Below the pieces are notes generated by a model. It made no database searches, was not told where the DNA came from, and saw nothing but the letters and a program-made list of their open reading frames with translations. DNA of 64,000 bases from Thermovirga sp. GTDB taxonomy: Bacteria; Synergistota; Synergistia; Synergistales; Thermovirgaceae. Below are positions 1-64,000 of the stretch, piece by piece (the stretch's first letter is position 1; the number at the start of each line of letters is the position of its first letter). The stretch spans positions 62,001 to 126,000 of the forward strand of contig NZ_JACDOB010000001.1 of the NCBI RefSeq assembly GCF_017656375.1, in the 5' to 3' direction. The position numbers and the translations under genes are program-made.

Positions 1-615
1 ATTCTTGGAGGATCCAAGGTCACGGACAAAATAGGAGTTATAGAGCATATGTCAAACAAAGCATCTACTATATTGGTGGGAGGCGCTATGGCTTTCCCCT
101 TTTTAGCTGCTAAAGGATATTCGGTGGGAAAGTCAAAATGCGATGAAGAAAACGTAAATAGCGCAAAACATATATTGAAAGCTTTAGAAGACAAAGAAGT
201 TGAAATTGTTTTACCTGTAGATGTTGTGGTGGGTGCAAGTGTAGAAGCCAAAGAATCTGAAGGTATAGTCGACGTTGATGCGATCCCTGATCACTTAATG
301 GGATTGGATATAGGACCAAAGACGGTAGAGGTGTTTTCTGAACATTTGCGTAGCGCTAAGTCAATAGTATGGAACGGGCCGTTAGGATTGTTCGAAAACC
401 CCGCCTTCTCAAAGGGGACGAAAGGTATTGGTAATGTGGTTAGCTCAAAAGCAAAAGAAGGAGCTGTTGTAGTCATTGGTGGGGGAGATACAGCTGCTGC
501 GGCTAAGGCTCTCGGCTTTGCAGATGAAGTTACTCATGTATCCACTGGAGGCGGTGCAAGTTTGGAATTTTTAGAGGGGAAAACCCTTCCAGGGATTGAA
601 CCTCTTTTAGGGTAA
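1..615 (+). CDS. pgk: Phosphoglycerate kinase, C-terminal part
   Basis: Glycolytic enzyme that transfers phosphate from 1,3-bisphosphoglycerate to ADP. The frame is open from base 1 and begins ILGGSKVTDKIGVI, a PGK core motif, so the gene is cut by the window edge. The ATG at 49 is an internal Met, not the start. Visible family motifs are WNGPLGLFE, the nucleotide-binding GGGDTAAAAKALGF and the C-terminal STGGGASLEFLEGKTLPGI. About half of a normal PGK of roughly 400 residues is present. It ends 36 bases before tpiA on the same strand, the common pgk-tpiA order, so the two are probably co-transcribed in the cytoplasmic glycolysis/gluconeogenesis operon. The identification is secure; only the N-terminal domain and the promoter are unseen. 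Confidence 0.97.
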   Translation: MLGGSKVTDKIGVIEHMSNKASTILVGGAMAFPFLAAKGYSVGKSKCDEENVNSAKHILKALEDKEVEIVLPVDVVVGASVEAKESEGIVDVDAIPDHLMGLDIGPKTVEVFSEHLRSAKSIVWNGPLGLFENPAFSKGTKGIGNVVSSKAKEGAVVVIGGGDTAAAAKALGFADEVTHVSTGGGASLEFLEGKTLPGIEPLLG

Positions 616-651
616 TGCTTTAAAAAACAAAATAGGAAAGAGGTAGGAGCG

Positions 652-1473
652 GTGGAAAAGAGGGTAAAGCCTTTAGTCTTAGCTGCTAATTGGAAGATGA
701 ATCTTGGCCCTGCTGAAGCTATAGATTATATCGAAAGATTTAATGACATTGTGGAAGGCGATGCAAGAATGGCTAGGTCTATAAGAGATCGTGAGGTGGA
801 AGTAATATTTTTCCCCCCGATGATCTCGCTACCTTATATATGCCAATATAACAAAAAGTACAATTACTACTTTGGGGCCCAGAATGCTCACTGGCTTTCC
901 AAAGGGGCATATACTGGAGAAACGGCCATTCCTATGTTAAAGGAGTTGGGCGTTATGCATGTTTTGGTGGGGCATAGCGAAAGGCGATGGATATTTCATG
1001 AGAACGATGAAATGATAAGCCTCAAAATCAAAGCCTGTAGTGAATTCAATGTCCTGCCGGTTCTTTGTGTAGGAGAAAGAGAAGAGGATCGTCTTAAAAA
1101 TAAAACAAAGGAGGTCGTTGAAAAGCAAGTAAGAGAGGGGCTTTCGTTTTTAAAAGAGTTGAAAGAGCCAAATCTTTTATATATTGCTTATGAGCCTGTT
1201 TGGGCTATAGGTACGGGCAAAACGGCTTCTCCAGAAGATGCTCAACGTGCAAATGCGTTTATAAGAGAAGTTATTCATTCTCTTTACGGTGGAACTGTTG
1301 CCGAAAGCGTACGAATTTTGTATGGAGGAAGTGTAAAGCCTGAGAACACTAAAGATCTGATAATGCAAAAAGATGTTGATGGACTTTTGGTAGGAGGAGC
1401 TTCTTTAGATCCTCATAAGTTTTACAGAATCATTTCCAACGTTATAGATATTTTAGAAACGACTAAAGCTTAG
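652..1473 (+). CDS. tpiA: Triosephosphate isomerase
   Basis: Interconverts glyceraldehyde 3-phosphate and dihydroxyacetone phosphate in the cytoplasm. All catalytic elements are present in the 273-residue product: N13 and K15 in AANWKMN, the electrophile H108 in VGHSERR, the base E181 in YEPVWAIGTGK with the flexible loop just after it, and the phosphate-binding LYGGSVKPEN around 223-232. The protein is some 20 residues longer than a typical TIM of about 250; the extra length looks to lie in the helix region around residues 33-50. The start is a GTG at 652, preceded by a good AGGTAGGAG ribosome site. It sits between pgk and an asparaginase in a plus-strand operon. Confidence 0.98.
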   Translation: MEKRVKPLVLAANWKMNLGPAEAIDYIERFNDIVEGDARMARSIRDREVEVIFFPPMISLPYICQYNKKYNYYFGAQNAHWLSKGAYTGETAIPMLKELGVMHVLVGHSERRWIFHENDEMISLKIKACSEFNVLPVLCVGEREEDRLKNKTKEVVEKQVREGLSFLKELKEPNLLYIAYEPVWAIGTGKTASPEDAQRANAFIREVIHSLYGGTVAESVRILYGGSVKPENTKDLIMQKDVDGLLVGGASLDPHKFYRIISNVIDILETTKA

Positions 1474-1488
1474 GGGGGGACCTACCTT

Positions 1489-2505
1489 TTGCCTAAAAAG
1501 ATATTGATAATTGGAACAGGAGGTACTATTTCCAGCATTGATACAGGTGAGGGCTTATCTTCATCCCTCCCGGTAGAGGAAATATTGTACTTTTGTACTG
1601 ATCAACTGAAGGATTTGGACTTTCAAGCAGATATAAGGGATATTATCAATATCGATAGCACTTTGATTCAACCTGAAGACTGGATAAAGATAGCAGAAGA
1701 GATTGAGCTGGAATATCCTCAATATGATGGCTTTGTCATACTGCATGGGACTGACACTTTGGCATATACCGCTTCAATGTTATCTTTTATGCTTAGGAAT
1801 CCAGCAAAGCCCATAGTCTTCACTGGCTCCATGATTCCAGCTCCAATTGAACACAGTGATGCAATTAATAATGTAGCGGACTCCATACGCTTTGCAGTAG
1901 ATGGATGCCCCGGGGTATTTGTGGCGTTTAACCATAAAGTAATTAGGGCACCTAGAGCAAGCAAAATAGCTTCAGAGGACATAGATGCCTTCGCAAGTGT
2001 GAATGAACCACCTGTTGCATTAATTACATCTAGAGACATTAAATATAATAAAAAGATGATAAAAACTACTGACATGCCATTTTCTGTAGATACCCTCATG
2101 GATAATAACGTCTTTGTTCTTAAGATATTTCCAGGACTTGAACCGTCATTTGTGGAGCCGATAATAGCTAATAAAAATATTTCTGGCATTGTTGTAGAAA
2201 GTTATGGAGCCGGAGGGCTTCCTTATAGGGGCAGGAATTTATTAGATGTATTAGCTAATGTTGCTCACAAAATACCAGTTGTTTTAACGTCTCAAGTTGT
2301 TTATGACGGTGTGAACCTCAAAACATACGAGGTTGGCTTAAGGGCCCACAATGCAGGTGTTATATCAGCCAGAGATATGACTAAGGAAGCTACAATTACG
2401 AAATTAATGTGGCTTTTAGGACACACAAGAGATATTGAAAGGATCAGAAAGTTTTTTGAGATATCTCTTGCTGGTGAGGTTTCTCCAGCAGAAAAAGCAA
2501 CATAA
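1489..2505 (+). CDS. ansA: L-asparaginase, type I (AnsA-like)
   Basis: Predicted cytoplasmic L-asparagine amidohydrolase giving aspartate and ammonia. The 338-residue length fits type I enzymes. Visible active-site parts are the first threonine T13 in TGGTI, T88-D89 in the HGTDTL motif, and K159 in the RASKIASEDIDAF segment, which corresponds to the catalytic lysine region of E. coli AnsA. No signal peptide is present, arguing against the periplasmic type II enzyme. The start is TTG at 1489, eight bases after a run of G residues that serves as ribosome site, and only 15 bases after tpiA. Placement with glycolysis genes suggests an amino-acid-using lifestyle. Glutamine or Glu-tRNA(Gln) amidotransferase activity (GatD-like) is less likely because the GatD N-terminal domain is absent. 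Confidence 0.9.
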   Translation: MPKKILIIGTGGTISSIDTGEGLSSSLPVEEILYFCTDQLKDLDFQADIRDIINIDSTLIQPEDWIKIAEEIELEYPQYDGFVILHGTDTLAYTASMLSFMLRNPAKPIVFTGSMIPAPIEHSDAINNVADSIRFAVDGCPGVFVAFNHKVIRAPRASKIASEDIDAFASVNEPPVALITSRDIKYNKKMIKTTDMPFSVDTLMDNNVFVLKIFPGLEPSFVEPIIANKNISGIVVESYGAGGLPYRGRNLLDVLANVAHKIPVVLTSQVVYDGVNLKTYEVGLRAHNAGVISARDMTKEATITKLMWLLGHTRDIERIRKFFEISLAGEVSPAEKAT

Positions 2506-2543
2506 GATATATTATAGGACACCATAAAAATGAAATAAAAACT

Positions 2544-2580
2544 TAGCCTAGGTAGGAAGCTATCCCCTAGGCTATCATTT
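2544..2580. terminator. Bidirectional Rho-independent terminator between ansA and rsfS
   Basis: A perfect nine-base inverted repeat, TAGCCTAGG at 2544-2552 and CCTAGGCTA at 2566-2574, is followed by TCATTTTAT on the plus strand and, read on the minus strand, by an A/T-rich tail with TTTTTAT. It lies between the convergent ends of ansA and rsfS and can serve both. Confidence 0.85.
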
Positions 2581-2591
2581 TATATTATTTA

Positions 2592-2936
2592 TTAGGATAT
2601 ATGATGTATAGGAGAATCTGACCAAAGATTTTCAAGGCGATAAAAATCTCGCCCTTCCTTGCTGAATATATGTACAACCACAAACCCTGCATCTATCAAA
2701 ACCCAATTTGAGCTGCTCTCTCCCTCAGTTTTATAGCTTATACCCATATCATCCAAGGTTTCTTTAGTGTAATCTACAAGTGTGTCTTTATGGACATCTG
2801 AGTTTGCTGTGGCTATTACAAAAAAATCGGCTAGAAAAGATTTTGCAGCAAGGTCTATGACAACTAAATCTTCTCCATGTTTATCGAGAAGAACGCTTAC
2901 GATCTTATCAACCTCTTCATTTCCTATAAAACTCAT
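2592..2936 (-). CDS. rsfS: Ribosomal silencing factor RsfS
   Basis: RsfS (Iojap/DUF143 family) binds ribosomal protein L14 on the 50S subunit and blocks subunit joining when nutrients are short. The 114-residue protein shows the family core: the segment VIDLAAKSFLADFFVIATANSD and, after it, HKDTLVDYTKETLDDMGI, then a WVLIDAGFVVVHIFSKEGRDFYRLENLW C-terminal block matching the usual WxLLDxGDVVVHxFxxExRxxYxLExLW. The start ATG at 2936 has an AAGGAGGG ribosome site. It is the last gene of the obg-nadD-LCP-rsfS minus-strand block, a very common bacterial neighbourhood. Identification is firm from family match and synteny. Confidence 0.93.
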   Translation of the reverse strand: MSFIGNEEVDKIVSVLLDKHGEDLVVIDLAAKSFLADFFVIATANSDVHKDTLVDYTKETLDDMGISYKTEGESSSNWVLIDAGFVVVHIFSKEGRDFYRLENLWSDSPIHHIS

Positions 2937-3021
2937 AAAATCCCTCCTTTTAGATTTTTGGGCACATTCTTATCTTGTTATGTTCTTATTATGTTTTCTA
3001 TGTTTAAATTTGAGTCTTTAT

Positions 3022-4290
3022 TTAATTTCTCCCCAAAACTTCTAATATGTTATTGTAGTCGTGACCAAGGACTAATGTGACGTTTTCAACTTTAGCATCT
3101 TTGAATACCATGTTCTCTCGCAGCCCAATGGACACAAAAAAGTCTACCACTTGTTGTAAATTTTCGGTTTTGAAGTTTTGGGGCACCCTAGCTGTTGTAT
3201 ACTTGTAGTCAAAATGCTTGGCATTTCCCGCATATAAGACTTCTGCTAATCCTTTACTTTGTAACAGGTACGCAAACTGCTTTGCAAGCCCTGGTTTTCC
3301 GTCACCATTTAAAATTACTAAAGGTTGTTTTAGGTGATGAAAAGTTGTGCTTGTGGTTTTTTTTGCCTCACTTTCCGCGTTATTTCTTTTGCTCAAAGTT
3401 TCAGGAGAGCTTGCAAGAAATTCTGCTGCTGCAGATAGATCTGGTATCCAGTAACTTATTTTTTCAATATAGGCAGGCCTTCCAGGTAGCGTGGCAATGG
3501 CTATATTTTCTCTTGGAATATCTTTGAGATATGATGCTAGTTGCAAGGCTTGACTCATTGAAATATTGGTATTAATCAAGCGCAATCCTTCTTTTATTAA
3601 GCTAGGAATTTTGGGCAAAATTTCCGGTTGCTTTAATTTTTCGAAAACAGCATTGTAAAATTTCTTTTGTCGCTCTATTCTTCCAATGTCTCCATAGGCG
3701 TCATTTCTGAACCTGACGTACCCAAGGGCCTTTCTTCCGTCTAGATGTTGATTTCCCTTTGGAATATCTATATGGAGATTCCCCGCATTATCATGGTACC
3801 TTAAATGTTTTGAGACGTATATATCTACTCCACCTATAAGATCAACCAGCTTTGGAAAACTCTCGTAATTGACTACTACATAATAGTGAATAGGTATAGC
3901 TAAGAGGTTCACAATACTCTTTTCTAGAAGTTTTATCCCTCCATAGGCAAAAGCATGATTTATCTTCTGCCAGCCTTTGCTTGGAATTTGAGCTCTGGTG
4001 TCTCTGGGAATTGTAAGTACTTTGACGATTTTTTTATCTATGTCCAACGAAGCAATCGCGATGGTATCTGATCTGTTTCGCTTTTCTCCTGGAACATTAT
4101 CGGTGCCTACTATGAGAATATTTACCGTTCCAGTTTTTTCGTCATACGTAATATTTTCTTTAATATTTCCTGAATTTGGGTTCAAAAGTGGAACGACTTT
4201 TAATGCCGCCCCGGTTGTAAGAGCTATAAAAGCAATTATTGAAAGTACAATTATTTGTTTTTTTAAAAACACAGGCCAATCACCATCCAT
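3022..4290 (-). CDS. LytR-CpsA-Psr (LCP) family glycopolymer transferase
   Basis: LCP enzymes transfer undecaprenyl-linked glycopolymers to peptidoglycan outside the membrane. The 422-residue protein has a short cytoplasmic start, one membrane helix around residues 11-33, then the LCP domain: NILIVGTDN near 58-65, RSDTIAIASLDI near 73-84, VLTIPRDTRAQIP near 91-103 with the conserved R96-D97, a segment ending LIGGVDIYV, and the Arg-rich YVRFRNDAYGDIGRIERQ. A C-terminal LytR_C-like domain (from about residue 320, VILNGDGKPGLAKQFAYLLQ) follows. Its first bases overlap the end of nadD, so translation is probably coupled. In Firmicutes these proteins attach wall teichoic acids; in a diderm the substrate is unclear. 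wecA and wecB at 52.8-54.9 kb could supply the polymer. Confidence 0.88.
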   Translation of the reverse strand: MDGDWPVFLKKQIIVLSIIAFIALTTGAALKVVPLLNPNSGNIKENITYDEKTGTVNILIVGTDNVPGEKRNRSDTIAIASLDIDKKIVKVLTIPRDTRAQIPSKGWQKINHAFAYGGIKLLEKSIVNLLAIPIHYYVVVNYESFPKLVDLIGGVDIYVSKHLRYHDNAGNLHIDIPKGNQHLDGRKALGYVRFRNDAYGDIGRIERQKKFYNAVFEKLKQPEILPKIPSLIKEGLRLINTNISMSQALQLASYLKDIPRENIAIATLPGRPAYIEKISYWIPDLSAAAEFLASSPETLSKRNNAESEAKKTTSTTFHHLKQPLVILNGDGKPGLAKQFAYLLQSKGLAEVLYAGNAKHFDYKYTTARVPQNFKTENLQQVVDFFVSIGLRENMVFKDAKVENVTLVLGHDYNNILEVLGRN

Positions 4291-4918
4291 TTCTATGATA
4301 AAGGGAATTTTTATAAATGTAATGCTCCACTGGCCAAGGAACTAAATATCTAATACTTTTTCCTTCAGAAACTCTCTTTCGTATTTCCGTGCTAGAAATA
4401 GCCAAAAGTGGAATTTCCAAAGGAATGATGCTGTCTTTAATCTCTTCTGGGAGTTCCTGCAATTTGCTTTTGTTATAACCCGGCCTGCTCACTGCCACAA
4501 TATTACATATTTTGGCTATTTCTAAAGGTTCTTTCCAGCTTAATATATCCAAGACTGCATCAAGACCTGTAATAAAATAAAAAGAAACACTATTTGGAGG
4601 GAACCAATGATGCATCTCTCTTAAAGTGTCTATCGTATGGCTTGGCGTCCCTCTATCTATTTCTACCCTGGATAACCTAAAATGTGGGTTATCCAGGGTA
4701 GCTAGCATGGTCATAGTATAGCGGTGCTCGGAGGAGGAAATATCCCTCCCCTTCTTATGGAAAGAATCGCCCGTTGGGACAAATATGACTTCTGCAAGAC
4801 CTAAAGAAAAATAAGCTTCTTCGGCTGCCACTAAGTGACCAAAATGGATGGGGTCAAAGGTTCCACCCATTATACCTATCTTCCTTTTGGTAAGCCCTTC
4901 CCCCCTTAGAGGCGTCAT
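4280..4918 (-). CDS. nadD: Nicotinate-nucleotide adenylyltransferase
   Basis: Adenylates nicotinic acid mononucleotide to deamido-NAD in NAD biosynthesis. The 212-residue protein has the nucleotidyltransferase signature GGTFDPIHFGH at 18-28, with H25 and H28 as the HxGH pair, and the second ATP-binding motif ISSTEIRKR at 174-182. The N-terminus carries about ten extra residues before KRKIGIMGGTFDP, but the ATG at 4918 has a clear GGGAGGAA ribosome site and no other start codon lies closer. It follows obg and overlaps the LCP gene. nadE and nadK elsewhere in the window complete the last steps to NADP. Confidence 0.94.
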   Translation of the reverse strand: MTPLRGEGLTKRKIGIMGGTFDPIHFGHLVAAEEAYFSLGLAEVIFVPTGDSFHKKGRDISSSEHRYTMTMLATLDNPHFRLSRVEIDRGTPSHTIDTLREMHHWFPPNSVSFYFITGLDAVLDILSWKEPLEIAKICNIVAVSRPGYNKSKLQELPEEIKDSIIPLEIPLLAISSTEIRKRVSEGKSIRYLVPWPVEHYIYKNSLYHRNGW

Positions 4919-4966
4919 GGCTTTTTCCTCCCTGTTATAGTTATATAATTTAGCAACGTTGGTGTT

Positions 4967-6354
<1,388 letters not shown>

Positions 6355-6421
6355 GTATTTTCTTCAGGGCATAGATTTATTTTCCCTAAAGCAAAACTTG
6401 AACTTCATATTCAACAGATGC

Positions 6422-6703
6422 CTACATGGAAATAGGTTCTATCGCTACCACCTTTTTGCCTGCTTTAGTCATAAACTTGACTTTCCCCGCAGTTAAAGCA
6501 AACAACGTATCATCTTTGCCTCTTCCTACATTTGCGCCTGGATGGAATTTAGTTCCCCTTTGGCGTACTAAGATATTCCCTGCTTTTACAATCTGACCGT
6601 CAGATCTTTTGATCCCTAGGCGTTTACTTATACTATCTCTTCCATTAGCAGTACTACCCTGCCCCTTTTTATGTGCAAAAAGCTGAAGATCAAATCTAGT
6701 CAT
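6422..6703 (-). CDS. rpmA: Ribosomal protein L27 with cleavable N-terminal pre-sequence
   Basis: Large-subunit protein whose N-terminus reaches the peptidyl-transferase centre. The mature part starts [15 protein letters not shown] and includes the family block [15 protein letters not shown]. Before it stands MTRFDLQLF, nine residues, matching the pre-sequence that Prp removes from L27 in Staphylococcus aureus (cut after Phe-9, before A-x-KKG). The prp gene lies immediately upstream and overlaps by a few bases. A GTG at 6706 could also start translation, but the ATG at 6703 lies nine bases from GGGAGGTGG and gives exactly a nine-residue pre-sequence. Third gene of rplU-prp-rpmA and followed by a strong terminator. 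Cleavage is inferred from the motif plus the adjacent protease. Confidence 0.96.
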
Positions 6704-7034
6704 CACTATGGGCCACCTCCCGAACTTTCACATAATTGCCGTACCCTTCTTCTATAGCCTTGAAACTTTTAGCTGCTGTTTCAAGTAAAATTTGTGCTTT
6801 CTCGCAGTTCTCATCTTTCTGCAGGTATATTCCCATAAACCCACCCGCTTTATCTTGCTTTCTATTATAGCAACTATACTTCAAAACTTCTTTTAAACCT
6901 ACGTCTACCACTTGAATTATTGTAGAAAGGGCTGCACACACTATATCTTTACCATATTCATCAAATCCTGTGTGCCCTTCTACTTCTATTGCTTCTATCT
7001 TTCCGTTCTTTCTAAAAATCCTTACTTCGGTCAT
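6696..7034 (-). CDS. prp: Prp-type cysteine protease (YsxB family) that matures L27
   Basis: Small ribosome-associated protease family placed between L21 and L27 genes. The 112-residue protein has the motif [20 protein letters not shown], giving the His-21/Cys-33 dyad that corresponds to the catalytic His and Cys of S. aureus Prp. Its end overlaps the start of rpmA, whose product carries the matching [11 protein letters not shown] site. The gene order rplU-prp-rpmA is the one seen in Firmicutes. The role in L27 maturation is known for S. aureus and inferred here from dyad, substrate motif and position. Confidence 0.92.
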
Positions 7035-7056
7035 TTACCCACTTCTAAGTTTTTCG

Positions 7057-7368
7057 TTACTCTATGGATTCTATGCGTAGAGTTGTGAAAAGCTGCCTGT
7101 GTCCGTATTTACGCCTAGATTGTTTGCGTTTGTTTTTATACTTGAATACTATAATTTTATTGTCTTTGCCTTGTTCTTCAATGACAGCTTTAACTTTGAC
7201 GTTTTCAACATAAGGGGTTCCCACGTTGACTTGCTTATCTCCCGCTACAACCAACACCTTGTCAAGCTCCACAGCTTGACCTCTTTCGCCTTCGATTTTT
7301 TCGACCTTGATGGTATCTCCTGGGGCCACCTTGTACTGTTTGCCCCCTGTTTCCACTATTGCGTACAT
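7057..7368 (-). CDS. rplU: Ribosomal protein L21
   Basis: Large-subunit protein binding 23S rRNA. The 103-residue sequence MYAIVETGGKQYKVAPGDTI is typical of L21 at its start and ends in the basic KNKRKQSRRKYGHRQ region followed by TTLRIESI. Two in-frame ATGs are available, at 7374 and 7368. The ribosome site GGAAGGAGG abuts the first directly, whereas the second lies six bases away, so 7368 is chosen. First gene of rplU-prp-rpmA, with promoter elements 70-110 bases upstream. The leader could hold an autoregulatory structure, but none was proved by eye. Confidence 0.96.
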   Translation of the reverse strand: MYAIVETGGKQYKVAPGDTIKVEKIEGERGQAVELDKVLVVAGDKQVNVGTPYVENVKVKAVIEEQGKDNKIIVFKYKNKRKQSRRKYGHRQLFTTLRIESIE

Positions 7369-7436
7369 ATTCATCCTCCTTCCGCTGGACTTGCAGGCGC
7401 CACTTGTGGTCTTATAATGCCTGCTCCAAGCGCAAA

Positions 7437-7482
7437 ATTATAGCAGCTTAGAAAGTTTAAAACTGTTCGCGCTCTCAGTCAA
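7437..7482 (-). promoter_or_regulatory. Promoter region of rplU-prp-rpmA
   Basis: Read on the minus strand, TTGACT (7477-7482) and TAAACT (7454-7459) are 17 bases apart, a good sigma-70 type promoter. A second candidate just downstream is an extended -10, TGCTATAAT, at 7437-7445. Either would give a leader of roughly 55-80 bases before the rplU start. The leader contains a CGCC/GGCG-rich stretch but no obvious terminator. Confidence 0.65.
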
Positions 7483-7522
7483 GTCTTTTGTTAATGCTGC
7501 GTCATTTTTTTTTTATTATCTC

Positions 7523-9199
7523 TCAAAAAGTGCCCATAACTAAAGATCTGGCATGCTCAATAGCTTCTGGTGCATCTTCATCACCCGCCAACATTCTTGC
7601 CAATTCCTGTACTCTTTCTTCACCAGTTAATTCCTTTATGATAGTATTGTCCCCATCTCTGTTTACCAAAAAATGTTGATCTGCTAAAGCTGCAATTGAA
7701 GCTTCATGTGTAACCAATATTACTTGACATTTAGACGATAGCTCCTTCAGCTTATTACCAGCCAATCTTGCGGCTTTACCGCCCAAACCAGCCTCTACTT
7801 CATCATATACTAGAACTTGAGGCAGCATTTTATCCGATGCTGCTATTTGTAGCGCCAGTAACAACCTGCTTAGTTCTCCACCTGACGCTATTTTAGAGAC
7901 AGCTCCCTGTAAATCATCTCCTTTTTTTAGCATAAAAGAAACAACATCTGCCCCATTGAATTTAACCTTATTTGTAGGCTCTAAGGAAACAACGAATCTG
8001 AAATCTTCCATAGCTAAATCTCTCAATATTTGGTTTACCTTCTCTTCCAACGACAAAGCTGCTTTCCGTCTAGCTTCCCTCAATTCTAAAGCTATCTTGC
8101 TGATTTCCTTACGATTTTCCATATTTTGGATTTTTAATTTTTGAAGGGTGTTTTTGCTATCCTCAAGCCATTTTAAGTTATCATCTATTTCCTTTATAAA
8201 TTTAATAACTTCTTCTACAGTTTTGCATCCTGTAGCTCTTTTGATTTTTCGTAATGTCCCTAAATTTTTTTCAGTACGCATCAGGTCTTCGTCCAGTTCC
8301 TTTATTTCATATTTCCTAATAGCCGCGATACAGGACTTTTCTAATCTCTCTAGACCTTCTAACACAGCTTCTTCATCTTTTTTTAGCGCTTCTTCGTCTA
8401 TAGCTGTAAGAGCAACCAGTCCCTCTTTAGTGCCATCAAAAAGGCAGGCTATTTCCTGTATGAAACCTAAATCTGCTTGTCCACCTGTCAACTTGTCTAG
8501 AGCTTCCTGGATTTTAAATAAATGTTTCTTTGTGTTTTGTATTTCTTTTAAACGGTCCTCCCAAAGCTTTTCACTTTCAGGCGTTAAATCAAGTAACCTC
8601 GCGTCTTCTATTATTTCTTTGACGACATCAAGCTTTTTATTTATGGCATCTCTCTTTTTAATGAGCTGAGCGAGTTCTTTTTCTTTCTTTATGGCTTTTG
8701 TAAATATTCTGTTGAGTTTTTCTCTTATTTCTAGTAGATTCTTCCCTCCTGCTCCATCCAGTAATTCTAGTTGTCTCTGTGGATCCAACAGCTCAAGCTG
8801 TGAAAATTGGCTTTGTATCCCCATTATTTTTTGCATTATTGTGCTCATGTATGATAAGGAGGTTAGGCGGTGCTGGATATAGGATCTTGTTCTTCCGTTA
8901 GTAGAAAGAGTTCGTTTCACAAAAAGAAATTCATCTTCACCAGTAAGTTCAGAAAAAAGTTCACCATCTTCTATTCCACCGACAGAGAAAATAGCTTCTA
9001 TTTGGGCTTCTTCTTTTCCAGACTTGATGAACGTGGCTTGGGCTCTTTTTCCTGCAACAAGTTCAAGAGCTCTTATAAGGCTGCTTTTGCCAGCACCGCT
9101 CTCTCCTGTTATGACGGAAAAAGATCCCTTGAATGTCAAGGAAGCTTTGGAAATACCACCTATATTATTTATATATACTTCTTTTAGCATGATGCACAT
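7523..9199 (-). CDS. recN: DNA repair protein RecN (SMC-like ATPase)
   Basis: Acts early in double-strand break repair by tethering DNA ends in the cytoplasm. The 558-residue product has the normal RecN length, an N-terminal ABC half with Walker A GESGAGKSS at 32-40, a long charged central coiled coil (about 150-390, rich in Lys/Glu/Leu) and a C-terminal half with SGGELSRLLLALQIA, Walker B VLVYDEVEAGLGG and the ILVTHEA switch histidine. The ATG at 9199 follows AAGGAGAG; a second ATG three codons in is possible. It is the last gene of the xseB-ispA-dxs-tlyA-nadK-recN block, the same set found around recN in Bacillus. Confidence 0.96.
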   Translation of the reverse strand: MCIMLKEVYINNIGGISKASLTFKGSFSVITGESGAGKSSLIRALELVAGKRAQATFIKSGKEEAQIEAIFSVGGIEDGELFSELTGEDEFLFVKRTLSTNGRTRSYIQHRLTSLSYMSTIMQKIMGIQSQFSQLELLDPQRQLELLDGAGGKNLLEIREKLNRIFTKAIKKEKELAQLIKKRDAINKKLDVVKEIIEDARLLDLTPESEKLWEDRLKEIQNTKKHLFKIQEALDKLTGGQADLGFIQEIACLFDGTKEGLVALTAIDEEALKKDEEAVLEGLERLEKSCIAAIRKYEIKELDEDLMRTEKNLGTLRKIKRATGCKTVEEVIKFIKEIDDNLKWLEDSKNTLQKLKIQNMENRKEISKIALELREARRKAALSLEEKVNQILRDLAMEDFRFVVSLEPTNKVKFNGADVVSFMLKKGDDLQGAVSKIASGGELSRLLLALQIAASDKMLPQVLVYDEVEAGLGGKAARLAGNKLKELSSKCQVILVTHEASIAALADQHFLVNRDGDNTIIKELTGEERVQELARMLAGDEDAPEAIEHARSLVMGTF

Positions 9200-9241
9200 A
9201 TCTCTCCTTAAATTAAGAGATCCAAAACAATCAGCAATTTT

Positions 9242-10138
9242 TTACTCGTAACTATGCCCCCACTTAAATTTTTCCTGCAAAAGTGCATAATAATCCCTAT
9301 CGCGTAACGTTATGATGCTAATGTTTTTTTCTTTATCAAGCCACATGTCAATTCGGTCACCCGGCAGTAATTCATAGCCTAATTGCCCGTCTTGGGTCAA
9401 CATTATCTCTCTGTTTTGTCCTTCTGGTACTATAGATATTATGTCTTCATCGCTTAATATCATAGGACGCGAATATAGTGTGTGAGCGCAAATTGGAGCT
9501 AAGATGACGCACGGAACATGTGGTGGAACTATTGGGCCACCTGCCGATAAAGCATAAGCGGTAGATCCTGTAGGCGTAGAAATAACCACCCCGTCGGCTC
9601 TAAGGTCTGTTAGGTGTCTACCGTTCACGTATATTCCCAAGCTAACAAGTCTAGCAAATGAGCCTTTAGTAACTACCAGATCGTTTAACGCAAAAAGTTG
9701 GTGTTTCTTTGAGTTTTCTCTGTAAATTTCTCCATGTAGGAGTCTTCTTGACTGGATAGTATATTCGCCACTAACGATTAACTCCAAGTCTTTTTCGGCA
9801 TCATCCTTGTTGCCACAAGAGAGAAAGCCTAGCTGTCCTGCATTAATCCCATATAGCGGAATGTTTGCCTCTACCACATATCTAGCTGCTCTAAGAAAAG
9901 TTCCGTCTCCTCCTAAGACAATCGCTATGTCTACGATTTTTTTCCATTCTTCATCAGGTGTTTCTGGGGTTCCAAGTACATGAGCTTCGTGTGGGGGAAA
10001 TAGCATAGAAATTCCCTTGGCTTTGCTCCAACGTAACAACCTCTCTGCTATCAACATAGCTTCTGCTTTTTTGGTGTTTACAAGCATTCCAATGTTTATA
10101 TTTTCACTGTTTTTGCTCAATTTTACTTCTCCTTCCAT
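9242..10138 (-). CDS. nadK: NAD kinase
   Basis: Phosphorylates NAD to NADP with ATP or polyphosphate. The 298-residue protein has the diagnostic GGDGTFLRAAR (76-86), NAGQLGFLS (109-117) and ADGVVISTPTGSTAYALSAGGPIV block, the last contributing to NAD binding. The first dozen residues, before NINIGMLVN, are not conserved, so a later start is possible. It lies between tlyA and recN on the minus strand, a common arrangement in Gram-positive and related genomes, and is surely co-transcribed with them. Confidence 0.95.
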   Translation of the reverse strand: MEGEVKLSKNSENINIGMLVNTKKAEAMLIAERLLRWSKAKGISMLFPPHEAHVLGTPETPDEEWKKIVDIAIVLGGDGTFLRAARYVVEANIPLYGINAGQLGFLSCGNKDDAEKDLELIVSGEYTIQSRRLLHGEIYRENSKKHQLFALNDLVVTKGSFARLVSLGIYVNGRHLTDLRADGVVISTPTGSTAYALSAGGPIVPPHVPCVILAPICAHTLYSRPMILSDEDIISIVPEGQNREIMLTQDGQLGYELLPGDRIDMWLDKEKNISIITLRDRDYYALLQEKFKWGHSYE

Positions 10139-10154
10139 TTTTACTTCAAGGTCT

Positions 10155-10985
10155 TTACTTTATTGCTCCATTTTCATGTGAGTCCCTTACTATTTTCTCC
10201 AGCTGTTCGATAGTTACATTGATACTTTTTGGGGTACATGCTTCCTTTTTTCTAAGTAAGAAAAGATACTCCCTATTTCCTTTAGGACCCAATATGGGAG
10301 AAAAGTTTACATTACATAATTCAAAGTCCGTTTTTTCGTTAATGAAATCGGATAATTCGCTTAATACCATCAAATGAATATTAGGATCTTTTATCACGCC
10401 ATTTTTCCCTACATACTCTCTGCCTGCTTCGAATTGGGGTTTGACCAAACATATGCAACAACCGCCATCTTTTAGCAATTTTGCTGCAACTGGTAAAATT
10501 AACTTGAGAGAAATAAAGGACACATCAATACTTATAAGATCAATTGCATGCTCAAACATTTCAGAAGTTAAGTACCGAGCATTAGTTCTTTCCATTACCT
10601 TTACTCTAGTATCCTGCCGCAGTCTCCAGGCCAGCTGTCCATAACCAACGTCTACAGCATATACCAATGCAGCCCCTCTTTCCAATAAGACTTCTGCAAA
10701 ACCACCTGTAGAAGCTCCTATGTCAATACAATAATATCCCTTTGGATTTACCTCAAAAACATCCAGAGCTTTAAGAAGTTTGTACGCACCTCTACTCACC
10801 CAATTTTTTTCATTGGAAACAAGGGTAATGTTGCTGTTTTTGGATACTAAAGAACCTGGTTTTTTTACTGGAATTCCATCTACCTTTACCTTTCCAGAAG
10901 TTATAAGTTCTTTTGCCTTGTTTCTGGATTCAGCTAAATTTTTTTCCACAATTAGCACGTCAAGACGCTCTTTCTCAGTTTGCAA
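10155..10985 (-). CDS. tlyA: TlyA family rRNA 2'-O-methyltransferase
   Basis: Homologous to TlyA, which methylates 16S and/or 23S rRNA ribose and affects capreomycin sensitivity in mycobacteria; the hemolysin label in databases is historical. The 276-residue protein has an N-terminal S4 RNA-binding domain (about 6-65, RLDVLIVEKNLAESRNKAK) and an FtsJ/RrmJ-type Rossmann methyltransferase domain with the SAM motif IDIGASTGGF at 87-96, a basic-acidic YAVDVGYGQLAWRL strand, and a later LVKPQFEAG motif. It overlaps dxs by 11 bases, so the two are translationally coupled. Target nucleotide unknown. Confidence 0.92.
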   Translation of the reverse strand: MQTEKERLDVLIVEKNLAESRNKAKELITSGKVKVDGIPVKKPGSLVSKNSNITLVSNEKNWVSRGAYKLLKALDVFEVNPKGYYCIDIGASTGGFAEVLLERGAALVYAVDVGYGQLAWRLRQDTRVKVMERTNARYLTSEMFEHAIDLISIDVSFISLKLILPVAAKLLKDGGCCICLVKPQFEAGREYVGKNGVIKDPNIHLMVLSELSDFINEKTDFELCNVNFSPILGPKGNREYLFLLRKKEACTPKSINVTIEQLEKIVRDSHENGAIK

Positions 10986-12858
10986 GGTATAAATTCACCA
11001 CCTCTTCAGCTGTTAAGTTGCACCCTTTTAACTGCTCTGTCTTCGAGCCATGGGGAACAAATCTATCTTCAATCGCTAGCAGTTTTAATTTAGCAGGGTT
11101 TTGCAAGTTTGAGGCTATTTCACATATAGCCTCCCCAATTCCGCCAGCTTTATAGCCTTCCTCAAGAGTAATTACTGTTTTATGGCTGCTTAAAATTTCT
11201 TCTATATGCCTTCTGTCCAAAGGTTTTATGAAGCGAATGTCAAGAATAGAAGGCGTCGGAATCCCCATCTTAGTAGCTAATTCATAAGCTTCGTATGCAA
11301 TAATCAAACCTGTTCCATATGTGGCTATTGCCCATGTTGTGCCTTTTTCTAGCAAAACACTTTTCCCCCATATTTCATCATTACGTAAGGTATAGTGGCC
11401 AATGCGAAGCGGGGCGATCCCTTTGGGAAATCTAATTAGGCTAGGTTCTCTTTTATCGAGAGCACATCTAAGCATAATTTCTAACTCTTCTATATCTCTA
11501 GGGGCTATAATATTTAAACCAGGGATACTCCTAGCCCAACATACATCAAAAAGTCCGTGGTGAGTTGGTCCATCCTCGCCTACCAAACCAGCTCTATCCA
11601 CAGCTATTACCACAGGTAGTTGTTGCATCGCTATATCTATTACTAGTTGATCCATAGCCCTTTGGAGAAAGGTTGAATATATAGAGACAACAGGTTTCAA
11701 GCCACCTGCAGATAAGCCTGCAGCGAAACTAAGCATGTGTTCCTCCGCTATTCCTACGTCAAAAAATCTATCTGGAAAGCTTTCTTGGAACTTATGTAGT
11801 TTGGAACCTTCTTTCATCGCTGCGGTCAGACAGACTATTTTGGAGTCTTCCTGTGCAAACTTTAAGATAGTTTCCGAAAAAGCCTCACTCCAGCTTTTTG
11901 AAGACCATTCTACACTGTTGCATTTTACTATTTTGCTTTTTTGGGTAGGTGAAACTCCATGATATATTGCTGGCTTCTCTTCCGCGTATGGTACTCCTTT
12001 ACCCTTTTGGGTTACAATGTGAATCAATAAAGGTTTATGGTACCTCGTTGCAAGGTTAAAAATAGTTTCCATTTCTTGTAGGTTATGTCCATCGAAAGGT
12101 CCCCAATAGCTTATTCCCAATTCTTCAAACATGTTAGCCGGTTGTAGAAAATGTTTAAGTGAATACTTTATACCTGATAATTTTTTTTCTATGATCTCTC
12201 CTTTAGGCAAGTGCTTACATTGGTCTTTTATCGTTTCCTTTATTTTTGTGTAAACAGGATGGACGCTGAGTTTAGCTAAATGATCTGCAAACCCTCCGAC
12301 CCGTTCATTTATAGACATTTTGTTGTCATTTAATATCAAAATTATCCTGCTTTTCGTTTCTTTGATGCTGTTCAAAGCTTCCATTGCTACACCATTGATA
12401 AGTGCGCCGTCTCCTAGAACTGCCACCACATGGTGATCTTGCTTTAAAAGGTCCCTAGCCTTTGCGTATCCTAAAGCTGCTGAGATGGAGATACTGCTAT
12501 GGCCTCCAATATAATGATCCAGCTTGCTTTCTGAAGGGTTTGGAAAGCCGCTTATTCCTCCCCACTTTCGTAATGTCCCAAATCTATCTTTTCTATCAGT
12601 GAGCAGCTTATATGCGTAACTTTGGTGACCGACATCAAAAATAATTTTGTCCTTTTGGGGATCGAAAACCTTCAGCAGAGAAATTATAAGCTCAACAGCT
12701 CCCAAAGATGAAGATAGATGGCCACCGTTGATGTTGACTACTTTTGTTATCTCCTCCCGTATAGAGGCGCAGAGTTCTTTAAGATTTTTATCGTCAAGGC
12801 TCTGTAAATCCTTGTAGTTTTTGATGTCAGATAGAGTAACCATTCTTGTATTCATCAC
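10975..12858 (-). CDS. dxs: 1-deoxy-D-xylulose-5-phosphate synthase
   Basis: First enzyme of the MEP isoprenoid pathway; condenses pyruvate and glyceraldehyde 3-phosphate using thiamine diphosphate. The 627 residues carry the ThDP-binding GDGALINGVAMEALN (149-163) with the following ILNDNKMSI, conserved histidines H47 and H78 (GHQSYAYKL), the catalytic AEEHML segment and DRAGLVGEDGPTHHG of the pyrimidine domain. The start is uncertain: GTG at 12858 and ATG at 12855 overlap or abut AGAGGTG, while the ATG at 12843 is 12 bases from it. Located two bases after ispA, so coupled with it. dxr and ispG of the same pathway are at 44-47 kb. Confidence 0.97.
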   Translation of the reverse strand: MMNTRMVTLSDIKNYKDLQSLDDKNLKELCASIREEITKVVNINGGHLSSSLGAVELIISLLKVFDPQKDKIIFDVGHQSYAYKLLTDRKDRFGTLRKWGGISGFPNPSESKLDHYIGGHSSISISAALGYAKARDLLKQDHHVVAVLGDGALINGVAMEALNSIKETKSRIILILNDNKMSINERVGGFADHLAKLSVHPVYTKIKETIKDQCKHLPKGEIIEKKLSGIKYSLKHFLQPANMFEELGISYWGPFDGHNLQEMETIFNLATRYHKPLLIHIVTQKGKGVPYAEEKPAIYHGVSPTQKSKIVKCNSVEWSSKSWSEAFSETILKFAQEDSKIVCLTAAMKEGSKLHKFQESFPDRFFDVGIAEEHMLSFAAGLSAGGLKPVVSIYSTFLQRAMDQLVIDIAMQQLPVVIAVDRAGLVGEDGPTHHGLFDVCWARSIPGLNIIAPRDIEELEIMLRCALDKREPSLIRFPKGIAPLRIGHYTLRNDEIWGKSVLLEKGTTWAIATYGTGLIIAYEAYELATKMGIPTPSILDIRFIKPLDRRHIEEILSSHKTVITLEEGYKAGGIGEAICEIASNLQNPAKLKLLAIEDRFVPHGSKTEQLKGCNLTAEEVVNLYLAN

Positions 12859-12860
12859 CT

Positions 12861-13766
12861 CTAATGTGTCCTCGATTCTAAATAAGCCGCAAAAGAAGCA
12901 AGATATGCGGTATTTCTATTTATGTTTCTTAAAGCATCAATAGATTTTTTAGAGTGAAGCCTCGCTAGTTCTATGGATTTTTCTAAACCATAAAGCTCTA
13001 CGAATGTTTTTTTGCCCTGAGTTTTATCTTTTCCAGGATTTTTCCCCAATGAGGTTTTTTCCCCTATTACATCTAGGACATCGTCAATTATCTGAAAAGT
13101 GATTCCAAGATGGCTAGCATATGAAGTAAGGGCCTTTATTTCAAATTCTAAGGCACCTGCCAATTGTGCAGGAGATATAACAGAAGCCTTGAGAAGAGTT
13201 GCTGTCTTAAAATATGCTATCTTCCAAGGGCTAAAAGAGAAATTTGAAGATTCCGAAATATCCATTGCTTGGCCTCCACATATGCCAGCAGGCCCTGCGG
13301 CTTCCAGTAGTGTGTTCAATGCGTTTATTATGTTGCTTTCTTGTAAACTTTTTACTGTGTTTAAATTTTTCAATGCCTGCTCTATGGCATAAAGGAAAAG
13401 GGCGTCACCAGCTAATAGAGCCATTGATTCTCCGTAAACGATGTGGTTTGTAGGTTTTCCTCTCCTCAAGGAATCGTTATCCATACACGGCATATCATCA
13501 TGTACAAGTGATGCGGTATGAATCATTTCCAACGCAACGGCCAAAGGCAGAACTTCTTCTTTTAGTCCGAAGATTTCGCCCACTGTCATGGCTAAAACTG
13601 GCCTTACCCTTTTGCCGCCAGCTAAAAGGGAATACATCATAGAATCCCAGAGCATTTTTGGAATGTTTTGGGGGCGATTCATAGAGAGATCTTTTAGATA
13701 TTTTTCCACTACTGTTCTTTTTTCATCGTAATATTTAGTGAAATTCTCAGAACCCCACCTATTCAT
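12861..13766 (-). CDS. ispA: Short-chain (E)-polyprenyl diphosphate synthase, geranyl/farnesyl type
   Basis: Condenses isopentenyl diphosphate with allylic diphosphates. The 301-residue all-helical protein shows GGKRVRPVL, the first Asp-rich motif DDMPCMDND at 90-98 followed by LRRGKPTNH, and the second Asp-rich motif with D228-D229 in QIIDDVLDVIGE. Length and position between xseB and dxs match farnesyl diphosphate synthase IspA. Product length cannot be read with certainty; geranylgeranyl is an alternative. It overlaps xseB by eight bases. Its product would feed the cis-prenyltransferase UppS at 48 kb. Confidence 0.93.
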   Translation of the reverse strand: MNRWGSENFTKYYDEKRTVVEKYLKDLSMNRPQNIPKMLWDSMMYSLLAGGKRVRPVLAMTVGEIFGLKEEVLPLAVALEMIHTASLVHDDMPCMDNDSLRRGKPTNHIVYGESMALLAGDALFLYAIEQALKNLNTVKSLQESNIINALNTLLEAAGPAGICGGQAMDISESSNFSFSPWKIAYFKTATLLKASVISPAQLAGALEFEIKALTSYASHLGITFQIIDDVLDVIGEKTSLGKNPGKDKTQGKKTFVELYGLEKSIELARLHSKKSIDALRNINRNTAYLASFAAYLESRTH

Positions 13767-13989
13767 TGCTACCTACTTCCTCCGCCTCAGATGAAGAAAT
13801 AAGGTTATCATCCATATCTTCGGAAAGAATCTTTATTATTTGCTCGCTTTTTTCTAAAAAATTTTTACAACTTTTGACCAATTCTACTCCCTCTTTAAAT
13901 AATTCAATTGATTCCTCCAAGGTTAGGTTCCCAGAATCCAACATTTTGACAATTTGTTGTATGCGTTCCATATTTTCTGTAAAAGTCAT
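13759..13989 (-). CDS. xseB: Exodeoxyribonuclease VII small subunit
   Basis: Small helical subunit that assembles in several copies with the XseA large subunit to form a single-strand exonuclease. The 76-residue protein has the family motif pattern: MERIQQIVKMLDSGNLTLEE, then SIELFKEGVELVKSCKNFLEKSE. First gene of the xseB-ispA-dxs-tlyA-nadK-recN operon. The partner xseA usually lies just upstream but is not here, because the next gene is divergent rpmB; it must be elsewhere or absent. Confidence 0.92.
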   Translation of the reverse strand: MTFTENMERIQQIVKMLDSGNLTLEESIELFKEGVELVKSCKNFLEKSEQIIKILSEDMDDNLISSSEAEEVGSNE

Positions 13990-14017
13990 TTTCGCTTCAC
14001 CTCAATAGGAATTATAG

Positions 14018-14046
14018 ACTATAATCAGGACTCGGAGCACTTACAA
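14018..14046 (-). promoter_or_regulatory. Candidate promoter of the xseB-recN operon
   Basis: On the minus strand TTGTAA (14041-14046) stands 17 bases before TATAGT (14018-14023); the next TATAAT-like box, in CTATAAT, is a few bases further on. It is about 30 bases upstream of the xseB start and divergent from the rpmB promoter. Confidence 0.55.
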
Positions 14047-14056
14047 TTTATTATTG

Positions 14057-14126
14057 TTGCATAGAGAGGTTAATGCGTGGTAAAATGCAGTTCGCTTGTC
14101 GAAGAAGTGGCGAGTAGCGAAGGAGG
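14057..14126 (+). promoter_or_regulatory. Promoter and leader hairpin of rpmB
   Basis: TTGCAT (14057-14062) and TAAAAT (14081-14086, preceded by TGG as an extended -10) are 18 bases apart. The short leader contains TTCGCT (14091-14096) pairing with AGCGAA (14116-14121); the second arm directly adjoins the ribosome site AGGAGG (14121-14126). The hairpin could modulate L28 translation, but it is only six base pairs and no experimental parallel is claimed. Confidence 0.5.
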
Positions 14127-14133
14127 AATGATC

Positions 14134-14328
14134 ATGGCAAAAGTTTGTGAATGCTGTGGCAGAGGACCGGCGACTGGCAATAGAGTTAGCCATTCTAATC
14201 GACATACCAAAAGACGTTGGGAGATCAATCTTCAGAGCGTGAAAGTTGACCTTGGGGGGAACGAAACACGCAGGATGAAGATTTGTACCCGCTGCCTCAA
14301 ATCTGGCAAAGTCAAAAGGGCCCTCTAA
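14134..14328 (+). CDS. rpmB: Ribosomal protein L28, zinc-ribbon form
   Basis: Large-subunit protein. The true start is ATG 14134, seven bases after AGGAGG, giving 64 residues beginning MAKVCECCGRGPATGNRVSHS; upstream in-frame starts have no ribosome site. Two cysteine pairs, in CECC near the start and CTRC near the end, indicate the zinc-binding (C+) paralogue. The central SNRHTKRRWEINLQ is the L28 signature. Monocistronic, one of few plus-strand genes here, with its stop codon inside the loop of its own terminator. Confidence 0.97.
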   Translation: MAKVCECCGRGPATGNRVSHSNRHTKRRWEINLQSVKVDLGGNETRRMKICTRCLKSGKVKRAL

Positions 14329-14349
14329 AGGACCCTTTTGACTTTTTAT
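14308..14349. terminator. Terminator overlapping the end of rpmB, bidirectional
   Basis: A perfect 13-base inverted repeat, AAAGTCAAAAGGG (14308-14320) and CCCTTTTGACTTT (14333-14345), is followed by TT on the plus strand. The first arm encodes the last residues of L28, and the TAA stop lies in the loop. The A-rich arm lets the same structure end the convergent thiN-ftsK transcript arriving on the minus strand. Confidence 0.9.
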
Positions 14350-14358
14350 GCCCCTTTA

Positions 14359-15084
14359 CTAAAAATTCAAGTAAACACCTAACCATCCCTTTTTTACACT
14401 TACGTTCATAGACATATTGTGTTCGGAAGCAGTAAGTAGCAAGTTGCTTATTGCAAATGGTTGTTTTTGATATAGAGTATAATCCTCTAGAGGCCACACT
14501 ACGTTATCTATGTTTACTCCCAAGCAATGGTCTGACAGAGCAAGTAACGAGATGTTTTCAGGCTTTTTCTTGCAATCCAGGCGAATCGATGATTCTCCTT
14601 TCATAAGATACATTATCTCTTTATCATCAGCCATTGCTATGGTTGCTATATTCCAATCATATGCCCAAATAGTTGAATATAAGATGCTGTATAAGTGGTC
14701 AAACCTTCCTCCCCAGCAGCCTGTAAGCAATATTGCAGCATTTTTGTACCTTTTGCTAGCTTCCTTTAAAGATAGCTGTAGATCTGTTAAATCTTTCATG
14801 GGGGAAAAGGCAATAATTTCAACCATTGCGTTCTTAGCTCGCAATAGTTCCTCTTTGCTTATACTATCATGATCACCTATATAGAGTTCGGGGGTTATGC
14901 CTGCTTTCAGGCAATAACTTAACCCTCTATCTATGGCCCAAATTGGCCAATTTATTTTGGCAAGCTCTAGCAACCACTCTTTATCAGGCTCTCTGCCTCC
15001 TGCAATAAAGATTAACATTTTGCGAGAGAAATTTTGAGAAAATGTTACTTTTGCTTGAGGCAAATCCAATGATCTATTACTCAT
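14359..15084 (-). CDS. thiN: Thiamine pyrophosphokinase
   Basis: Converts thiamine to thiamine diphosphate with ATP, the cofactor used by Dxs. The 241-residue protein has the family pattern in order: AGGREPD, IWAIDRGLSYCLKAGITPELYIGDHDSI with the acidic metal-binding residues, PMKDLTDLQLSLKEA, then LTGCWGGRFDHLYSILY matching the usual GxxGGRxDH. The C-terminal beta domain is weakly conserved. It overlaps the ftsK stop by four bases (ATGA), so it is translated by coupling. No thiamine biosynthesis genes are nearby, consistent with salvage. Confidence 0.88.
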   Translation of the reverse strand: MSNRSLDLPQAKVTFSQNFSRKMLIFIAGGREPDKEWLLELAKINWPIWAIDRGLSYCLKAGITPELYIGDHDSISKEELLRAKNAMVEIIAFSPMKDLTDLQLSLKEASKRYKNAAILLTGCWGGRFDHLYSILYSTIWAYDWNIATIAMADDKEIMYLMKGESSIRLDCKKKPENISLLALSDHCLGVNIDNVVWPLEDYTLYQKQPFAISNLLLTASEHNMSMNVSVKKGWLGVYLNF

Positions 15085-17408
15085 ATATTATCCCTCTTCG
15101 CATGCTCTTCCAATATTTGTTTTGCTTCCTCGTGACTTATTAATATATCTCTCGGTTTAGCGCCATCGGGGGCGCTCACTATTCCTAAGCTCTCAAGAAT
15201 ATCTATCAGCCTTGCAGCTCTTGTGAAGCCAATACGAAGTTGCCTTTGCAACCTACTAGCAGAGGCAATGCCTGTTTGCATTATTATTTCTAGGGCTTGC
15301 TCTAAAAGAGGATCATATGATTCTAAAATTCCATTTGGTTGGCTGTCATTAAGTGTTTCTATGTCAATGTATTCAGGTTCACCAAAAAGACGAATGAGGT
15401 ATTCTATGAAATTAGTTACTGAAGTTTCGTTTATCATAGGTGCTTGTATTCTTATTGGCTTGGAAAGTCTAGGAGTGAGGAATAACATATCTCCACTACC
15501 TAGAAGTTTTTCAGCACCAGCGACGTCTATGATTGTTCTAGAATCAGTTTGGGATGGCAGTGTAAAAGCTACCCTTGCTGGTATGTTTGCTTTGATTAAT
15601 CCAGTTACTACGTTAACCGATGGCCTTTGAGTCGCTATTATTAGGTGCATTCCCGTGGCTCTGGCCATTTGAGCGAGCCTGCATATATAATCTTCTACTT
15701 CTTTAGGTGCTGTAAACATTAGGTCGGCTAGCTCATCTATTATTATTACAATATATGGCAATTTATCTTTAGGCATAACTTTTGCATTGTAGCTTTTTAA
15801 GTCTCTTGCTCGGGCTTGAGCAAACTTTTCGTAACGTCGTTCCATCTCGGTTACAGCCCATGCTAGAGCATGTACAGCCTTTTTAGATTCTACAATAGGG
15901 GGCATAAGAGCATGAGGTATTTTTTCAAACATCTTCATTTCGACTCTCTTTGGGTCAATAAGCAAAAGACGCATTTCTTCTGGACGCCTAGTGTAGCATA
16001 AAGAAGTTATACAGCTGGAAATGAATACGCTCTTGCCTGAGCCTGTAGTGCCAGCCACCAATAAGTGCGGAAGTTTTTCCAACGGAACGATCAAAGGTTT
16101 ACCATCTACTGAGGCTCCTATAGCAAGAGGTAGGTCTCCATCAACATCACGGGAAGGTTGATGTTTGATAATACTTCTTAAATGTACCGGCTTTCTTTTT
16201 GGATTGGGGATTTCTACTCCAACATATGTTGTTCCAGGTATGGGAGCTTCTACTCTGAGGCTAGCTACACCAAGAGCTACGGCAAGGTCATTAGTTAAGG
16301 CTGCAACCTTGCTTACCTTTATTCCTGGAGCCAGCTGTAATCTAAATTGAATTACTGTAGGGCCAATTATGACTTCAGCCATTTGGGCTTCCACGTTGAA
16401 CTCTTTTAGTGTGTCGATTATATTGATACCCTTTTGGTTGATTATCTCTTGACTTAAGTCCTTCTCTGGGGATGAGCTTTCAGGCCCTAAAATCTCCAAA
16501 GGAGGAGGGAAAACGCCTTGCTCAACATCAGAAGCAAAAGTTAACTCTTCATTTGGATTAGAGAATATGGAAGTAATTTTTTCCTCTACGAATTCCGAGG
16601 TTCCAGCATTATCAGCAAAGCTTTCATTCAACAAAAATTGCTCTACCTGTTGTCCTTTATGTTTCCTTACAACAACATCCTTTTCTTTGTTTTCGATATC
16701 TTTAAAGTTCGTATCATTAAGGGTGCTAGGGCTTTCATCATCTTGTGATATTTCACTGGTTTTTTCCACTGATGAATGTCTCTTGTTATTATGAAATAAA
16801 ATATTTTTGATATTTCCATAGGGAAGGAAATCCAAAAGCCATAAGGCTATTAAAACTGTTGCAAAACCTACAAGTATAGTCCCAAAAGGGCCCGCAAACT
16901 TTAGTAATCCATTTGAGATCCAATATCCGGGCAACCCAGCATTTATCCAAGGGTATAATTTTGGGGGAATTGTAAAATCTGAAATCTTGTACAGAACCAA
17001 CATAACAGATGTAGCGACATAAACCAAAAGTGTTGCTACGAATTGGCGCGCAAATTGGGTTATTGGCCTATCTAGCAAAAGGGCAACAAGATAATATAAA
17101 GCAAAAAATAAAAGAACTACAGCCCCTCCCCCGCCATAAAAGATGATGTATTTTTGAATTAAATAACCCATTTCCCCTGTGTAAAATCTAAAGTAAGAAG
17201 CTATAGAATATAAGTCTAATAAGATAGCGATAAGAAGCAAAATGTTCCTATACAACCTGAGTCTTGTTTCTGATAATGGCAAAAGGGATGCTTTTCCTGC
17301 CTTGTTATTTTTTTTGTGATCGATATTATTAGGCGCATTATTCTTTTTTTTATGAAGCTTTGTTGATTTAGCTTTTTTGTTTCGTGAAGGAAACATCTTA
17401 TCTAACAT
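15081..17408 (-). CDS. ftsK: DNA translocase FtsK/SpoIIIE
   Basis: Septum-anchored DNA pump that clears chromosomes during division and activates XerCD at dif. The 775-residue protein has a basic N-terminus, four or so membrane helices between residues 53 and 195, a short low-complexity linker (about 205-320), then the RecA-like motor with Walker A GTTGSGKS at 453-460, the LLIDPKRVEM block, IIIDELADLM Walker B and HLIIATQRPSV. A C-terminal winged-helix gamma domain (about 710-765, ITxxASRLQRQLRIGFTRAARLIDILE pattern) should read KOPS-type polarity sites. The linker is short, as in SpoIIIE. Lies between tldD and thiN with overlap to the latter. Confidence 0.97.
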   Translation of the reverse strand: MLDKMFPSRNKKAKSTKLHKKKNNAPNNIDHKKNNKAGKASLLPLSETRLRLYRNILLLIAILLDLYSIASYFRFYTGEMGYLIQKYIIFYGGGGAVVLLFFALYYLVALLLDRPITQFARQFVATLLVYVATSVMLVLYKISDFTIPPKLYPWINAGLPGYWISNGLLKFAGPFGTILVGFATVLIALWLLDFLPYGNIKNILFHNNKRHSSVEKTSEISQDDESPSTLNDTNFKDIENKEKDVVVRKHKGQQVEQFLLNESFADNAGTSEFVEEKITSIFSNPNEELTFASDVEQGVFPPPLEILGPESSSPEKDLSQEIINQKGINIIDTLKEFNVEAQMAEVIIGPTVIQFRLQLAPGIKVSKVAALTNDLAVALGVASLRVEAPIPGTTYVGVEIPNPKRKPVHLRSIIKHQPSRDVDGDLPLAIGASVDGKPLIVPLEKLPHLLVAGTTGSGKSVFISSCITSLCYTRRPEEMRLLLIDPKRVEMKMFEKIPHALMPPIVESKKAVHALAWAVTEMERRYEKFAQARARDLKSYNAKVMPKDKLPYIVIIIDELADLMFTAPKEVEDYICRLAQMARATGMHLIIATQRPSVNVVTGLIKANIPARVAFTLPSQTDSRTIIDVAGAEKLLGSGDMLFLTPRLSKPIRIQAPMINETSVTNFIEYLIRLFGEPEYIDIETLNDSQPNGILESYDPLLEQALEIIMQTGIASASRLQRQLRIGFTRAARLIDILESLGIVSAPDGAKPRDILISHEEAKQILEEHAKRDNI

Positions 17409-17410
17409 TT

Positions 17411-18769
17411 TTAAGACTGCGATCCTCCTACAATTATTTCTTCTATTAAGACTGTAGGCTGCCCATCAGTTACAGGCACGCCTTGCCCTGACTTACCGCA
17501 TACTCCCGCATCAAACATTAAGTCTTTCCCGATTTTGGTTATTTTATTCAAAACCTCCGGCCCATTTCCTGTCATTATGGCATTTTTTACGGGATATTGT
17601 ATTTTACCGTTCTTTACATAGTATCCTTCTGAAACATGGAATACGAAATCTCCTGTAGTAGGATGAACTTCTCCTCCTCCCATTTTCATGACCAAAAGCC
17701 CTTCTTTTACAGATTCGATAATCTCCTCGGCTTCATAAACTCCATTGCCAATTATGAATGTGTTTGACATTCTTGGAATGGGAATATGCCGAAAAGAGGC
17801 CCTTCTGCCGTTTCCTGTTCGTGGCAAATCGTACTGTATGGCAGAAGCTACATCGGTAAGATAATTCTTAAGTACACCGTTCTCAATGAGAATGGTCCTT
17901 GAAGCTTCAGTTCCTTCATCATCAAAACAATAACTTCCATATAAATCCGGTAATGTAGGGTCATCTACTAAAGTGATTTGTTCATTTGCCACCTTTTGTC
18001 CAATTTTATCCTTATAAACAGAGAAATCTTTTCTTATAATATCTGCTTCCAAGCCATGGCCTACAGCCTCGTGAATCATAGTTCCACCACTTTTACCACT
18101 TAGAACAACTTGCATCATTCCCGCAGGACATGGTTTTGCGTCAGCCTGGAGGAGAGCTCTTTTAACTGCTTTCTCTCCCATTTCCTCTAGATCGTTTTTT
18201 TTCAAGAAAGTCTCTAAATCCAAGGCCATTGCATGGGATTCTATTCCCGTATATAAGGTGCCGCCTTTTTCGGCCACAACATGTATATAAACTCTAGAAG
18301 AGTTCCTTTTTTTGTTCACTACCCTTCCTTCGGAAGAAATGATCTTTACTAGATTTTTTGCCACACTCAGGTTTATAAGCACTTGTCTGATAGAAGGGGA
18401 TGCACTCCGTATTTTCTTCTCCAGATCCACCAAAAGAGCAACATCGGGGGATTTTAAGTGAATACGCTCAGATATTAGATCTTTGTTTTTACTTTCAAAG
18501 CTCAGCTTTGAAGTTTTCCCTACCTTTTCTTCGCAGTGTTTTAAACATATCCTTACAGCATTCAAATCTGTACCGTTTGAGGATGAATAAACAGTATTTC
18601 CTTTAGCAAAAAAACGCACTCCAGTTCCATGAGAATGATTTGATTTTACCTCTTCTACTTTCCCGTTATCTAAACGCACAGTGTGGCTGTCGATTTTTTG
18701 TAAAAATACATCGGCATAGTCTAAGCCTTTTTGGCTTAGATAATCACTTATTTTAAACATATCGTCCAT
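17411..18769 (-). CDS. tldD: TldD family metalloprotease
   Basis: Subunit that carries the zinc site of the TldD/TldE (PmbA) peptidase, known to process microcin B17 and CcdA in E. coli. The 452-residue protein has SGGTMIHEAVGHGLEAD with the HExxxH motif at H233-E234...H238, and glycine-rich C-terminal strands including GKSGQGVPVTDGQPTV. No tldE partner lies beside it, although partner genes are often adjacent. It precedes ftsK in a minus-strand run with mltG. The physiological substrate is unknown. Confidence 0.9.
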   Translation of the reverse strand: MDDMFKISDYLSQKGLDYADVFLQKIDSHTVRLDNGKVEEVKSNHSHGTGVRFFAKGNTVYSSSNGTDLNAVRICLKHCEEKVGKTSKLSFESKNKDLISERIHLKSPDVALLVDLEKKIRSASPSIRQVLINLSVAKNLVKIISSEGRVVNKKRNSSRVYIHVVAEKGGTLYTGIESHAMALDLETFLKKNDLEEMGEKAVKRALLQADAKPCPAGMMQVVLSGKSGGTMIHEAVGHGLEADIIRKDFSVYKDKIGQKVANEQITLVDDPTLPDLYGSYCFDDEGTEASRTILIENGVLKNYLTDVASAIQYDLPRTGNGRRASFRHIPIPRMSNTFIIGNGVYEAEEIIESVKEGLLVMKMGGGEVHPTTGDFVFHVSEGYYVKNGKIQYPVKNAIMTGNGPEVLNKITKIGKDLMFDAGVCGKSGQGVPVTDGQPTVLIEEIIVGGSQS

Positions 18770-18800
18770 AATTTAAAACACTTCCTTTCGACAAGACATG

Positions 18801-19853
18801 TCACTTGTTGCCTTCGGTTTTTCTTTCTTTATTCCTCTTCTCTATGGCCTTTAAATGTTCTTCGTAGCTTTTACTAAAGATATGGCTGCCATTTTTTTGT
18901 GCTACATAATATAGATAAGAGTGCTTACCTGGTTGTATTGCCGCTATCCATGATTTGATAGAAGGAATGCAAATAGGTCCAGGAGGTAGCCCCTTAAAAA
19001 GATAGGTGTTATATGGCGATCGTATCTTCAGATGCTTGTAAAGCACTCTATTGAGTTTTATGCCACGTTCGTTCCACGCAAAGATAACAGTTGCATCAAC
19101 TTGAAGCGGCATGCCTTTATTTAAACGGTTGTAAATTACCCCTGCTATAATTTTTTTTTCCCCTTCTTTTGCTGCTTCTTTTTCAACCAGAGATGCTACT
19201 GTAGCTACTTTCAACAAGTAATCTTTATTTAAATAACTTTCTCCAAGTGCTCTTCCCACAGTGTTATACCAGGCATTTGATGCGGCCTTTATCACTTGAG
19301 AGGAATAGCCTTCTTCAGGAATTACATAATATGTGTCTGGTAACAGAAAAGCTATTCTGCTCTCAACTCTTTCTGGGAGTTTGTCCCTGATATTTGAAGG
19401 AAAGTTTTCGTTTTTTTTAAGCTCATTTAAAAAATCTTCACCATAATTTGTTTTGAAATACACTTGGAGCTCTTTTAGATTTTTCCCAGGGTAAAGTGTT
19501 ACTTTTTCAGTAATGGGTTTTGTTATTTCTAATTGTTTAGCTATTTCCCAAGGTGTACCTGGTTTTATGATATATATACCCGGTTTGATAGACCTATCAA
19601 CCTTTAGCTTCAACATCCAAAATATTAAATCTTTTGGGTTATTGACCAGTCCTTCTTTGAAAATCATCCATGCAACCTCTGAACCAGTTTGGCCTGTCTT
19701 TACGAGAATTTTTTGAGGGGTTCCTTCCCCATAAGTATAATGTTCACGTAAAGATATTGGCATCCAGCATGTTAAAATCACAAAATATATTAGGGATAGA
19801 ATAAGTATCCCGTATTGAAGAACAGTATGTATGTGTGGTCGAACTTTTCCCAC
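18801..19853 (-). CDS. mltG: Endolytic murein transglycosylase MltG
   Basis: Membrane-anchored lytic transglycosylase that cuts nascent glycan strands and sets their length. The 350-residue protein has one N-terminal membrane helix (about 12-32), a LysM-like stretch, and the YceG domain with the SLVEKE motif at 221-226 carrying the catalytic glutamate, then IIAGVIYNRLNKGMPLQVDATVIFAW and the end block SPYNTYLFKGLPPGPICIPS. The start is GTG at 19853 with ACGGAGGG upstream. A TATAAT box about 45-50 bases upstream (near 19905) is a weak promoter candidate. It begins the mltG-tldD-ftsK-thiN run. Confidence 0.93.
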   Translation of the reverse strand: MGKVRPHIHTVLQYGILILSLIYFVILTCWMPISLREHYTYGEGTPQKILVKTGQTGSEVAWMIFKEGLVNNPKDLIFWMLKLKVDRSIKPGIYIIKPGTPWEIAKQLEITKPITEKVTLYPGKNLKELQVYFKTNYGEDFLNELKKNENFPSNIRDKLPERVESRIAFLLPDTYYVIPEEGYSSQVIKAASNAWYNTVGRALGESYLNKDYLLKVATVASLVEKEAAKEGEKKIIAGVIYNRLNKGMPLQVDATVIFAWNERGIKLNRVLYKHLKIRSPYNTYLFKGLPPGPICIPSIKSWIAAIQPGKHSYLYYVAQKNGSHIFSKSYEEHLKAIEKRNKERKTEGNK

Positions 19854-19956
19854 GACGTAATCCCTCCGTTTTGTGTAGGGAAGAAATATGTAGCTATATT
19901 ATACTAACCTAGTTTTGCTCCAAAAGAAACAATAAAAACTATTACTTATGAAAAAG

Positions 19957-19996
19957 AAAAGGGGAATTAATCAAGAAACTGATTAACTCCCCTTTG
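19957..19996 (-). terminator. Terminator of the hutH-liv operon, after livK
   Basis: On the minus strand, the stem GGGGAGTTAATC/GATTAATTCCCC (19981-19992 with 19961-19972; one A/C mismatch, extended by AAA/TTT) is followed by TTTTCTTTTTC. It ends the transporter transcript between livK and mltG. Confidence 0.88.
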
Positions 19997-20034
19997 TTTT
20001 GCAAAAAGCTTAAAGTAATGTCTTGCTTCTAAGA

Positions 20035-21189
20035 TTACGGATTAATTATATCTGGATCATCAACTACACCAAAGTAACGGTATTTCCCAAATTTTATTAT
20101 TTGTACCTGTACTGGCTTGACGACTTCCCCAATCTCATTGAAGCCTTTTATAACACCCGTTAGGCCGTCAAAATCCTTAGTGGAGGCTATTGCATCCCTT
20201 ATGGCTTTACCATCAGTGCTACCAGCTCTTTGTATGGCATCTACTATAATTGTTAGAGCATCGTAAGCAGAGGCTCCGACCATGTCTGGCGCTATGCCGT
20301 AGCGTCCCTCATATTCTTTGATGAACTCTTGGACAACGGGGCGTTCGTCATCTCTATTGAGGTTTGTGACTATGATAAATCCTTCAGCTGCAGAAGGACC
20401 AGCCAACTCTACCAATTTCGGAGAGTCTGCCCCTTCTTCACCTAGAATTATAGATTCAATTCCCATTTCTCTGGCCTGCTTAAGGATTGGTCCGGTCTGG
20501 AAATAGTAACCGTTAACCATTATTAGATCCGGGTTTAATTCTTTTATTTCCGAAAGATATGGCTTATAGTCCTTTTCTTTGAACGGGTAAGCTTTAGAAT
20601 AAACAATCTCTACGCCCGTTGTTTTTGTGTCAATATATTCTTTAAAGCCCTTTGAAAGGGTTCTACCAAAGTCTATATCAGAATAAAGTACAGCTATTCG
20701 CTTGGCGCCTAGCATGTCAGTTGCGACTTTAGCTGCTGCCTTACCTTCTACTTCTGCCAAGAAACCATTTCTGAAACAAAAGTCTCCTGCTTTCGTAATG
20801 TCAGGGTGTACTGCGTACGCTGCAACGAAAGGTATTTGTGCCTCCTGGAAGAAAGTAGCTACAGCTCTGGTAGGCATACTATAAGATCCACCTACCACAG
20901 CTACTACTCTATCTTGTCCTATCAGCTTATGAGCTAGGGAAACCGCCTCCTTTGCGTCTGCTCTGTCGTCGTAAACTACTAGCTCTACCTTTTTGCCCAA
21001 TACCCCTCCGCTTGCGTTGATCTTATCAACTGCAATATTGACTGAGTTTAGCACGCTTTCTCCGTCAGCAGCAGCAAATCCCGTGAGTGGAGCAAGCACT
21101 CCGATTTTGATAGTTTCCCCTGCCAAGGCCGTTCCCGCAAAAAGAGCCAAAACTACAAGAACCGATAACAACACCTTTACAACTTTCAT
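20035..21189 (-). CDS. livK: Periplasmic substrate-binding protein of a LIV-type (HAAT) ABC transporter
   Basis: Type I periplasmic binding fold for amino acids. The start is ATG 21189 (MKVVKVLLS), because the further upstream in-frame ATG at 21204 lies inside the ribosome site GGGAGGTG. Residues 1 to about 24 are a signal peptide ending ALA before GETIKIGVLAPLTG; there is no lipobox cysteine, so the protein should be soluble in a periplasm, which favours a diderm host. The body shows VAVVGGSYSMPTRAVATFFQEAQIPF and the usual LIVBP hinge layout over 384 residues. Last gene of hutH-livH-livM-livG-livF-livK. Substrate cannot be read from sequence; branched-chain amino acids are the default and histidine is suggested by hutH. 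Confidence 0.9.
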   Translation of the reverse strand: MKVVKVLLSVLVVLALFAGTALAGETIKIGVLAPLTGFAAADGESVLNSVNIAVDKINASGGVLGKKVELVVYDDRADAKEAVSLAHKLIGQDRVVAVVGGSYSMPTRAVATFFQEAQIPFVAAYAVHPDITKAGDFCFRNGFLAEVEGKAAAKVATDMLGAKRIAVLYSDIDFGRTLSKGFKEYIDTKTTGVEIVYSKAYPFKEKDYKPYLSEIKELNPDLIMVNGYYFQTGPILKQAREMGIESIILGEEGADSPKLVELAGPSAAEGFIIVTNLNRDDERPVVQEFIKEYEGRYGIAPDMVGASAYDALTIIVDAIQRAGSTDGKAIRDAIASTKDFDGLTGVIKGFNEIGEVVKPVQVQIIKFGKYRYFGVVDDPDIINP

Positions 21190-21282
21190 CTTAACACCTC
21201 CCATTTTTATTTTTGTTGCCTCCTAAATAATTTTAGGGCTTAATACGCAAAAATGTAAGATATATTTTCTTTTTTAACTTAA

Positions 21283-21996
21283 TTATCCTCCAAGGTATGC
21301 TTCATGAATTCTGGGGTCATTTATAACCTCTTCTGCTGTACCACTGAAGGTTATTTCTCCCGTTTCAAGCACGTAAGCCCTAGTAGATATTTTCAAAGAA
21401 GCCAAAGCGTTTTGTTCCACCAACAGAATCGTTTTACCGTGTTGTTCATTCAGTTCTTTTAACACCTCAAAGACTTTGTCCACTAATAAGGGCATGAGGC
21501 CCATAGAGATCTCGTCCACTAACACAAGGTCGGGATCAGAGATTAAAGCCCTAGCAATTGCAACCTGTTGTTGTTCCCCACCTGAAAGGGTTACTGCTGG
21601 CTGTGTTTCCCTTTCTTTTAGAATGGGAAACAACCCATATATCCACTTGAGCCTTTCTTCCAGGGAAATTTGCTTTTTAATGCCATATATGCCGGTCATT
21701 AAGTTTTCCCATACAGTAAGTTGAGGGAATAGCCTAGCCTTTTCAGGCACAATTCTTATTCCCATGTGAGCTCGCTCATGGGGAGGCAAGTTGGTAATAT
21801 CTTTCCCTTTATATTTGATGCTCCCTTTTTGGGAAGGTACTAGACCCATAATGGCATTCAAAATAGTGGTTTTGCCTGCTCCATTAGCTCCTATTATCGA
21901 AACCAACTCTCCTTCAGAGACAAAGAACGATACTCCTTTAACAGCTTCTATTTCCTTATACGCTATGTGTAAATTCTCGACCTCAAGAAGCGACAT
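21283..21996 (-). CDS. livF: LIV-type ABC transporter ATPase LivF
   Basis: Cytoplasmic ATPase of the amino-acid importer. The 237-residue protein has Walker A GANGAGKT at 36-43, the LSGGEQQQVAIARAL signature, Walker B LVLVDEISMGLMP and an LLVEQNALASLKI switch region. The short length and NAxASLxIS ending are typical of LivF rather than LivG. Good ribosome site AAGGGGAG. Its start overlaps the end of livG, so the two ATPases are coupled and should form a heterodimer on the LivHM permease. Confidence 0.94.
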   Translation of the reverse strand: MSLLEVENLHIAYKEIEAVKGVSFFVSEGELVSIIGANGAGKTTILNAIMGLVPSQKGSIKYKGKDITNLPPHERAHMGIRIVPEKARLFPQLTVWENLMTGIYGIKKQISLEERLKWIYGLFPILKERETQPAVTLSGGEQQQVAIARALISDPDLVLVDEISMGLMPLLVDKVFEVLKELNEQHGKTILLVEQNALASLKISTRAYVLETGEITFSGTAEEVINDPRIHEAYLGG

Positions 21997-22756
21997 ATTT
22001 TTTCTCCCCTTTACCCAAATAAGCTTCTATGACATGAGGATCATTTTTTATCTTTTCTGGGGGTCCGGATGCGATCAACTTACCGTGGTCCAGAACAACC
22101 ATTCTGTCAGATAGCCCCATGGCAACCCGCATGTTATGTTCTATAAGCAAAATTCCAACGCCCGATTCTTTTATTTGGAGTATTAGCTCGGAAAGCTTAT
22201 TTATTTCTTCCTGTCTCAAGCCGGAAAAAGATTCATCGAGGAGAAGTAATTCAGGTTTTAAGGCAAGCGCTCTGGCGATTTCAAGCCGCCTCAAGTTGCC
22301 CAACGGCAGAAGGCCAGCCTTGTAATGAGCGAAATCTGCCAATCCCACTTTCTCCAGAATCTCCAAGGCCATTTTTTTGATATTTTGGTTATCCCACTTT
22401 TGCCAAAATTGGAATTTAGATTGATATTTCTCTATGCCTAAAGCGGCCTGAATATTTTCTAAGGCGGTTAAAGAATAAAATGGTCTTACTATTTGGAAGG
22501 TTCTACCTATCCCCATAGAAGCTATTTTATGAATAGGCAATCCATCAATTCTTATTCCTTTAAAGAAAATTTTCCCCGTGGTGGGTTTCAAAGCCCCTGA
22601 AATCATGTTAAAACATGTCGTTTTACCTGCTCCATTAGGGCCTATTAATCCAAGGATTTCTTTTTTATTCAGTGAAAACGAAACATCTTCTACTGCGTGT
22701 AACCCCCCAAATTGCTTCGACACATTTTCAAGGCGTAATAGTGAGTTATTTTTCAT
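21983..22756 (-). CDS. livG: LIV-type ABC transporter ATPase LivG
   Basis: Second ATPase of the importer. Start chosen at ATG 22756, five bases after GAGGTGG; an in-frame GTG at 22765 overlaps that site. The 257-residue protein has Walker A GPNGAGKT, the FQIVRPFYSLTALENI insertion typical of LivG, a degenerate signature region LPLGNLRRLEIARALA, Walker B LLLLDESFSGL, and IEHNMRVAMGLSDRMVVLDHG. The usual LSGGQ/LSYGQ signature reads LPLGN here, a mild departure. It overlaps livM by 11 bases. Confidence 0.93.
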   Translation of the reverse strand: MKNNSLLRLENVSKQFGGLHAVEDVSFSLNKKEILGLIGPNGAGKTTCFNMISGALKPTTGKIFFKGIRIDGLPIHKIASMGIGRTFQIVRPFYSLTALENIQAALGIEKYQSKFQFWQKWDNQNIKKMALEILEKVGLADFAHYKAGLLPLGNLRRLEIARALALKPELLLLDESFSGLRQEEINKLSELILQIKESGVGILLIEHNMRVAMGLSDRMVVLDHGKLIASGPPEKIKNDPHVIEAYLGKGEKKYVAS

Positions 22757-23636
22757 TTTTACCACCTCGGGAAAAAGCTTTAAGTCTGGACTTTACAAAA
22801 CCGTTGTCCCCCAATATTCCACCAGGTTGCAGGCGTATCACTAATAGAAGAAGTGTGGCATATAAAAGCATTCTATAGTCAATAAGGGGCCTGAACACTT
22901 CCGGCAATATGCCCAAAATGGCTGCTCCAAGTATAGGTCCCCAAACGGTGCCCATCCCCCCAACAACAAGCATAGAAAGCATCATGACTGAAACGGGGAA
23001 ACCAAAATCTGAAGCACTTATGAACCTCATATAGTGAGCGTATAAAGCTCCACCAATGCCAGCCATCGCTGTCCCTATGACAAAAGCAAGCAATTTGAAT
23101 TTTACTGGAGATACACCAATGGTAGAGGCGGCGACCTCGTCATCCCTTAAGGTAAAGCAAGCCAAACCGCACCACGCCTTCGTAAACCACCAACTTATAA
23201 ACAAAGCTATCACAAGAAATACTAGACACAGAACTAAAAACGCGAAGCCATGCAGTGGGGTTCCGAAAAACTCAATTCGTGGAATGCCTCCAATCCCCAA
23301 AGCGCCTCCGAAGAAAGGCACATACATGAAAAAGGCTTCAACTATAAAATTAATTCCGATGGTGGTTATAGCCAAGAAATCTTCCCTTACTCTCAAGCTT
23401 GGCAATCCCATTAACAAACCTATAGTTCCGGTTATTACTATTACGACGGGTAAACTTAGCCAAAAGGACAATCCCGCTTTTGTAGCAAGTATAGCTGCTG
23501 TATAGGCTCCTATTCCAAAAAAGGCCGCATGCCCCAAGGAAATTTGACCGGCGTAACCAACTATGATGTTCAACCCAGATACGACAATACTGTTAATTGC
23601 TATAAAAATTCCGATGGTTATAATGTAGCTGTCCAT
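22746..23636 (-). CDS. livM: LIV-type ABC transporter permease LivM
   Basis: Inner-membrane permease, 296 residues with about eight to nine hydrophobic helices. It has the family block NIIVGYAGQISLGHAAFFGIGAYTAA near the N-terminus and the EAA-like cytoplasmic loop ATIGVSPVKFKLLAFVIGTAMAGIGGALYA, then VVGGMGTVWGPILGA. Ribosome site GGGGAGG before ATG 23636. Sits between livH and livG in the operon, in the standard order. Confidence 0.93.
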   Translation of the reverse strand: MDSYIITIGIFIAINSIVVSGLNIIVGYAGQISLGHAAFFGIGAYTAAILATKAGLSFWLSLPVVIVITGTIGLLMGLPSLRVREDFLAITTIGINFIVEAFFMYVPFFGGALGIGGIPRIEFFGTPLHGFAFLVLCLVFLVIALFISWWFTKAWCGLACFTLRDDEVAASTIGVSPVKFKLLAFVIGTAMAGIGGALYAHYMRFISASDFGFPVSVMMLSMLVVGGMGTVWGPILGAAILGILPEVFRPLIDYRMLLYATLLLLVIRLQPGGILGDNGFVKSRLKAFSRGGKNEK

Positions 23637-23652
23637 GACAACCTCCCCGCAG

Positions 23653-24528
23653 TTATATTTTTTTCTTTATATTTCCAAGGAGCCCTTCAGGCCTTATCAT
23701 GAGGACCAATATCATGGCTACAAACGCTAGTGCATCTCGAGGGAATGGAATATTGGCGTATCCTATAAGCAGTGTCTCAGCTATTCCAAGTAAGAGAGAG
23801 GCTAATATTGCTCCAGGCACAGACCCTAACCCGCCCACCACGATCAAAGCGAGGGTTTTATAGGCTGGTACAGCTCCCATAGTTGGGTACACCTGATTAA
23901 AATATATTCCTACCAGAATACCTGCAATAGCAGCTATACTAGATCCTATGGCAAAAGTTAGGCTTACTATTTGCCTGCTATTTATACCCATGGCGCTAGC
24001 TATAGACATGTCCTGAGAAACTGCCCTCATGGCCAAACCAAGATCTGTCTTTGATGTGATAATCCAAAGAACAAAGAAGATCACAATTGAAACTATATAG
24101 ACCATAACAAGAGCTGAAGATAAGGAAATATTACCCACCCTAATAGTGGCTAGGGGCAAAGATACGGGGAAACCATGAATCTGGGGTCCTGCTATTAGGC
24201 GCATAACCTCTTCTATTCCTAAGAGGAGCGCTATGCTGGCTATCAAGGGAACATAAGGGGGGAATTTCAGCAAGGGAGAATAAACTATACGCTCCACCAG
24301 TATACCCAAAATGGAGCATACAGCCATAGAAGCTAAGATAGCAAATAAAAGGTTGCCCGTCATGGAATACACGCCTAATCCCACATAGGCCCCTATAGTA
24401 TATATGCCAGCATGTGCCACATGTAATATCCTCAGGATCCCATAAATCAAAGAGAGCCCTGAAGTGATAAGTGCATATATAGCCCCTATAGCAAGTCCGT
24501 TCATCAACTGTTCTATAAAGAGATCCAC
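23653..24528 (-). CDS. livH: LIV-type ABC transporter permease LivH
   Basis: First permease of the pair, 291 residues of mostly membrane helices. Diagnostic segments are QLMNGLAIGAIYALITSGLSLIYGILRILHVAHAG (residues about 7-40) and MGINSRQIVSLTFAIGSSIAAIAGIL, then LKTxA-type VGGLGSVPGAILASLLLGIAETL. Start is GTG at 24528 after a GGGGGG ribosome site. It follows hutH by 63 bases with no terminator visible, so it is probably co-transcribed with it. Confidence 0.93.
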   Translation of the reverse strand: MDLFIEQLMNGLAIGAIYALITSGLSLIYGILRILHVAHAGIYTIGAYVGLGVYSMTGNLLFAILASMAVCSILGILVERIVYSPLLKFPPYVPLIASIALLLGIEEVMRLIAGPQIHGFPVSLPLATIRVGNISLSSALVMVYIVSIVIFFVLWIITSKTDLGLAMRAVSQDMSIASAMGINSRQIVSLTFAIGSSIAAIAGILVGIYFNQVYPTMGAVPAYKTLALIVVGGLGSVPGAILASLLLGIAETLLIGYANIPFPRDALAFVAMILVLMIRPEGLLGNIKKKI

Positions 24529-24591
24529 TCGCCTATCCCCCCTATAAATGTACTTTCATGCACAAACTATTATTGTACGCACTTTTTGTTT

Positions 24592-26121
24592 TTATGCAAG
24601 TTCCCCTACTTCACTTTCTACAGCCTTTACTATGGAGCCATCGCTAACCATTTTTACCATTTCCTGTATATAAGGGTGCAAGAACTCGTCTTCTTCTACG
24701 AATGGCACCCTGGCACGTATAGTTTCGTAAGCAGTTGATGTGCCCTTACCTAATTTCAAGGGTTTCCTGAAGTCAACACCCTGTGCGGCTGTTAAAAGTT
24801 CTATGGCTAAAACCTTTTTGACGTTTTCCAAGATTGTTCTGGCTTTGCGAGCTGCATACATTCCCATGGATACGTGGTCCTCTTGGTTTGCGGAAGTGGG
24901 AATGGAATCCACAGACGAAGGATGAGCCAAAACCTTATTTTCCGAAACTAAGGCAGCAGCAACGTACTGAGGTATCATGAAACCGCTGTTTACTCCGCTA
25001 TTTTTTACAAGGAAAGGTGGCAATCCATACGATAGTTTGTGGTCAACTAGTCTGGCAGTCCGGCGCTCGGAAATATTGCCTATTTCTGCCATAGCTATGC
25101 CAAAGAAGTCCATGGATAGTGCTATAGGTTGCCCATGGAAGTTCCCACCACTTATAGCCTCGCCGTCAGCTGGAAAAATAAGCGGATTATCTGTCACGGA
25201 GTTTATCTCTATCTGCATTTTTTGGGCAATGAAATCCAATGTGTCTCTGCTTGCACCATGAACCTGAGGAACACAGCGCAGAGAATAAGCATCCTGTACT
25301 CTAGCATGCTTATATTTTTCCACTATTTCGCTACCTTCAATTAAAGTTCTTATATTCTCAGCAACTTTCTTCTGTCCTTCGTGTGGTCGAAGTTCGTGAG
25401 TTCTTGGATCAAAAGCGTAAGGTACACCTGTCAATGCTTCTAATGATAAGGCGGCAGCTATATCTGCAGTTTTAGCTACTGTGAAAGCATCATATATTGC
25501 CAAGGTGGCTATGCCTGCCATGGCAGTAGTACCATTATTTAGAGCAAGACCTTCCTTAGGTCCTAAATTTATGGGTTTTAACCCAGCTTCTTCCATCGCC
25601 TTAGTGGCTGGCATCCGTCTTCCTTTATAGATCACATCGCCTATACCCAATAGAGCTGCTGCGAGGTGGGACAATGGGCACAGATCCCCACTGGCACCAA
25701 CTGATCCTTGCGCAGGTATCAGAGGATGTATACCCTCATTGAGGAAAGAGACAAGTTGATTAAGAGTCTTAAGGGATATTCCAGAAAACCCTCTTATTAG
25801 GGTGTTTATACGCAGAAGCATTATGGCTCTTGTGACATCTTCCGGAAATGGTTCTCCCACACCACATGCATGGCTTTTAAGAAGGTTTTCCTGTAATTGC
25901 CTGCTCTTTTCAGGAGGGATCATTGTGGAAGCCAAATCTCCGAATCCAGTGGTTATACCGTATATGGATTTGCCTTCTGCCACCCAGGATTCGACCATTT
26001 TAGCGCCTCGCTCGACAAAGGCAATAGCCGAATCATCCAAAACTACCTTTTTCCCATTTCTTGCAACATCTACAACGTCTGAAATCTTGAGGGAATGCCC
26101 GTTTAATTTTAGAAATTCCAT
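24592..26121 (-). CDS. hutH: Histidine ammonia-lyase
   Basis: Deaminates L-histidine to trans-urocanate and ammonia. The 509-residue length is standard. The MIO prosthetic group would form from A143-S144-G145 in GSVGASGDLCPLSHLA; the catalytic Tyr is Y54 in YGITTGFG; H84 in LLKSHACGVGEPF is the residue that marks histidine rather than phenylalanine/tyrosine lyases. No hutU, hutI or hutG lies near, so the later steps are elsewhere. The gene leads the liv-transporter operon, an unusual pairing that suggests the transporter brings in histidine. ATG 26121 has GAGGAG nine bases upstream. The alternative, another aromatic amino-acid lyase or mutase, is less likely. Confidence 0.93.
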   Translation of the reverse strand: MEFLKLNGHSLKISDVVDVARNGKKVVLDDSAIAFVERGAKMVESWVAEGKSIYGITTGFGDLASTMIPPEKSRQLQENLLKSHACGVGEPFPEDVTRAIMLLRINTLIRGFSGISLKTLNQLVSFLNEGIHPLIPAQGSVGASGDLCPLSHLAAALLGIGDVIYKGRRMPATKAMEEAGLKPINLGPKEGLALNNGTTAMAGIATLAIYDAFTVAKTADIAAALSLEALTGVPYAFDPRTHELRPHEGQKKVAENIRTLIEGSEIVEKYKHARVQDAYSLRCVPQVHGASRDTLDFIAQKMQIEINSVTDNPLIFPADGEAISGGNFHGQPIALSMDFFGIAMAEIGNISERRTARLVDHKLSYGLPPFLVKNSGVNSGFMIPQYVAAALVSENKVLAHPSSVDSIPTSANQEDHVSMGMYAARKARTILENVKKVLAIELLTAAQGVDFRKPLKLGKGTSTAYETIRARVPFVEEDEFLHPYIQEMVKMVSDGSIVKAVESEVGELA

Positions 26122-26203
26122 CCTAACCAGCTCCTCTCATTTGATAAAAATACGCTAATAACAAAGATTTTTCGGTTGCTGTATATAGAGGATATACGTA
26201 AAA
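26122..26203. other. Intergenic gap between the radical SAM gene and hutH
   Basis: Contains a short inverted repeat, GTATAT (26181-26186) and ATATAC (26192-26197), with no T-run after it in either direction, so it is not a clear terminator. No good -35/-10 pair for hutH was found. Similar half-sites occur upstream of the AmmeMemoRadiSam operon. Confidence 0.35.
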
Positions 26204-27199
26204 TCAGTTCGTGACAATACCCATAGGGGTATTACATAGGCCACATTTACCCTCTTCATTCAGACATAACTTTTCTACATGATACCCTACGCGTTTGATC
26301 ACCAGGGCTCCACAGTTTGGACAGTACGTGTCATTTCCTTCAAGTGTGTTGCCAAGATAGACAAAGTCGAGTTTTTTCTTGGCAATATCGGCATATTCCC
26401 TCATTTTTTGCAAGGGCGTTGGAGGGGCGGTCCATTTATAATTTGGGAAATATCTGCTTAAATGAAAAGGTATATTTTTAGATATGCCTGTAAGCCAATC
26501 AACCATTTGTATAAATTGCTCTTCAGTGTCGTTTATGCCTGGCACCAATAAATGGGTTATTTCCACGTGTATTCCTCTTTCTACAGTCATCTTGATTGTG
26601 TGCTTCACAGGCTCCAACGACCCATGCAGGAGTAAATAAACATCTTCGGAAAAACCTTTTAGGTCTATGTTCATTGCATTGATGTAGGGTAAAAGTTCCT
26701 TTAAGGGAGCTTCGTTGATGTATCCGTTAGTTACTAGTACCGTATATATATTTTCAGCTTTTAACATTTTTGACGTTGTAAGGACGAATTCATACCAAAC
26801 GAAAGGCTCATTATAGGTGAACGCTACAGCATTTAGGCTGTTGTTTTTAGCTAAATGAACGACATCTTGAGGCGTTATTCCCTCTAAATTAACTGTTTCA
26901 GACCATCTCGCTATAGGCCAATTCTGACAGAAAGGGCAATCGAGGTTACATCCAACAGTTCCTAAGGATAGAATCCGCTCTCCTGGAAACCAGTGGTAAA
27001 GAGGTTTCTTTTCTACTGGATCTATTGCTATACTGCTTGCCATACCATAGTTTAAGGTTTTAAGTTTATTCTCATCGTTAAATCTTACACCGCAGAACCC
27101 CGTTTTCCCTTTAGCGATACTGCAAAAATGGGGGCAAAGCTCGCAGATAACTTCTTTGTTATCTTTCTTCCACCACAAGGCTTCATGCGCTTTTTCCAT
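26204..27199 (-). CDS. AmmeMemoRadiSam system radical SAM enzyme
   Basis: Member of the PflA-like radical SAM family that occurs with AMMECR1 and MEMO1 homologues; its reaction is not something I can state. The 331-residue protein has the SAM cluster motif CX3CX2C at C84, C88 and C91 (CNLDCPFCQNW). Four N-terminal cysteines (C19, C22, C26, C36 in CELCPHFC...FCGVR) and a C-terminal zinc-ribbon-like set (CPNCG...CLNEEGKCGLC, from about 291) suggest extra metal sites. AFTYNEP, the typical PflA-like segment, is present. Third gene of the operon, starting 14 bases after the AMMECR1 gene. ATG 27199 has an AAGGGGTG ribosome site. Confidence 0.92.
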   Translation of the reverse strand: MEKAHEALWWKKDNKEVICELCPHFCSIAKGKTGFCGVRFNDENKLKTLNYGMASSIAIDPVEKKPLYHWFPGERILSLGTVGCNLDCPFCQNWPIARWSETVNLEGITPQDVVHLAKNNSLNAVAFTYNEPFVWYEFVLTTSKMLKAENIYTVLVTNGYINEAPLKELLPYINAMNIDLKGFSEDVYLLLHGSLEPVKHTIKMTVERGIHVEITHLLVPGINDTEEQFIQMVDWLTGISKNIPFHLSRYFPNYKWTAPPTPLQKMREYADIAKKKLDFVYLGNTLEGNDTYCPNCGALVIKRVGYHVEKLCLNEEGKCGLCNTPMGIVTN

Positions 27200-27213
27200 T
27201 TAAAACACACCCC

Positions 27214-27753
27214 TTATTGAGTCTCACTGTACCTCTTTACAGAAAACCTTTCGATCGTGGCTCCCTCCAACGAGCTTATACCAGCTTTCAACATAGTAAT
27301 TTTAACTTGATCTTCCACTGCATCAATTCCAGGAAGATCTGGTAGCAAAACGCCCTTAAAAAATCCTTTACTTATAACTATTCCATATTTTTTAGGATCA
27401 AGTTCCTCAAGAGAGGTTACCTTTTCAGGAGGTGAAAGAACATCAACTGATATTACCACTTCTGGCAGTTCCTCTTTACTTAATGGCATAAATCTTGGAT
27501 CCTCTGTAGCAGCAGAACGGGCATTGGTTGCTATTTCTTCAGCAAGGCAGTTGCGAACCGGTAGTATAGTACCAATGCAGCCTCTGAGAGAGCCGTCTTT
27601 TTTCTTCAGGGATACAAAACAGCCACTTCTTTTCAGGAGGCTCTTGTCCCATTCTTCTAGGGGGAAACTAGTTACGTCAATTTTGTTTTTATGAAGTAAC
27701 CACATTTCAATTGACTTTCTTGCCAAGAAAGTAAAGGGATTTACTTTAGCCAT
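27214..27753 (-). CDS. AMMECR1 domain protein of the AmmeMemoRadiSam system
   Basis: The 179-residue protein is a complete AMMECR1 domain, with the hallmark SLRGCIGTI motif near residue 55, AEEIATNARSAATEDPRFMPLSKEEL, then the VSVDVLSPPE strand. Human AMMECR1 is linked to a developmental syndrome, but no biochemical role is certain for the bacterial form. Its ATG at 27753 directly follows the stop of the MEMO1-like gene and the ribosome site GGAGGGAG lies inside that gene, so translation is coupled. Confidence 0.92.
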   Translation of the reverse strand: MAKVNPFTFLARKSIEMWLLHKNKIDVTSFPLEEWDKSLLKRSGCFVSLKKKDGSLRGCIGTILPVRNCLAEEIATNARSAATEDPRFMPLSKEELPEVVISVDVLSPPEKVTSLEELDPKKYGIVISKGFFKGVLLPDLPGIDAVEDQVKITMLKAGISSLEGATIERFSVKRYSETQ

Positions 27754-28563
27754 CTATACTCCCTCCCCATCGCTTTGGCTGTTTTTCCATAAGGCAGTGC
27801 AATATCCTACTCCAAAAGGGCCTTCATAGGATATTACTTCTATTTTTCCTCCAGAAACGAGCCCTAACAAAGTAAGCACTGATCTTAATCCGCATTCTCC
27901 TGCTTTGATGATCGTTTGTTCGCTAAGTTTAAATATGGGTTCTGGCGATGAGCTTTCTAACGATGCAATCACAGCCTCATCAAGAACAGATCCTTCTTTT
28001 GTGTAACCTGCTGGGGCATCAGGGGTTAAAGTATGGGAGAGGTCTCCACTTGCCAACAGGGCCCATTTTTCTTTCGATATATATGTTCCAAGATGCTCTC
28101 CTAGGCGGTAGGCATCAACTAATGAAAGCCCTATGGGGTTTACTACCAGCAATTTGGGTAGGGTTCCATGTTTTTTCCAAAAGGATGCAAGGGGTACCAC
28201 AGCTCCATGATCAAGGGGGTACACAGTTTTTTTATGCACAGAAACAGGTATGTTTTTTGCTAAATACGTTAAAATGTTTCTCCCTTCATCTTCTGCTCCA
28301 TTGGCTTCTACTCTTAGTGCAGGCGCTCCAAAATTTGCAAGGGATCCCTCATATACGTCGGCAAACTCGACGGCAAGGTGGCCTAATTTATAGTAATAAG
28401 CATGGGGGTCTAGCAGGAAAATGTATGAAGTTGAATTAAGGTCTATTTTGGAGATAAGCTTTTTGATACCTTTTACAGTATGTAGGCATCTTTTTATCAT
28501 AGCGCCTGCAATTTCTTCATGAAGTATAGGTGCATGAGGCATTAGCGCGGCCCAATTCCACAT
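27754..28563 (-). CDS. MEMO1 family protein of the AmmeMemoRadiSam system
   Basis: The 269-residue protein has the MEMO1/LigB-like dioxygenase fold signature: MPHAPIL near residue 8, FLLDPHAYY near 49-57, DHGAVVPLASF and LASGDLSHTLTPDAPAGY. These histidine and aspartate sites line up with the putative metal-binding pocket of MEMO1 and class III extradiol dioxygenases. No reaction is assigned. First gene of the three-gene operon; ATG 28563 has AAGGAGG. It is divergent from a small winged-helix gene at 28702. Confidence 0.9.
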   Translation of the reverse strand: MWNWAALMPHAPILHEEIAGAMIKRCLHTVKGIKKLISKIDLNSTSYIFLLDPHAYYYKLGHLAVEFADVYEGSLANFGAPALRVEANGAEDEGRNILTYLAKNIPVSVHKKTVYPLDHGAVVPLASFWKKHGTLPKLLVVNPIGLSLVDAYRLGEHLGTYISKEKWALLASGDLSHTLTPDAPAGYTKEGSVLDEAVIASLESSSPEPIFKLSEQTIIKAGECGLRSVLTLLGLVSGGKIEVISYEGPFGVGYCTALWKNSQSDGEGV

Positions 28564-28591
28564 TGTAATTCCTCCTTTCTCTCTTTCTTTC

Positions 28592-28606
28592 GTATATTAT
28601 ATATAC
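28592..28606 (-). promoter_or_regulatory. Candidate -10 box and operator upstream of AmmeMemoRadiSam
   Basis: On the minus strand TATAAT at 28596-28601 is a perfect -10 box, though the -35 region is poor. It is embedded in the inverted repeat GTATAT-TAT-ATATAC (28592-28606). The intergenic region is shared with the divergent putative regulator, so this repeat is a reasonable operator candidate; AT-rich palindromes also arise by chance. Confidence 0.35.
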
Positions 28607-28701
28607 TATTATGATTTTTTTCTTTATTCTGCTACTATATAAGTTAGGAGAGAAATCACCATCTTTTTAATTAAGAAAATATAAGAGAGGTGATACGCAA
28701 T

Positions 28702-29184
28702 TTGAGCAAAGAAGAGATTAGTGTCATAAAGGCATTGGACAACCTTGAAGAAGCATTGGATGAACTCTTACAAAAAAAGGCAATAGCATCTTCAAACAAA
28801 TCACACAAGACAATGGATGACCTCGGCGTTTTGGGGCTATTTTCAACAGGTTTTAATGAAAAAACATTCACAGCTGTAGTAAATGTGATGACCCTGCCGC
28901 TATCTGTTGGCGCAAGGTTGCTTTTGCTTGGTTATGTACTAAGGAAGGCAGTATGGGGAGAAAATAGATGCTGCTTCAACGAAATTGCGTCACTTGTAGG
29001 CATATCGGATAGGACTGCATATAGAGCGCTAAAAGAAATAAAAGAAAGTGGCATGTTGAAAGTAGATTCAAGGCCCGGCATAGGCGTTTACATTGAAACA
29101 AGCGATTTGAGCTCAAATTTAAGAGAAGAAAGTAAGATGTTGCTTAGAAATAGGATAGAAGAAGAATTCTCCCTCTTTAAATAA
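28702..29184 (+). CDS. Uncharacterised winged-helix protein, putative regulator
   Basis: I do not recognise a named family. The start is probably TTG 28702, nine bases after GAGAGGTG; a GTG at 28690 is in frame but overlaps that site. The 160-residue protein begins with a helical, charged segment (about 1-50), a middle hydrophobic helix near LPLSVGARLLLLGYVLRKAV, and a C-terminal helix-turn-helix, FNEIASLVGISDRTAYRALKEIKESGML, followed by a short wing SRPGIGVYIE. This is the layout of a small DNA-binding regulator. It is divergent from the AmmeMemoRadiSam operon and may control it. Its last eight bases overlap the end of convergent queA. Confidence 0.7.
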   Translation: MSKEEISVIKALDNLEEALDELLQKKAIASSNKSHKTMDDLGVLGLFSTGFNEKTFTAVVNVMTLPLSVGARLLLLGYVLRKAVWGENRCCFNEIASLVGISDRTAYRALKEIKESGMLKVDSRPGIGVYIETSDLSSNLREESKMLLRNRIEEEFSLFK

Positions 29185-30232
29185 TCAGCATGGCATCACC
29201 AAAAGAATAGAATCTATAGCGCTGTTTTATAGCTTCTTCGTATGCTTTCATTGTGTTTTCATACCCTGCAAAAGCAGAGACCAATAACATTAGGGAACTT
29301 TTGGGAAGATGGAAATTGGTTATCATTGTATCTACTATGCGAAATTCGTATCCCGGATAGATGAACTTCTGAGTCCAGCCGCTACCTGACACAGTCATTC
29401 CCTCTGCGTTTACCATGCTCTCAAGTGTTCTTACCACAGTAGTTCCAACAGCTACAATCCTTCCCCCTCTTTTTTTAGTCTCGTTAATCACTTTAGCTGT
29501 TTCTTCCGAAATAGAACAAAATTCCTCATGCATTTTATGTTGCCGTACATCCGGGGCCGATATAGGCTTAAAGGTCCCGATACCTACATGCAAGGTAACG
29601 TGGGCTATTAGGATTCCTTTTTCCCTTAATTTGTCAAATACCCGAGGAGTAAAATGCAACCCTGCTGTAGGCGCAGCAGCAGAGCCCAGTTTCTTTGCGA
29701 ATATTGTTTGATAGCGATCAGGAGGCGCCTCAGTAGAATGGATATACGGTGGTAAAGGAATTTTGCCATATAGATCCATTATCTTGAAAGGATCAGTCTC
29801 TTCTGAGAATTTTATTTTTCTGGTACCCGAAGATGATGCTTCTCCAACTTCTATTTTTTCTCCCCCGTGTAATAAAACTCTTTGTCCAGGTTTTACTCTT
29901 TTTCCTGGCCGAACGAGGGCTTCCCACACTAAATTATTTGAGTTCAAAGGTCTTAAAAGCAATATCTCTATTTCTGCTGTTCCCTTTTCTTTTTTCCCAA
30001 TAATTCTTGCTGCCATCACTTTTGTGTTGTTTAGGACAATTAGATCTCCTTTGTTTAAATAAGAAGGAAGCTCTTTGAACACAGAATGATCTATCTCCCC
30101 GCTATCCTTGTGAAGAACCAATAAGCGTGAAGTATCCCGAGGTTCCGCAGGGCTCTGTGCTATAAGTTCTTTCGGAAGGGAATAATCATACCTTGCAAGA
30201 TTATATAAATCATGTACGTGATTGCTCTTCAT
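29177..30232 (-). CDS. queA: S-adenosylmethionine:tRNA ribosyltransferase-isomerase
   Basis: Transfers and isomerises the ribosyl part of SAM to make epoxyqueuosine in tRNA. Start set at ATG 30232 (MKSNHVHDLYNLARYDYSLPKELIAQ), ten bases after GAGG, giving 351 residues, the normal length; the open frame continues upstream into spoIID without support. Motifs include PAEPRDTSRLLVL, GDLIVLNNTKVMAARIIGKK, APTAGLHFTPRVFDKL, HVTLHVGIGTFKPI and the TNFHLPKSSLMLLVSAFAG block. It is the last gene of yebC-ruvCAB-DUF2905-spoIID-queA. The tgt gene that often follows is absent, replaced by a convergent neighbour. Confidence 0.95.
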   Translation of the reverse strand: MKSNHVHDLYNLARYDYSLPKELIAQSPAEPRDTSRLLVLHKDSGEIDHSVFKELPSYLNKGDLIVLNNTKVMAARIIGKKEKGTAEIEILLLRPLNSNNLVWEALVRPGKRVKPGQRVLLHGGEKIEVGEASSSGTRKIKFSEETDPFKIMDLYGKIPLPPYIHSTEAPPDRYQTIFAKKLGSAAAPTAGLHFTPRVFDKLREKGILIAHVTLHVGIGTFKPISAPDVRQHKMHEEFCSISEETAKVINETKKRGGRIVAVGTTVVRTLESMVNAEGMTVSGSGWTQKFIYPGYEFRIVDTMITNFHLPKSSLMLLVSAFAGYENTMKAYEEAIKQRYRFYSFGDAMLII

Positions 30233-30257
30233 TCTAGCGCGACCTCGTTTTTTGCGT

Positions 30258-31658
30258 TTAATAGACTTTCCTGAGTTTTGTGCCAGGGTAATAATACATA
30301 AGTATCTTCTTGAAGTTCCATCCATGCTCTGCCATGGCTTTTGCTCCCCACTGGGACATGCCAACACCATGTCCCCACCCTTTACCTTCCAGGATCAAAA
30401 CTTTACCATTTGCTGAGTAACGTGAAAAGGAATGCTTGCTTTTTATTCCACTTTGTCTCTGTAGGGCTAGTCTGAGGTAATGAGGTTTTTTTTCAGGGTG
30501 AACAAGCATGTCCATCAATTCTTCTGTAGAAAAAACACCTTTTTTGATGAAAGAGGCAAATAAAACTCCTTCATGATCATAAAGTTTCTCTTCTTCAACG
30601 GGCTGATTTATAATATTATTTGTGGTTGTAACATTTTGGCTATTTCCGTTTATTTTAAAATAGGTGCTTTTTACTTTACTACTACCAACAATTATCCTGA
30701 ACTTGCTAGCTTTAATCTTTACTTTTCCTCTCGTTCCTTCTATGAGGACAGAAACAGCCCTACCGCCCTTATCCCTTTCAGGTATACTTACATGTCTTAT
30801 TTCTCCGACGCTTATTCTATTTTTTCTCAGTTTCTCTTTTAATTCACTAAGGGGTATCATCACTTTCCAGTTAGAATAAGGAGATACGTATGAGAAAGGC
30901 TCTTTCTTGGCCTTAAGATAAGGCATGTGGCCACTCCATACTTCCCACACATTGGCAGTATATCCTCCGCTGTCGGAATGATATGGCGTTACTGCTAGGT
31001 TGTTGCCATAATATAAGACTAAACCTTTTGTGCTTGCTATAGCTTTATTTATTCTAGGATCTTCCGCGTTTATTCCCCTGTAAACCTGGCAATGGGGCAA
31101 AGCACAGAGGTCGAATCCTTGAGATCGATGTTTACCTCTGTTCCTTAAAGCATAAGTTCTAGCTACTATAGCTTGGGCCTTCAAAGCCTCCATTTCCCAA
31201 GAGGGGTTAACCTCCATCTTCAGAACTCCTCTCAGATATTGTTCTATCCCCACTATATTTATTACATTAAACCCATTAGAGGAAGGGTAAAGTTTAAACC
31301 ATCCCCTGTAAGGGCGCTTATTCCAATATATGGGGGTTTTACTATGAATCGTTATAGGTAAACTGAGACACTTGTTATTGATGTATATTTTCTTAGATGA
31401 CAAAGAGTGTGTTTTTAACAAAATCCTCCCAGAGACCTTTAAAGTTCTACCAGAAGCATCTTTGCAGTAGATTCTGCTTTTGGAAGATATGCTGCCTGTT
31501 TTCTGGTTTGTAGCAAGGCCAATCTTTAAATAGATATTTTTCGCGGCAGATTCTTGAGCAAATAGAAAAATTAAAAAAAATGACAGAACCAAAAAAATAG
31601 AAGTGTAGCTGGCTAATTTGACTAATTGCTTTATTGGAAATCCATGCTGTTTTTTCAT
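30258..31658 (-). CDS. SpoIID/LytB domain peptidoglycan hydrolase-like protein
   Basis: Homologous to SpoIID, a lytic transglycosylase acting on denuded glycan during engulfment in Bacillus. The 466-residue protein has an N-terminal basic region and membrane/signal helix (about 15-35) and the SpoIID domain: YLRGVLKMEVNPSWEMEALKAQAIVARTYAL, where the conserved Glu lies, TKGLVLYYGNNLAVTPYHSDSGGYTA, and the C-terminal GWGHGVGMSQWGAKAMAEHGW with a YYYPGT ending. No sporulation genes are in the window, so the role is likely envelope remodelling. Position between DUF2905 and queA is the same as in many Clostridia. Ribosome site TTAGGAGAG. Confidence 0.9.
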   Translation of the reverse strand: MKKQHGFPIKQLVKLASYTSIFLVLSFFLIFLFAQESAAKNIYLKIGLATNQKTGSISSKSRIYCKDASGRTLKVSGRILLKTHSLSSKKIYINNKCLSLPITIHSKTPIYWNKRPYRGWFKLYPSSNGFNVINIVGIEQYLRGVLKMEVNPSWEMEALKAQAIVARTYALRNRGKHRSQGFDLCALPHCQVYRGINAEDPRINKAIASTKGLVLYYGNNLAVTPYHSDSGGYTANVWEVWSGHMPYLKAKKEPFSYVSPYSNWKVMIPLSELKEKLRKNRISVGEIRHVSIPERDKGGRAVSVLIEGTRGKVKIKASKFRIIVGSSKVKSTYFKINGNSQNVTTTNNIINQPVEEEKLYDHEGVLFASFIKKGVFSTEELMDMLVHPEKKPHYLRLALQRQSGIKSKHSFSRYSANGKVLILEGKGWGHGVGMSQWGAKAMAEHGWNFKKILMYYYPGTKLRKVY

Positions 31659-31678
31659 TATCTCATTCTCTCTCCTAA

Positions 31679-31906
31679 CTATTTTAGAAACCTTGTAAAG
31701 AAGTTAAGCAACAATGTCAAGATTATACTTACTAGTATCATGCTCGTTATGGGGAATATAAATACAATTTTGGGCCTTTTTATCACTATATCGCCTGGTA
31801 ATTTCCCAAAAGGGAAATTAACATTCCCAATTAAGATCAGGATTAAACCTATAAAAATAAGAAAAATACCCAAAACGAGAAACATTTTCCCCATGCTGCT
31901 GAACAT
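31679..31906 (-). CDS. DUF2905 family small membrane protein
   Basis: A 75-residue protein with two hydrophobic helices separated by FGKLPGDIVIKRPKIVFIFPI, the conserved core of DUF2905. No function is known. The start is taken as ATG 31906 (MFSSMGKMF), seven bases after GGGGG; a longer reading frame up to 31972 would overlap ruvB and lacks a ribosome site. It sits between ruvB and spoIID, its usual place in Firmicutes and relatives. Confidence 0.82.
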   Translation of the reverse strand: MFSSMGKMFLVLGIFLIFIGLILILIGNVNFPFGKLPGDIVIKRPKIVFIFPITSMILVSIILTLLLNFFTRFLK

Positions 31907-31938
31907 AACCATTCCCCCTTTTTTCGATGAGAATGGAG

Positions 31939-32976
31939 TTAACCTTCTAGATCCAATTGCTCTTGCTCCCACACTGATGTATTTAGCTCAATCCCCAAGT
32001 ATTTATAACTTTTCACGGTGGCCCTGCGACCACGGGGAGTCTTTTCTACAAGCCCTAACTGAATAAGAAACGGTTCATATATATCTTCGATAGTTTGAGG
32101 CTCTTCGTTCAATGCTGCAGCCAAAGTTGTAAGCCCTACTGGCCCGCCGTTAAACAGGTTTATCATAACTTTGAGATATTTCCTATCACTTTCATCCAGC
32201 CCCATATAATCTATGCCCAACATTTCGAGGGCCGTCTCTGCTAGAGTACCGTCAATGATATGGCAATTTTTTACCTGAGCTACATCTCTTACTCTCTTCA
32301 ACAGCCGTAGAGCAATTCTAGGGGTTCCTCTAGACCTTTTCCCTATGGTCAAAGCTCCTTCTTCCGTTATTTTTACACCAAGCACCGCGGCTCCTCTTAT
32401 CGCTATTTTTGCAAGCTCCTCAGGCCTGTACAAAGTTAGCTGCTCCACGATACCGAATCTTGAACGTAAAGGAGATGTCAGCAACCCTAATCTAGTGGTG
32501 GCACCGATAAGAGTAAATGGTGGCAATTGCAGCCGTATATTTCTTGCCATGGGGCCTTTCCCTACAATTATGTCCAAGTGGTAATCTTCCATACCTGGGT
32601 ACAATACTTCTTCCACTACAGAGGAAAGTCTATGTATTTCATCTATGAACAAAACATCGTTTGGTTGTAGGTTGGTGAGAATCGCGGCCAAATCCCCAGG
32701 CCTTTCCAAGGCTGGACCTGTTGTAACTCTTAGTTGCCCGTTCATTTCATGGGCTATTATTCCTGCTATAGTTGTTTTTCCTAAACCTGGAGGCCCATAG
32801 AGGAGGCAATGGTCCAATGGCTCTCCCCTACTTTTGGCTGCCTCAATGTAAATAAGAAGCTTTTCTTTTATCTTTTCCTGTCCAATAAATTCTTCTAGTG
32901 TTCTTGGGCGTAGCTTTAACTCATCCTCTTGGGGTTTACCAGAAGGAGCAAGAAGATTTTCGGCATTTTTCCCCAT
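31939..32976 (-). CDS. ruvB: Holliday junction branch migration helicase RuvB
   Basis: AAA+ motor of the RuvAB complex. The 345-residue protein has [19 protein letters not shown], Walker A GPPGLGKT at 61-68, Walker B with DEIH at 112-115, a sensor [17 protein letters not shown] segment, and the C-terminal winged-helix domain ([40 protein letters not shown]). An AGGAG site precedes ATG 32976. It is 11 bases after ruvA. Confidence 0.98.
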
Positions 32977-32987
32977 CCCTTCAACTC

Positions 32988-33593
32988 CTACTCAACATAA
33001 GTTTTATGAATTTGCATTTCTTTTAGCGCTGCCTGAAGCAGCTCCTCTTCTGATTTTACATTTTCTGTCTTCTCCAAGGCCTTGCGAATAGCTCTTGTGG
33101 CTTCAACTGGAGAAAATCCAAGCGATATTAGTGCTTCAGTAACGCTGGTGCCTATTTGAACATCCACAGCCAGATTTGGATGCGACTCGCCTCGTTTTAG
33201 CATTTTTTGTTTCAGCTCGAAACAAATCCTTTCGGCCGTCTTTTTCCCTATTCCAGGAACAGATGTTAAAAAGGCTACTTCCGAAAAAGCAATTGCCCTA
33301 GTTAGTTCTTGTAAATCTAAAAAGCGCATAAAAGACATGGCCAACTTGGCTCCAACCCCTTTTACTTTTACTAACATCTGAAACACCTCAAGCTCTTCAT
33401 CGTCCTGAAAGCCAAAAAGGCTGAAGCCATTTTCGCTTATATGCAAATAAGTATAAATACCTCTCTGTTCCCCTATTGCTGCAGTTTCCATGATTTTCTT
33501 TGAACATTGGATCAGAAACCCAAATCCCCCTACCATTAATCCAATAGTGTCTTGATTTTTTTCAAAAACTGTACCTTCAAGATAGCGGAGCAT
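32988..33593 (-). CDS. ruvA: Holliday junction DNA-binding protein RuvA
   Basis: Tetrameric junction-binding subunit. The start is ATG 33593 ([11 protein letters not shown]), seven bases after AGGAGGT, giving 201 residues; the frame is open further upstream but those residues are not RuvA-like and overlap ruvC. It shows the OB-fold N-terminus, two helix-hairpin-helix motifs ([16 protein letters not shown] and [16 protein letters not shown]) and the C-terminal domain III that binds RuvB ([19 protein letters not shown]). It overlaps ruvC by 17 bases. Confidence 0.97.
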
Positions 33594-34092
33594 CAATAGG
33601 ACCTCCTGTTTTTCGAGCGAATTCGAACAATAACAGCCCCGTAACGGCTGTCGCCAATGCGTCTGCCACATCATCAGGGGTAGGGGGGTTAGGTAACCCT
33701 AACGTTCTTTGAACCATCAACTGGATTTGCCTCTTCGTTGCCCTGCCATGACCGCAAATTGCCATTTTTATCTGCGTAGGTTTTGGTTCCACAACTTGAA
33801 TTCTTTGCATACCTGCATTTAAAAGTATAATTCCTCTCACCTGATACACTAATTCGGCAGTGGTGGCATTTCTGCCAAAAAAAAGCTTTTCTATTGCCAT
33901 TAAGTCAGGGTTATTCCCCACCATCATATCATTCAATGCGACATGAATATCTACAAGGCGTTCAATTAACGGCTTCCTGGGAGAAGTTTCTATACACCCA
34001 AAATCCCTCGCCTTGAATGTGTCGCCTTCTTTACTTACAAGAGCATATCCTAGCCTGCCTATGCCTGGATCTAGCCCCAAACATAGCGACAT
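33577..34092 (-). CDS. ruvC: Holliday junction resolvase RuvC
   Basis: Endonuclease that resolves four-way junctions. The 171-residue protein has the RNase H-fold acidic residues D8 (GLDPGIGRLG), E68 (AIEKLFFGRN), D141 and D144 (PDDVADALATA), matching the four catalytic residues of E. coli RuvC. It follows yebC by three bases, with its AGGA ribosome site inside the end of yebC. Confidence 0.97.
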   Translation of the reverse strand: MSLCLGLDPGIGRLGYALVSKEGDTFKARDFGCIETSPRKPLIERLVDIHVALNDMMVGNNPDLMAIEKLFFGRNATTAELVYQVRGIILLNAGMQRIQVVEPKPTQIKMAICGHGRATKRQIQLMVQRTLGLPNPPTPDDVADALATAVTGLLLFEFARKTGGPIDAPLS

Positions 34093-34095
34093 GAG

Positions 34096-34848
34096 TTATC
34101 CTGCCATCCCCTCTAAAATATCATCAGGGATGTCAAAGTTGGCATACACTTTTTGTACATCATCATGATCTTCCAACGCGTCTATGAGTTTTAAAATTTT
34201 TGCTGCATCCTCAGAAGAAGTTATGGATACCGTAGTCTTGGGTATCATGTCCATCTCTGTTTTCACCACATGATATCCGGCTTTCTCCAATGCATCCCTT
34301 ACTTCAGAGATTAATGAAGGATCTGTTGATATTGAATAGCCTTCTTCTGTCGTAGTCATATCTTCTGCACCGGCATCCAAACAAGCCATAAGGAGCTCAT
34401 CTTCATCAAGGTTCTCTCCTTTTACGCAAATAATGCCTTTTCGGTCGAACAGCCATGAAACACAGCCGGTTTCGCCTAACGTACCACCATTTCTGCTAAA
34501 AATATAGCGCATTTCCGAAGCTGTCCTATTTCTATTGTCAGTTAGCGTTTCAACCATCACGGCGACTCCTGAGGTACCATAACCTTCGTAGATTACTTCC
34601 TCATATTTAACCCCTTCGATATCGCCTATACCTTTCTTAATAGCTTTTTCGATGTTGTCGTTTGGCACGTTTGCTGCTCTAGCCCTTTCCAAAGCGGCCT
34701 TGAGTCTAATATTAAGCGCTGGGTCAGCTCCCCCTTCTCTGGCCGCAACCATTATAGCGCGTATATGTTTTTGAAATTCTCTACCTTTCTTTGCATCTTG
34801 GGCTGCTTTCCTGTGCTTTATATTAGCCCATTTGGAATGACCTGCCAT
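34096..34848 (-). CDS. yebC: YebC/PmpR family protein (TACO1-like)
   Basis: Conserved family reported both as DNA-binding regulators (PmpR) and as translation factors. The 250-residue protein has the invariant start MAGHSKWANIKHRKAAQDAKKGREF, ARAANVPNDNIEKAIKKG, the YEGYGTSGVAVMVETLTDNRNRT block and NGGTLGETGCVSWLF. ATG 34848 has TAGAGGTG. It heads yebC-ruvC-ruvA-ruvB, a classical cluster. The nadE gene lies 25 bases upstream, so the transcript may start there. Confidence 0.95.
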   Translation of the reverse strand: MAGHSKWANIKHRKAAQDAKKGREFQKHIRAIMVAAREGGADPALNIRLKAALERARAANVPNDNIEKAIKKGIGDIEGVKYEEVIYEGYGTSGVAVMVETLTDNRNRTASEMRYIFSRNGGTLGETGCVSWLFDRKGIICVKGENLDEDELLMACLDAGAEDMTTTEEGYSISTDPSLISEVRDALEKAGYHVVKTEMDMIPKTTVSITSSEDAAKILKLIDALEDHDDVQKVYANFDIPDDILEGMAG

Positions 34849-34873
34849 AATTAATCACCTCTATACAATTAAG

Positions 34874-35611
34874 TTAATTGCCTATCTTGCAGATAGGAGG
34901 AGTTTTCCTTTTATGTTCTGCTCTAGAACTTGCCATTTCTATCTTAGCAACGACTTCCGACGGGACTTCTTTCCCCGCCAAATACATATCTAACATATGA
35001 TAGCTTATCCCCATTTCCTCTTCATCAGTTTGGCCTTCCCATAATCCAGCAGAGGGTGGCTTTTTGTATATCCTTTCTGGCACACCTAAATATTCTGCTA
35101 ATTTAAAGACCTCCCCTTTGAGCAAATCTCCCAAGGGTAAAACATCTACCCCAGAATCTCCATGTTTCGTAAAATAACCCATCGTTATCTCTGCTTTATT
35201 TCCCGTTCCACATACTAGCAGATTCCTTTGTTGTCCGAAAAGGTAAAGGGTTGTCATCCTAAGCCTTGGTTTGACGTTGGCGGCCGAAAGCCTTTTGAAT
35301 GGACCTTCTATGGCCTCTGCCTTTTCCATCATGGTCTCGTAAACTGGGGTAAGGTCTAGTTCCAGATAGGGAATATCAAGGCTTTCTGCTACGAGCCGGG
35401 CATCCTCTATATCGGAAGCAAGACTCTGGCACGGCAATATCATGGCTAACATGTTCTTGCCGCAAATCCTTCTTAACAAGGCAGCCACAACAGCTGAATC
35501 TACTCCTCCACTGAGGCCTACTATTCCTCCTGTTTTATTTGCCTCTTTAATTTTTAAGGATAGCCACTTCCCTATTCTACTAGCTAAAAATGCTGGATCT
35601 CTGTAAATCAT
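34874..35611 (-). CDS. nadE: NH3-dependent NAD+ synthetase
   Basis: Amidates deamido-NAD with ammonia and ATP. The 245-residue protein is the short form without the glutaminase domain. It has the P-loop GLSGGVDSAVVAALLRR, then TGNKAEITMGYFTKHGDSGVDVLPLGDLLKGEVF, and the C-terminal PPSAGLWEGQTDEEEMG segment; all are standard. Use of free ammonia fits an amino-acid fermenter. ATG 35611 has GAGGTGA. First gene of a minus-strand run leading into yebC-ruv. A TTGCAT-17-TATTGC candidate promoter lies in the divergent gap upstream. Confidence 0.95.
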   Translation of the reverse strand: MIYRDPAFLASRIGKWLSLKIKEANKTGGIVGLSGGVDSAVVAALLRRICGKNMLAMILPCQSLASDIEDARLVAESLDIPYLELDLTPVYETMMEKAEAIEGPFKRLSAANVKPRLRMTTLYLFGQQRNLLVCGTGNKAEITMGYFTKHGDSGVDVLPLGDLLKGEVFKLAEYLGVPERIYKKPPSAGLWEGQTDEEEMGISYHMLDMYLAGKEVPSEVVAKIEMASSRAEHKRKTPPICKIGN

Positions 35612-35715
35612 AATTCATTCACCTCTTTGTTTTAAACGGCAATACTAACTACTTGAGCAATATGCAACACGTGATATTCTATCATAGGTAATAGCTTTTT
35701 TATTGGAGGAAAACG
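35612..35715. promoter_or_regulatory. Divergent intergenic region between nadE and the COG1031 radical SAM gene
   Basis: Minus strand: TTGCAT and TATTGC spaced by 17 bases toward nadE. Plus strand: TTGAGC and TATTCT spaced by 16 bases toward the radical SAM gene. Both are moderate matches. A CACGTG palindrome lies between them. No stronger signal seen. Confidence 0.4.
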
Positions 35716-37413
35716 ATGGGACTAAAAGCTTTGTTGCTAGATGGATATGTAGACGAGCCAGCATGTTTTGGAGTACCTCCTTATATATCTCCATATGTTA
35801 GATATGTTTATGGTGTTCTAGCCGAAAACAACTATGAAATAAGATACGAGACAGCGGATTCCTGGCGAAACGCCGATGATAGGGAAATTGCTGTAAAAGA
35901 ATCCCATATTATCGTGATAATAGCCGGCATGACAGTACCTGGGCGCTACAGGGGGGGCTCCCCTTTAACTCTAGCTGAAATAAAGCAATTAGCCAATATG
36001 CCCAGAAAAGGGCTCCTTTTTTTAGGTGGGCCCATTTCACATGGATATAGCCTGAGGGGTGGTACTAAAGCTATAGAATTACATTTAGATGGTGTTGATT
36101 GTTTTTGTCGTGGAGACATAGAGGCAGTGTTGAGCAACTTTTTAAAGATAGGAGAAATAGACCCTTATAAAAAGAGAATGTATGACCACGATTTTTCCCT
36201 TTGGGCTCGTTTAGGGGCAGAAGTCGTAAAAAGACATCCATGGTATCCCTGGATAATAGCGGAAATGGAGCTCTCTCGTGGCTGCGATAGGTTGAAAGGT
36301 CATTGTAGTTTTTGTTCAGAGGGAACAATTAGAAAATATGATGAAAGGCCTATTAATTGTATTTCGTTAGAAATTAAGGCCCTTTCTCAATGCGGAGTTA
36401 AGGCTTTCAGATTGGGAAGATGTGCAAATATTCTTGCATACGGAGGTGCTGTGAAGGATAAAGGAATAGTGCCTAACTACGTCGCTATAGAAGAATTATA
36501 TTCATCTATTAGGGAGCACGCCCCAGGCCTCAAGGTCCTCCATACTGATAATTGCAACCCCCTGAGCATAGTAAATTATCCTGATGAGTCCGCTCGAGCA
36601 TTGGAAAAAATTTCTATGTACAACACTGAAGGTGATGTGCTTTCCCTTGGCTTGGAAAATTTAGACCCTAAGGTAATTAAGCTAAATAATTTGAAGGTTG
36701 ATTATGAAGGAGCCCTGTTCGCAGTAAGGTTAATAAATCAAATTGGCAATTACACCAAAAGACCTAAAGGTTTGCCTACTCTGTTGCCGGGGCTCAATTT
36801 TCTCTACGGTTTACCTGGGGAAGATCGAGAGTCATTAAACATAAATAGAAAGTTTTTGGAAGAGCTTATAAATACTGGACTTTCAGTGCGCCGGATCAAT
36901 ATACGCCAGGTTATAAATTTGGGAAATACGTATCTATCCCAAATAATAAAAAACCATCCTAGTAAAATCAAAAACAAAGACTTCCGTCAATGGAAAGAGT
37001 GGGTAAGGAAGGAGGTCGATACTGTTTTTTTAAGTAGGGTTGTTCCTGCTGGGACGATAATTAAAGACGTAAAAATTGAAGAAATAAGTGGTACTATCTG
37101 CTATGGACGTACTTTGGGAAGCTACCCGTTACTAGTTGGTGTAATAGCGGAGGGTGTGAAGGTTGGTGAGGTTCTCCCTGAAGTTTTAATAACGGGACAT
37201 GGAAGAAGGTCTGTAACAGGAATACCTTGCCCCTTAAAGATAAACACATGCACTCTTGCAACTTATGAAGCTTTACCTGGCATAGGGAAATCTAGGGCAA
37301 AACGTTTAGTCCTCAAAAGGCCTTTCGGAAATTTCGAGGAAATACGCTCGGCTCTAGATGATCCATCTTTGTTGGAACCTTACAAAGACAGTATAGACTT
37401 TTCCACATCCTAA
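35716..37413 (+). CDS. Radical SAM protein with C-terminal helix-hairpin-helix (COG1031-like)
   Basis: Appears to belong to the largely archaeal family of radical SAM proteins with a C-terminal helix-hairpin-helix. The 565-residue protein has an N-terminal, possibly cobalamin-binding-like region (about 1-150), a radical SAM domain with cysteines C190, C197 and C200 in CDRLKGHCSFC (CX6CX2C rather than the canonical CX3CX2C), LGLENLDPKVIKLNN and GLNFLYGLPGEDRESL barrel segments, a possible TRAM-like strand region and the HhH YEALPGIGKSRAKRLVLKRPFG near 515-535. This suggests a nucleic-acid substrate, probably RNA. No reaction is known to me. ATG 35716 has GGAGG. It is a lone plus-strand gene, a candidate for past transfer from archaea. 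Confidence 0.8.
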   Translation: MGLKALLLDGYVDEPACFGVPPYISPYVRYVYGVLAENNYEIRYETADSWRNADDREIAVKESHIIVIIAGMTVPGRYRGGSPLTLAEIKQLANMPRKGLLFLGGPISHGYSLRGGTKAIELHLDGVDCFCRGDIEAVLSNFLKIGEIDPYKKRMYDHDFSLWARLGAEVVKRHPWYPWIIAEMELSRGCDRLKGHCSFCSEGTIRKYDERPINCISLEIKALSQCGVKAFRLGRCANILAYGGAVKDKGIVPNYVAIEELYSSIREHAPGLKVLHTDNCNPLSIVNYPDESARALEKISMYNTEGDVLSLGLENLDPKVIKLNNLKVDYEGALFAVRLINQIGNYTKRPKGLPTLLPGLNFLYGLPGEDRESLNINRKFLEELINTGLSVRRINIRQVINLGNTYLSQIIKNHPSKIKNKDFRQWKEWVRKEVDTVFLSRVVPAGTIIKDVKIEEISGTICYGRTLGSYPLLVGVIAEGVKVGEVLPEVLITGHGRRSVTGIPCPLKINTCTLATYEALPGIGKSRAKRLVLKRPFGNFEEIRSALDDPSLLEPYKDSIDFSTS

Positions 37414-37421
37414 ACTAGCCA

Positions 37422-37440
37422 TGCCCTTGGGCAACTTTTA
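37422..37440. terminator. Weak hairpin between convergent genes
   Basis: TGCCC (37422-37426) and GGGCA (37429-37433) form a very short stem followed on the plus strand by ACTTTTATAG. It lies between the convergent ends of the radical SAM gene and the nitrilase-like gene. The loop is too tight for all five pairs, so function is doubtful. Confidence 0.3.
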
Positions 37441-37444
37441 TAGT

Positions 37445-38206
37445 TTATAAAGGAAAATATATGTCTTTTCTGGCATATCTATTGTAAGCAAAGTTCAACA
37501 TCTTCTTAGCTTTTAGCAGATCAATTTCAACATTTATTTCTCCAAAAGGACTATAGGGTAACTCTTCTGTTGTAATTATTGTGCCATCTGGCCCTACAGC
37601 AGTCGTTAATTCTTCCAGCCCGCTGCTTAATAACATAAAAACCCCATTTTCAAAGGCCCTGCTTCGTAGCATAGATAATAAAACATCTTTTAACTCAATG
37701 GGGCAAAATACAGGCAAACATATTACAGCTACTTCAGCTAGTGCCATGGATCTTATAAATTCTGGGAAACATAAATCATTTGCCGTAGCAATAGCTAACT
37801 TTGTACCTCCCATATCGAACAAAAAAGGCGAACTTCCTGAGACAAAGCTATCTGCCCTTATATTAATAGGTCCAGGATGAATTTCATCATAGTATCCTGC
37901 AATTGCGCCAGCATCGTTTATAACGTAGGTTCTTTGAGTGAGCCCTTTAGGGCTTATGCATGGCACACTTCCACAGACAATCCAACTTCCCATTAATTCT
38001 GCATAGCTCTGCAGGTAGGTTATTAAACTGCCTTCAATTTCTTGACAGTCTATAGGTGATGGAAATAAGAATTCAGGCATCAATATGAGGTCACATTCAT
38101 TGTTCTTTTTGCTAAAGATACTTGTTATGGTGTGTTTTAGTTGATTCAGGTTGCCATATTTTGTTCTGCATTGGATAATTGATACTGAAAGAGATTTAAC
38201 AAACAT
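37445..38206 (-). CDS. Nitrilase-fold protein lacking catalytic Cys and Lys
   Basis: Carbon-nitrogen hydrolase fold, 253 residues, with the family's order of strands: LILMPEFLFP containing the expected Glu at E45, GSWIVCGSVP, INDAGAIAGYYDEIHPGP, IATANDLCFPEFIRSMALAEVAVICLPVF, and SRAFENGVFML. In active members the second motif has Lys just before I/V-H-L; here it is Glu (E108). The third motif normally reads xCYDLRFPE; here it reads TANDLCFPE, so the nucleophile Cys is Ala (A142), with a different cysteine four residues on (C146). The protein is therefore probably a non-enzymatic or re-wired nitrilase. It is divergent from nikR with only 51 bases between. Role unknown. Confidence 0.8.
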   Translation of the reverse strand: MFVKSLSVSIIQCRTKYGNLNQLKHTITSIFSKKNNECDLILMPEFLFPSPIDCQEIEGSLITYLQSYAELMGSWIVCGSVPCISPKGLTQRTYVINDAGAIAGYYDEIHPGPINIRADSFVSGSSPFLFDMGGTKLAIATANDLCFPEFIRSMALAEVAVICLPVFCPIELKDVLLSMLRSRAFENGVFMLLSSGLEELTTAVGPDGTIITTEELPYSPFGEINVEIDLLKAKKMLNFAYNRYARKDIYFPL

Positions 38207-38257
38207 ATGTTATTCACCTCTTAACATAAAAGTCTCGACAACAAAAGGAGGATTACA
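38207..38257. promoter_or_regulatory. Divergent gap between the nitrilase-like gene and nikR
   Basis: Only 51 bases. A perfect ten-base palindrome AACATATGTT (38202-38211) overlaps the nitrilase-like start codon. The nikR ribosome site AGGAGG precedes ATG 38258. No GTATGA-N16-TCATAC NikR operator of the E. coli type was seen. Promoters for either gene must lie partly inside the other coding region. Confidence 0.35.
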
Positions 38258-38665
38258 ATGGAACGCTTAGCCCGCTTTAGTATATCGCTACCAGAATCCT
38301 TGTTGGAAGAGTTTGACCGTTGGATAGAAAAAAAAGGACATACCAGCAGATCCGATGTACTAAGACAACTAATACGTAATTATATTTCAGAAACCTACTG
38401 GGAGGAAGGGACAAAAGAAGTTTATGGCACGGTTACACTTATCTATGACCACCACTCTCATGATACCGCACAGGAATTAACTTCGTTGCAACATGATTTT
38501 AGCGATATAATAATATGTTCTACTCATATTCACATAGATCATGACCACTGTTTTGAAGTAGTGGTATTAAAAGGTTCATCTGCTAGTGTGAAAAAATTTA
38601 TAGATGCCTTAAATGGCCTAAAAAGCGTTTATCATACCAATCCCGTTTTTACCGCAATAGTATAA
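38258..38665 (+). CDS. nikR: Nickel-responsive regulator NikR
   Basis: Nickel-dependent ribbon-helix-helix repressor. The 135-residue protein has the RHH DNA-binding domain (ARFSISLPESLLEEFDRWIEKKGHTSRSDVLRQLIR pattern, 5-40) and the ACT-like metal domain with candidate nickel ligands H79, H90, H92 and C98, which correspond to the four ligands of E. coli NikR (H76, H87, H89, C95). Regulated nickel genes are not in the window. It is transcribed divergently from the degenerate nitrilase and ends at a strong hairpin. Confidence 0.94.
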   Translation: MERLARFSISLPESLLEEFDRWIEKKGHTSRSDVLRQLIRNYISETYWEEGTKEVYGTVTLIYDHHSHDTAQELTSLQHDFSDIIICSTHIHIDHDHCFEVVVLKGSSASVKKFIDALNGLKSVYHTNPVFTAIV

Positions 38666-38673
38666 AAATATTA

Positions 38674-38700
38674 AGGCCGCCTTCCAGGCGGCCTATCGTT
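38674..38700. terminator. Bidirectional terminator between nikR and the zinc-ribbon gene
   Basis: A GC-rich eight-base inverted repeat, AGGCCGCC (38674-38681) and GGCGGCCT (38687-38694), with a five-base loop. The plus-strand tail ATCGTTTAT is modest; on the minus strand the tail TTAATATTTTTAT is better. It ends both nikR and the arcA-argF-zinc ribbon transcript. Confidence 0.8.
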
Positions 38701-38708
38701 TATATGCC

Positions 38709-38876
38709 TCAACCTGATGGAGAACAACCCTTCTTACCTACAGAATCTCCAGATTCAAGGATTACCGCCCTAGATCTGCATTTGGGACATTTTATCTCAG
38801 GGTTATCTCCTTCAACGGTGAATGTCTCTCCGCACATAGCACAGCGGAAAACCCGCGTTTTTTTATTTTGGGACAT
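38709..38876 (-). CDS. Small zinc-ribbon protein
   Basis: A 55-residue protein starting at ATG 38876, seven bases after GGGGGGTG. It begins MSQNKKTRVFRCAMCGETFTV and has two CXXC pairs, C12/C15 and C31/C34 (CPKCRSRAV), a rubredoxin/FmdB-like zinc ribbon, followed by a short flexible tail GKKGCSPSG. No family assignment beyond zinc ribbon is possible. It lies 39 bases downstream of argF on the same strand and directly before a terminator, so it is probably co-transcribed with arcA-argF. The opposite strand is also open here but lacks a ribosome site. Confidence 0.75.
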   Translation of the reverse strand: MSQNKKTRVFRCAMCGETFTVEGDNPEIKCPKCRSRAVILESGDSVGKKGCSPSG

Positions 38877-38915
38877 GTGGTTTCACCCCCCCACTTCTAA
38901 ACTTTTTTAGCTGTT

Positions 38916-39863
38916 TTATACATTGCCTATTGTAGCAACCATTACCGCCTTTATGGTGTGAAGTCTGTTTTCTGCTTCATCGAAAACTTTGGATTGCGGT
39001 GACTCGAATACTTCTTCTGTTACCTCGTTGCCTTTGACAGCAGGTAAGCAGTGCAAAAAGATAGTATCCTTACGACCTGTAGCAGCCATCAAATCTTTGT
39101 TAACTTGATAAGGTTTCAATAAAGCAATACGCTCGGCGAGCTTAGCCTCCTCACCCATAGAAGCCCACACATCTGTATATATAGCATGAGCACCTTTTAC
39201 TGCTTCTTTGGGATCTTCAAAAAACTCGATAGTGCCACCAGAAACTTCATTAAACTCTTGGCACTTCTTAATCAGTTCACCTGAAGGCCTCAAGCCCTCT
39301 GGAGATGCTATAGCAAAATGTAAGCCAAGCTTAGCTGAGCCTATCATCATGGAATTAGCCATATTATTTCTGCCGTCACCAACAAAGACTAGCTTTATAC
39401 CTTTTAAATAGCCAAAGTTCTCTTTTATTGTCAAGAAGTCAGCTAATATTTGTGTTGGATGATACATATCGGTCAGACCGTTCCATACTGGTACACCTGC
39501 ATATCTAGCAAGCTCCTCTACGGTTTCCTGCTTGAATCCTCTAAATTGAATGCCATCAAACATTCTACCGAGAACCCTAGCGGTATCTTTTACGCTTTCT
39601 TTATGTCCTAACTGAATATCGTTTTTCCCTAAGTATTCTGGGTGTCCCCCTTCGTCTATACAAGCAACGGTAAAGGCACAACGGGTTCTTGTCGAAGGTT
39701 TTTCAAACAAAAGTGCTACGCTTTTTCCTTCCAACGCGTTCCCTTTTATACCAGCGCGCTTCTTCAGTTTAAGAGAAGCTGAAAGGTCAATAAGATATTC
39801 TATTTCTTCCGAAGTAAAATCCAAAAGTGTGAGAAAATGCCTTCCTTTTAAATTTACTGCCAT
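38916..39863 (-). CDS. argF: Ornithine carbamoyltransferase
   Basis: Reversible carbamoyl transfer between carbamoyl phosphate/ornithine and citrulline/phosphate. The 315-residue protein has the carbamoyl-phosphate motif STRTR at 57-61, HPTQ at 135-138, DVWASMGEE at 231-239 with the SMG ornithine loop, and HCLPA at 271-275. Ribosome site AGGAGGG. Location next to arcA suggests the catabolic role (ArcB) in the arginine deiminase pathway, but the sequence does not settle catabolic versus biosynthetic use, and arcC (carbamate kinase) is not in the window. Confidence 0.95.
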
Positions 39864-39910
39864 TTGTTTTCCCTCCTAAAATATTTATTTATTTTAAATT
39901 TTTTATAAGT

Positions 39911-41140
39911 TTATTCTCTACAAATGGGCATACTCATACATCTTGGGCCTCCCCTTCCTCTTCCTAATTCGGCCCCTTTTATTTCAAAAACCTTTATCCC
40001 ATTCTCTCGTAACGCCCTATTTGATGCAACGTTACGCCTATAAGTAACGACAACTCCTGGCTTAAGTGCTAGAGTATTAGTTCCATCATTCCACTGATCT
40101 CTAGCAGCAGCTATAGGATCGCCTCCTCCAGTTTCTATAAAACGAACGTTACTGATATCAAAAACCTTCTTTATGCACTCTTTCAAATTGTTGTGCTCCT
40201 CTATAGCGACTAAAGTACCATTCTCTTCGTATTTGAGTTCCCATATCCGCAGCGTTTCTGAGAGCCCAGGGTAAACAGTAAAAGCATCGTTATCCACCAT
40301 GGTGAAGACGGTGTCCAAATGCATGGCAGCCCTAGTTTTAGGGATGTCAAAAGCTAATATAGTTTTGACAGAAGAGTTCTTGGCCAATCGGCTACCCACT
40401 ATTTGGGCTGTTCCTGCTGAAGTTCGCTGACTTATTCCAATAGCGACCACTTTATCAGAAAGTACTAGTACATCTCCTCCTTCTATGTGATAGGGATATG
40501 TGTCTCTAGCCTGATTTCCGTAAAAAATTTTGAGGCCATTAAAATAAGGGTGGTTTTCGAATATATACTTAGCATATAACGGTTCTTTTTTTCTGGCCTC
40601 AAAATTCATTACGCTCACTATTACACCCTCTTGCACGAAACTGTAGGGATCTCTTTGAAAGTAAAGATTGGGTACTGGGCGAATCAAAAAATCATAGCTA
40701 TCCATAGAATTCAGAACTAAACTAGTACAAGGGCTAAGCATCTGTAATGCTTCTTTCTTAGTTAGCCCAGCAATCAATACTTCCGCCAGCTCATCTGCTG
40801 GTATGGACATTAGCTCGCTCAATAACGCCGTTGAAAGCGGGATGTCGAGGGCTTCTAGGGCTATGACATCTTCCAATAAAGATTTTCTTATGTTTTCGTC
40901 CTTAAGTATGTGAGATAGACAATTTTTGAAATAGACTACTTCCACACCGTTATCTCTTAAAAGGTCTGCAAAAGCATCATGCTCCTTCTGTGCTTCTTCT
41001 ACCCATAAAATATCATCAAATAACAATTCATCTTTGTTATCGATAGTAAGCCGCTCAAGTTCTCGGCCAGGTCTGTGCAGCATAACTCTCTTGAGGCGAC
41101 CTATTTCCGAGGTAATACTGAAAATCCTATCTCCTTCCAT
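39911..41140 (-). CDS. arcA: Arginine deiminase
   Basis: Hydrolyses L-arginine to citrulline and ammonia, first step of the ATP-yielding deiminase pathway. The 409-residue protein has NLYFQRDPYSFV, the HIEGGDVLVLS motif, MHLDTVFTMVD with the catalytic His and Asp, and the C-terminal GRGGPRCMSMPICRE with the likely nucleophile C401. These are the guanidine-modifying enzyme residues in the expected order. A TATAAT box at 41197-41202 on the minus strand, about 55 bases upstream, is a likely -10; its -35 is weak. Operon arcA-argF-zinc ribbon. Confidence 0.95.
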   Translation of the reverse strand: MEGDRIFSITSEIGRLKRVMLHRPGRELERLTIDNKDELLFDDILWVEEAQKEHDAFADLLRDNGVEVVYFKNCLSHILKDENIRKSLLEDVIALEALDIPLSTALLSELMSIPADELAEVLIAGLTKKEALQMLSPCTSLVLNSMDSYDFLIRPVPNLYFQRDPYSFVQEGVIVSVMNFEARKKEPLYAKYIFENHPYFNGLKIFYGNQARDTYPYHIEGGDVLVLSDKVVAIGISQRTSAGTAQIVGSRLAKNSSVKTILAFDIPKTRAAMHLDTVFTMVDNDAFTVYPGLSETLRIWELKYEENGTLVAIEEHNNLKECIKKVFDISNVRFIETGGGDPIAAARDQWNDGTNTLALKPGVVVTYRRNVASNRALRENGIKVFEIKGAELGRGRGGPRCMSMPICRE

Positions 41141-41196
41141 TTTTCTCCTCCTCTAATAAACCAAATCAGTTTTAGAGTTTATTTTTATCTCTGATT

Positions 41197-41202
41197 ATTA
41201 TA
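41197..41202 (-). promoter_or_regulatory. Candidate -10 box of arcA
   Basis: A perfect TATAAT on the minus strand in the gap between the speH terminator and arcA. The best -35 at 17 bases upstream is TGCATT, a poor match, so activation by a regulator is possible. Confidence 0.45.
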
Positions 41203-41237
41203 AAACAAAATCCCGCAAAATGCACTATGGAGAAAAT

Positions 41238-41281
41238 GTACAGAAAAGTGGAAGGCAGAGTTTAAACCCTGCCTTCCACTT
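41238..41281 (-). terminator. Terminator overlapping the end of speH
   Basis: A perfect 13-base inverted repeat, AAGTGGAAGGCAG (41246-41258) and CTGCCTTCCACTT (41269-41281), with the speH stop codon in the loop. Read on the minus strand it is followed by TTCTGTACATTTTC. It separates the polyamine operon from arcA. Confidence 0.85.
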
Positions 41282-41696
41282 CGGTTAATTCGCTATCTAA
41301 CTTATCTATATTCAACCTTTGTTCTGATAGCTCAAGAGGCAAAGATCCCCGTTTTAGTTCCATGGTCGTAACCTTTTTTGCCTTAAGGTAGCTCGTGATA
41401 TATTTAAATGCCTTCCACGGGTCAGCTTTAGTGCCACAAGTAAAAAGGTCTATTGCTGCATAACCAAACTCAGGCCATGTATGTATAGTTAGGTGAGATT
41501 CAGAGATAATTACTACTCCGCTTATCCCTTGGGGAGCAAATTGCCTAAATGCAACATCCAAAACTGTTGCCCCCGCTAATTCTGCAGCTTCCACCATCGC
41601 GGACTGTACGCCTTTCAAGTTATCCAGTTTTTCAGGTTCACAATCATACGCTTCAACCAATATATGTGTACCTAAGCTAGAAGACGTCTCAAACAA
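41262..41696 (-). CDS. speH: S-adenosylmethionine decarboxylase proenzyme
   Basis: Makes decarboxylated SAM, the aminopropyl donor for spermidine. The 144-residue protein begins near SSLGTHILVEAYDC and contains VVIISESHLTIHTWPE, where cleavage before S67 would give the pyruvoyl cofactor; the HTWPE and FTCG motifs are standard for the class 1B (SpeH) form. The start is taken as TTG 41696, seven bases after GGGGGGTG; an in-frame ATG at 41726 would put non-family residues on the N-terminus and overlap speB heavily. Last gene of pdaD-speE-speB-speH. Confidence 0.93.
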   Translation of the reverse strand: MFETSSSLGTHILVEAYDCEPEKLDNLKGVQSAMVEAAELAGATVLDVAFRQFAPQGISGVVIISESHLTIHTWPEFGYAAIDLFTCGTKADPWKAFKYITSYLKAKKVTTMELKRGSLPLELSEQRLNIDKLDSELTEVEGRV

Positions 41697-42555
41697 CCTT
41701 TTCCACCCCCCATAAAAGTAATGCATCCCTTGCTATTTTGGCTGCCAACACTGAGGTTATATTATTAATATCAAGCAGCGGAGAAACTTCTACGATATCC
41801 ATCCCTATCACATTAAGATGTTCCATCTTCTTTATAAAACGAAATAACTCCATATAATTACTGATACCCCCAGGTTCAGGGGTTCCTGTACCTGGAGCCA
41901 CAGAAGGATCAAAAACATCAATGTCTAAGCTTATATAGATAGGCTTATCCTTTAGTTTAGAAATAGTCTTCTCAAAAGCTGGTAATATGTCATTGCCCGC
42001 AAATAACCTGGTGTGCTTTCTAGCCCACTCATACTCTTCAGAGGTGCCAGACCTAATCCCAAACTGAAACAAGCTTTGAGGAGTATCTAGGCACTCCTCA
42101 GCGACTCTTCTCATTACAGTAGCATGAGTGAATTTTTCTCCATGGTAGGTGTCTCTCAAATCCGCGTGGGCATCCAAATGAACAACACACAATCCTGGAT
42201 TAATTTCTGCTGCTGCTTTTATTACACCATAAGAGACCAAGTGCTCCCCCCCAAAAGAAAGCACTTTTTTCCCTTTTTTGAAAAAATGCTTTGCCACTTT
42301 GTAAATAACATCTAATGCAACATCTACAGGTCTGCATTGCAAAACTAAATCGCCTATGTCTACAAAACCGATGTTTTCAAGATCCTTTTCTAAGCAAAAG
42401 CTAAATGTCTCGAGGCTCCATGACTCATCTCTTATGACTTGAGGCCCCTTACTACTTCCAGGTTGTCTAGAAACAGTACTGTCCAGAGGTAACCCCATCA
42501 ATATCCATTGAGCTTTCTCAAGTCCCGAAGCTCTGGAGGAAATAAATTTTTTCAA
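41689..42555 (-). CDS. speB: Agmatinase (ureohydrolase family)
   Basis: Hydrolyses agmatine to putrescine and urea using a Mn2+ pair. The 288-residue protein has GGEHLVSYGV, the metal motif VVHLDAHADLRD, a following HATVMRR, and SLDIDVFDPSVAPGTGTPEPGG, then MDIVEVSPLLD. Placement after an arginine decarboxylase and before SAM decarboxylase favours agmatinase over arginase or formimidoylglutamase. The start is TTG 42555, with GAGGAAGG nine bases upstream inside the speE end. It overlaps speH by eight bases. Confidence 0.92.
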   Translation of the reverse strand: MKKFISSRASGLEKAQWILMGLPLDSTVSRQPGSSKGPQVIRDESWSLETFSFCLEKDLENIGFVDIGDLVLQCRPVDVALDVIYKVAKHFFKKGKKVLSFGGEHLVSYGVIKAAAEINPGLCVVHLDAHADLRDTYHGEKFTHATVMRRVAEECLDTPQSLFQFGIRSGTSEEYEWARKHTRLFAGNDILPAFEKTISKLKDKPIYISLDIDVFDPSVAPGTGTPEPGGISNYMELFRFIKKMEHLNVIGMDIVEVSPLLDINNITSVLAAKIARDALLLWGVEKVV

Positions 42556-42557
42556 CT

Positions 42558-43409
42558 TTACTTACCTTCCTCCTCACTTAAAAGTTCCCTTACAAATCTA
42601 GGCAGAACGAAAGAAGCTTCATGTATCGAACGGCTGTAGTACCTTGTCTCAACAGGAACATCTCTAAGGGGTTTAGATGGGTCTGGCCCTTTACTTCCTA
42701 CTGTATAAGTCCACATGCCAGTTGGATAGGTAGGCATGGCACCCCAACAAAGCTTTACGATAGGGAACACTTTTGACATCTCATCATAAGCACCCTTGAC
42801 AATATCTGCTTCAGCAAAAGGAGATTCTGTTTGAGCTATCATCATACCATTGTCTCTTAGGGCGTTGAAGACATCCATGTAAAAATCACTTTTGAAAAGT
42901 CCAGCGGCAAAATCTACAGGATCGGTGCTATCTACAATGACCACATCAAAATAATCTCTCATTTTTTTGATAAACTTAATTGCATCCATAGGTTTTATTT
43001 CTACTTTCTCATTATCAAGTTCACTGCTTACTGACGGGAAATACTTCCTGGATGCGTTGATTACCTCTTCATCTATATCTACTAAGAAAACTTTCTCTAG
43101 AGAGGGGTGTTTGACAACTTCTCTAACCGTTCCGCCGTCTCCTCCTCCTACGACTAGAACTCTTTGTGGGTTTGGATGGGAGCACATTAAAACGTGAGCC
43201 ATCATTTCATGATACGTAAACTCGTCCTTTTCAGTTATTTGGATAGCACCATCCAACAACATAACCTTGCCATACTCAAAGGTATCAACAACTAAGAGGT
43301 GCTGATAAGGGGTCTGTTTATTACATAGTATTTCCTTCAACCGCAGCCCCAAACGCATATTGCCTGTTTGATATTCAGTAACCCAAAGGTCAGCTGTTCT
43401 CTTTTCCAT
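42558..43409 (-). CDS. speE: Spermidine synthase
   Basis: Transfers the aminopropyl group of decarboxylated SAM to putrescine. The 283-residue protein has the polyamine synthase order: WVTEYQTGNMRLGLRLKEI, LLDGAIQITEKDEFTYHEMMAHV, the glycine-rich VVGGGDGGTVREV, VFLVDIDEEVINASRKYFP, and DVVIVDSTDPVDFAAGLF with the catalytic Asp. The WGAMPTYPTGMWTY region near the end is typical. It lies 20 bases after pdaD and two bases before speB. Substrate specificity (putrescine rather than agmatine) is inferred from the operon. Confidence 0.94.
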   Translation of the reverse strand: MEKRTADLWVTEYQTGNMRLGLRLKEILCNKQTPYQHLLVVDTFEYGKVMLLDGAIQITEKDEFTYHEMMAHVLMCSHPNPQRVLVVGGGDGGTVREVVKHPSLEKVFLVDIDEEVINASRKYFPSVSSELDNEKVEIKPMDAIKFIKKMRDYFDVVIVDSTDPVDFAAGLFKSDFYMDVFNALRDNGMMIAQTESPFAEADIVKGAYDEMSKVFPIVKLCWGAMPTYPTGMWTYTVGSKGPDPSKPLRDVPVETRYYSRSIHEASFVLPRFVRELLSEEEGK

Positions 43410-43428
43410 TTTTCACCAGCCACTTCAC

Positions 43429-43914
43429 TTAAATTTTTTTATTTCTGTAGTCGTAAAAGAGAGGGCATGAAGCTATTACTGAACCACATACTTTAACGAT
43501 ATGGTCTATAGCTTTTACCTTTACTTCTTTGAGTTTCAAGCTTCTCATGTCAAAGGCTTCTACAACCATACTTTCCACTTTCTGGGCGGCTTCATCAGCT
43601 TTACAAAAACCTGAAAATTCCATTATCATACCAAAACTATCAGGATCATCTGGGATCCCAACCCCAATAGCCGCAGCTATGGTTTCTCCTGGAACATCAC
43701 TAGTTATGGATCCATATGCTATTGGCAGAAGAGAGCCCAAAGGCATATCAAGATCGCCTACATACACACACCGGGGAGGAAGGACACTGCTAACTCGTAA
43801 AAGGTTCATATTGCCAATGCCGGCATCAAGTAAAGCTGCATCGAAAGCCGTAAGTTTTTCCTTGCCTTCTCCCTTTCCAACAGACAACGTGAATTTCTCA
43901 GGTATTGGCAACAT
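43429..43914 (-). CDS. pdaD: Pyruvoyl-dependent arginine decarboxylase
   Basis: Self-processing enzyme that decarboxylates arginine to agmatine. The 161-residue proenzyme has GNMNLLRVSSVLPP at about 34-47; by analogy to the Methanocaldococcus jannaschii enzyme, cleavage between S42 and S43 would create the pyruvoyl group on S43. GSLLPIAYGSI, DDPDSFGMIMEFSG and AAQKVESMVVEAF are family segments. This form is common in archaea and sporadic in bacteria. First gene of a complete arginine-to-spermidine operon, with a very good promoter upstream. ATG 43914 has GGAGG. Confidence 0.94.
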   Translation of the reverse strand: MLPIPEKFTLSVGKGEGKEKLTAFDAALLDAGIGNMNLLRVSSVLPPRCVYVGDLDMPLGSLLPIAYGSITSDVPGETIAAAIGVGIPDDPDSFGMIMEFSGFCKADEAAQKVESMVVEAFDMRSLKLKEVKVKAIDHIVKVCGSVIASCPLFYDYRNKKI

Positions 43915-43967
43915 TTCTACTGCCTCCTAGTTATTTTATATGGTGGGTCTTTTAAAAAAACGGAATA

Positions 43968-43995
43968 ATTATAACGTCACAGTTGTACATGTCAA
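43968..43995 (-). promoter_or_regulatory. Strong promoter of the polyamine operon
   Basis: On the minus strand, consensus TTGACA (43990-43995) and consensus TATAAT (43968-43973) are separated by 16 bases, about 55 bases upstream of pdaD. This is the best sigma-70 type match noticed in the window. No terminator was seen between ispG and this promoter, so readthrough from the upstream operon is also possible. Confidence 0.85.
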
Positions 43996-44029
43996 TTAAT
44001 CAATTTACATCGTGGGAAATTTAAATTCA

Positions 44030-45079
44030 TTAGAAACCTTCAATAATGGACTTAACATAGCTTGCTATCTCTTCTACCGAACATCTGCCAATTACTTTGC
44101 CCTTTTGGAAAAACACTACACCACTTTGTGTTCCTGCGATTCCAAAATCCGCGCCGGATGCTTCTTTGGGCCCGTTAACTTCACAGCCCATAACCGCTAC
44201 TGTCCAATCTTTTGGGAGTTTCCCTAGAGCAGGTTCTATTGCCTCAACAAGCATATTGACATCTACCCTTTTCCTGCCACAGGTGGGACAGGATATAAGG
44301 TCCGCTCGGAAACGCCTAATTCCTAGAGCTTGTAATATTTCTTGACCTACTTTTACTTCTTCCACTGAAGAAGCAGTGAGACTTACTCTTATAGTATCGC
44401 CTATCCCTTGGGATAACATTAAAGCAATGCCAACACTACTTTTAACTATTCCATGGAGCCCTGGACCGGCTTCTGTTATGCCAATATGTAATGGATAAGG
44501 ATATAGTTGTCTTAGCAAAGTGTTAGCTTTCAAAGTTGCTTTTACCGAGGTGGCTTTTGCGGAAATTATTAGATCCTCAAAATCCTCGTCCTGCATAAGA
44601 TTTATTTGCTCTTTCACTGCCAGGACTAAGGCAAGGGCTTCATCGCCTTGAGCCTTTTCGTAAAAGCTAGAAGCCAAAGAACCTCCATTGACCCCAATTC
44701 TTATTACTACTCCCTTGTCTTTTGCCATGCTTATGATCTCGCGCAAAGCTTTTTTGTTTTTCATGTTGCCTGGATTTATTCTTATCGAAGGGCACCCTGA
44801 TTCCATTGCTGCCAAAGCTAGATTGCCGTCAAAGTGTATGTCTGCCATAATCGGAATAGTGGCTTCCTTTACTAAATAATCCAAATCCTGTTTTAGGTCT
44901 AATGAAGGAAAGGCAACTCGCAGTAGTTCGCAACCAACTTCTTTCAGCTTTTTGACTTCGGATAAAATTGCATCCCTTCTGTTTAAAGGGACTTTAAGCA
45001 TACTTTCTACTCTGACTGGGTAGTTGTCACCTATTCCCATTTTGTTTATGAAAACACATCTACTATTATGCTTTTTCAT
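44030..45079 (-). CDS. ispG: 4-hydroxy-3-methylbut-2-enyl diphosphate synthase (IspG/GcpE)
   Basis: Iron-sulfur enzyme converting MEcPP to HMBPP in the MEP pathway. The 349-residue protein is the short bacterial form: PVRVESML near 21-28, GCELLRVAFPS, PIMADIHFDGNLALAAM, IRINPGN, and the [4Fe-4S] ligands C264, C267 (SCPTCGRKRVDV) and C299 (VAVMGCEVNGP), the last followed by the conserved E-V-N-G-P. Last gene of a long operon running from about 57.2 kb; rseP lies nine bases upstream, and dxr is one gene further away. Confidence 0.96.
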   Translation of the reverse strand: MKKHNSRCVFINKMGIGDNYPVRVESMLKVPLNRRDAILSEVKKLKEVGCELLRVAFPSLDLKQDLDYLVKEATIPIMADIHFDGNLALAAMESGCPSIRINPGNMKNKKALREIISMAKDKGVVIRIGVNGGSLASSFYEKAQGDEALALVLAVKEQINLMQDEDFEDLIISAKATSVKATLKANTLLRQLYPYPLHIGITEAGPGLHGIVKSSVGIALMLSQGIGDTIRVSLTASSVEEVKVGQEILQALGIRRFRADLISCPTCGRKRVDVNMLVEAIEPALGKLPKDWTVAVMGCEVNGPKEASGADFGIAGTQSGVVFFQKGKVIGRCSVEEIASYVKSIIEGF

Positions 45080-45088
45080 ATCTATAAC

Positions 45089-46138
45089 TCAGTTCCCTCC
45101 ATGCGTTAAGATTTTTACTAAGTCCTTCCATGTTACGGCAACCAATAAAGAAAGCAATACGATAAACCCCACTAAATGTATATATTGCTCCCACTTTTCC
45201 GGTATTCTTCTCCTAAACACCATTTCTGCAGCAACTATGATCAATCTGCCACCATCAAGCGCTGGGAAGGGGAACAAATTTAATACCCCCAAGTGCAGAT
45301 TGATTAGCGCAAGGAAAGATACAAAGCTCCAAAATCCTTCCTTGGCTGCTTGTCCTGCCATGGTAGCTATACCTAAAGGCCCTGTGACAGAGACATCCGA
45401 TCTACCAGTTATCCACCTGACGATCCCTTCTAATATTTGTACACTAAACCCCCATATATAATCTACAGATTTGAAAACAGCAGATATAGGATTGTATGTT
45501 ACCCTAGCTGGCTGTATCCCCAACAGTGGATATCCATATTCTGGATCAACCGGTATTTCTGCGAATATCTCTTTAACTTTGCCTTCTTTTTTTATCTTTA
45601 TTTTCACTGGTCCAGGCTTGTTTCCGATATTTCTTATAGCTTCAGACATCTCTTTCCAGTTCTCTACAGCTCGGTTCCCAACCTCAATTATGATGTCACC
45701 TTTTTCTAATCCATATTTCTCAGCAGGATAGCCTTTGAGCACATTTCCTATTTTCGTCGAATTTAAATCTAAAACTCCGTGAGTTGATAGTAAGAACGCT
45801 GTTAATAATATGGCGATAACGATATTAGCAATTGACCCGCTTGCAAGAACTATGAATCTTCTCCATGCTGGTTTCCCTCCAAAATCCATTCCTGGTAGTA
45901 CTTGCTCCCCTTCTTTTTCTTCTCCCATACCAGCAAGCCTGACAAACCCACCAATGGGAATACTCCTCAAAGACCAAACAGTCTCTCCTACTTTTTTTTG
46001 GTAGATGCAAGGCCCCATTCCAAAAGAGAACTCATGGACCTGAATACCATTCCATTTAGCTGTTATATAATGGCCAAACTCATGAGAGATTACACATATA
46101 CCTATAACAATAAGAAAAGATAAGGCACTTATTACCAT
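45089..46138 (-). CDS. rseP: Site-2 protease RseP (RIP zinc metalloprotease)
   Basis: Intramembrane protease that cuts anti-sigma factors or signal-peptide remnants. The 349-residue protein has HEFGH at 19-23 in the first membrane helix, FSFGMGP after it, a single periplasmic PDZ domain (about 120-200, YPAEKYGLEKGDIIIEVGNRAVENW), and NLFPFPALDGGRLI with the third metal ligand in the later helices. One PDZ domain instead of the two of E. coli resembles RasP-type proteins. Found between dxr and ispG, the common dxr-rseP-ispG arrangement. Confidence 0.95.
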   Translation of the reverse strand: MVISALSFLIVIGICVISHEFGHYITAKWNGIQVHEFSFGMGPCIYQKKVGETVWSLRSIPIGGFVRLAGMGEEKEGEQVLPGMDFGGKPAWRRFIVLASGSIANIVIAILLTAFLLSTHGVLDLNSTKIGNVLKGYPAEKYGLEKGDIIIEVGNRAVENWKEMSEAIRNIGNKPGPVKIKIKKEGKVKEIFAEIPVDPEYGYPLLGIQPARVTYNPISAVFKSVDYIWGFSVQILEGIVRWITGRSDVSVTGPLGIATMAGQAAKEGFWSFVSFLALINLHLGVLNLFPFPALDGGRLIIVAAEMVFRRRIPEKWEQYIHLVGFIVLLSLLVAVTWKDLVKILTHGGN

Positions 46139-46160
46139 TTACTGCACTCCCATCTTAGAA

Positions 46161-47324
46161 TCAAAGATATTTTTTAAATTGTTCCTTGGCTAAAGTTCTT
46201 CCAATATTTACTAGTTCCACGGCATCCTCCAAGGTTTGAGGCTCTTCTCCTTTATACGAATCAAGGGTTTTTCTAATCAGTTTAGGAATCTCAGTAAAAG
46301 TGATTGATCCTTTAATGTAAAGATTTACAGCTTCTTCATCAGCCCCAACTAAAAGAGCAGGATAGGCACCACCCATTCGGGCTGCCTCAATAGCTACAAA
46401 GTAACAAGGATATCGTTTTTCGTCTATTGGTTTTAAGTTAAGGGTTCCCAATTCCAATGGTTTCTCTTCCGCTGGAACATTAAGCCTCTGTGGATAAGAA
46501 AGTGCATATAAAGTTGGTAAAAACATGTCTGGATAGAATGCAGCAAGACATACAGAACCATCTATAAACTCTACTCCTCCGTGAATCCTAGATTCAGGAT
46601 GAATAAATCCTTCAATTCTATCAATGGGCATGTTAAACAAAATGGATGCTTCAATTATTTCCAGCCCTTTATTCATCATTGTGGCGCTATCTATAGTTAT
46701 CTTGTTTCCCATCTGCCACACAGGGTGTTTTAATGCTTCTTTAGGTTTGACTTCCGACAACGCTTCCAGAGGATAATTCAGGAAAGGACCCCCAGAAGCG
46801 GTAATGAACATCCTTCTTACATCTGAGGCCCTACAGCTTTTACCAAGACATAGCCATATAGCATTATGTTCACTGTCTAGCGGCAACAACTGGTTATCAT
46901 GCTTAATGCTTTCCTTTATCCATTTGCCACCGACTATAAGGCTCTCTTTGTTGGCTATTAGTACATCTTTGCCGCTTTTTAACGCTAAAATCAGGGCCTT
47001 TAATGAAGCTACGCCGGAAGAGGCAAATATAACTTTATCAATATTAGGGTCACATACCATTTCCTCCAATGTTTCAGAGCCCGTTTTCAAGTTTATTCCA
47101 AAAATATCATCTTTATCCATATCATATTTTTTACTCTCATATAAATATGCGTTTTTGGCATTAAATTTTTTGCATATACTTATTAACTTTTCAATGTTAC
47201 GATATGCTGCTGCAGAATATAAGGAAAAAACTTGCGGATAAGTTTCTATAACCCTTAAAACGGCACTTCCCACGCTACCCGTTGCACCTATCAAAGCTAT
47301 CTTGTACATATTCATCAACTCCAT
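46161..47324 (-). CDS. dxr: 1-deoxy-D-xylulose 5-phosphate reductoisomerase
   Basis: NADPH-dependent second step of the MEP pathway. The 387-residue protein has the nucleotide-binding IALIGATGSVGSAVLRVIE, then VLIANKESLIVGG, PLDSEHNAIWLCL, TASGGPF, HPVWQMGNKITIDSATMMNKGLEIIEA and the flexible-loop and metal residues expected. The exact start is unclear: three in-frame start codons lie within the first six codons (ATG 47324 first) and the ribosome site is weak. It overlaps cdsA by ten bases. Confidence 0.96.
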   Translation of the reverse strand: MELMNMYKIALIGATGSVGSAVLRVIETYPQVFSLYSAAAYRNIEKLISICKKFNAKNAYLYESKKYDMDKDDIFGINLKTGSETLEEMVCDPNIDKVIFASSGVASLKALILALKSGKDVLIANKESLIVGGKWIKESIKHDNQLLPLDSEHNAIWLCLGKSCRASDVRRMFITASGGPFLNYPLEALSEVKPKEALKHPVWQMGNKITIDSATMMNKGLEIIEASILFNMPIDRIEGFIHPESRIHGGVEFIDGSVCLAAFYPDMFLPTLYALSYPQRLNVPAEEKPLELGTLNLKPIDEKRYPCYFVAIEAARMGGAYPALLVGADEEAVNLYIKGSITFTEIPKLIRKTLDSYKGEEPQTLEDAVELVNIGRTLAKEQFKKYL

Positions 47325-48136
47325 AAATTTCCCCAGAAAAGATATACCAAAGTTGCTGATATAACCACACTATCGAATCTATCCAAAAATCCGCCATGTC
47401 CTGGAATAATATTTCCTGAATCTTTTATCCCTACTTCTCTCTTAAGCAAGGATTCAGCAAGATCGCCCATTTGGCCAAAAGTTCCGCACAGTAAACCAAT
47501 AACAAGTAAAGGAATAGGCCTCAGCTGCCATAAATACGACAAAAGCCCAGCACACAAAAGGCTACCGGTTAGACCTCCAAGAAACCCTTCCATTGTCTTC
47601 TTAGGGCTTACAAGAGGGGCAAGGGGCGTTTTTCCCCATTTGCATCCGATGAGATATGCCATTATATCGCAGCTCCAGGTACAAAGAAACAATGTACCTA
47701 ATATAAAGATACCCCACGGCTGTTGCCTTAGGGTTATCACGAAAGACCATGGCAAAATACAATAAACGATCCCACCAATAGTACCACTCAAGCTATAAAT
47801 GCCGTGGCTGTTTTCCGTAATACTTTTACGTATTATTTCTACAATCATGACAAGAAAAACACATAAAACTAGTAAGGGAAGCACCGCTTCGTAAAAATGG
47901 GAAAATGAAAGAACAAGCACGGTTGCACCCACTAAAAAGCCTATAGCTCTCGAAACATGAAAAAGACCCTTTATCATCCGGTAAAACTCTGCCAATGATC
48001 CCATGGCTACCATTGAGCAAAAGAGAAACCATGGGTAGCCTCCCAAATACAGAGAGCTCACAACTATGGAAACTATAAAGATTCCGCTTGCAGCGCGTTT
48101 TACTAATTCGTTACTTTTAATATTAAATAGATCCAT
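47315..48136 (-). CDS. cdsA: Phosphatidate cytidylyltransferase
   Basis: Makes CDP-diacylglycerol for phospholipid synthesis at the inner membrane. The start is placed at ATG 48136 (MDLFNIKSNELVKRAASG), ten bases after AAGAGG, giving 273 residues; the longer frame into uppS is not supported. About seven to eight membrane helices are visible, and the C-terminal signature SPKKTMEGFLGGL...FGQMGDLAESLLKREVGIKDSGNIIPGHGGFLDRFDS is complete, with its Asp/Lys/Arg catalytic residues. It overlaps uppS by 14 bases. Confidence 0.94.
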   Translation of the reverse strand: MDLFNIKSNELVKRAASGIFIVSIVVSSLYLGGYPWFLFCSMVAMGSLAEFYRMIKGLFHVSRAIGFLVGATVLVLSFSHFYEAVLPLLVLCVFLVMIVEIIRKSITENSHGIYSLSGTIGGIVYCILPWSFVITLRQQPWGIFILGTLFLCTWSCDIMAYLIGCKWGKTPLAPLVSPKKTMEGFLGGLTGSLLCAGLLSYLWQLRPIPLLVIGLLCGTFGQMGDLAESLLKREVGIKDSGNIIPGHGGFLDRFDSVVISATLVYLFWGNLWS

Positions 48137-48836
48137 AACGTCTTTGCCTCTTAGCATATGATTCAAGGGCTTCATTGAAGTCTTTTTCTGAGAAATCAGG
48201 CCACAATGTCTCAGTAAAGAAAAATTCTGCATAGCTTGACTGCCATAGTAAGAAATTACTTAATCTCACTTCGCCGCTAGTTCTTATTACTAAATCTGGA
48301 TCTGGTACGTCAGGTAAATATAAACAAGACCTGAACAGAGATTCATCCACATTGGGTGGATTCATGTTCAACAATTTCTTTACTGCGTCTATAATCTCTT
48401 GCCTTCCTCCATAATTTATACACAATATAAGATCTAAAGTTTTACAGTGGGAGGTATCATTTTCTACTTTTTCCATGAACAACCTCAATTTTTCTGGAAG
48501 GGATTCTATTCTCCCAGCAAAACGCAATCGTATATCGTTTTTCTTCAATTCAGAACTTTTATTTGCCAAATAGCTTTTTAAAAGGTCAAATAGACCTTCA
48601 ACTTCTTCTTTAGGCCTTTTCCAATTTTCTGTCGAAAATGCATAAAGGGTCAAATATCTTATTTTATTTTTCACAACTAACTTCAAAACCTTTTCTACTG
48701 TCTTTGCTCCTGCTTTGTGGCCAAAAAGCCTAGGCAGGTTTCTTTTTTGAGCCCATCTTCCGTTACCATCCATTATGATAGCTATATGTCGAGGCATGCT
48801 ATTATTTTTCTGTTGAGTTACTTGAGTTGTTCCCAT
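48123..48836 (-). CDS. uppS: Undecaprenyl diphosphate synthase (cis-prenyltransferase)
   Basis: Extends farnesyl diphosphate to the C55 lipid carrier for cell-wall polymers. The 237-residue protein has IAIIMDGNGRWAQKRNLPRLFGHKAGA, LTLYAFSTENWKRP, RFAGRIESLPEKL, NYGGRQEIIDAVK, and PDLVIRTSGEVRLSNFLLWQSSYAEF with the closing WPDF. ATG 48836 is six bases after AGGGTG; a GTG at 48845 is in frame but overlaps that site. It starts right after the uracil-DNA glycosylase stop codon. Confidence 0.96.
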   Translation of the reverse strand: MGTTQVTQQKNNSMPRHIAIIMDGNGRWAQKRNLPRLFGHKAGAKTVEKVLKLVVKNKIRYLTLYAFSTENWKRPKEEVEGLFDLLKSYLANKSSELKKNDIRLRFAGRIESLPEKLRLFMEKVENDTSHCKTLDLILCINYGGRQEIIDAVKKLLNMNPPNVDESLFRSCLYLPDVPDPDLVIRTSGEVRLSNFLLWQSSYAEFFFTETLWPDFSEKDFNEALESYAKRQRRYGSI

Positions 48837-48837
48837 T

Positions 48838-49428
48838 TTATTCACCCTTTAGCTCTAACCACTTTTGTTTTATTTCCTGTATATCTATCCACGTATAATA
48901 TTTAGGGCTTCCTACTTTGTTCGAAGCATTCCTTAAAAGATAACTAGGATGAAACATAGGCCTAACTAAAATTCCTCTCCAATTGAACCACTTCCCCCTA
49001 AGCTTAGAGATGCCCTCTGTAGTTTTTAACAACCATTTGGTAGGAGTGGAACCCAAACACACTATGATCTTGGGGTTTATCAATGCAATCTGGGACATCA
49101 AATATTGATCACAAGCTGTCATTTCTTCAATAGTGGGTACCCTGTTGTTAGGTGGACGACACTTTACGACGTTAGTAATGTACAGTTCCTCTCTCTTAAT
49201 ATTCACTGACTCAAAAATTTTATCCAATAACTGTCCTGCCCTTCCCACAAAAGGGAGCCCTCTTTCATCTTCCTCAGCCCCTGGCCCTTCTCCTACGAAC
49301 ATAAGATCTGTCTCCGTATTACCATAACCAATTACTGCTTGTTTCCTGCTTTCTCCCAGGGGACATTTTTTACATTCTTCTATAAGCTTGCTGAGGTTCT
49401 CCCAAGCAGTTTTTTTTCTCTCGTTCAT
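48838..49428 (-). CDS. Uracil-DNA glycosylase, family 4 (iron-sulfur)
   Basis: Removes uracil from DNA; thermophile-typical family 4. The start is ATG 49428 (MNERKKTAWENLSKL), seven bases after AGAGGTGG, giving 196 residues; a longer frame upstream overlaps the next gene. Features are the cluster cysteines C19 and C22 with two more cysteines in VVKCRPPNN and MTACDQYL, the motif GEGPGAEEDERGLPFVGRAG, and HPSYLLRN. ATGA overlap with the upstream P-loop/Gls24 gene implies coupled translation. Similar proteins were first described as bacteriophage-type DNA polymerase domains, an outdated label. Confidence 0.92.
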   Translation of the reverse strand: MNERKKTAWENLSKLIEECKKCPLGESRKQAVIGYGNTETDLMFVGEGPGAEEDERGLPFVGRAGQLLDKIFESVNIKREELYITNVVKCRPPNNRVPTIEEMTACDQYLMSQIALINPKIIVCLGSTPTKWLLKTTEGISKLRGKWFNWRGILVRPMFHPSYLLRNASNKVGSPKYYTWIDIQEIKQKWLELKGE

Positions 49429-50288
49429 CGAAAGTCCACCTCTTGTATAATTATGTCTATCTTCTTGATATCTAAACCGGTAAAGGTTGATATGGCTCGA
49501 TATAATTTTTTTCTTATTAGGTTCCCTAATTCTGTAAACTGCATCTCTCCGCATATTGCTTTAACTTGTATAGAGAGAGCTACACTATCGTCAAAGGATT
49601 TTACATCCACCCCAAGGACCTTAGCCACACCTCTGGTTCCGGCAGCTACAAATTTTGCTATCTGCTCTATTGCTGTGGGTTCTATATTTAGGTTTCCGTA
49701 AAACCTGAAAGGTGGCCTAACTATTGTTTTTTCTCCTTCGTTAGCTGATTTATCACCCAAGAGGACCTTCAGCCTGCCAACAAGTTTCCCTGCAAAGTTT
49801 CTTCTAACTTGTACGTGAGAAACAGGAATAACATGTTGTCCCTTGGCGGTACGCTCCCGTCTTGCGTTCTGTATCTCTTCTTGAGATGCTACGTCTTCTA
49901 TCCTAACTATTTCCTCCGGAGCGTCCAATCCCAAATTATCTGTTATTCGTTCCACCATTCCAAGCGAAGTAGATATTACCATTACTGTACAAGGCTTTGC
50001 TTTTTTTAAAAAGGCTCTGACTGTTTCCCTATGGTCCTTAAACTGAAACAATGCTCTCCGAATAGCTTTTACTTGGTTTTTTTCTGCTTTTGCGCTTTTA
50101 CCACATACAATTTGACCTTTCCTTATTACCAATCCATCGTCAATTATATAATCTGCCCCCAAGCTATTAGCTACCAGCTGAGCTCGCTGACTTTTCCCTG
50201 TGCCTGCAGGGCCCACAAAAGCTATAACTTTTACCCCTTCAATTTTCTGTTCATTTGAATCTTTATTAGCATTACAGTTACAACTCAA
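49425..50288 (-). CDS. P-loop ATPase fused to an Asp23/Gls24-like domain
   Basis: No named family is known to me for the whole protein. The 287 residues divide into an N-terminal P-loop domain (about 18-190), with Walker A FVGPAGTGKSQ at 25-34, then IIDDGLVIRKGQIVCG and a VMVISTSLGMVERI strand, and a C-terminal Asp23/Gls24 (DUF322-like) domain (about 195-287) with NIEPTAIEQIAKFVAAGTRGVAKVLGVD, VALSIQVKAICGEMQF and TGLDIKKIDIIIQEVDF. The first residues hold two cysteines (CNC). Start is TTG 50288, inside the end of hisC. Stand-alone Asp23/Gls24 proteins are envelope-stress or membrane-associated; the ATPase fusion is unusual. Confidence 0.75.
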   Translation of the reverse strand: MSCNCNANKDSNEQKIEGVKVIAFVGPAGTGKSQRAQLVANSLGADYIIDDGLVIRKGQIVCGKSAKAEKNQVKAIRRALFQFKDHRETVRAFLKKAKPCTVMVISTSLGMVERITDNLGLDAPEEIVRIEDVASQEEIQNARRERTAKGQHVIPVSHVQVRRNFAGKLVGRLKVLLGDKSANEGEKTIVRPPFRFYGNLNIEPTAIEQIAKFVAAGTRGVAKVLGVDVKSFDDSVALSIQVKAICGEMQFTELGNLIRKKLYRAISTFTGLDIKKIDIIIQEVDFR

Positions 50289-51387
50289 CAGATGTCAACA
50301 CCTTCTTCAATGAGGCAAGAAATTTCTCATTCTCTTCCGGTAAGCCGACAGACACTCTAAGATGCCCAGGCAACCCTAAATCACTTCCTTTTCTAACTAT
50401 AACCCCTTCTTTTAACAACAATTCAAATATTAAATCTGATTTGGGATGTTTTATAAGAAGAAAGTTTGCACAGGAACTTATAGTATACATACCCAACTCC
50501 CTAAGAGACTCCAATAACTTCTTTCTTTCAGCTATTGTCTTAATACGAACTTCTCTGACGTGATCTTCCTCGGCAAGCGCAGCAGCTGCGGCCTTTTGAG
50601 CTATACTATTCACTTCAAAAACCGGATGCGTCTTATCGTAAGCATCTACAACGACTTTAGGTGCAATAGCATAAGCAACCCTTAAAGCTGCAAGCCCATA
50701 GATCTTGGAAAATGTCCTTATAACAACGACCCTTCCAACTTGCCTGAAAAGCTCAACTCCTGCCAAATAAGCAGGATCGTCTACATACTCGGCATATGCT
50801 TCGTCCACAATGAGAAGAACTCCTTTGCTTTCGAGCTCTACTGCAAGTTTTATAAGTTCACTTCTGGGTATCATTTTGCCTGTGGGGTTATTGGGGTTGC
50901 AGATTACCAATGCTTTAGTTTTTTCGCTGCAATTTGATATTAAATCTTCCACCATCCAGTAATCTTCATCTTTTGCATTGATTTCAATACACTTAGCAGA
51001 TGCCGCAATAGCAGCAAGTTTATAAAGCGGATACGTAGGTGTTGGCAAAACAATTTCTTCACCAGGGTTTATTATTGCGTGAAGTAGAGAGTGTAAAATA
51101 CCTTCAGTTCCTGCCCCGATAATTACCTCTTTAGGAGATACTCCCCATTTAGTCGCTATGATTTTTCGTAAAAAATACGAACCTGGCTCGGGATATCTTT
51201 GCACTTCCTTGGAACCTCTCACTATGGCTTCACACACTGCATCTGGCAAAGGCCAGGGACTTTCGTTGGAGCACAGTTTAACTATTTTTTCAAATCCTAG
51301 CTCTCTTTGCAGTTCTTGAATAGGTTTGCCGTAACGATATTTCTCAACCAAATTAAGGTCTTCACGAACTATTTTTTTAACCCACAT
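50278..51387 (-). CDS. hisC: Histidinol-phosphate aminotransferase family PLP enzyme
   Basis: PLP-dependent fold-type I aminotransferase, best match HisC: KLCSNESPWPLP near the start, GAGTEGILHSLLHAI, PTPTYPLYKLAA, VICNPNNPTG, IVDEAYAEYV, and TFSKIYGLAALRVAYAI with the Schiff-base lysine. Length 369 is typical. No other his genes lie near, and such lone hisC genes may act on aromatic amino acids or phenylpyruvate, so the biosynthetic label is tentative. ATG 51387 has AAAGGGGG. It sits 38 bases after murA and overlaps the P-loop/Gls24 gene. Confidence 0.85.
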   Translation of the reverse strand: MWVKKIVREDLNLVEKYRYGKPIQELQRELGFEKIVKLCSNESPWPLPDAVCEAIVRGSKEVQRYPEPGSYFLRKIIATKWGVSPKEVIIGAGTEGILHSLLHAIINPGEEIVLPTPTYPLYKLAAIAASAKCIEINAKDEDYWMVEDLISNCSEKTKALVICNPNNPTGKMIPRSELIKLAVELESKGVLLIVDEAYAEYVDDPAYLAGVELFRQVGRVVVIRTFSKIYGLAALRVAYAIAPKVVVDAYDKTHPVFEVNSIAQKAAAAALAEEDHVREVRIKTIAERKKLLESLRELGMYTISSCANFLLIKHPKSDLIFELLLKEGVIVRKGSDLGLPGHLRVSVGLPEENEKFLASLKKVLTSVEL

Positions 51388-51425
51388 AGAGTATACCCCC
51401 TTTGTATAGGAGCATTAATTTGCAC

Positions 51426-52712
51426 CTACCACTTAGAATCTCCATTCTCTTCTGACGGCAGCTCCTCTACCTCTCCCCCAAGAGACCTCAGTTTATCTTC
51501 AAAATTCTCATAGCCTCGTCTTATATGTCCCAATCCATATACAGTTGTCTCGTCTTCTGCTGCAAGGCCAGCTAAGACAAGGGCAGCACCTGCTCTTAGG
51601 TCAGTAGCTCTTACTTCAGCCCCCTTAAGTTTCGAAACTCCATTAACTATTGCAGTATTACCTTGTAGCTCTATATTGGCACCCATACACTTTAGTTCAC
51701 TTATATGTAAAAACCTAGACTCAAAAACAGTTTCTTTTATAACGCTAGTGCCTTCTGCTATTGTCATCAGAGCTGTAAACTGAGGCTGCATATCTGTAGG
51801 AAAGCCAGGGTAGGGTAAAGTTTTTAAGGATACCCCTTTCATTTTACAGTCTCTTGCATCTACTGTAACTGCGTTTTGCTCAATTTCTATATTGATCCCT
51901 GTTTCCTCTAACTTGGCTAATGTTGCGTCAATATGCTCTAACATTACGTTTTTAACCTTAACCTTACCTCTTGTAATAGCACCCGCCACCATAAATGTCC
52001 CTGCTTCTATCCTGTCTGGAATTATCTCCACTTCTGTCTCATTTAGGTTATCAGTGCCTTCTACATGAATTATTCCAGTTCCTACTCCTTCTATCTTGCA
52101 CCCCATTAACTTTAGAGCATCAGCCAGGTTGGTTATTTCCGGTTCTCTAGCGGCATTTTCAATTATTGTTTCCCCCTTCGCAAAGACAGCAGCCATCATA
52201 ATATTTTCAGTAGCTCCCACAGATGGGAAATCCAGATATATTCTGGTGCCTTTCAATTCCTTGGCTTGTGCATGAACAGCACCGTGCACTAAATCAATTT
52301 CAGCTCCTAATTTTGTTAAACCCTTGAGATGTAAGTCTATTGGGCGGCTTCCTATGGCACATCCTCCAGGAAGAGGCAAAATTGCCTTTCCCATTCTGGC
52401 AAGCAAAGGCCCAAGAACAAGGGATGAAGCTCTCATTTTACTGACTAAAGCCTTAGGGGTTTCCCAGCAAAGGTCCTCAGGAACGGATAACACCATACTA
52501 TGATCCACATGTCTTACCTCAACGCCTAATTGCCTCAATAAGTCAGCCATTGTATAAATATCTTCCAACTTTGGAACATGTTTTACTTTCAATGTTTTGC
52601 CCTTAAGCAACAGAGCCGCAGCTATTACCGGCAAAGCAGCATTTTTGGCCCCTTGCGTTGTGACTTCCCCATTTAAAGACTTACCGCCTCTAATTATCAT
52701 TTTGGAGCGCAC
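51426..52712 (-). CDS. murA: UDP-N-acetylglucosamine 1-carboxyvinyltransferase
   Basis: First committed step of peptidoglycan synthesis; target of fosfomycin. The 428-residue protein has MIIRGGKSLNGEVTTQGAKNAALPVIAAALL and PGGCAIGSRPIDLHLKGL, whose cysteine C118 is the fosfomycin-reactive residue (so not a naturally resistant Asp form), plus DRIEAGTFMVAGAITRG and YPGFPTDMQPQ. The start is a judgement: GTG 52712 is six bases after GAGGTG, while ATG 52718 and 52730 are too close or upstream. Between wecB and hisC in the envelope cluster. Confidence 0.95.
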   Translation of the reverse strand: MRSKMIIRGGKSLNGEVTTQGAKNAALPVIAAALLLKGKTLKVKHVPKLEDIYTMADLLRQLGVEVRHVDHSMVLSVPEDLCWETPKALVSKMRASSLVLGPLLARMGKAILPLPGGCAIGSRPIDLHLKGLTKLGAEIDLVHGAVHAQAKELKGTRIYLDFPSVGATENIMMAAVFAKGETIIENAAREPEITNLADALKLMGCKIEGVGTGIIHVEGTDNLNETEVEIIPDRIEAGTFMVAGAITRGKVKVKNVMLEHIDATLAKLEETGINIEIEQNAVTVDARDCKMKGVSLKTLPYPGFPTDMQPQFTALMTIAEGTSVIKETVFESRFLHISELKCMGANIELQGNTAIVNGVSKLKGAEVRATDLRAGAALVLAGLAAEDETTVYGLGHIRRGYENFEDKLRSLGGEVEELPSEENGDSKW

Positions 52713-52768
52713 TAACATCACCTCATTCAAGTTGGAAATTACTTTTCGTTCACAGTCATACTAATTTA

Positions 52769-53917
52769 TCATACTAATTTATTGTTTAAATACTCTTCCG
52801 TAACAAGGACAATGGTCCTAGATGCTTCTCCAGAACCAAATGGTGTAGTTGCATTAAACAATTCTTTTTTTGTTTCTTCATATTCTTTTTTGCTTATTTC
52901 TGAAAGAATCTGATTAGACATTTCTATAATTCTTATTTTAGAGGTTCCTACCAAAAAAGCATTACCGTACTCTAAGGCCTCGGGGCGTTCAGTTACATCG
53001 CGCATAACTAGAGTGGGTTTACCTAATGCGGTAGCTTCCTCCTGAATTCCTCCGCTATCTGTGAGTATTAAATCACTCCGCTGCATCGCCCAAATAAAAT
53101 CGGGATACCCTAGGGGATCACATAAAATAACTCTGGTTTTTTTACCAAGTATATTTTGGACAGTAATTCGAACATTTGGATTTTTATGCATAGGGAATAT
53201 GACCCATACATCATTGTGACGGGTTACTATTTCATCTATTGCATCGCATATATTAAGAAGTGGATCTCCCCAGGATTCTCTCCTATGTGCTGTAACCAAA
53301 ATCAATCGTACATCCTCAGGAAGTGCTCTTAGCTTTTCCTCTGAAGGTTCCTTGAGTTTTTGCAGCGTCATCTTTAGTGCATCTATTACAGTATTGCCTG
53401 TCACAACTATTTTTTTGTCGCTTACGCCTTCATTTAAAAGATTTTTTCTCGCTCTTTGGGTAGGAGCAAACAGAATATCAGAAATCCTATCTACGACTAC
53501 TCTGTTTAGCTCCTCGGGAAAAGGTAAATGAATATCCCCACTTCTAAGGCCTGCCTCCACATGGACTATGGGTATTTTCCTGTAAAAGGCAGACATGGCA
53601 GATGCCAGGGCTGTTGTGGTATCACCATGAACCATAACTGCATCAGGCTTCACTTCATCCAGAACCTTTCCAGTCTCAACTAGCACTGTGGATGTCAAAT
53701 AATCAAGGCTCTGTGAATGTTTCATAACACAAAGATTACGATTAGGTTCAACATTAAAATGCGACAGCGCTTGATACAGCATATCTGTATGTTGTCCTGT
53801 AGCCAGGACATAAGGCTCCATAGTTTTAGATTCATTTAGTAAGCAAATGACCGGAGCCATCTTTATTGCTTCAGGTCTGGTCCCAATTACACAACAAATT
53901 TTTTTTCTATTACCCAT
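52769..53917 (-). CDS. wecB: UDP-N-acetylglucosamine 2-epimerase (non-hydrolysing)
   Basis: Interconverts UDP-GlcNAc and UDP-ManNAc for surface polysaccharide. The 382-residue protein shows GTRPEAIKMAPVI (12-24), TGQHTDML, VMVHGDTTTALASAMSAFY, HVEAGLRSGDIHLPFPEELNR, LVTAHRRESWG and TDSGGIQEEATALGKPTLVMRDVTERPEAL, the full set of non-hydrolysing epimerase motifs. It lies 35 bases from wecA, so both probably make one ManNAc/GlcNAc-based polymer that the LCP protein at 3-4 kb could attach to the wall. That last link is inference. Confidence 0.94.
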   Translation of the reverse strand: MGNRKKICCVIGTRPEAIKMAPVICLLNESKTMEPYVLATGQHTDMLYQALSHFNVEPNRNLCVMKHSQSLDYLTSTVLVETGKVLDEVKPDAVMVHGDTTTALASAMSAFYRKIPIVHVEAGLRSGDIHLPFPEELNRVVVDRISDILFAPTQRARKNLLNEGVSDKKIVVTGNTVIDALKMTLQKLKEPSEEKLRALPEDVRLILVTAHRRESWGDPLLNICDAIDEIVTRHNDVWVIFPMHKNPNVRITVQNILGKKTRVILCDPLGYPDFIWAMQRSDLILTDSGGIQEEATALGKPTLVMRDVTERPEALEYGNAFLVGTSKIRIIEMSNQILSEISKKEYEETKKELFNATTPFGSGEASRTIVLVTEEYLNNKLV

Positions 53918-53952
53918 ATATAACCACCCTTAGACTATGCACCTGAACAGGC

Positions 53953-54867
53953 TCAACTTTTGCCTACAAGCAATTTGTATCCTAATACTACCATGCATCC
54001 ATGGAGTAATAACAGCAAAAATAGAGTTTGGCCCATTTTAAGACCTTTGTCTAGCAAAATAAAATGGAGATGTCCCCTATCTGGAGAAAAAGGCGATCTA
54101 CGTAAGGCTACCCTTCTTGCAGCTGACCACAATGTGTCAAGGAATGGCATTCCCCCTATCATAAAAAGGGAAAGTAAATTTACTAATATATCTTTGTTCT
54201 CCAAGAAAGGATATATGCCAAAAGCCACATGACTCATACACACAAAACCTAGCAATGTGCTGCCGCCATCTCCTAAAAATGTTTTTGCTGTGGGATAATT
54301 CCATAAAAATATGCCGAAGGCTATGGCGGCAAGAGGGAAAAAGATTGTAATTTTTATCATGATGGCTCCAAATATGCATGAAAGCATAAAGAGAGAAAGG
54401 GCCAAACCATTAATGCCATCCACCAAATTATACGCGCTGGTGCCCCCAGCAATCCAAAGTAAAAAGAGGATTTTCAAAGACATGCATATAGGTAAAAACC
54501 AAACCACCAACCCTGACGCTAATAAATGAACAACTAGTTTCATTAGTGCTGACAGCTCTCTCATGTCGTCTATATAGCCCACCAAAAACACTGCGGTGGC
54601 ACCAGTAGCTATAGGAACCATTTCAGGATATATTTTCAGCAATATAAAAGATAAAAAGAGATATCCAGTCCAACAAACTAATCCTCCACCTCTTGGAATT
54701 ATTCCGCTATGCTTTTTTCTGCCACCTGGCATATCAAGAATCCTGAAGGTCTTTGCCAATGCAATTGACAAAGGAGTGGCTCCCGCTCCCCACACGAAAA
54801 ATAATATGCTAAGGCAAAGTACACCCTTCCAGTTAGATATTAGTTGCATAAACTCCTGACTGTTCAT
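53953..54867 (-). CDS. wecA: Undecaprenyl-phosphate sugar-1-phosphate transferase (WecA/TagO family)
   Basis: Membrane enzyme that starts lipid-linked glycans by moving a HexNAc-1-phosphate to undecaprenyl phosphate. The 304-residue protein has about nine to ten helices and the family loops: LDMPGGRKKHSGIIPRGGG, VGYIDDMRELS with the paired Asp, NLVDGINGLA, NYPTAKTFLGDGGSTLLGF and the RSPFSPDRGHLHF motif. MraY is unlikely because of the HLHF-type loop and the adjacent wecB. Somewhat short for WecA. Directly follows rpiB-upp. Confidence 0.9.
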   Translation of the reverse strand: MNSQEFMQLISNWKGVLCLSILFFVWGAGATPLSIALAKTFRILDMPGGRKKHSGIIPRGGGLVCWTGYLFLSFILLKIYPEMVPIATGATAVFLVGYIDDMRELSALMKLVVHLLASGLVVWFLPICMSLKILFLLWIAGGTSAYNLVDGINGLALSLFMLSCIFGAIMIKITIFFPLAAIAFGIFLWNYPTAKTFLGDGGSTLLGFVCMSHVAFGIYPFLENKDILVNLLSLFMIGGMPFLDTLWSAARRVALRRSPFSPDRGHLHFILLDKGLKMGQTLFLLLLLHGCMVVLGYKLLVGKS

Positions 54868-54878
54868 CTTTCAAAACT

Positions 54879-56009
<1,131 letters not shown>

Positions 56010-56963
56010 TTATACGCTTAAATTACCCCCGCACAAAATATTGTCAAGCAGTTCTTTTGCGACCGTGTACGGGTCATTGTGCCTTTGTGCCAAATCATCT
56101 AATAGTTCTTTGGATTTTGTATCTTCCCACGCGTCTTCCACTATCCTAGCTATTTCCCTCGCCAAAATAGCTTCTACCTCATTGGTTAGCCTTTGATACT
56201 TTTTCCTTTTGCCTTCTTCTGAACTCGTCAAAAATGTTTTGTGCTCCTCGATTTTGTCACATAATTCTTTGATTCCTTCGCCTTTCTCCGCAATAGTCAT
56301 AATAACCGGTGGGGACCATGATCTTTTGGGCATCAAATCAAGCATCATTCTTACCTCAGTAGCTATTCTTTCTGCTCCATCTCTGTCAGATTTGTTCACT
56401 ATAAAAACATCTGCTATTTCCATTATTCCGGCTTTCATTATTTGTATATCGTCCCCCATCCCCGGGACGAGGACCAAGCAAACAGTATCTGCAATTTTCA
56501 CTATATCTACCTCAGATTGGCCTACTCCAACAGTTTCTATAATTACAACATCTTTTCCGCAAGCATCTAAAATCAACGCAGCTTCATAAGTAGCTCTGCT
56601 TAAGCCTCCCAACGAGCCTCTGGTACCCATGCTTCTTATAAAAACATCTTTATCCACCGAATGTTGCTGCATTCTAAGCCTGTCTCCCAGAACCGCTCCG
56701 CCACTGAATGGACTTGAAGGATCAACAGCGATAACTCCAACTGTTTTGCCCTTCGATTTCATCTCCTTGATCATTTTATCCACCAAAGTACTCTTCCCTG
56801 CACCGGGACTACCTGTAATTCCTATTATATGGGCTTTGCCTGAATGGGGGTAAATTGACTTCATTAAACTTTCTGCATATGGTGATTCGTTTTCAACTAA
56901 AGTTATCAGCCTAGCTATAGATCTAGCATCACCATTCAGCGCTTTTTCAATAAGTTTTTCCAA
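56010..56963 (-). CDS. meaB: MeaB/ArgK family G-protein chaperone
   Basis: GTPase that protects and reloads B12-dependent methylmalonyl-CoA or isobutyryl-CoA mutases. The 317-residue protein has P-loop GSPGAGKS at 51-58, VIAVDPSSPFSGGAVLGDRLRM, FIRSMGTRGSLGGLS, DVVIIETVGVGQSEVD and FIVNKSDRDGA, all hallmark MeaB segments. The start is TTG 56963 after GAGGTGG. No mutase is in the window, so its partner lies elsewhere; its presence points to B12-dependent propionate or branched-chain amino-acid metabolism. The old LAO/AO transport label is obsolete. Confidence 0.93.
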   Translation of the reverse strand: MEKLIEKALNGDARSIARLITLVENESPYAESLMKSIYPHSGKAHIIGITGSPGAGKSTLVDKMIKEMKSKGKTVGVIAVDPSSPFSGGAVLGDRLRMQQHSVDKDVFIRSMGTRGSLGGLSRATYEAALILDACGKDVVIIETVGVGQSEVDIVKIADTVCLVLVPGMGDDIQIMKAGIMEIADVFIVNKSDRDGAERIATEVRMMLDLMPKRSWSPPVIMTIAEKGEGIKELCDKIEEHKTFLTSSEEGKRKKYQRLTNEVEAILAREIARIVEDAWEDTKSKELLDDLAQRHNDPYTVAKELLDNILCGGNLSV

Positions 56964-57001
56964 GACTAGCCACCTCTTTCTATATAAAGTACCTTTGTTT
57001 A

Positions 57002-57214
57002 TTATTTATTTAAAATATCTATTCCGGCAAAAGCGTAAAAAGCAAAATATATAGCTGCAGCAAAAACAAATCCTAGAAGCATGCGCAAAAAGAATACTAA
57101 TGTGGGGCCTCCGGGCCATCTGCCCTCGTTTATTCTCACGACAGCTCTAGAAATTAAGAGCGCTAAAACGAAAAAAAGCAAAGACATGAGCGCTTGAACG
57201 TTTGTTGCAGGCAT
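57002..57214 (-). CDS. Small two-helix membrane protein, unknown
   Basis: A 70-residue protein with two hydrophobic helices (about 9-24 and 40-63) separated by VVRINEGRWPGGPTLVFF, a charged and glycine-containing loop. No family recognised. A GGAGGGGA ribosome site precedes ATG 57214. It is the first gene of the long minus-strand run that continues into meaB and rpiB-upp, just after the terminator of the oxidoreductase gene. Confidence 0.6.
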   Translation of the reverse strand: MPATNVQALMSLLFFVLALLISRAVVRINEGRWPGGPTLVFFLRMLLGFVFAAAIYFAFYAFAGIDILNK

Positions 57215-57350
57215 ATTATCCCCTCCAAGATGTTAAGAATATTGTATCAAGTACTGCCGATAATATAGAATCTTCACATCGAAAAGTCCGGGGCGGTGTC
57301 CCCGGACTTACTATATACTATAGCTTATAAAATAATATAACAAAAAAATG
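57215..57350. other. Intergenic region with terminator, upstream of the envelope/isoprenoid operon
   Basis: Apart from the hairpin at 57280-57309 it is AT-rich. A TACAAT box near 57245 and a TATATT stretch near 57265 could be -10 elements on the minus strand, but neither has a convincing -35. A promoter is expected here because the block to 44 kb must start downstream of the terminator. Confidence 0.35.
57278..57309 (-). terminator. Terminator after the Gfo/Idh oxidoreductase gene
   Basis: A ten-base GC-rich inverted repeat, AAGTCCGGGG (57284-57293) and CCCCGGACTT (57300-57309), loop of six, followed on the minus strand by TTCG after the stem. It separates the oxidoreductase gene from the small membrane protein and meaB. 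Confidence 0.8.
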
Positions 57351-58316
57351 TTATGCCTCAGCAAACTTGATATCCATTTTAGAAGAATTTATTTGTTTCA
57401 ATACATATATTGCGACCTCCAAAGCTCTTTTGCCGTCCGTTATTCCCACTAACGGCTGTTTACCCTCTTGTATACACGTTACAAAGTGCTGTAACTCCAG
57501 CTTCAGGGGCTCCTTTTTGGGAAATACTGGATGCTCTATGACCTCAACCATACCTGCACCTTTTTCTCTTATACATCTATGGATAGATACATCCTGGGTT
57601 TCATAATTGACGGAGATAAATCTTTCTGGTTCCATTATCTCAAGTTGCCTAAGCCTTTTCTCAGAAACCCTGCTCACCAAAATTTGGGCAAGTGCACCAT
57701 TCGCAAAGGATATCTGTGCAGAAGCTACATCTTCCATGTCTGTTTTTACTGGCCTTCCTATAGCAGTTATAGATTCTATTTCTGAGTTAACCAAAGATAA
57801 AATTATATCTATATCATGAATCATCAAGTCCAAGACAACACCGACATCACTAATCCTAGGGTTAAATGGCCCCATCCTTCTCGACTGCATAAAGATAGGC
57901 TTTTTGACAATTTTCTGAACGTACTGTATAGCACTGTTAAATCTTTCAATATGCCCTACCTGGAGGACTAGATTTCTTGAAGCTGCGATCTTAAGGAGCT
58001 CTTCTGCTTCCTCAACTGTAGCAGTAACAGGTTTTTCTATCAAAACATGACATCCCTGCTCAAGAGCCTTCCTTGCAACCTCATAGTGTTCGCTAGTTGG
58101 GACAACTACGCTAACTGCATCAGGCTTAGCAACATTTAAAAAGTGCTCTACATCAGTGTAGTGAGGTACCTTAAGGAGATCGCCTATACTTGCTGCCCTG
58201 TCTTCGTTTATATCAACTATACCCACCAACTCGGCATTCAATAGTTCCGTGTAAACTCTAGCATGATGAAATCCTAAATGCCCTACTCCCATAACACCGA
58301 CTCGAACTGGTCTCAT
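57351..58316 (-). CDS. Gfo/Idh/MocA family oxidoreductase
   Basis: NAD(P)-dependent dehydrogenase family acting on sugars or inositols. The 321-residue protein has the Rossmann motif VGVMGVGHLGFHHARVY, then IVDINEDRA, a CHVLIEKPVTATVEEAEELL segment with the conserved EKP lysine and the catalytic-domain HDIDIILSLVNSEI near residue 170. The start is ATG 58316, six bases after GGAAGGTGG; a TTG one codon earlier is possible. Substrate unknown; UDP-sugar dehydrogenases of this family (WlbA type) fit the nearby wecA/wecB, but that is inference. Confidence 0.85.
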   Translation of the reverse strand: MRPVRVGVMGVGHLGFHHARVYTELLNAELVGIVDINEDRAASIGDLLKVPHYTDVEHFLNVAKPDAVSVVVPTSEHYEVARKALEQGCHVLIEKPVTATVEEAEELLKIAASRNLVLQVGHIERFNSAIQYVQKIVKKPIFMQSRRMGPFNPRISDVGVVLDLMIHDIDIILSLVNSEIESITAIGRPVKTDMEDVASAQISFANGALAQILVSRVSEKRLRQLEIMEPERFISVNYETQDVSIHRCIREKGAGMVEVIEHPVFPKKEPLKLELQHFVTCIQEGKQPLVGITDGKRALEVAIYVLKQINSSKMDIKFAEA

Positions 58317-58403
58317 CAAAAACCACCTTCCGGGCTTTATAATATCCTTTTGCTCTAATTTTATTATCCCACCATAACGATTTTTTTGGTCTCATAATCA
58401 ATC

Positions 58404-59174
58404 CTAGTCACCTAAAGAACATAAAAGGAAGTTTCTATCTTCAACGTCCCCTTGCCTATAGGAGTACAATAAATCATTGTTGCATGAGGAACAAAGGTCT
58501 ATTATCTTGACTGCTTGCGAAGAAAGCCCCAAATCACACAGCTGTTTTTTTATCGCCCCAGCTATATCGAAAAAAACTCTATCATTTTCTACTCGCCAAT
58601 GTTCCTCCGGGAAAAGTTTCATAGCTTCTTCTGTGAGAGGCTCATCTTTCACCCTATAGTAACAATTTTTGCAAATTCCTGGGCCTATCCAGCCTATTAT
58701 GTCCTCTGCGCCCTGAATGTCAAACTTGTCAATAATTTTTTCTATCAAAGCCTTAGCTATATTTTTCAGTGTTCCTTTGAAACCTGAATGAGCTATTGCA
58801 ATCCAAGGTTTAGGTCTCAAGCCTTGGATTATTATAGGAAAACAATCGGCAAAACGCAGCGACCCGAGAATACCGACTCTATCTATAATTACCCCATCCC
58901 CTTCAGGTCTATATGGTAGATACATGGACGGTGAAGGTTCCAATATCTTCACTCCATGTACTTGTTTTGGAGCCATTATTGGTTTCTTATCTTTAGAATA
59001 AAAAATTTTTTCTGCTATCTTTTCGGGGTTACCACAAGTATTCTCCAATAGTGGCCCTTTCATAAACAACATAGCGCTTCCTTTATAAGAGGGGGGTGCC
59101 ACGTACTTTAGTATATATTGACCTTCATTTTTCTTGACCTCATAATTTGGCAACAAGTTCGGAATATCTCCCAA
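58404..59174 (-). CDS. pgeF: Laccase-domain protein, PgeF/YfiH family
   Basis: Family called multicopper polyphenol oxidase in databases; in E. coli PgeF edits peptidoglycan precursors and mammalian LACC1 acts on nucleosides. The 256-residue protein has KQVHGVKIL, RFADCFPIII with the metal-binding Cys, the IAHSGFKGT motif (usually HAGWRG), GPGICKNCYYV-like WIGPGICKNCYYRV, and SSCNNDLLYSYRQGD. The HSGFKG change, Arg to Lys and Trp to Phe, is a slight departure. Start TTG 59174, nine bases after AGGAGG. It follows folC by 14 bases. Confidence 0.88.
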   Translation of the reverse strand: MGDIPNLLPNYEVKKNEGQYILKYVAPPSYKGSAMLFMKGPLLENTCGNPEKIAEKIFYSKDKKPIMAPKQVHGVKILEPSPSMYLPYRPEGDGVIIDRVGILGSLRFADCFPIIIQGLRPKPWIAIAHSGFKGTLKNIAKALIEKIIDKFDIQGAEDIIGWIGPGICKNCYYRVKDEPLTEEAMKLFPEEHWRVENDRVFFDIAGAIKKQLCDLGLSSQAVKIIDLCSSCNNDLLYSYRQGDVEDRNFLLCSLGD

Positions 59175-59188
59175 TGAGGCAGTACCTC

Positions 59189-60490
59189 CTAAATAATAAG
59201 CTTATAAAGCCTGTCTATTAGATATAAGCTTCCACAACACAACGTTACATCATTGCAATTTAGCGCGCTTTCAAAGGCCACTGCAAGATCTTCTTCTGGC
59301 ACGCATCGACCTTTCCAACCTATTTCATTAGCTACCTTAGCCAATTGTTGCGGAGTCTCGCTTCTATCCATTTCAGGCACAGATACCAAAAAAAGATCTC
59401 CGTCTATTTCATTCAATATTTTTAGACTTTCTTCATACTCTTTATCCTTCATAGCGGCAAAAAGTATAGAGAACTTCATATTAGGAAAAATACTCTTTAC
59501 AGTAGAAACTAATGATGCCATTCCATGAGGGTTGTGAGCTCCATCCAAAATAATGGTCTTTCCATGCATCTTTATAACTTCAAATCGTCCAGGCCATCTA
59601 GCATTCAAAAGCCCAGCTCTAATGGTGTTTTCAGAAATTTCAACAGCCTTCTGAGTTTCCAAAAGATGTATCGCCATCAAAGCGTTAGCAGCGTTTCTTA
59701 CCTGATGGGAACCTTTTAAATTTATTTTTAAGTTTTCCAAGGTTTTTTCTTGAGTGTCAATATCAAATGTTGTTTCTAAAAGATCCATCTTTCTAAAACT
59801 TGTTTTCCATTCTCTAGTTGTGATATGTCCTTCGTTATTCAACCTTTTACAATTGGCTACGTATAAATTCTCTACGCTGAGGTTACCACCTATATAACAA
59901 CTTTTTCCATTTGGCCTTAATGCTGAAAATTTCTCAGTTGCTATCGACAGGATATCATTACCCAGATATTCCTGATGATCCATAGCTATGTCTGTAAAAA
60001 CTGAGGCTAGAACGTTAGGCATGACATTAGTGGCATCTAAACGCCCCCCCAAACCAGCTTCTATTACCGCAAAATCAACTTTCGCCTCCGCAATCAGCGA
60101 AAAAGCTATAGCAGTTGAAACTTCAAAAAAAGAGGGTTTTTCTTCCATATTTTCTAAAATTTTTGCTGTTTCCTGAATTTTCTCTATCCATTTACCTGAA
60201 GGTAATGGGTTCCCATTGATAATGAGCCTTTCTCCAAAATGGTATATATGTGGGCTGGAATAGAGAGCGGATTTAATCCCTGATTCTCTCAATATGGAAT
60301 CTATAAAACATGCCGTAGATCCCTTACCATTAGTGCCTAAAACGTGAATTGCCCTAAATTTACGCTCAGGATTGCCAAGCTCTTTAAGGAGCTTGGCAAT
60401 CCTTCCCAGTCCAGGTTTTATGCTATTGCTTGATATTTTAGCTATTAAAGATTCAATTTCTTCAAAGCAAACGTCAATTGATTTCTGCAT
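59189..60490 (-). CDS. folC: Folylpolyglutamate synthase / dihydrofolate synthase
   Basis: Adds glutamate to folates, and dihydropteroate to glutamate in bifunctional forms. The 433-residue Mur-ligase fold has P-loop GTNGKGST at 52-59, YSSPHIYHFGERLIING, VIEAGLGGRLDATNV, FTDIAMDHQEYLG and the C-terminal VILDGAHNPHG block. Follows valS by 13 bases, a common valS-folC order in Gram-positives. The ribosome site is weak (AGGA 11 bases upstream), consistent with coupled translation. Mono- or bifunctional nature cannot be decided. Confidence 0.94.
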   Translation of the reverse strand: MQKSIDVCFEEIESLIAKISSNSIKPGLGRIAKLLKELGNPERKFRAIHVLGTNGKGSTACFIDSILRESGIKSALYSSPHIYHFGERLIINGNPLPSGKWIEKIQETAKILENMEEKPSFFEVSTAIAFSLIAEAKVDFAVIEAGLGGRLDATNVMPNVLASVFTDIAMDHQEYLGNDILSIATEKFSALRPNGKSCYIGGNLSVENLYVANCKRLNNEGHITTREWKTSFRKMDLLETTFDIDTQEKTLENLKINLKGSHQVRNAANALMAIHLLETQKAVEISENTIRAGLLNARWPGRFEVIKMHGKTIILDGAHNPHGMASLVSTVKSIFPNMKFSILFAAMKDKEYEESLKILNEIDGDLFLVSVPEMDRSETPQQLAKVANEIGWKGRCVPEEDLAVAFESALNCNDVTLCCGSLYLIDRLYKLII

Positions 60491-60503
60491 CTTTCAAATA
60501 TTC

Positions 60504-63167
60504 CTAACGTAACCTTTCTAAGTTCGTCTCTATCTTTCTTAATTTTTCTTCGTTTTCCTTAAGTTTTCTTCTTTCTTTTTCCACTACATCTGCTGGGGCA
60601 TTTGCTGTAAATTTCTCATTGCTCAGTTTGTTTTCAGATTTTTTAATTGCCTCCATAATACTCTTTCGCTCTTTCTCCAGCCTTTTTATCTCTTCCTCGA
60701 TATTTATAACCCCATCTACAGCCAAGAAAGCCTCTCCGTAATCGGATACAGAAGCCAATGCCCTTTTAGGTTTAGAACTATCCTGATCAAGGAAAAGTAT
60801 ATTTTCTACTTTGGTGAGCATTTTCACCATATCTTCATTGTCTTTAATAAACTGGCGATTTTGAGCGTCCTGTATTAATAAATAGCACTCAGAGACCTTC
60901 TTTTGCGGTGCTAACCTAGCCTCAGCTCTGAGATTTCTTATGTCTCTGATAACATCCTGCAAAGTAGACATCTTCTCCTCTACATCTTGGTCGCCTTCGC
61001 CATAAACACTGGGCTTTGGCCAGCTTTCCCTCTCTATAAATTGGTTGGAGAAATCAAAAGCATGCCACAACTCCTCAGTTACAAAGGGGATGAAAGGATG
61101 AAGGAGCTTGAGAACATCTTTGAAAACATCTAATAATACCTTCTGTGATGTTTTCTTCCTAAGATCTCCTTCGTCTCCTTTCAATGCAGGTTTCGCCATT
61201 TCTAAATACCAGTCACAAAGGTCACTCCATACAAAATCGTAGAGAAGTCTAGCAGCTTCGCCATAATGGTACCCTTCAAGATAATTGGTCACACTCTCCA
61301 CAACTTTCCACAATCGAACTTTTATCCATTTATCATGATTCCTCAAGTTTAAATCTTCCTCACGAATACCATCAAAGTCGCTAGTATTCATGAGAGCAAA
61401 TCTAGCTGCATTCCATATTTTGTTAAGGAAATGCCTGTATGTTTCTATTCTTTCCTTACTTAGATAGATGTCTCGACCTTGCACTGTTAAAGCTGCCAAC
61501 GTCATTCGGAGAGCATCTGCTCCATAAACGTTGATTATTTCAAGGGGGTCTATGACGTTACCTTTGGATTTGCTCATTTTTTGCCCGTGCTCATCTCTTA
61601 CAAGGGCATGAATGTAAACTTGCTCAAAAGGTACATCTCTCATAAATTTGAGTCCCATCATTATCATTCTGGCTACCCAGAAAAAAAGGATGTCAAAACC
61701 TGTAATTAAAAGGCTTGTTGGATAGTAATATTGCAAATCCTTAGTTTCCTCTGGCCAGCCAAGAGTGGAGAAAGGCCAAAGGGCACTACTGAACCACGTA
61801 TCCAACACATCTTCGTCCTGCTGTATGTTTTTGCTGCGACATTTTTCACAACACGAAGGATCTTCTTCTGACACTGTTACATGGCCGCAATCATTACACG
61901 TCCACGCAGGAATGCGATGGCCCCACCAAAGCTGCCTTGAAATGCACCAATCTCTTATGTTTTCCATCCATTGGAAATAAGTATTTTCCCATTGTTCAGG
62001 AATTATTTCTATCTTACCTTCTTTTACTGCCCTAATTCCCTCTTCCGCTAAAGGCTTGGTTTTCACAAACCACTGTTCTGAGAGATACGGCTCAATTACT
62101 GTTCCACAACGATAACAATGACCTACTGAATGTTCATACTCAATGACATCAACTAGAAGGCCTTTATCCTTAAGCATTTCTGTTATTTTGTCTCTTGCTT
62201 CAAACCTATCTAGACCCATAAAGTAATTTCCGGCTTGCTCATTCATCCTACCGTTTTCATCAATTACCTGGATTTGAGGCAAATTATGCCTTTGTCCTAC
62301 TAAAAAGTCGTTAGGGTCATGAGCTGGAGTAATTTTAACCAAGCCTGTCCCAAATTCTGGATCTACCATGTTGTCCTCTATTATCGGTATGACCCTATCA
62401 CATAGTGGAACCATTACCTTTTTGCCAATATAAACAGAATTTTTTTCATCTCTGGGATGAACAGCTATAGCCACGTCCCCTAAAATAGTTTCAGGCCTAG
62501 TTGTGGCCACCACAACCCCACCTTCTGAATTATCTGCAAATGGATACAATACGTAATATAGTTTTCCTTTTTTAGGGTCATGTTCTACCTCTAAATCTGA
62601 CAGTGCTGTGTGACATCTGGGGCACCAATTTATAATGTACTTCCCTTTGTATATAAGTCCCTCTTTATAAAGCCTTACAAATACGGCACGCACTGCTTTG
62701 GACAGCCCCTCATCCATAGTGAAGCGCTCTCTCTCCCAATCGCATGAGGCCCCCAATTTTTTTAATTGGTTTATTATTCTGCTTCCATATTCTTCTTTCC
62801 ACTGCCAAATTCTCTGCACAAAAGCATCTCTTCCAAGATCATGTCTGGTTTTACCTTCCTCATGAAGTTTTCTTTCTACCACATTCTGAGTTGCTATCCC
62901 TGCATGATCTGTTCCTGGTAGCCACATGACATTGTATCCAGCCATGCGTTTATACCTACACGATATATCTTGCAAGGTGTTGTTAAGAGCATGTCCCATA
63001 TGAAGAGAACCAGTTACATTAGGAGGAGGAATAACGACGCTAAAGGGTTTTCTCTGATCATCAGGTTCAGAATGAAATGCGCCTGATTCCAACCATCTTT
63101 CATACCACTTATCTTCCAAAGGTGTCGGGTCATAGCTTTTCCCTATTTCTCTTGAATTTTGAGCCAT
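60504..63167 (-). CDS. valS: Valyl-tRNA synthetase
   Basis: Class I synthetase charging tRNA-Val, with editing. The 887-residue protein has the HMGH form of the HIGH motif at 56-59 (PPPNVTGSLHMGHALNNT), an editing CP1 insertion (WCPRCHTALSDLE, TTRPETILGDVAIAVHP), a zinc-type cysteine cluster (WTCNDCGHV...CCEKCRS), the KMSKS loop GQKMSKSKGNV, the anticodon-binding domain, and a C-terminal coiled coil (about 830-887, rich in Glu/Lys) typical of ValS and not IleS. ATG 63167 has GCGGAGGAGG. Downstream of engB. Confidence 0.98.
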   Translation of the reverse strand: MAQNSREIGKSYDPTPLEDKWYERWLESGAFHSEPDDQRKPFSVVIPPPNVTGSLHMGHALNNTLQDISCRYKRMAGYNVMWLPGTDHAGIATQNVVERKLHEEGKTRHDLGRDAFVQRIWQWKEEYGSRIINQLKKLGASCDWERERFTMDEGLSKAVRAVFVRLYKEGLIYKGKYIINWCPRCHTALSDLEVEHDPKKGKLYYVLYPFADNSEGGVVVATTRPETILGDVAIAVHPRDEKNSVYIGKKVMVPLCDRVIPIIEDNMVDPEFGTGLVKITPAHDPNDFLVGQRHNLPQIQVIDENGRMNEQAGNYFMGLDRFEARDKITEMLKDKGLLVDVIEYEHSVGHCYRCGTVIEPYLSEQWFVKTKPLAEEGIRAVKEGKIEIIPEQWENTYFQWMENIRDWCISRQLWWGHRIPAWTCNDCGHVTVSEEDPSCCEKCRSKNIQQDEDVLDTWFSSALWPFSTLGWPEETKDLQYYYPTSLLITGFDILFFWVARMIMMGLKFMRDVPFEQVYIHALVRDEHGQKMSKSKGNVIDPLEIINVYGADALRMTLAALTVQGRDIYLSKERIETYRHFLNKIWNAARFALMNTSDFDGIREEDLNLRNHDKWIKVRLWKVVESVTNYLEGYHYGEAARLLYDFVWSDLCDWYLEMAKPALKGDEGDLRKKTSQKVLLDVFKDVLKLLHPFIPFVTEELWHAFDFSNQFIERESWPKPSVYGEGDQDVEEKMSTLQDVIRDIRNLRAEARLAPQKKVSECYLLIQDAQNRQFIKDNEDMVKMLTKVENILFLDQDSSKPKRALASVSDYGEAFLAVDGVINIEEEIKRLEKERKSIMEAIKKSENKLSNEKFTANAPADVVEKERRKLKENEEKLRKIETNLERLR

Positions 63168-63203
63168 ACTATGTCCTCCTCCGCAACTTTTGATTTTTGC
63201 TAT

Positions 63204-63824
63204 TTAGTTTATATTTTCTTTCTGTGTTTTATCGAGTTTCATGTCAATGTAACTCATCAAAAAACCTTTCAGTTCGTCAAGTCCTGTTTTGTCTACGGAT
63301 GAAACGCATAAAGGACCAAGCACTTCTGGAAACATTTTACCTGCATACTTCTTCAAATAATTGAGTCTTTTTGTAGTCGGTACCTTGTCAACTTTTGTAA
63401 AAACCACCAGGCTCTGTAGTCCCTGAGTTTTCATCCAATTTTGGAGTAGTATATCATTTTCCAAGAATCCATGACGAAAATCAACTAAATGTACTACTAG
63501 AATAAGAGATGATCTTTGTTTTGAATAAAAATCAATAAGCTTAGCCCACTTATTTCTTTCTGCTTTATCTCTTCTAGCATAGCCAAATCCAGGCAAGTCT
63601 ACTAGGCAAAACTTATTTTTTGCCTCCACCATGTAAAAATTTATGCTTCTAGTCTTTCCCGGACTACCACTAACTTTGGCTATCTTAGTACCTAGCAATA
63701 AGTTTATTAGCGACGATTTCCCTACATTAGATCTCCCCGCAAAAGCAATTTCAGGATATTTTTCAGGAGGAAATTGGTCTTTTGCAAAAGATGTAGCTAT
63801 CAATTTTCCATGCCACTTTTTCAT
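63204..63824 (-). CDS. engB: Ribosome biogenesis GTPase EngB (YsxC)
   Basis: Essential GTPase for 50S assembly. The 206-residue protein has FAGRSNVGKSSLINLLLG (P-loop 30-37), SPGKTRSINFYMVEAKNKFCLVDLPGFGYA with G3 DLPG, a FTKVDKV G4 motif and the closing LDELKGFLMSYI. It starts three bases after the lon stop codon, the common lon-engB arrangement. It precedes valS by 36 bases. Confidence 0.95.
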   Translation of the reverse strand: MKKWHGKLIATSFAKDQFPPEKYPEIAFAGRSNVGKSSLINLLLGTKIAKVSGSPGKTRSINFYMVEAKNKFCLVDLPGFGYARRDKAERNKWAKLIDFYSKQRSSLILVVHLVDFRHGFLENDILLQNWMKTQGLQSLVVFTKVDKVPTTKRLNYLKKYAGKMFPEVLGPLCVSSVDKTGLDELKGFLMSYIDMKLDKTQKENIN

Positions 63825-63826
63825 CT

Positions 63827-64000
63827 TTAATTACCACTCACACATCTAATTATTGCTTCCCTTACTTCACTTACAAAAGTTATTTTTAAACCCTTAATTA
63901 ACCACTGGGGTATTTCTTCTACATCTATCTTGTTACCTTCAGGAAGAATTACCTCTTTCATTCCATACCGTCTCGCTGCTAAAATTTTTTCTTTTATGCC
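63827..64000 (-). CDS. lon: ATP-dependent protease La (Lon), C-terminal end
   Basis: The last 57 residues of a protein cut by the right window edge. They read GIKEKILAARRYGMKEVILPEG then NKIDVEEIPQWLIKGLKITFVSEVREAI, the C-terminal part of the Lon proteolytic domain, where GIKEKxLAAxR follows the Ser-Lys dyad region. The dyad itself lies outside the window. TAA stop at 63827, two bases before engB. Identification rests on this ending and on the lon-engB order. LonB-type archaeal proteins lack this exact end. Confidence 0.88.
   Translation of the reverse strand, partial: GIKEKILAARRYGMKEVILPEGNKIDVEEIPQWLIKGLKITFVSEVREAIIRCVSGN

Follow-up and report, generated by a model that had tools for sequence, protein, structure and literature searches.

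A P-loop domain fused to an Asp23/Gls24 domain: a Synergistota core gene and its candidate roles

Asp23 proteins are abundant and poorly understood, and in the genome of Thermovirga sp. an Asp23 domain is joined to a P-loop domain within an envelope/isoprenoid operon. We asked whether this frame is a real gene, how far it is shared, and what its product might do. The window analysed is a stretch of 64,000 nucleotides (contig NZ_JACDOB010000001.1, positions 62,001 to 126,000 of the forward strand), and all coordinates below are positions in it unless another source is given.

The fusion gene and its operon

A first, sequence-only reading of the window had described a single uninterrupted frame at 49425-50288. 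The position is right and the frame of 287 codons is open throughout; its strand, which had been left unstated, is minus (Table 1). When the window was shuffled 40 times, stop-free runs reached at most 205 codons, and a first search found orthologues with 39-79% identity in 59 of 61 genomes from the bacterium's own order. On these two grounds we regard the fusion as a real gene, whose TTG start is preceded by AAGGTG. The alternative that a sequencing error merged two unrelated genes is refuted and has practically no probability left: the joined frame occurs in hundreds of genomes of several phyla and in the RefSeq protein WP_158648977.1, and no point in favour of an error was found.

The gene lies, as had been read, between hisC and a family 4 uracil-DNA glycosylase (UDG) gene, both of which score above their cut-offs. 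The stop of the upstream hisC overlaps the fusion-gene start by 11 nt, and the ATG of the downstream UDG gene, preceded by GAGGTGG, overlaps the fusion-gene stop as ATGA; with these overlaps the gene looks translationally coupled on both sides. The mechanically called UDG frame (48838-49554, minus strand) begins 126 nt too early, within the fusion gene, and its likely start is the ATG at 49428. The surroundings had been described as an operon of cell-wall and lipid genes, which holds for murA, uppS, dxr, rseP and ispG; these pass curated NCBIfam cut-offs, as do hisC, UDG family 4 and wecB. It holds less well for cdsA, which, like wecA, gave sub-threshold NCBIfam matches only. At 54879-55982 on the minus strand, a single frame combines ribose 5-phosphate isomerase B-like and uracil phosphoribosyltransferase-like halves (rpiB-upp, read from the sequence), and most Synergistota loci have this joined frame at the corresponding position.

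Table 1. Features of the fusion gene, its protein and its neighbours in the window
Feature	Position	Strand	Details
murA	51426..52730	-	Upstream, same run; TIGR01072, 558 bits
hisC, histidinol-phosphate transaminase	50278..51387	-	TIGR01141, 303 bits, above cut-off
P-loop/Asp23 fusion gene	49425..50288	-	287 aa; TTG start at 50288, TGA stop at 49425-49427
N-terminal P-loop domain, residues 19-150	49839..50234	-	AlphaFold pLDDT mostly 80-98; mean column conservation 0.59 (n=112 proteins)
Walker A GPAGTGKS, residues 26-33	50190..50213	-	Motif in 111/112 relatives; K32 and S33 in all
D50-D51-G52, end of strand 2	50133..50141	-	Invariant, 112/112
S65-A66-K67, after beta hairpin	50088..50096	-	K67 invariant
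LID-like stretch R146...H152-V-I-P155	49824..49853	-	R146, H152 and P155 in 112/112; putative function
Linker with RPPF, residues 187-202	49683..49730	-	Conservation 0.62; low pLDDT at 178-200
Asp23 (DUF322/Gls24) domain, residues 203-287	49428..49682	-	alpha-beta-beta-alpha-beta; hhalign; model pLDDT about 86-97
Family 4 uracil-DNA glycosylase	48838..49428	-	TIGR00758, 203 bits, above cut-off
uppS, cdsA-like, dxr, rseP, ispG	44030..48845	-	Downstream, same run; NCBIfam

The P-loop and Asp23 domains

The Walker A domain of the sequence-only reading was confirmed, and the P-loop NTPase pattern GxxxxGK[ST] is present in 111 of 112 relatives. Over these 112 proteins, K32, S33, D50, D51, G52, K67, A79, S108, M111, A142, R146, H152 and P155 are in effect invariant, and the N-domain is better conserved than the Asp23 domain (0.59 versus 0.34), a pattern that points to a working nucleotide site in the N-domain. 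Binding of a nucleotide by the fusion protein is very probable in our judgement. D50-D51-G52 occupies what we take to be the position at which shikimate kinase and other small kinases carry their acidic pair, the catalytic acids, and the stretch from R146 to P155 appears to be placed where a LID would be.

An AlphaFold model based on 70 Synergistota sequences is confident for the N-domain, with the order strand, P-loop, helix, strand, hairpin, helices, strand, helix, strand, helix, and for the alpha-beta-beta-alpha-beta C-domain, and poor over a stretch of about 154-200. Folded alone, the N-domain reached a mean pLDDT of 86. The strand expected to carry a Walker B acid has none, as strand 100-106 is followed by TS and no acid. 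The label 'ATPase' in the sequence-only reading was too strong, since the Walker B acid is missing and the nearest folds, all of them weak matches, are small-molecule and nucleotide kinases. Membership of the AAA ATPases (PF00004) was rejected: the match of 21.4 bits against a cut-off of 21.2 covers only profile positions 2-54 of 131, which is the Walker A half, and stops short of the Walker B DE and the remainder of the module.

A comparison of the predicted N-domain structure with known families, which had been suggested at the outset, put the small kinases nearest. The first matches were a designed ATPase, cytidylate kinase (Cmk), gluconate kinase and dephospho-CoA kinase, at TM 0.3-0.46 with large rmsd, and the structure matches of the N-domain as a whole are poor (TM 0.24-0.46, rmsd 5-16). 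Profile comparison gave cytidylate kinase at 93% over 33 columns, MeaB at 72%, and FtsE and DnaI at 51% each, in every case within the P-loop region, beyond which no match of the N-domain was trustworthy. The direct match to cytidylate kinase (TIGR00017/PF02224) scored 17.6 bits against a cut-off of 26, again in the P-loop region and not over the full length. Cmk, gluconate kinase and dephospho-CoA kinase are the best natural structural neighbours, and such small P-loop kinases share with the N-domain the Walker A motif, acidic residues after strand 2 and the lack of a Walker B acid; they differ in that the structural matches stay below TM 0.47 and the N-domain has no known substrate motif. 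The N-domain is nearer to these kinases than to AAA+ ATPases, and we conclude that it is a kinase-like P-loop domain forming a family of its own.

Several narrower assignments were also considered. A MiaA/isopentenyltransferase origin, an idea that arose from a similar motif order and from weak MiaA and IPT matches and gained appeal from the isoprenoid genes nearby, was rejected after the N-domain reached only 18-34% over 34-37 columns against a profile of 24 MiaA proteins (TIGR00174). Shikimate kinase (PF01202) gave 5.6% in a weak test, the template consisting of matched stretches only and some loci giving empty sequences. The comparison labelled 'gnt' was equally weak for the same reasons and, being made with mixed small kinases that read mostly as adenylylsulfate-kinase-like, does not amount to a gluconate kinase test; no true gluconate kinase was found in the 149 genomes searched. 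A further proposal is that the protein is a plain metabolic kinase for a small molecule, with the Asp23 domain as an oligomer scaffold only. The kinase-like fold matches, the invariant acidic pair after strand 2 and the invariant R146 would suit such an enzyme, whereas the weakness of the structural matches and the absence of both a known kinase's substrate-binding motif and a consistent metabolic neighbour make it unlikely.

At the C-terminus, residues 226-284 of the window protein match Pfam PF03780 with 24.9 bits (E 2.9e-5), below the cut-off of 28. The same profile is matched by 28 of 32 family members (best E 8e-11), and the family profile of the C-half aligned at 99.3% (hhalign, E 5e-20, 98 columns) with a profile of ten proteins taken as stand-alone Asp23, one of which (from L125) is a wrong ORF and not an Asp23 protein; the N-half, used as a negative control, gave 0.4%. 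Because of the 28 matching members and the 99.3% alignment, the Asp23 identity of the C-half is secure. The DUF322-like domain first proposed, which was to be given up if residues 195-287 had no significant Asp23 match, is therefore borderline on the single window sequence and settled in favour of Asp23 by the family. The fusion of the two domains in one protein is seen in hundreds of genomes, and no characterised family was found to match it over its full length in Pfam, in NCBIfam or through the family members, both in agreement with the sequence-only reading. We are close to certain of the anatomy and the family of the protein.

No membrane-spanning stretch was found in the fusion protein (highest 19-residue hydropathy 0.92), which looks soluble and cytosolic. 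In a fold search with the whole model only C-domain matches were listed, the best in the PDB being MamM/MamB, whose cation-diffusion C-terminal domain is the nearest solved fold at about 9-14% identity, a match for which we claim no relation at sequence level; a sequence search of the PDB turned up no solved Asp23 structure. Among NCBIfam families, AmaP (NF033218) is matched most often, by 24 of 32 family members, and the window protein scores 18 bits for it against a cut-off of 55.

Distribution and gene neighbourhoods

Of 188 Synergistota genomes, 177 carry the fusion, as a single full-length match in each. The 11 genomes without it are all 82% complete or less, and every searched Synergistota genome more than 82% complete carries it, one of them as a partial copy at a contig end. 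It is a near-universal core gene of the phylum; a check of its taxonomic spread, called for at the outset, thus found it to be widespread and not local. Outside Synergistota, the fusion occurs in about 40 of 50 genomes of a second phylum, in one genome of a further phylum, and, within a Bacillota-like phylum, at full length in 105 of 249 genomes. This third phylum is probably Bacillota, given its dnaD, dnaI and spoVS-like neighbours (read from sequence) and a relative in Monoglobus pectinilyticus (Clostridia). In a tree of 112 proteins, a branch with support 93 has the Synergistota sequences together on one side, as would be expected if descent was mainly vertical. Among the searched genomes the N-domain was found without an Asp23 domain only at contig ends, and profile matches confined to the C-half were stand-alone Asp23 proteins. 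No relative of the fusion protein was found in phages.

The Monoglobus protein (WP_158648977.1), named Asp23/Gls24 family envelope stress response protein in RefSeq, carries both halves, is a full-length relative (36% identical across 72% of the query) and matches PF03780 with 29.8 bits, over the cut-off of 28. Its name covers the Asp23 half only, and its neighbours differ from those in the window, with rex upstream and a DNA glycosylase gene downstream. In Monoglobus the fusion gene lies, with rex and aconitase, on a 285-kb replicon listed as a plasmid (L440; NZ_OY725741.1, 110638-123261); these three genes look chromosomal, and the replicon is possibly a chromid or a misassigned contig.

A canonical stand-alone Asp23 protein (80 bits) is encoded in the same genome as the fusion at G000:C3:74268-74579 (L111), between efp-like and nusB-like genes, and is followed by an unmatched protein of 171 aa that may be a degenerate Asp23/AmaP relative. 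Since the genome has this canonical Asp23, the fusion protein is an addition to it and not a replacement.

In Synergistota the fusion gene sits between murA or hisC and UDG-uppS-cdsA-dxr-rseP, with murA no more than 6 kb away in 75 of 85 loci; the extent of the operon rests on flanks of about 6-7 kb. In the second phylum the fusion gene stands after secA-prfB in one class and before the methylmalonyl-CoA mutase genes in the other, and mmdA, a carboxyltransferase gene, and a biotin carboxyl carrier gene adjoin it in 11 of 13 loci, all with gene naming from sequence. Among 80 Bacillota-like loci we counted dnaD in 24, dnaI in 20, an aminotransferase in 19 and mmdA in 10, against 0, 0, 1 and 0 in 40 random control regions of the same phylum. 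The Fisher p values are 1.5e-5 for dnaD, 1.2e-4 for dnaI and 0.014 for mmdA-like genes (within about 7 kb), and are to be read with controls of 40 regions only and loci that are not independent of one another. In Synergistota, mmdA lies near the gene in 3 of 85 loci (mostly with 6-kb flanks), and neither dnaD nor dnaI was found near it in these 85 loci or in the 13 of the second phylum. On the tree, the dnaD label requires 5 changes and the mmdA label 9; with multiple changes, neither context is one inherited block, and the mmdA link arose repeatedly. Other neighbours outside Synergistota include nuoEF.

No single pathway is common to these neighbourhoods, and hence the operon in the window cannot by itself carry a functional claim. 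The envelope/isoprenoid operon is a Synergistota trait and weak evidence for a wall role, so that reading the role from it is not supported: other phyla have dnaD-dnaI, mmdA-bccp, nuoEF or others instead, and the protein has no membrane stretch. An envelope stress or cell-wall protein, as suggested by the RefSeq name and the murA-uppS operon, would agree with the operon of murA, wecA, wecB, uppS and dxr and with the induction of the cell wall stress response on loss of Asp23 in S. aureus (PMC6954212). Against this, the context is not kept outside Synergistota, the protein has no membrane anchor and the genome carries a separate stand-alone Asp23, and we consider such a function improbable.

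Where dnaD-dnaI neighbours the fusion gene (24 of 80 Bacillota-like loci), it lies in the same operon or divergently, in two gene orders (L202, L209, L216, L311, L314 and others). A DNA glycosylase gene directly follows the fusion gene in clostridia-like loci (8-oxoguanine type at L212:8278-9192; L297:5738-6634; L440:6845-7681), at the place of UDG in Synergistota. A serious rival is a role in replication or repair, as a nucleotide-dependent factor aiding the DnaD-DnaI primosome or base-excision repair. It draws on the excess of dnaD and dnaI over controls, on their recurrence in two gene orders at three places on the tree, and on the glycosylases directly after the gene (UDG in Synergistota, OGG in two Bacillota-like loci, and Monoglobus). 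However, neither dnaD nor dnaI lies near the gene in the Synergistota and second-phylum loci, most lineages have no replication or repair neighbour of this kind, the protein has no DNA-binding domain match in Pfam, and neighbourhood alone cannot separate function from inherited gene order; we give this rival a low probability.

A tentative role and comparison with known systems

In B. subtilis, YqhY, an Asp23 protein encoded with accB-accC, reportedly keeps acetyl-CoA carboxylase in check (PMC5437119), and yqhY has been reported to be essential in C. difficile (PMC12548448). The Asp23 protein of S. aureus assembles into filaments, with AmaP keeping it at the membrane (PMC6954212). No papers on a P-loop/Asp23 fusion were found in the literature searched, which mostly excludes subscription journals; the subfamily seems to be unstudied, with automatic annotation naming the Asp23 half only.

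Our preferred reading, which we put forward tentatively, is a cytosolic nucleotide-dependent regulator that docks through its Asp23 domain, the most likely class of partner being biotin-dependent acyl-CoA carboxylases or decarboxylases, or some other lipid-precursor step. The biotin-dependent enzymes are favoured because of the analogy with YqhY and the repeated mmdA neighbours. From the gene, domains, family, spread and conserved residues established above, we infer nucleotide binding, catalysis or switching, oligomerisation and a partner in the following scheme. The N-domain would adopt a fold like that of P-loop kinases and bind ATP or another NTP, and the invariant D50-D51, K67, R146 and H152 would close over the nucleotide; the closed domain would then either pass phosphate to a small substrate or serve as a conformational switch. 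The Asp23 domain may oligomerise and dock on the partner, as in stand-alone Asp23 proteins, and the fusion protein would thereby couple nucleotide state to the supply of lipid precursors.

This carboxylase-regulator reading agrees with the conservation of Walker A in 111 of 112 proteins and the invariance of D50, D51, G52, K67, S108, R146, H152 and P155, with the predominance of kinase-type folds among the N-domain structure matches, and with an Asp23-fold C-half that is parted from the N-half at contig ends only and comes without a transmembrane stretch. It also agrees with the presence of mmdA-like genes no further than about 7 kb away in 11 of 13 second-phylum loci and 10 of 80 Bacillota-like ones, where none of the 40 controls has such a gene, and with the restraint of acetyl-CoA carboxylase by YqhY (PMC5437119) and the filaments of S. 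aureus Asp23 (PMC6954212). However, only 3 of 85 Synergistota loci have mmdA nearby, the dnaD link (24 of 80) is stronger than the mmdA link, the N-domain has poor structure matches and profile matches to the P-loop only, and the comparison uses 40 controls and non-independent loci. A broader and more speculative version, to which we assign a smaller chance, is a widespread subfamily of nucleotide-gated Asp23 proteins in which the P-loop kinase-like domain would control Asp23 docking or filament formation and so regulate biotin-dependent acyl-CoA carboxylases or another core process. If this were true, it would be, to our knowledge, the first case of a nucleotide switch built into an Asp23-family system.

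The fusion is thus a core Synergistota gene, present also in many Bacillota-like genomes, whose name comes from the less conserved of its two halves and for which we found no described function; with its invariant nucleotide-site residues it offers a direct handle on what the Asp23 fold does. In common with the Asp23/Gls24 family (YqhY, YloU and S. aureus Asp23), it has the fold of its C-terminal 85 residues with the TGL-V--VDI-V ending, and likely a docking or oligomer role of that domain. With regard to a YqhY-like regulation of a carboxylase, mmdA-like neighbours of the fusion gene occur in some lineages and are absent from most Synergistota loci. AmaP likewise has an Asp23-like C-terminal part, but AmaP is a membrane anchor, whereas the fusion protein lacks a hydrophobic stretch and looks soluble. 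YqhY, YloU and S. aureus Asp23 are small stand-alone proteins without a nucleotide-binding domain; in contrast, the fusion protein has 287 aa and an obligate N-terminal P-loop domain, joined to the Asp23 domain in all relatives seen.
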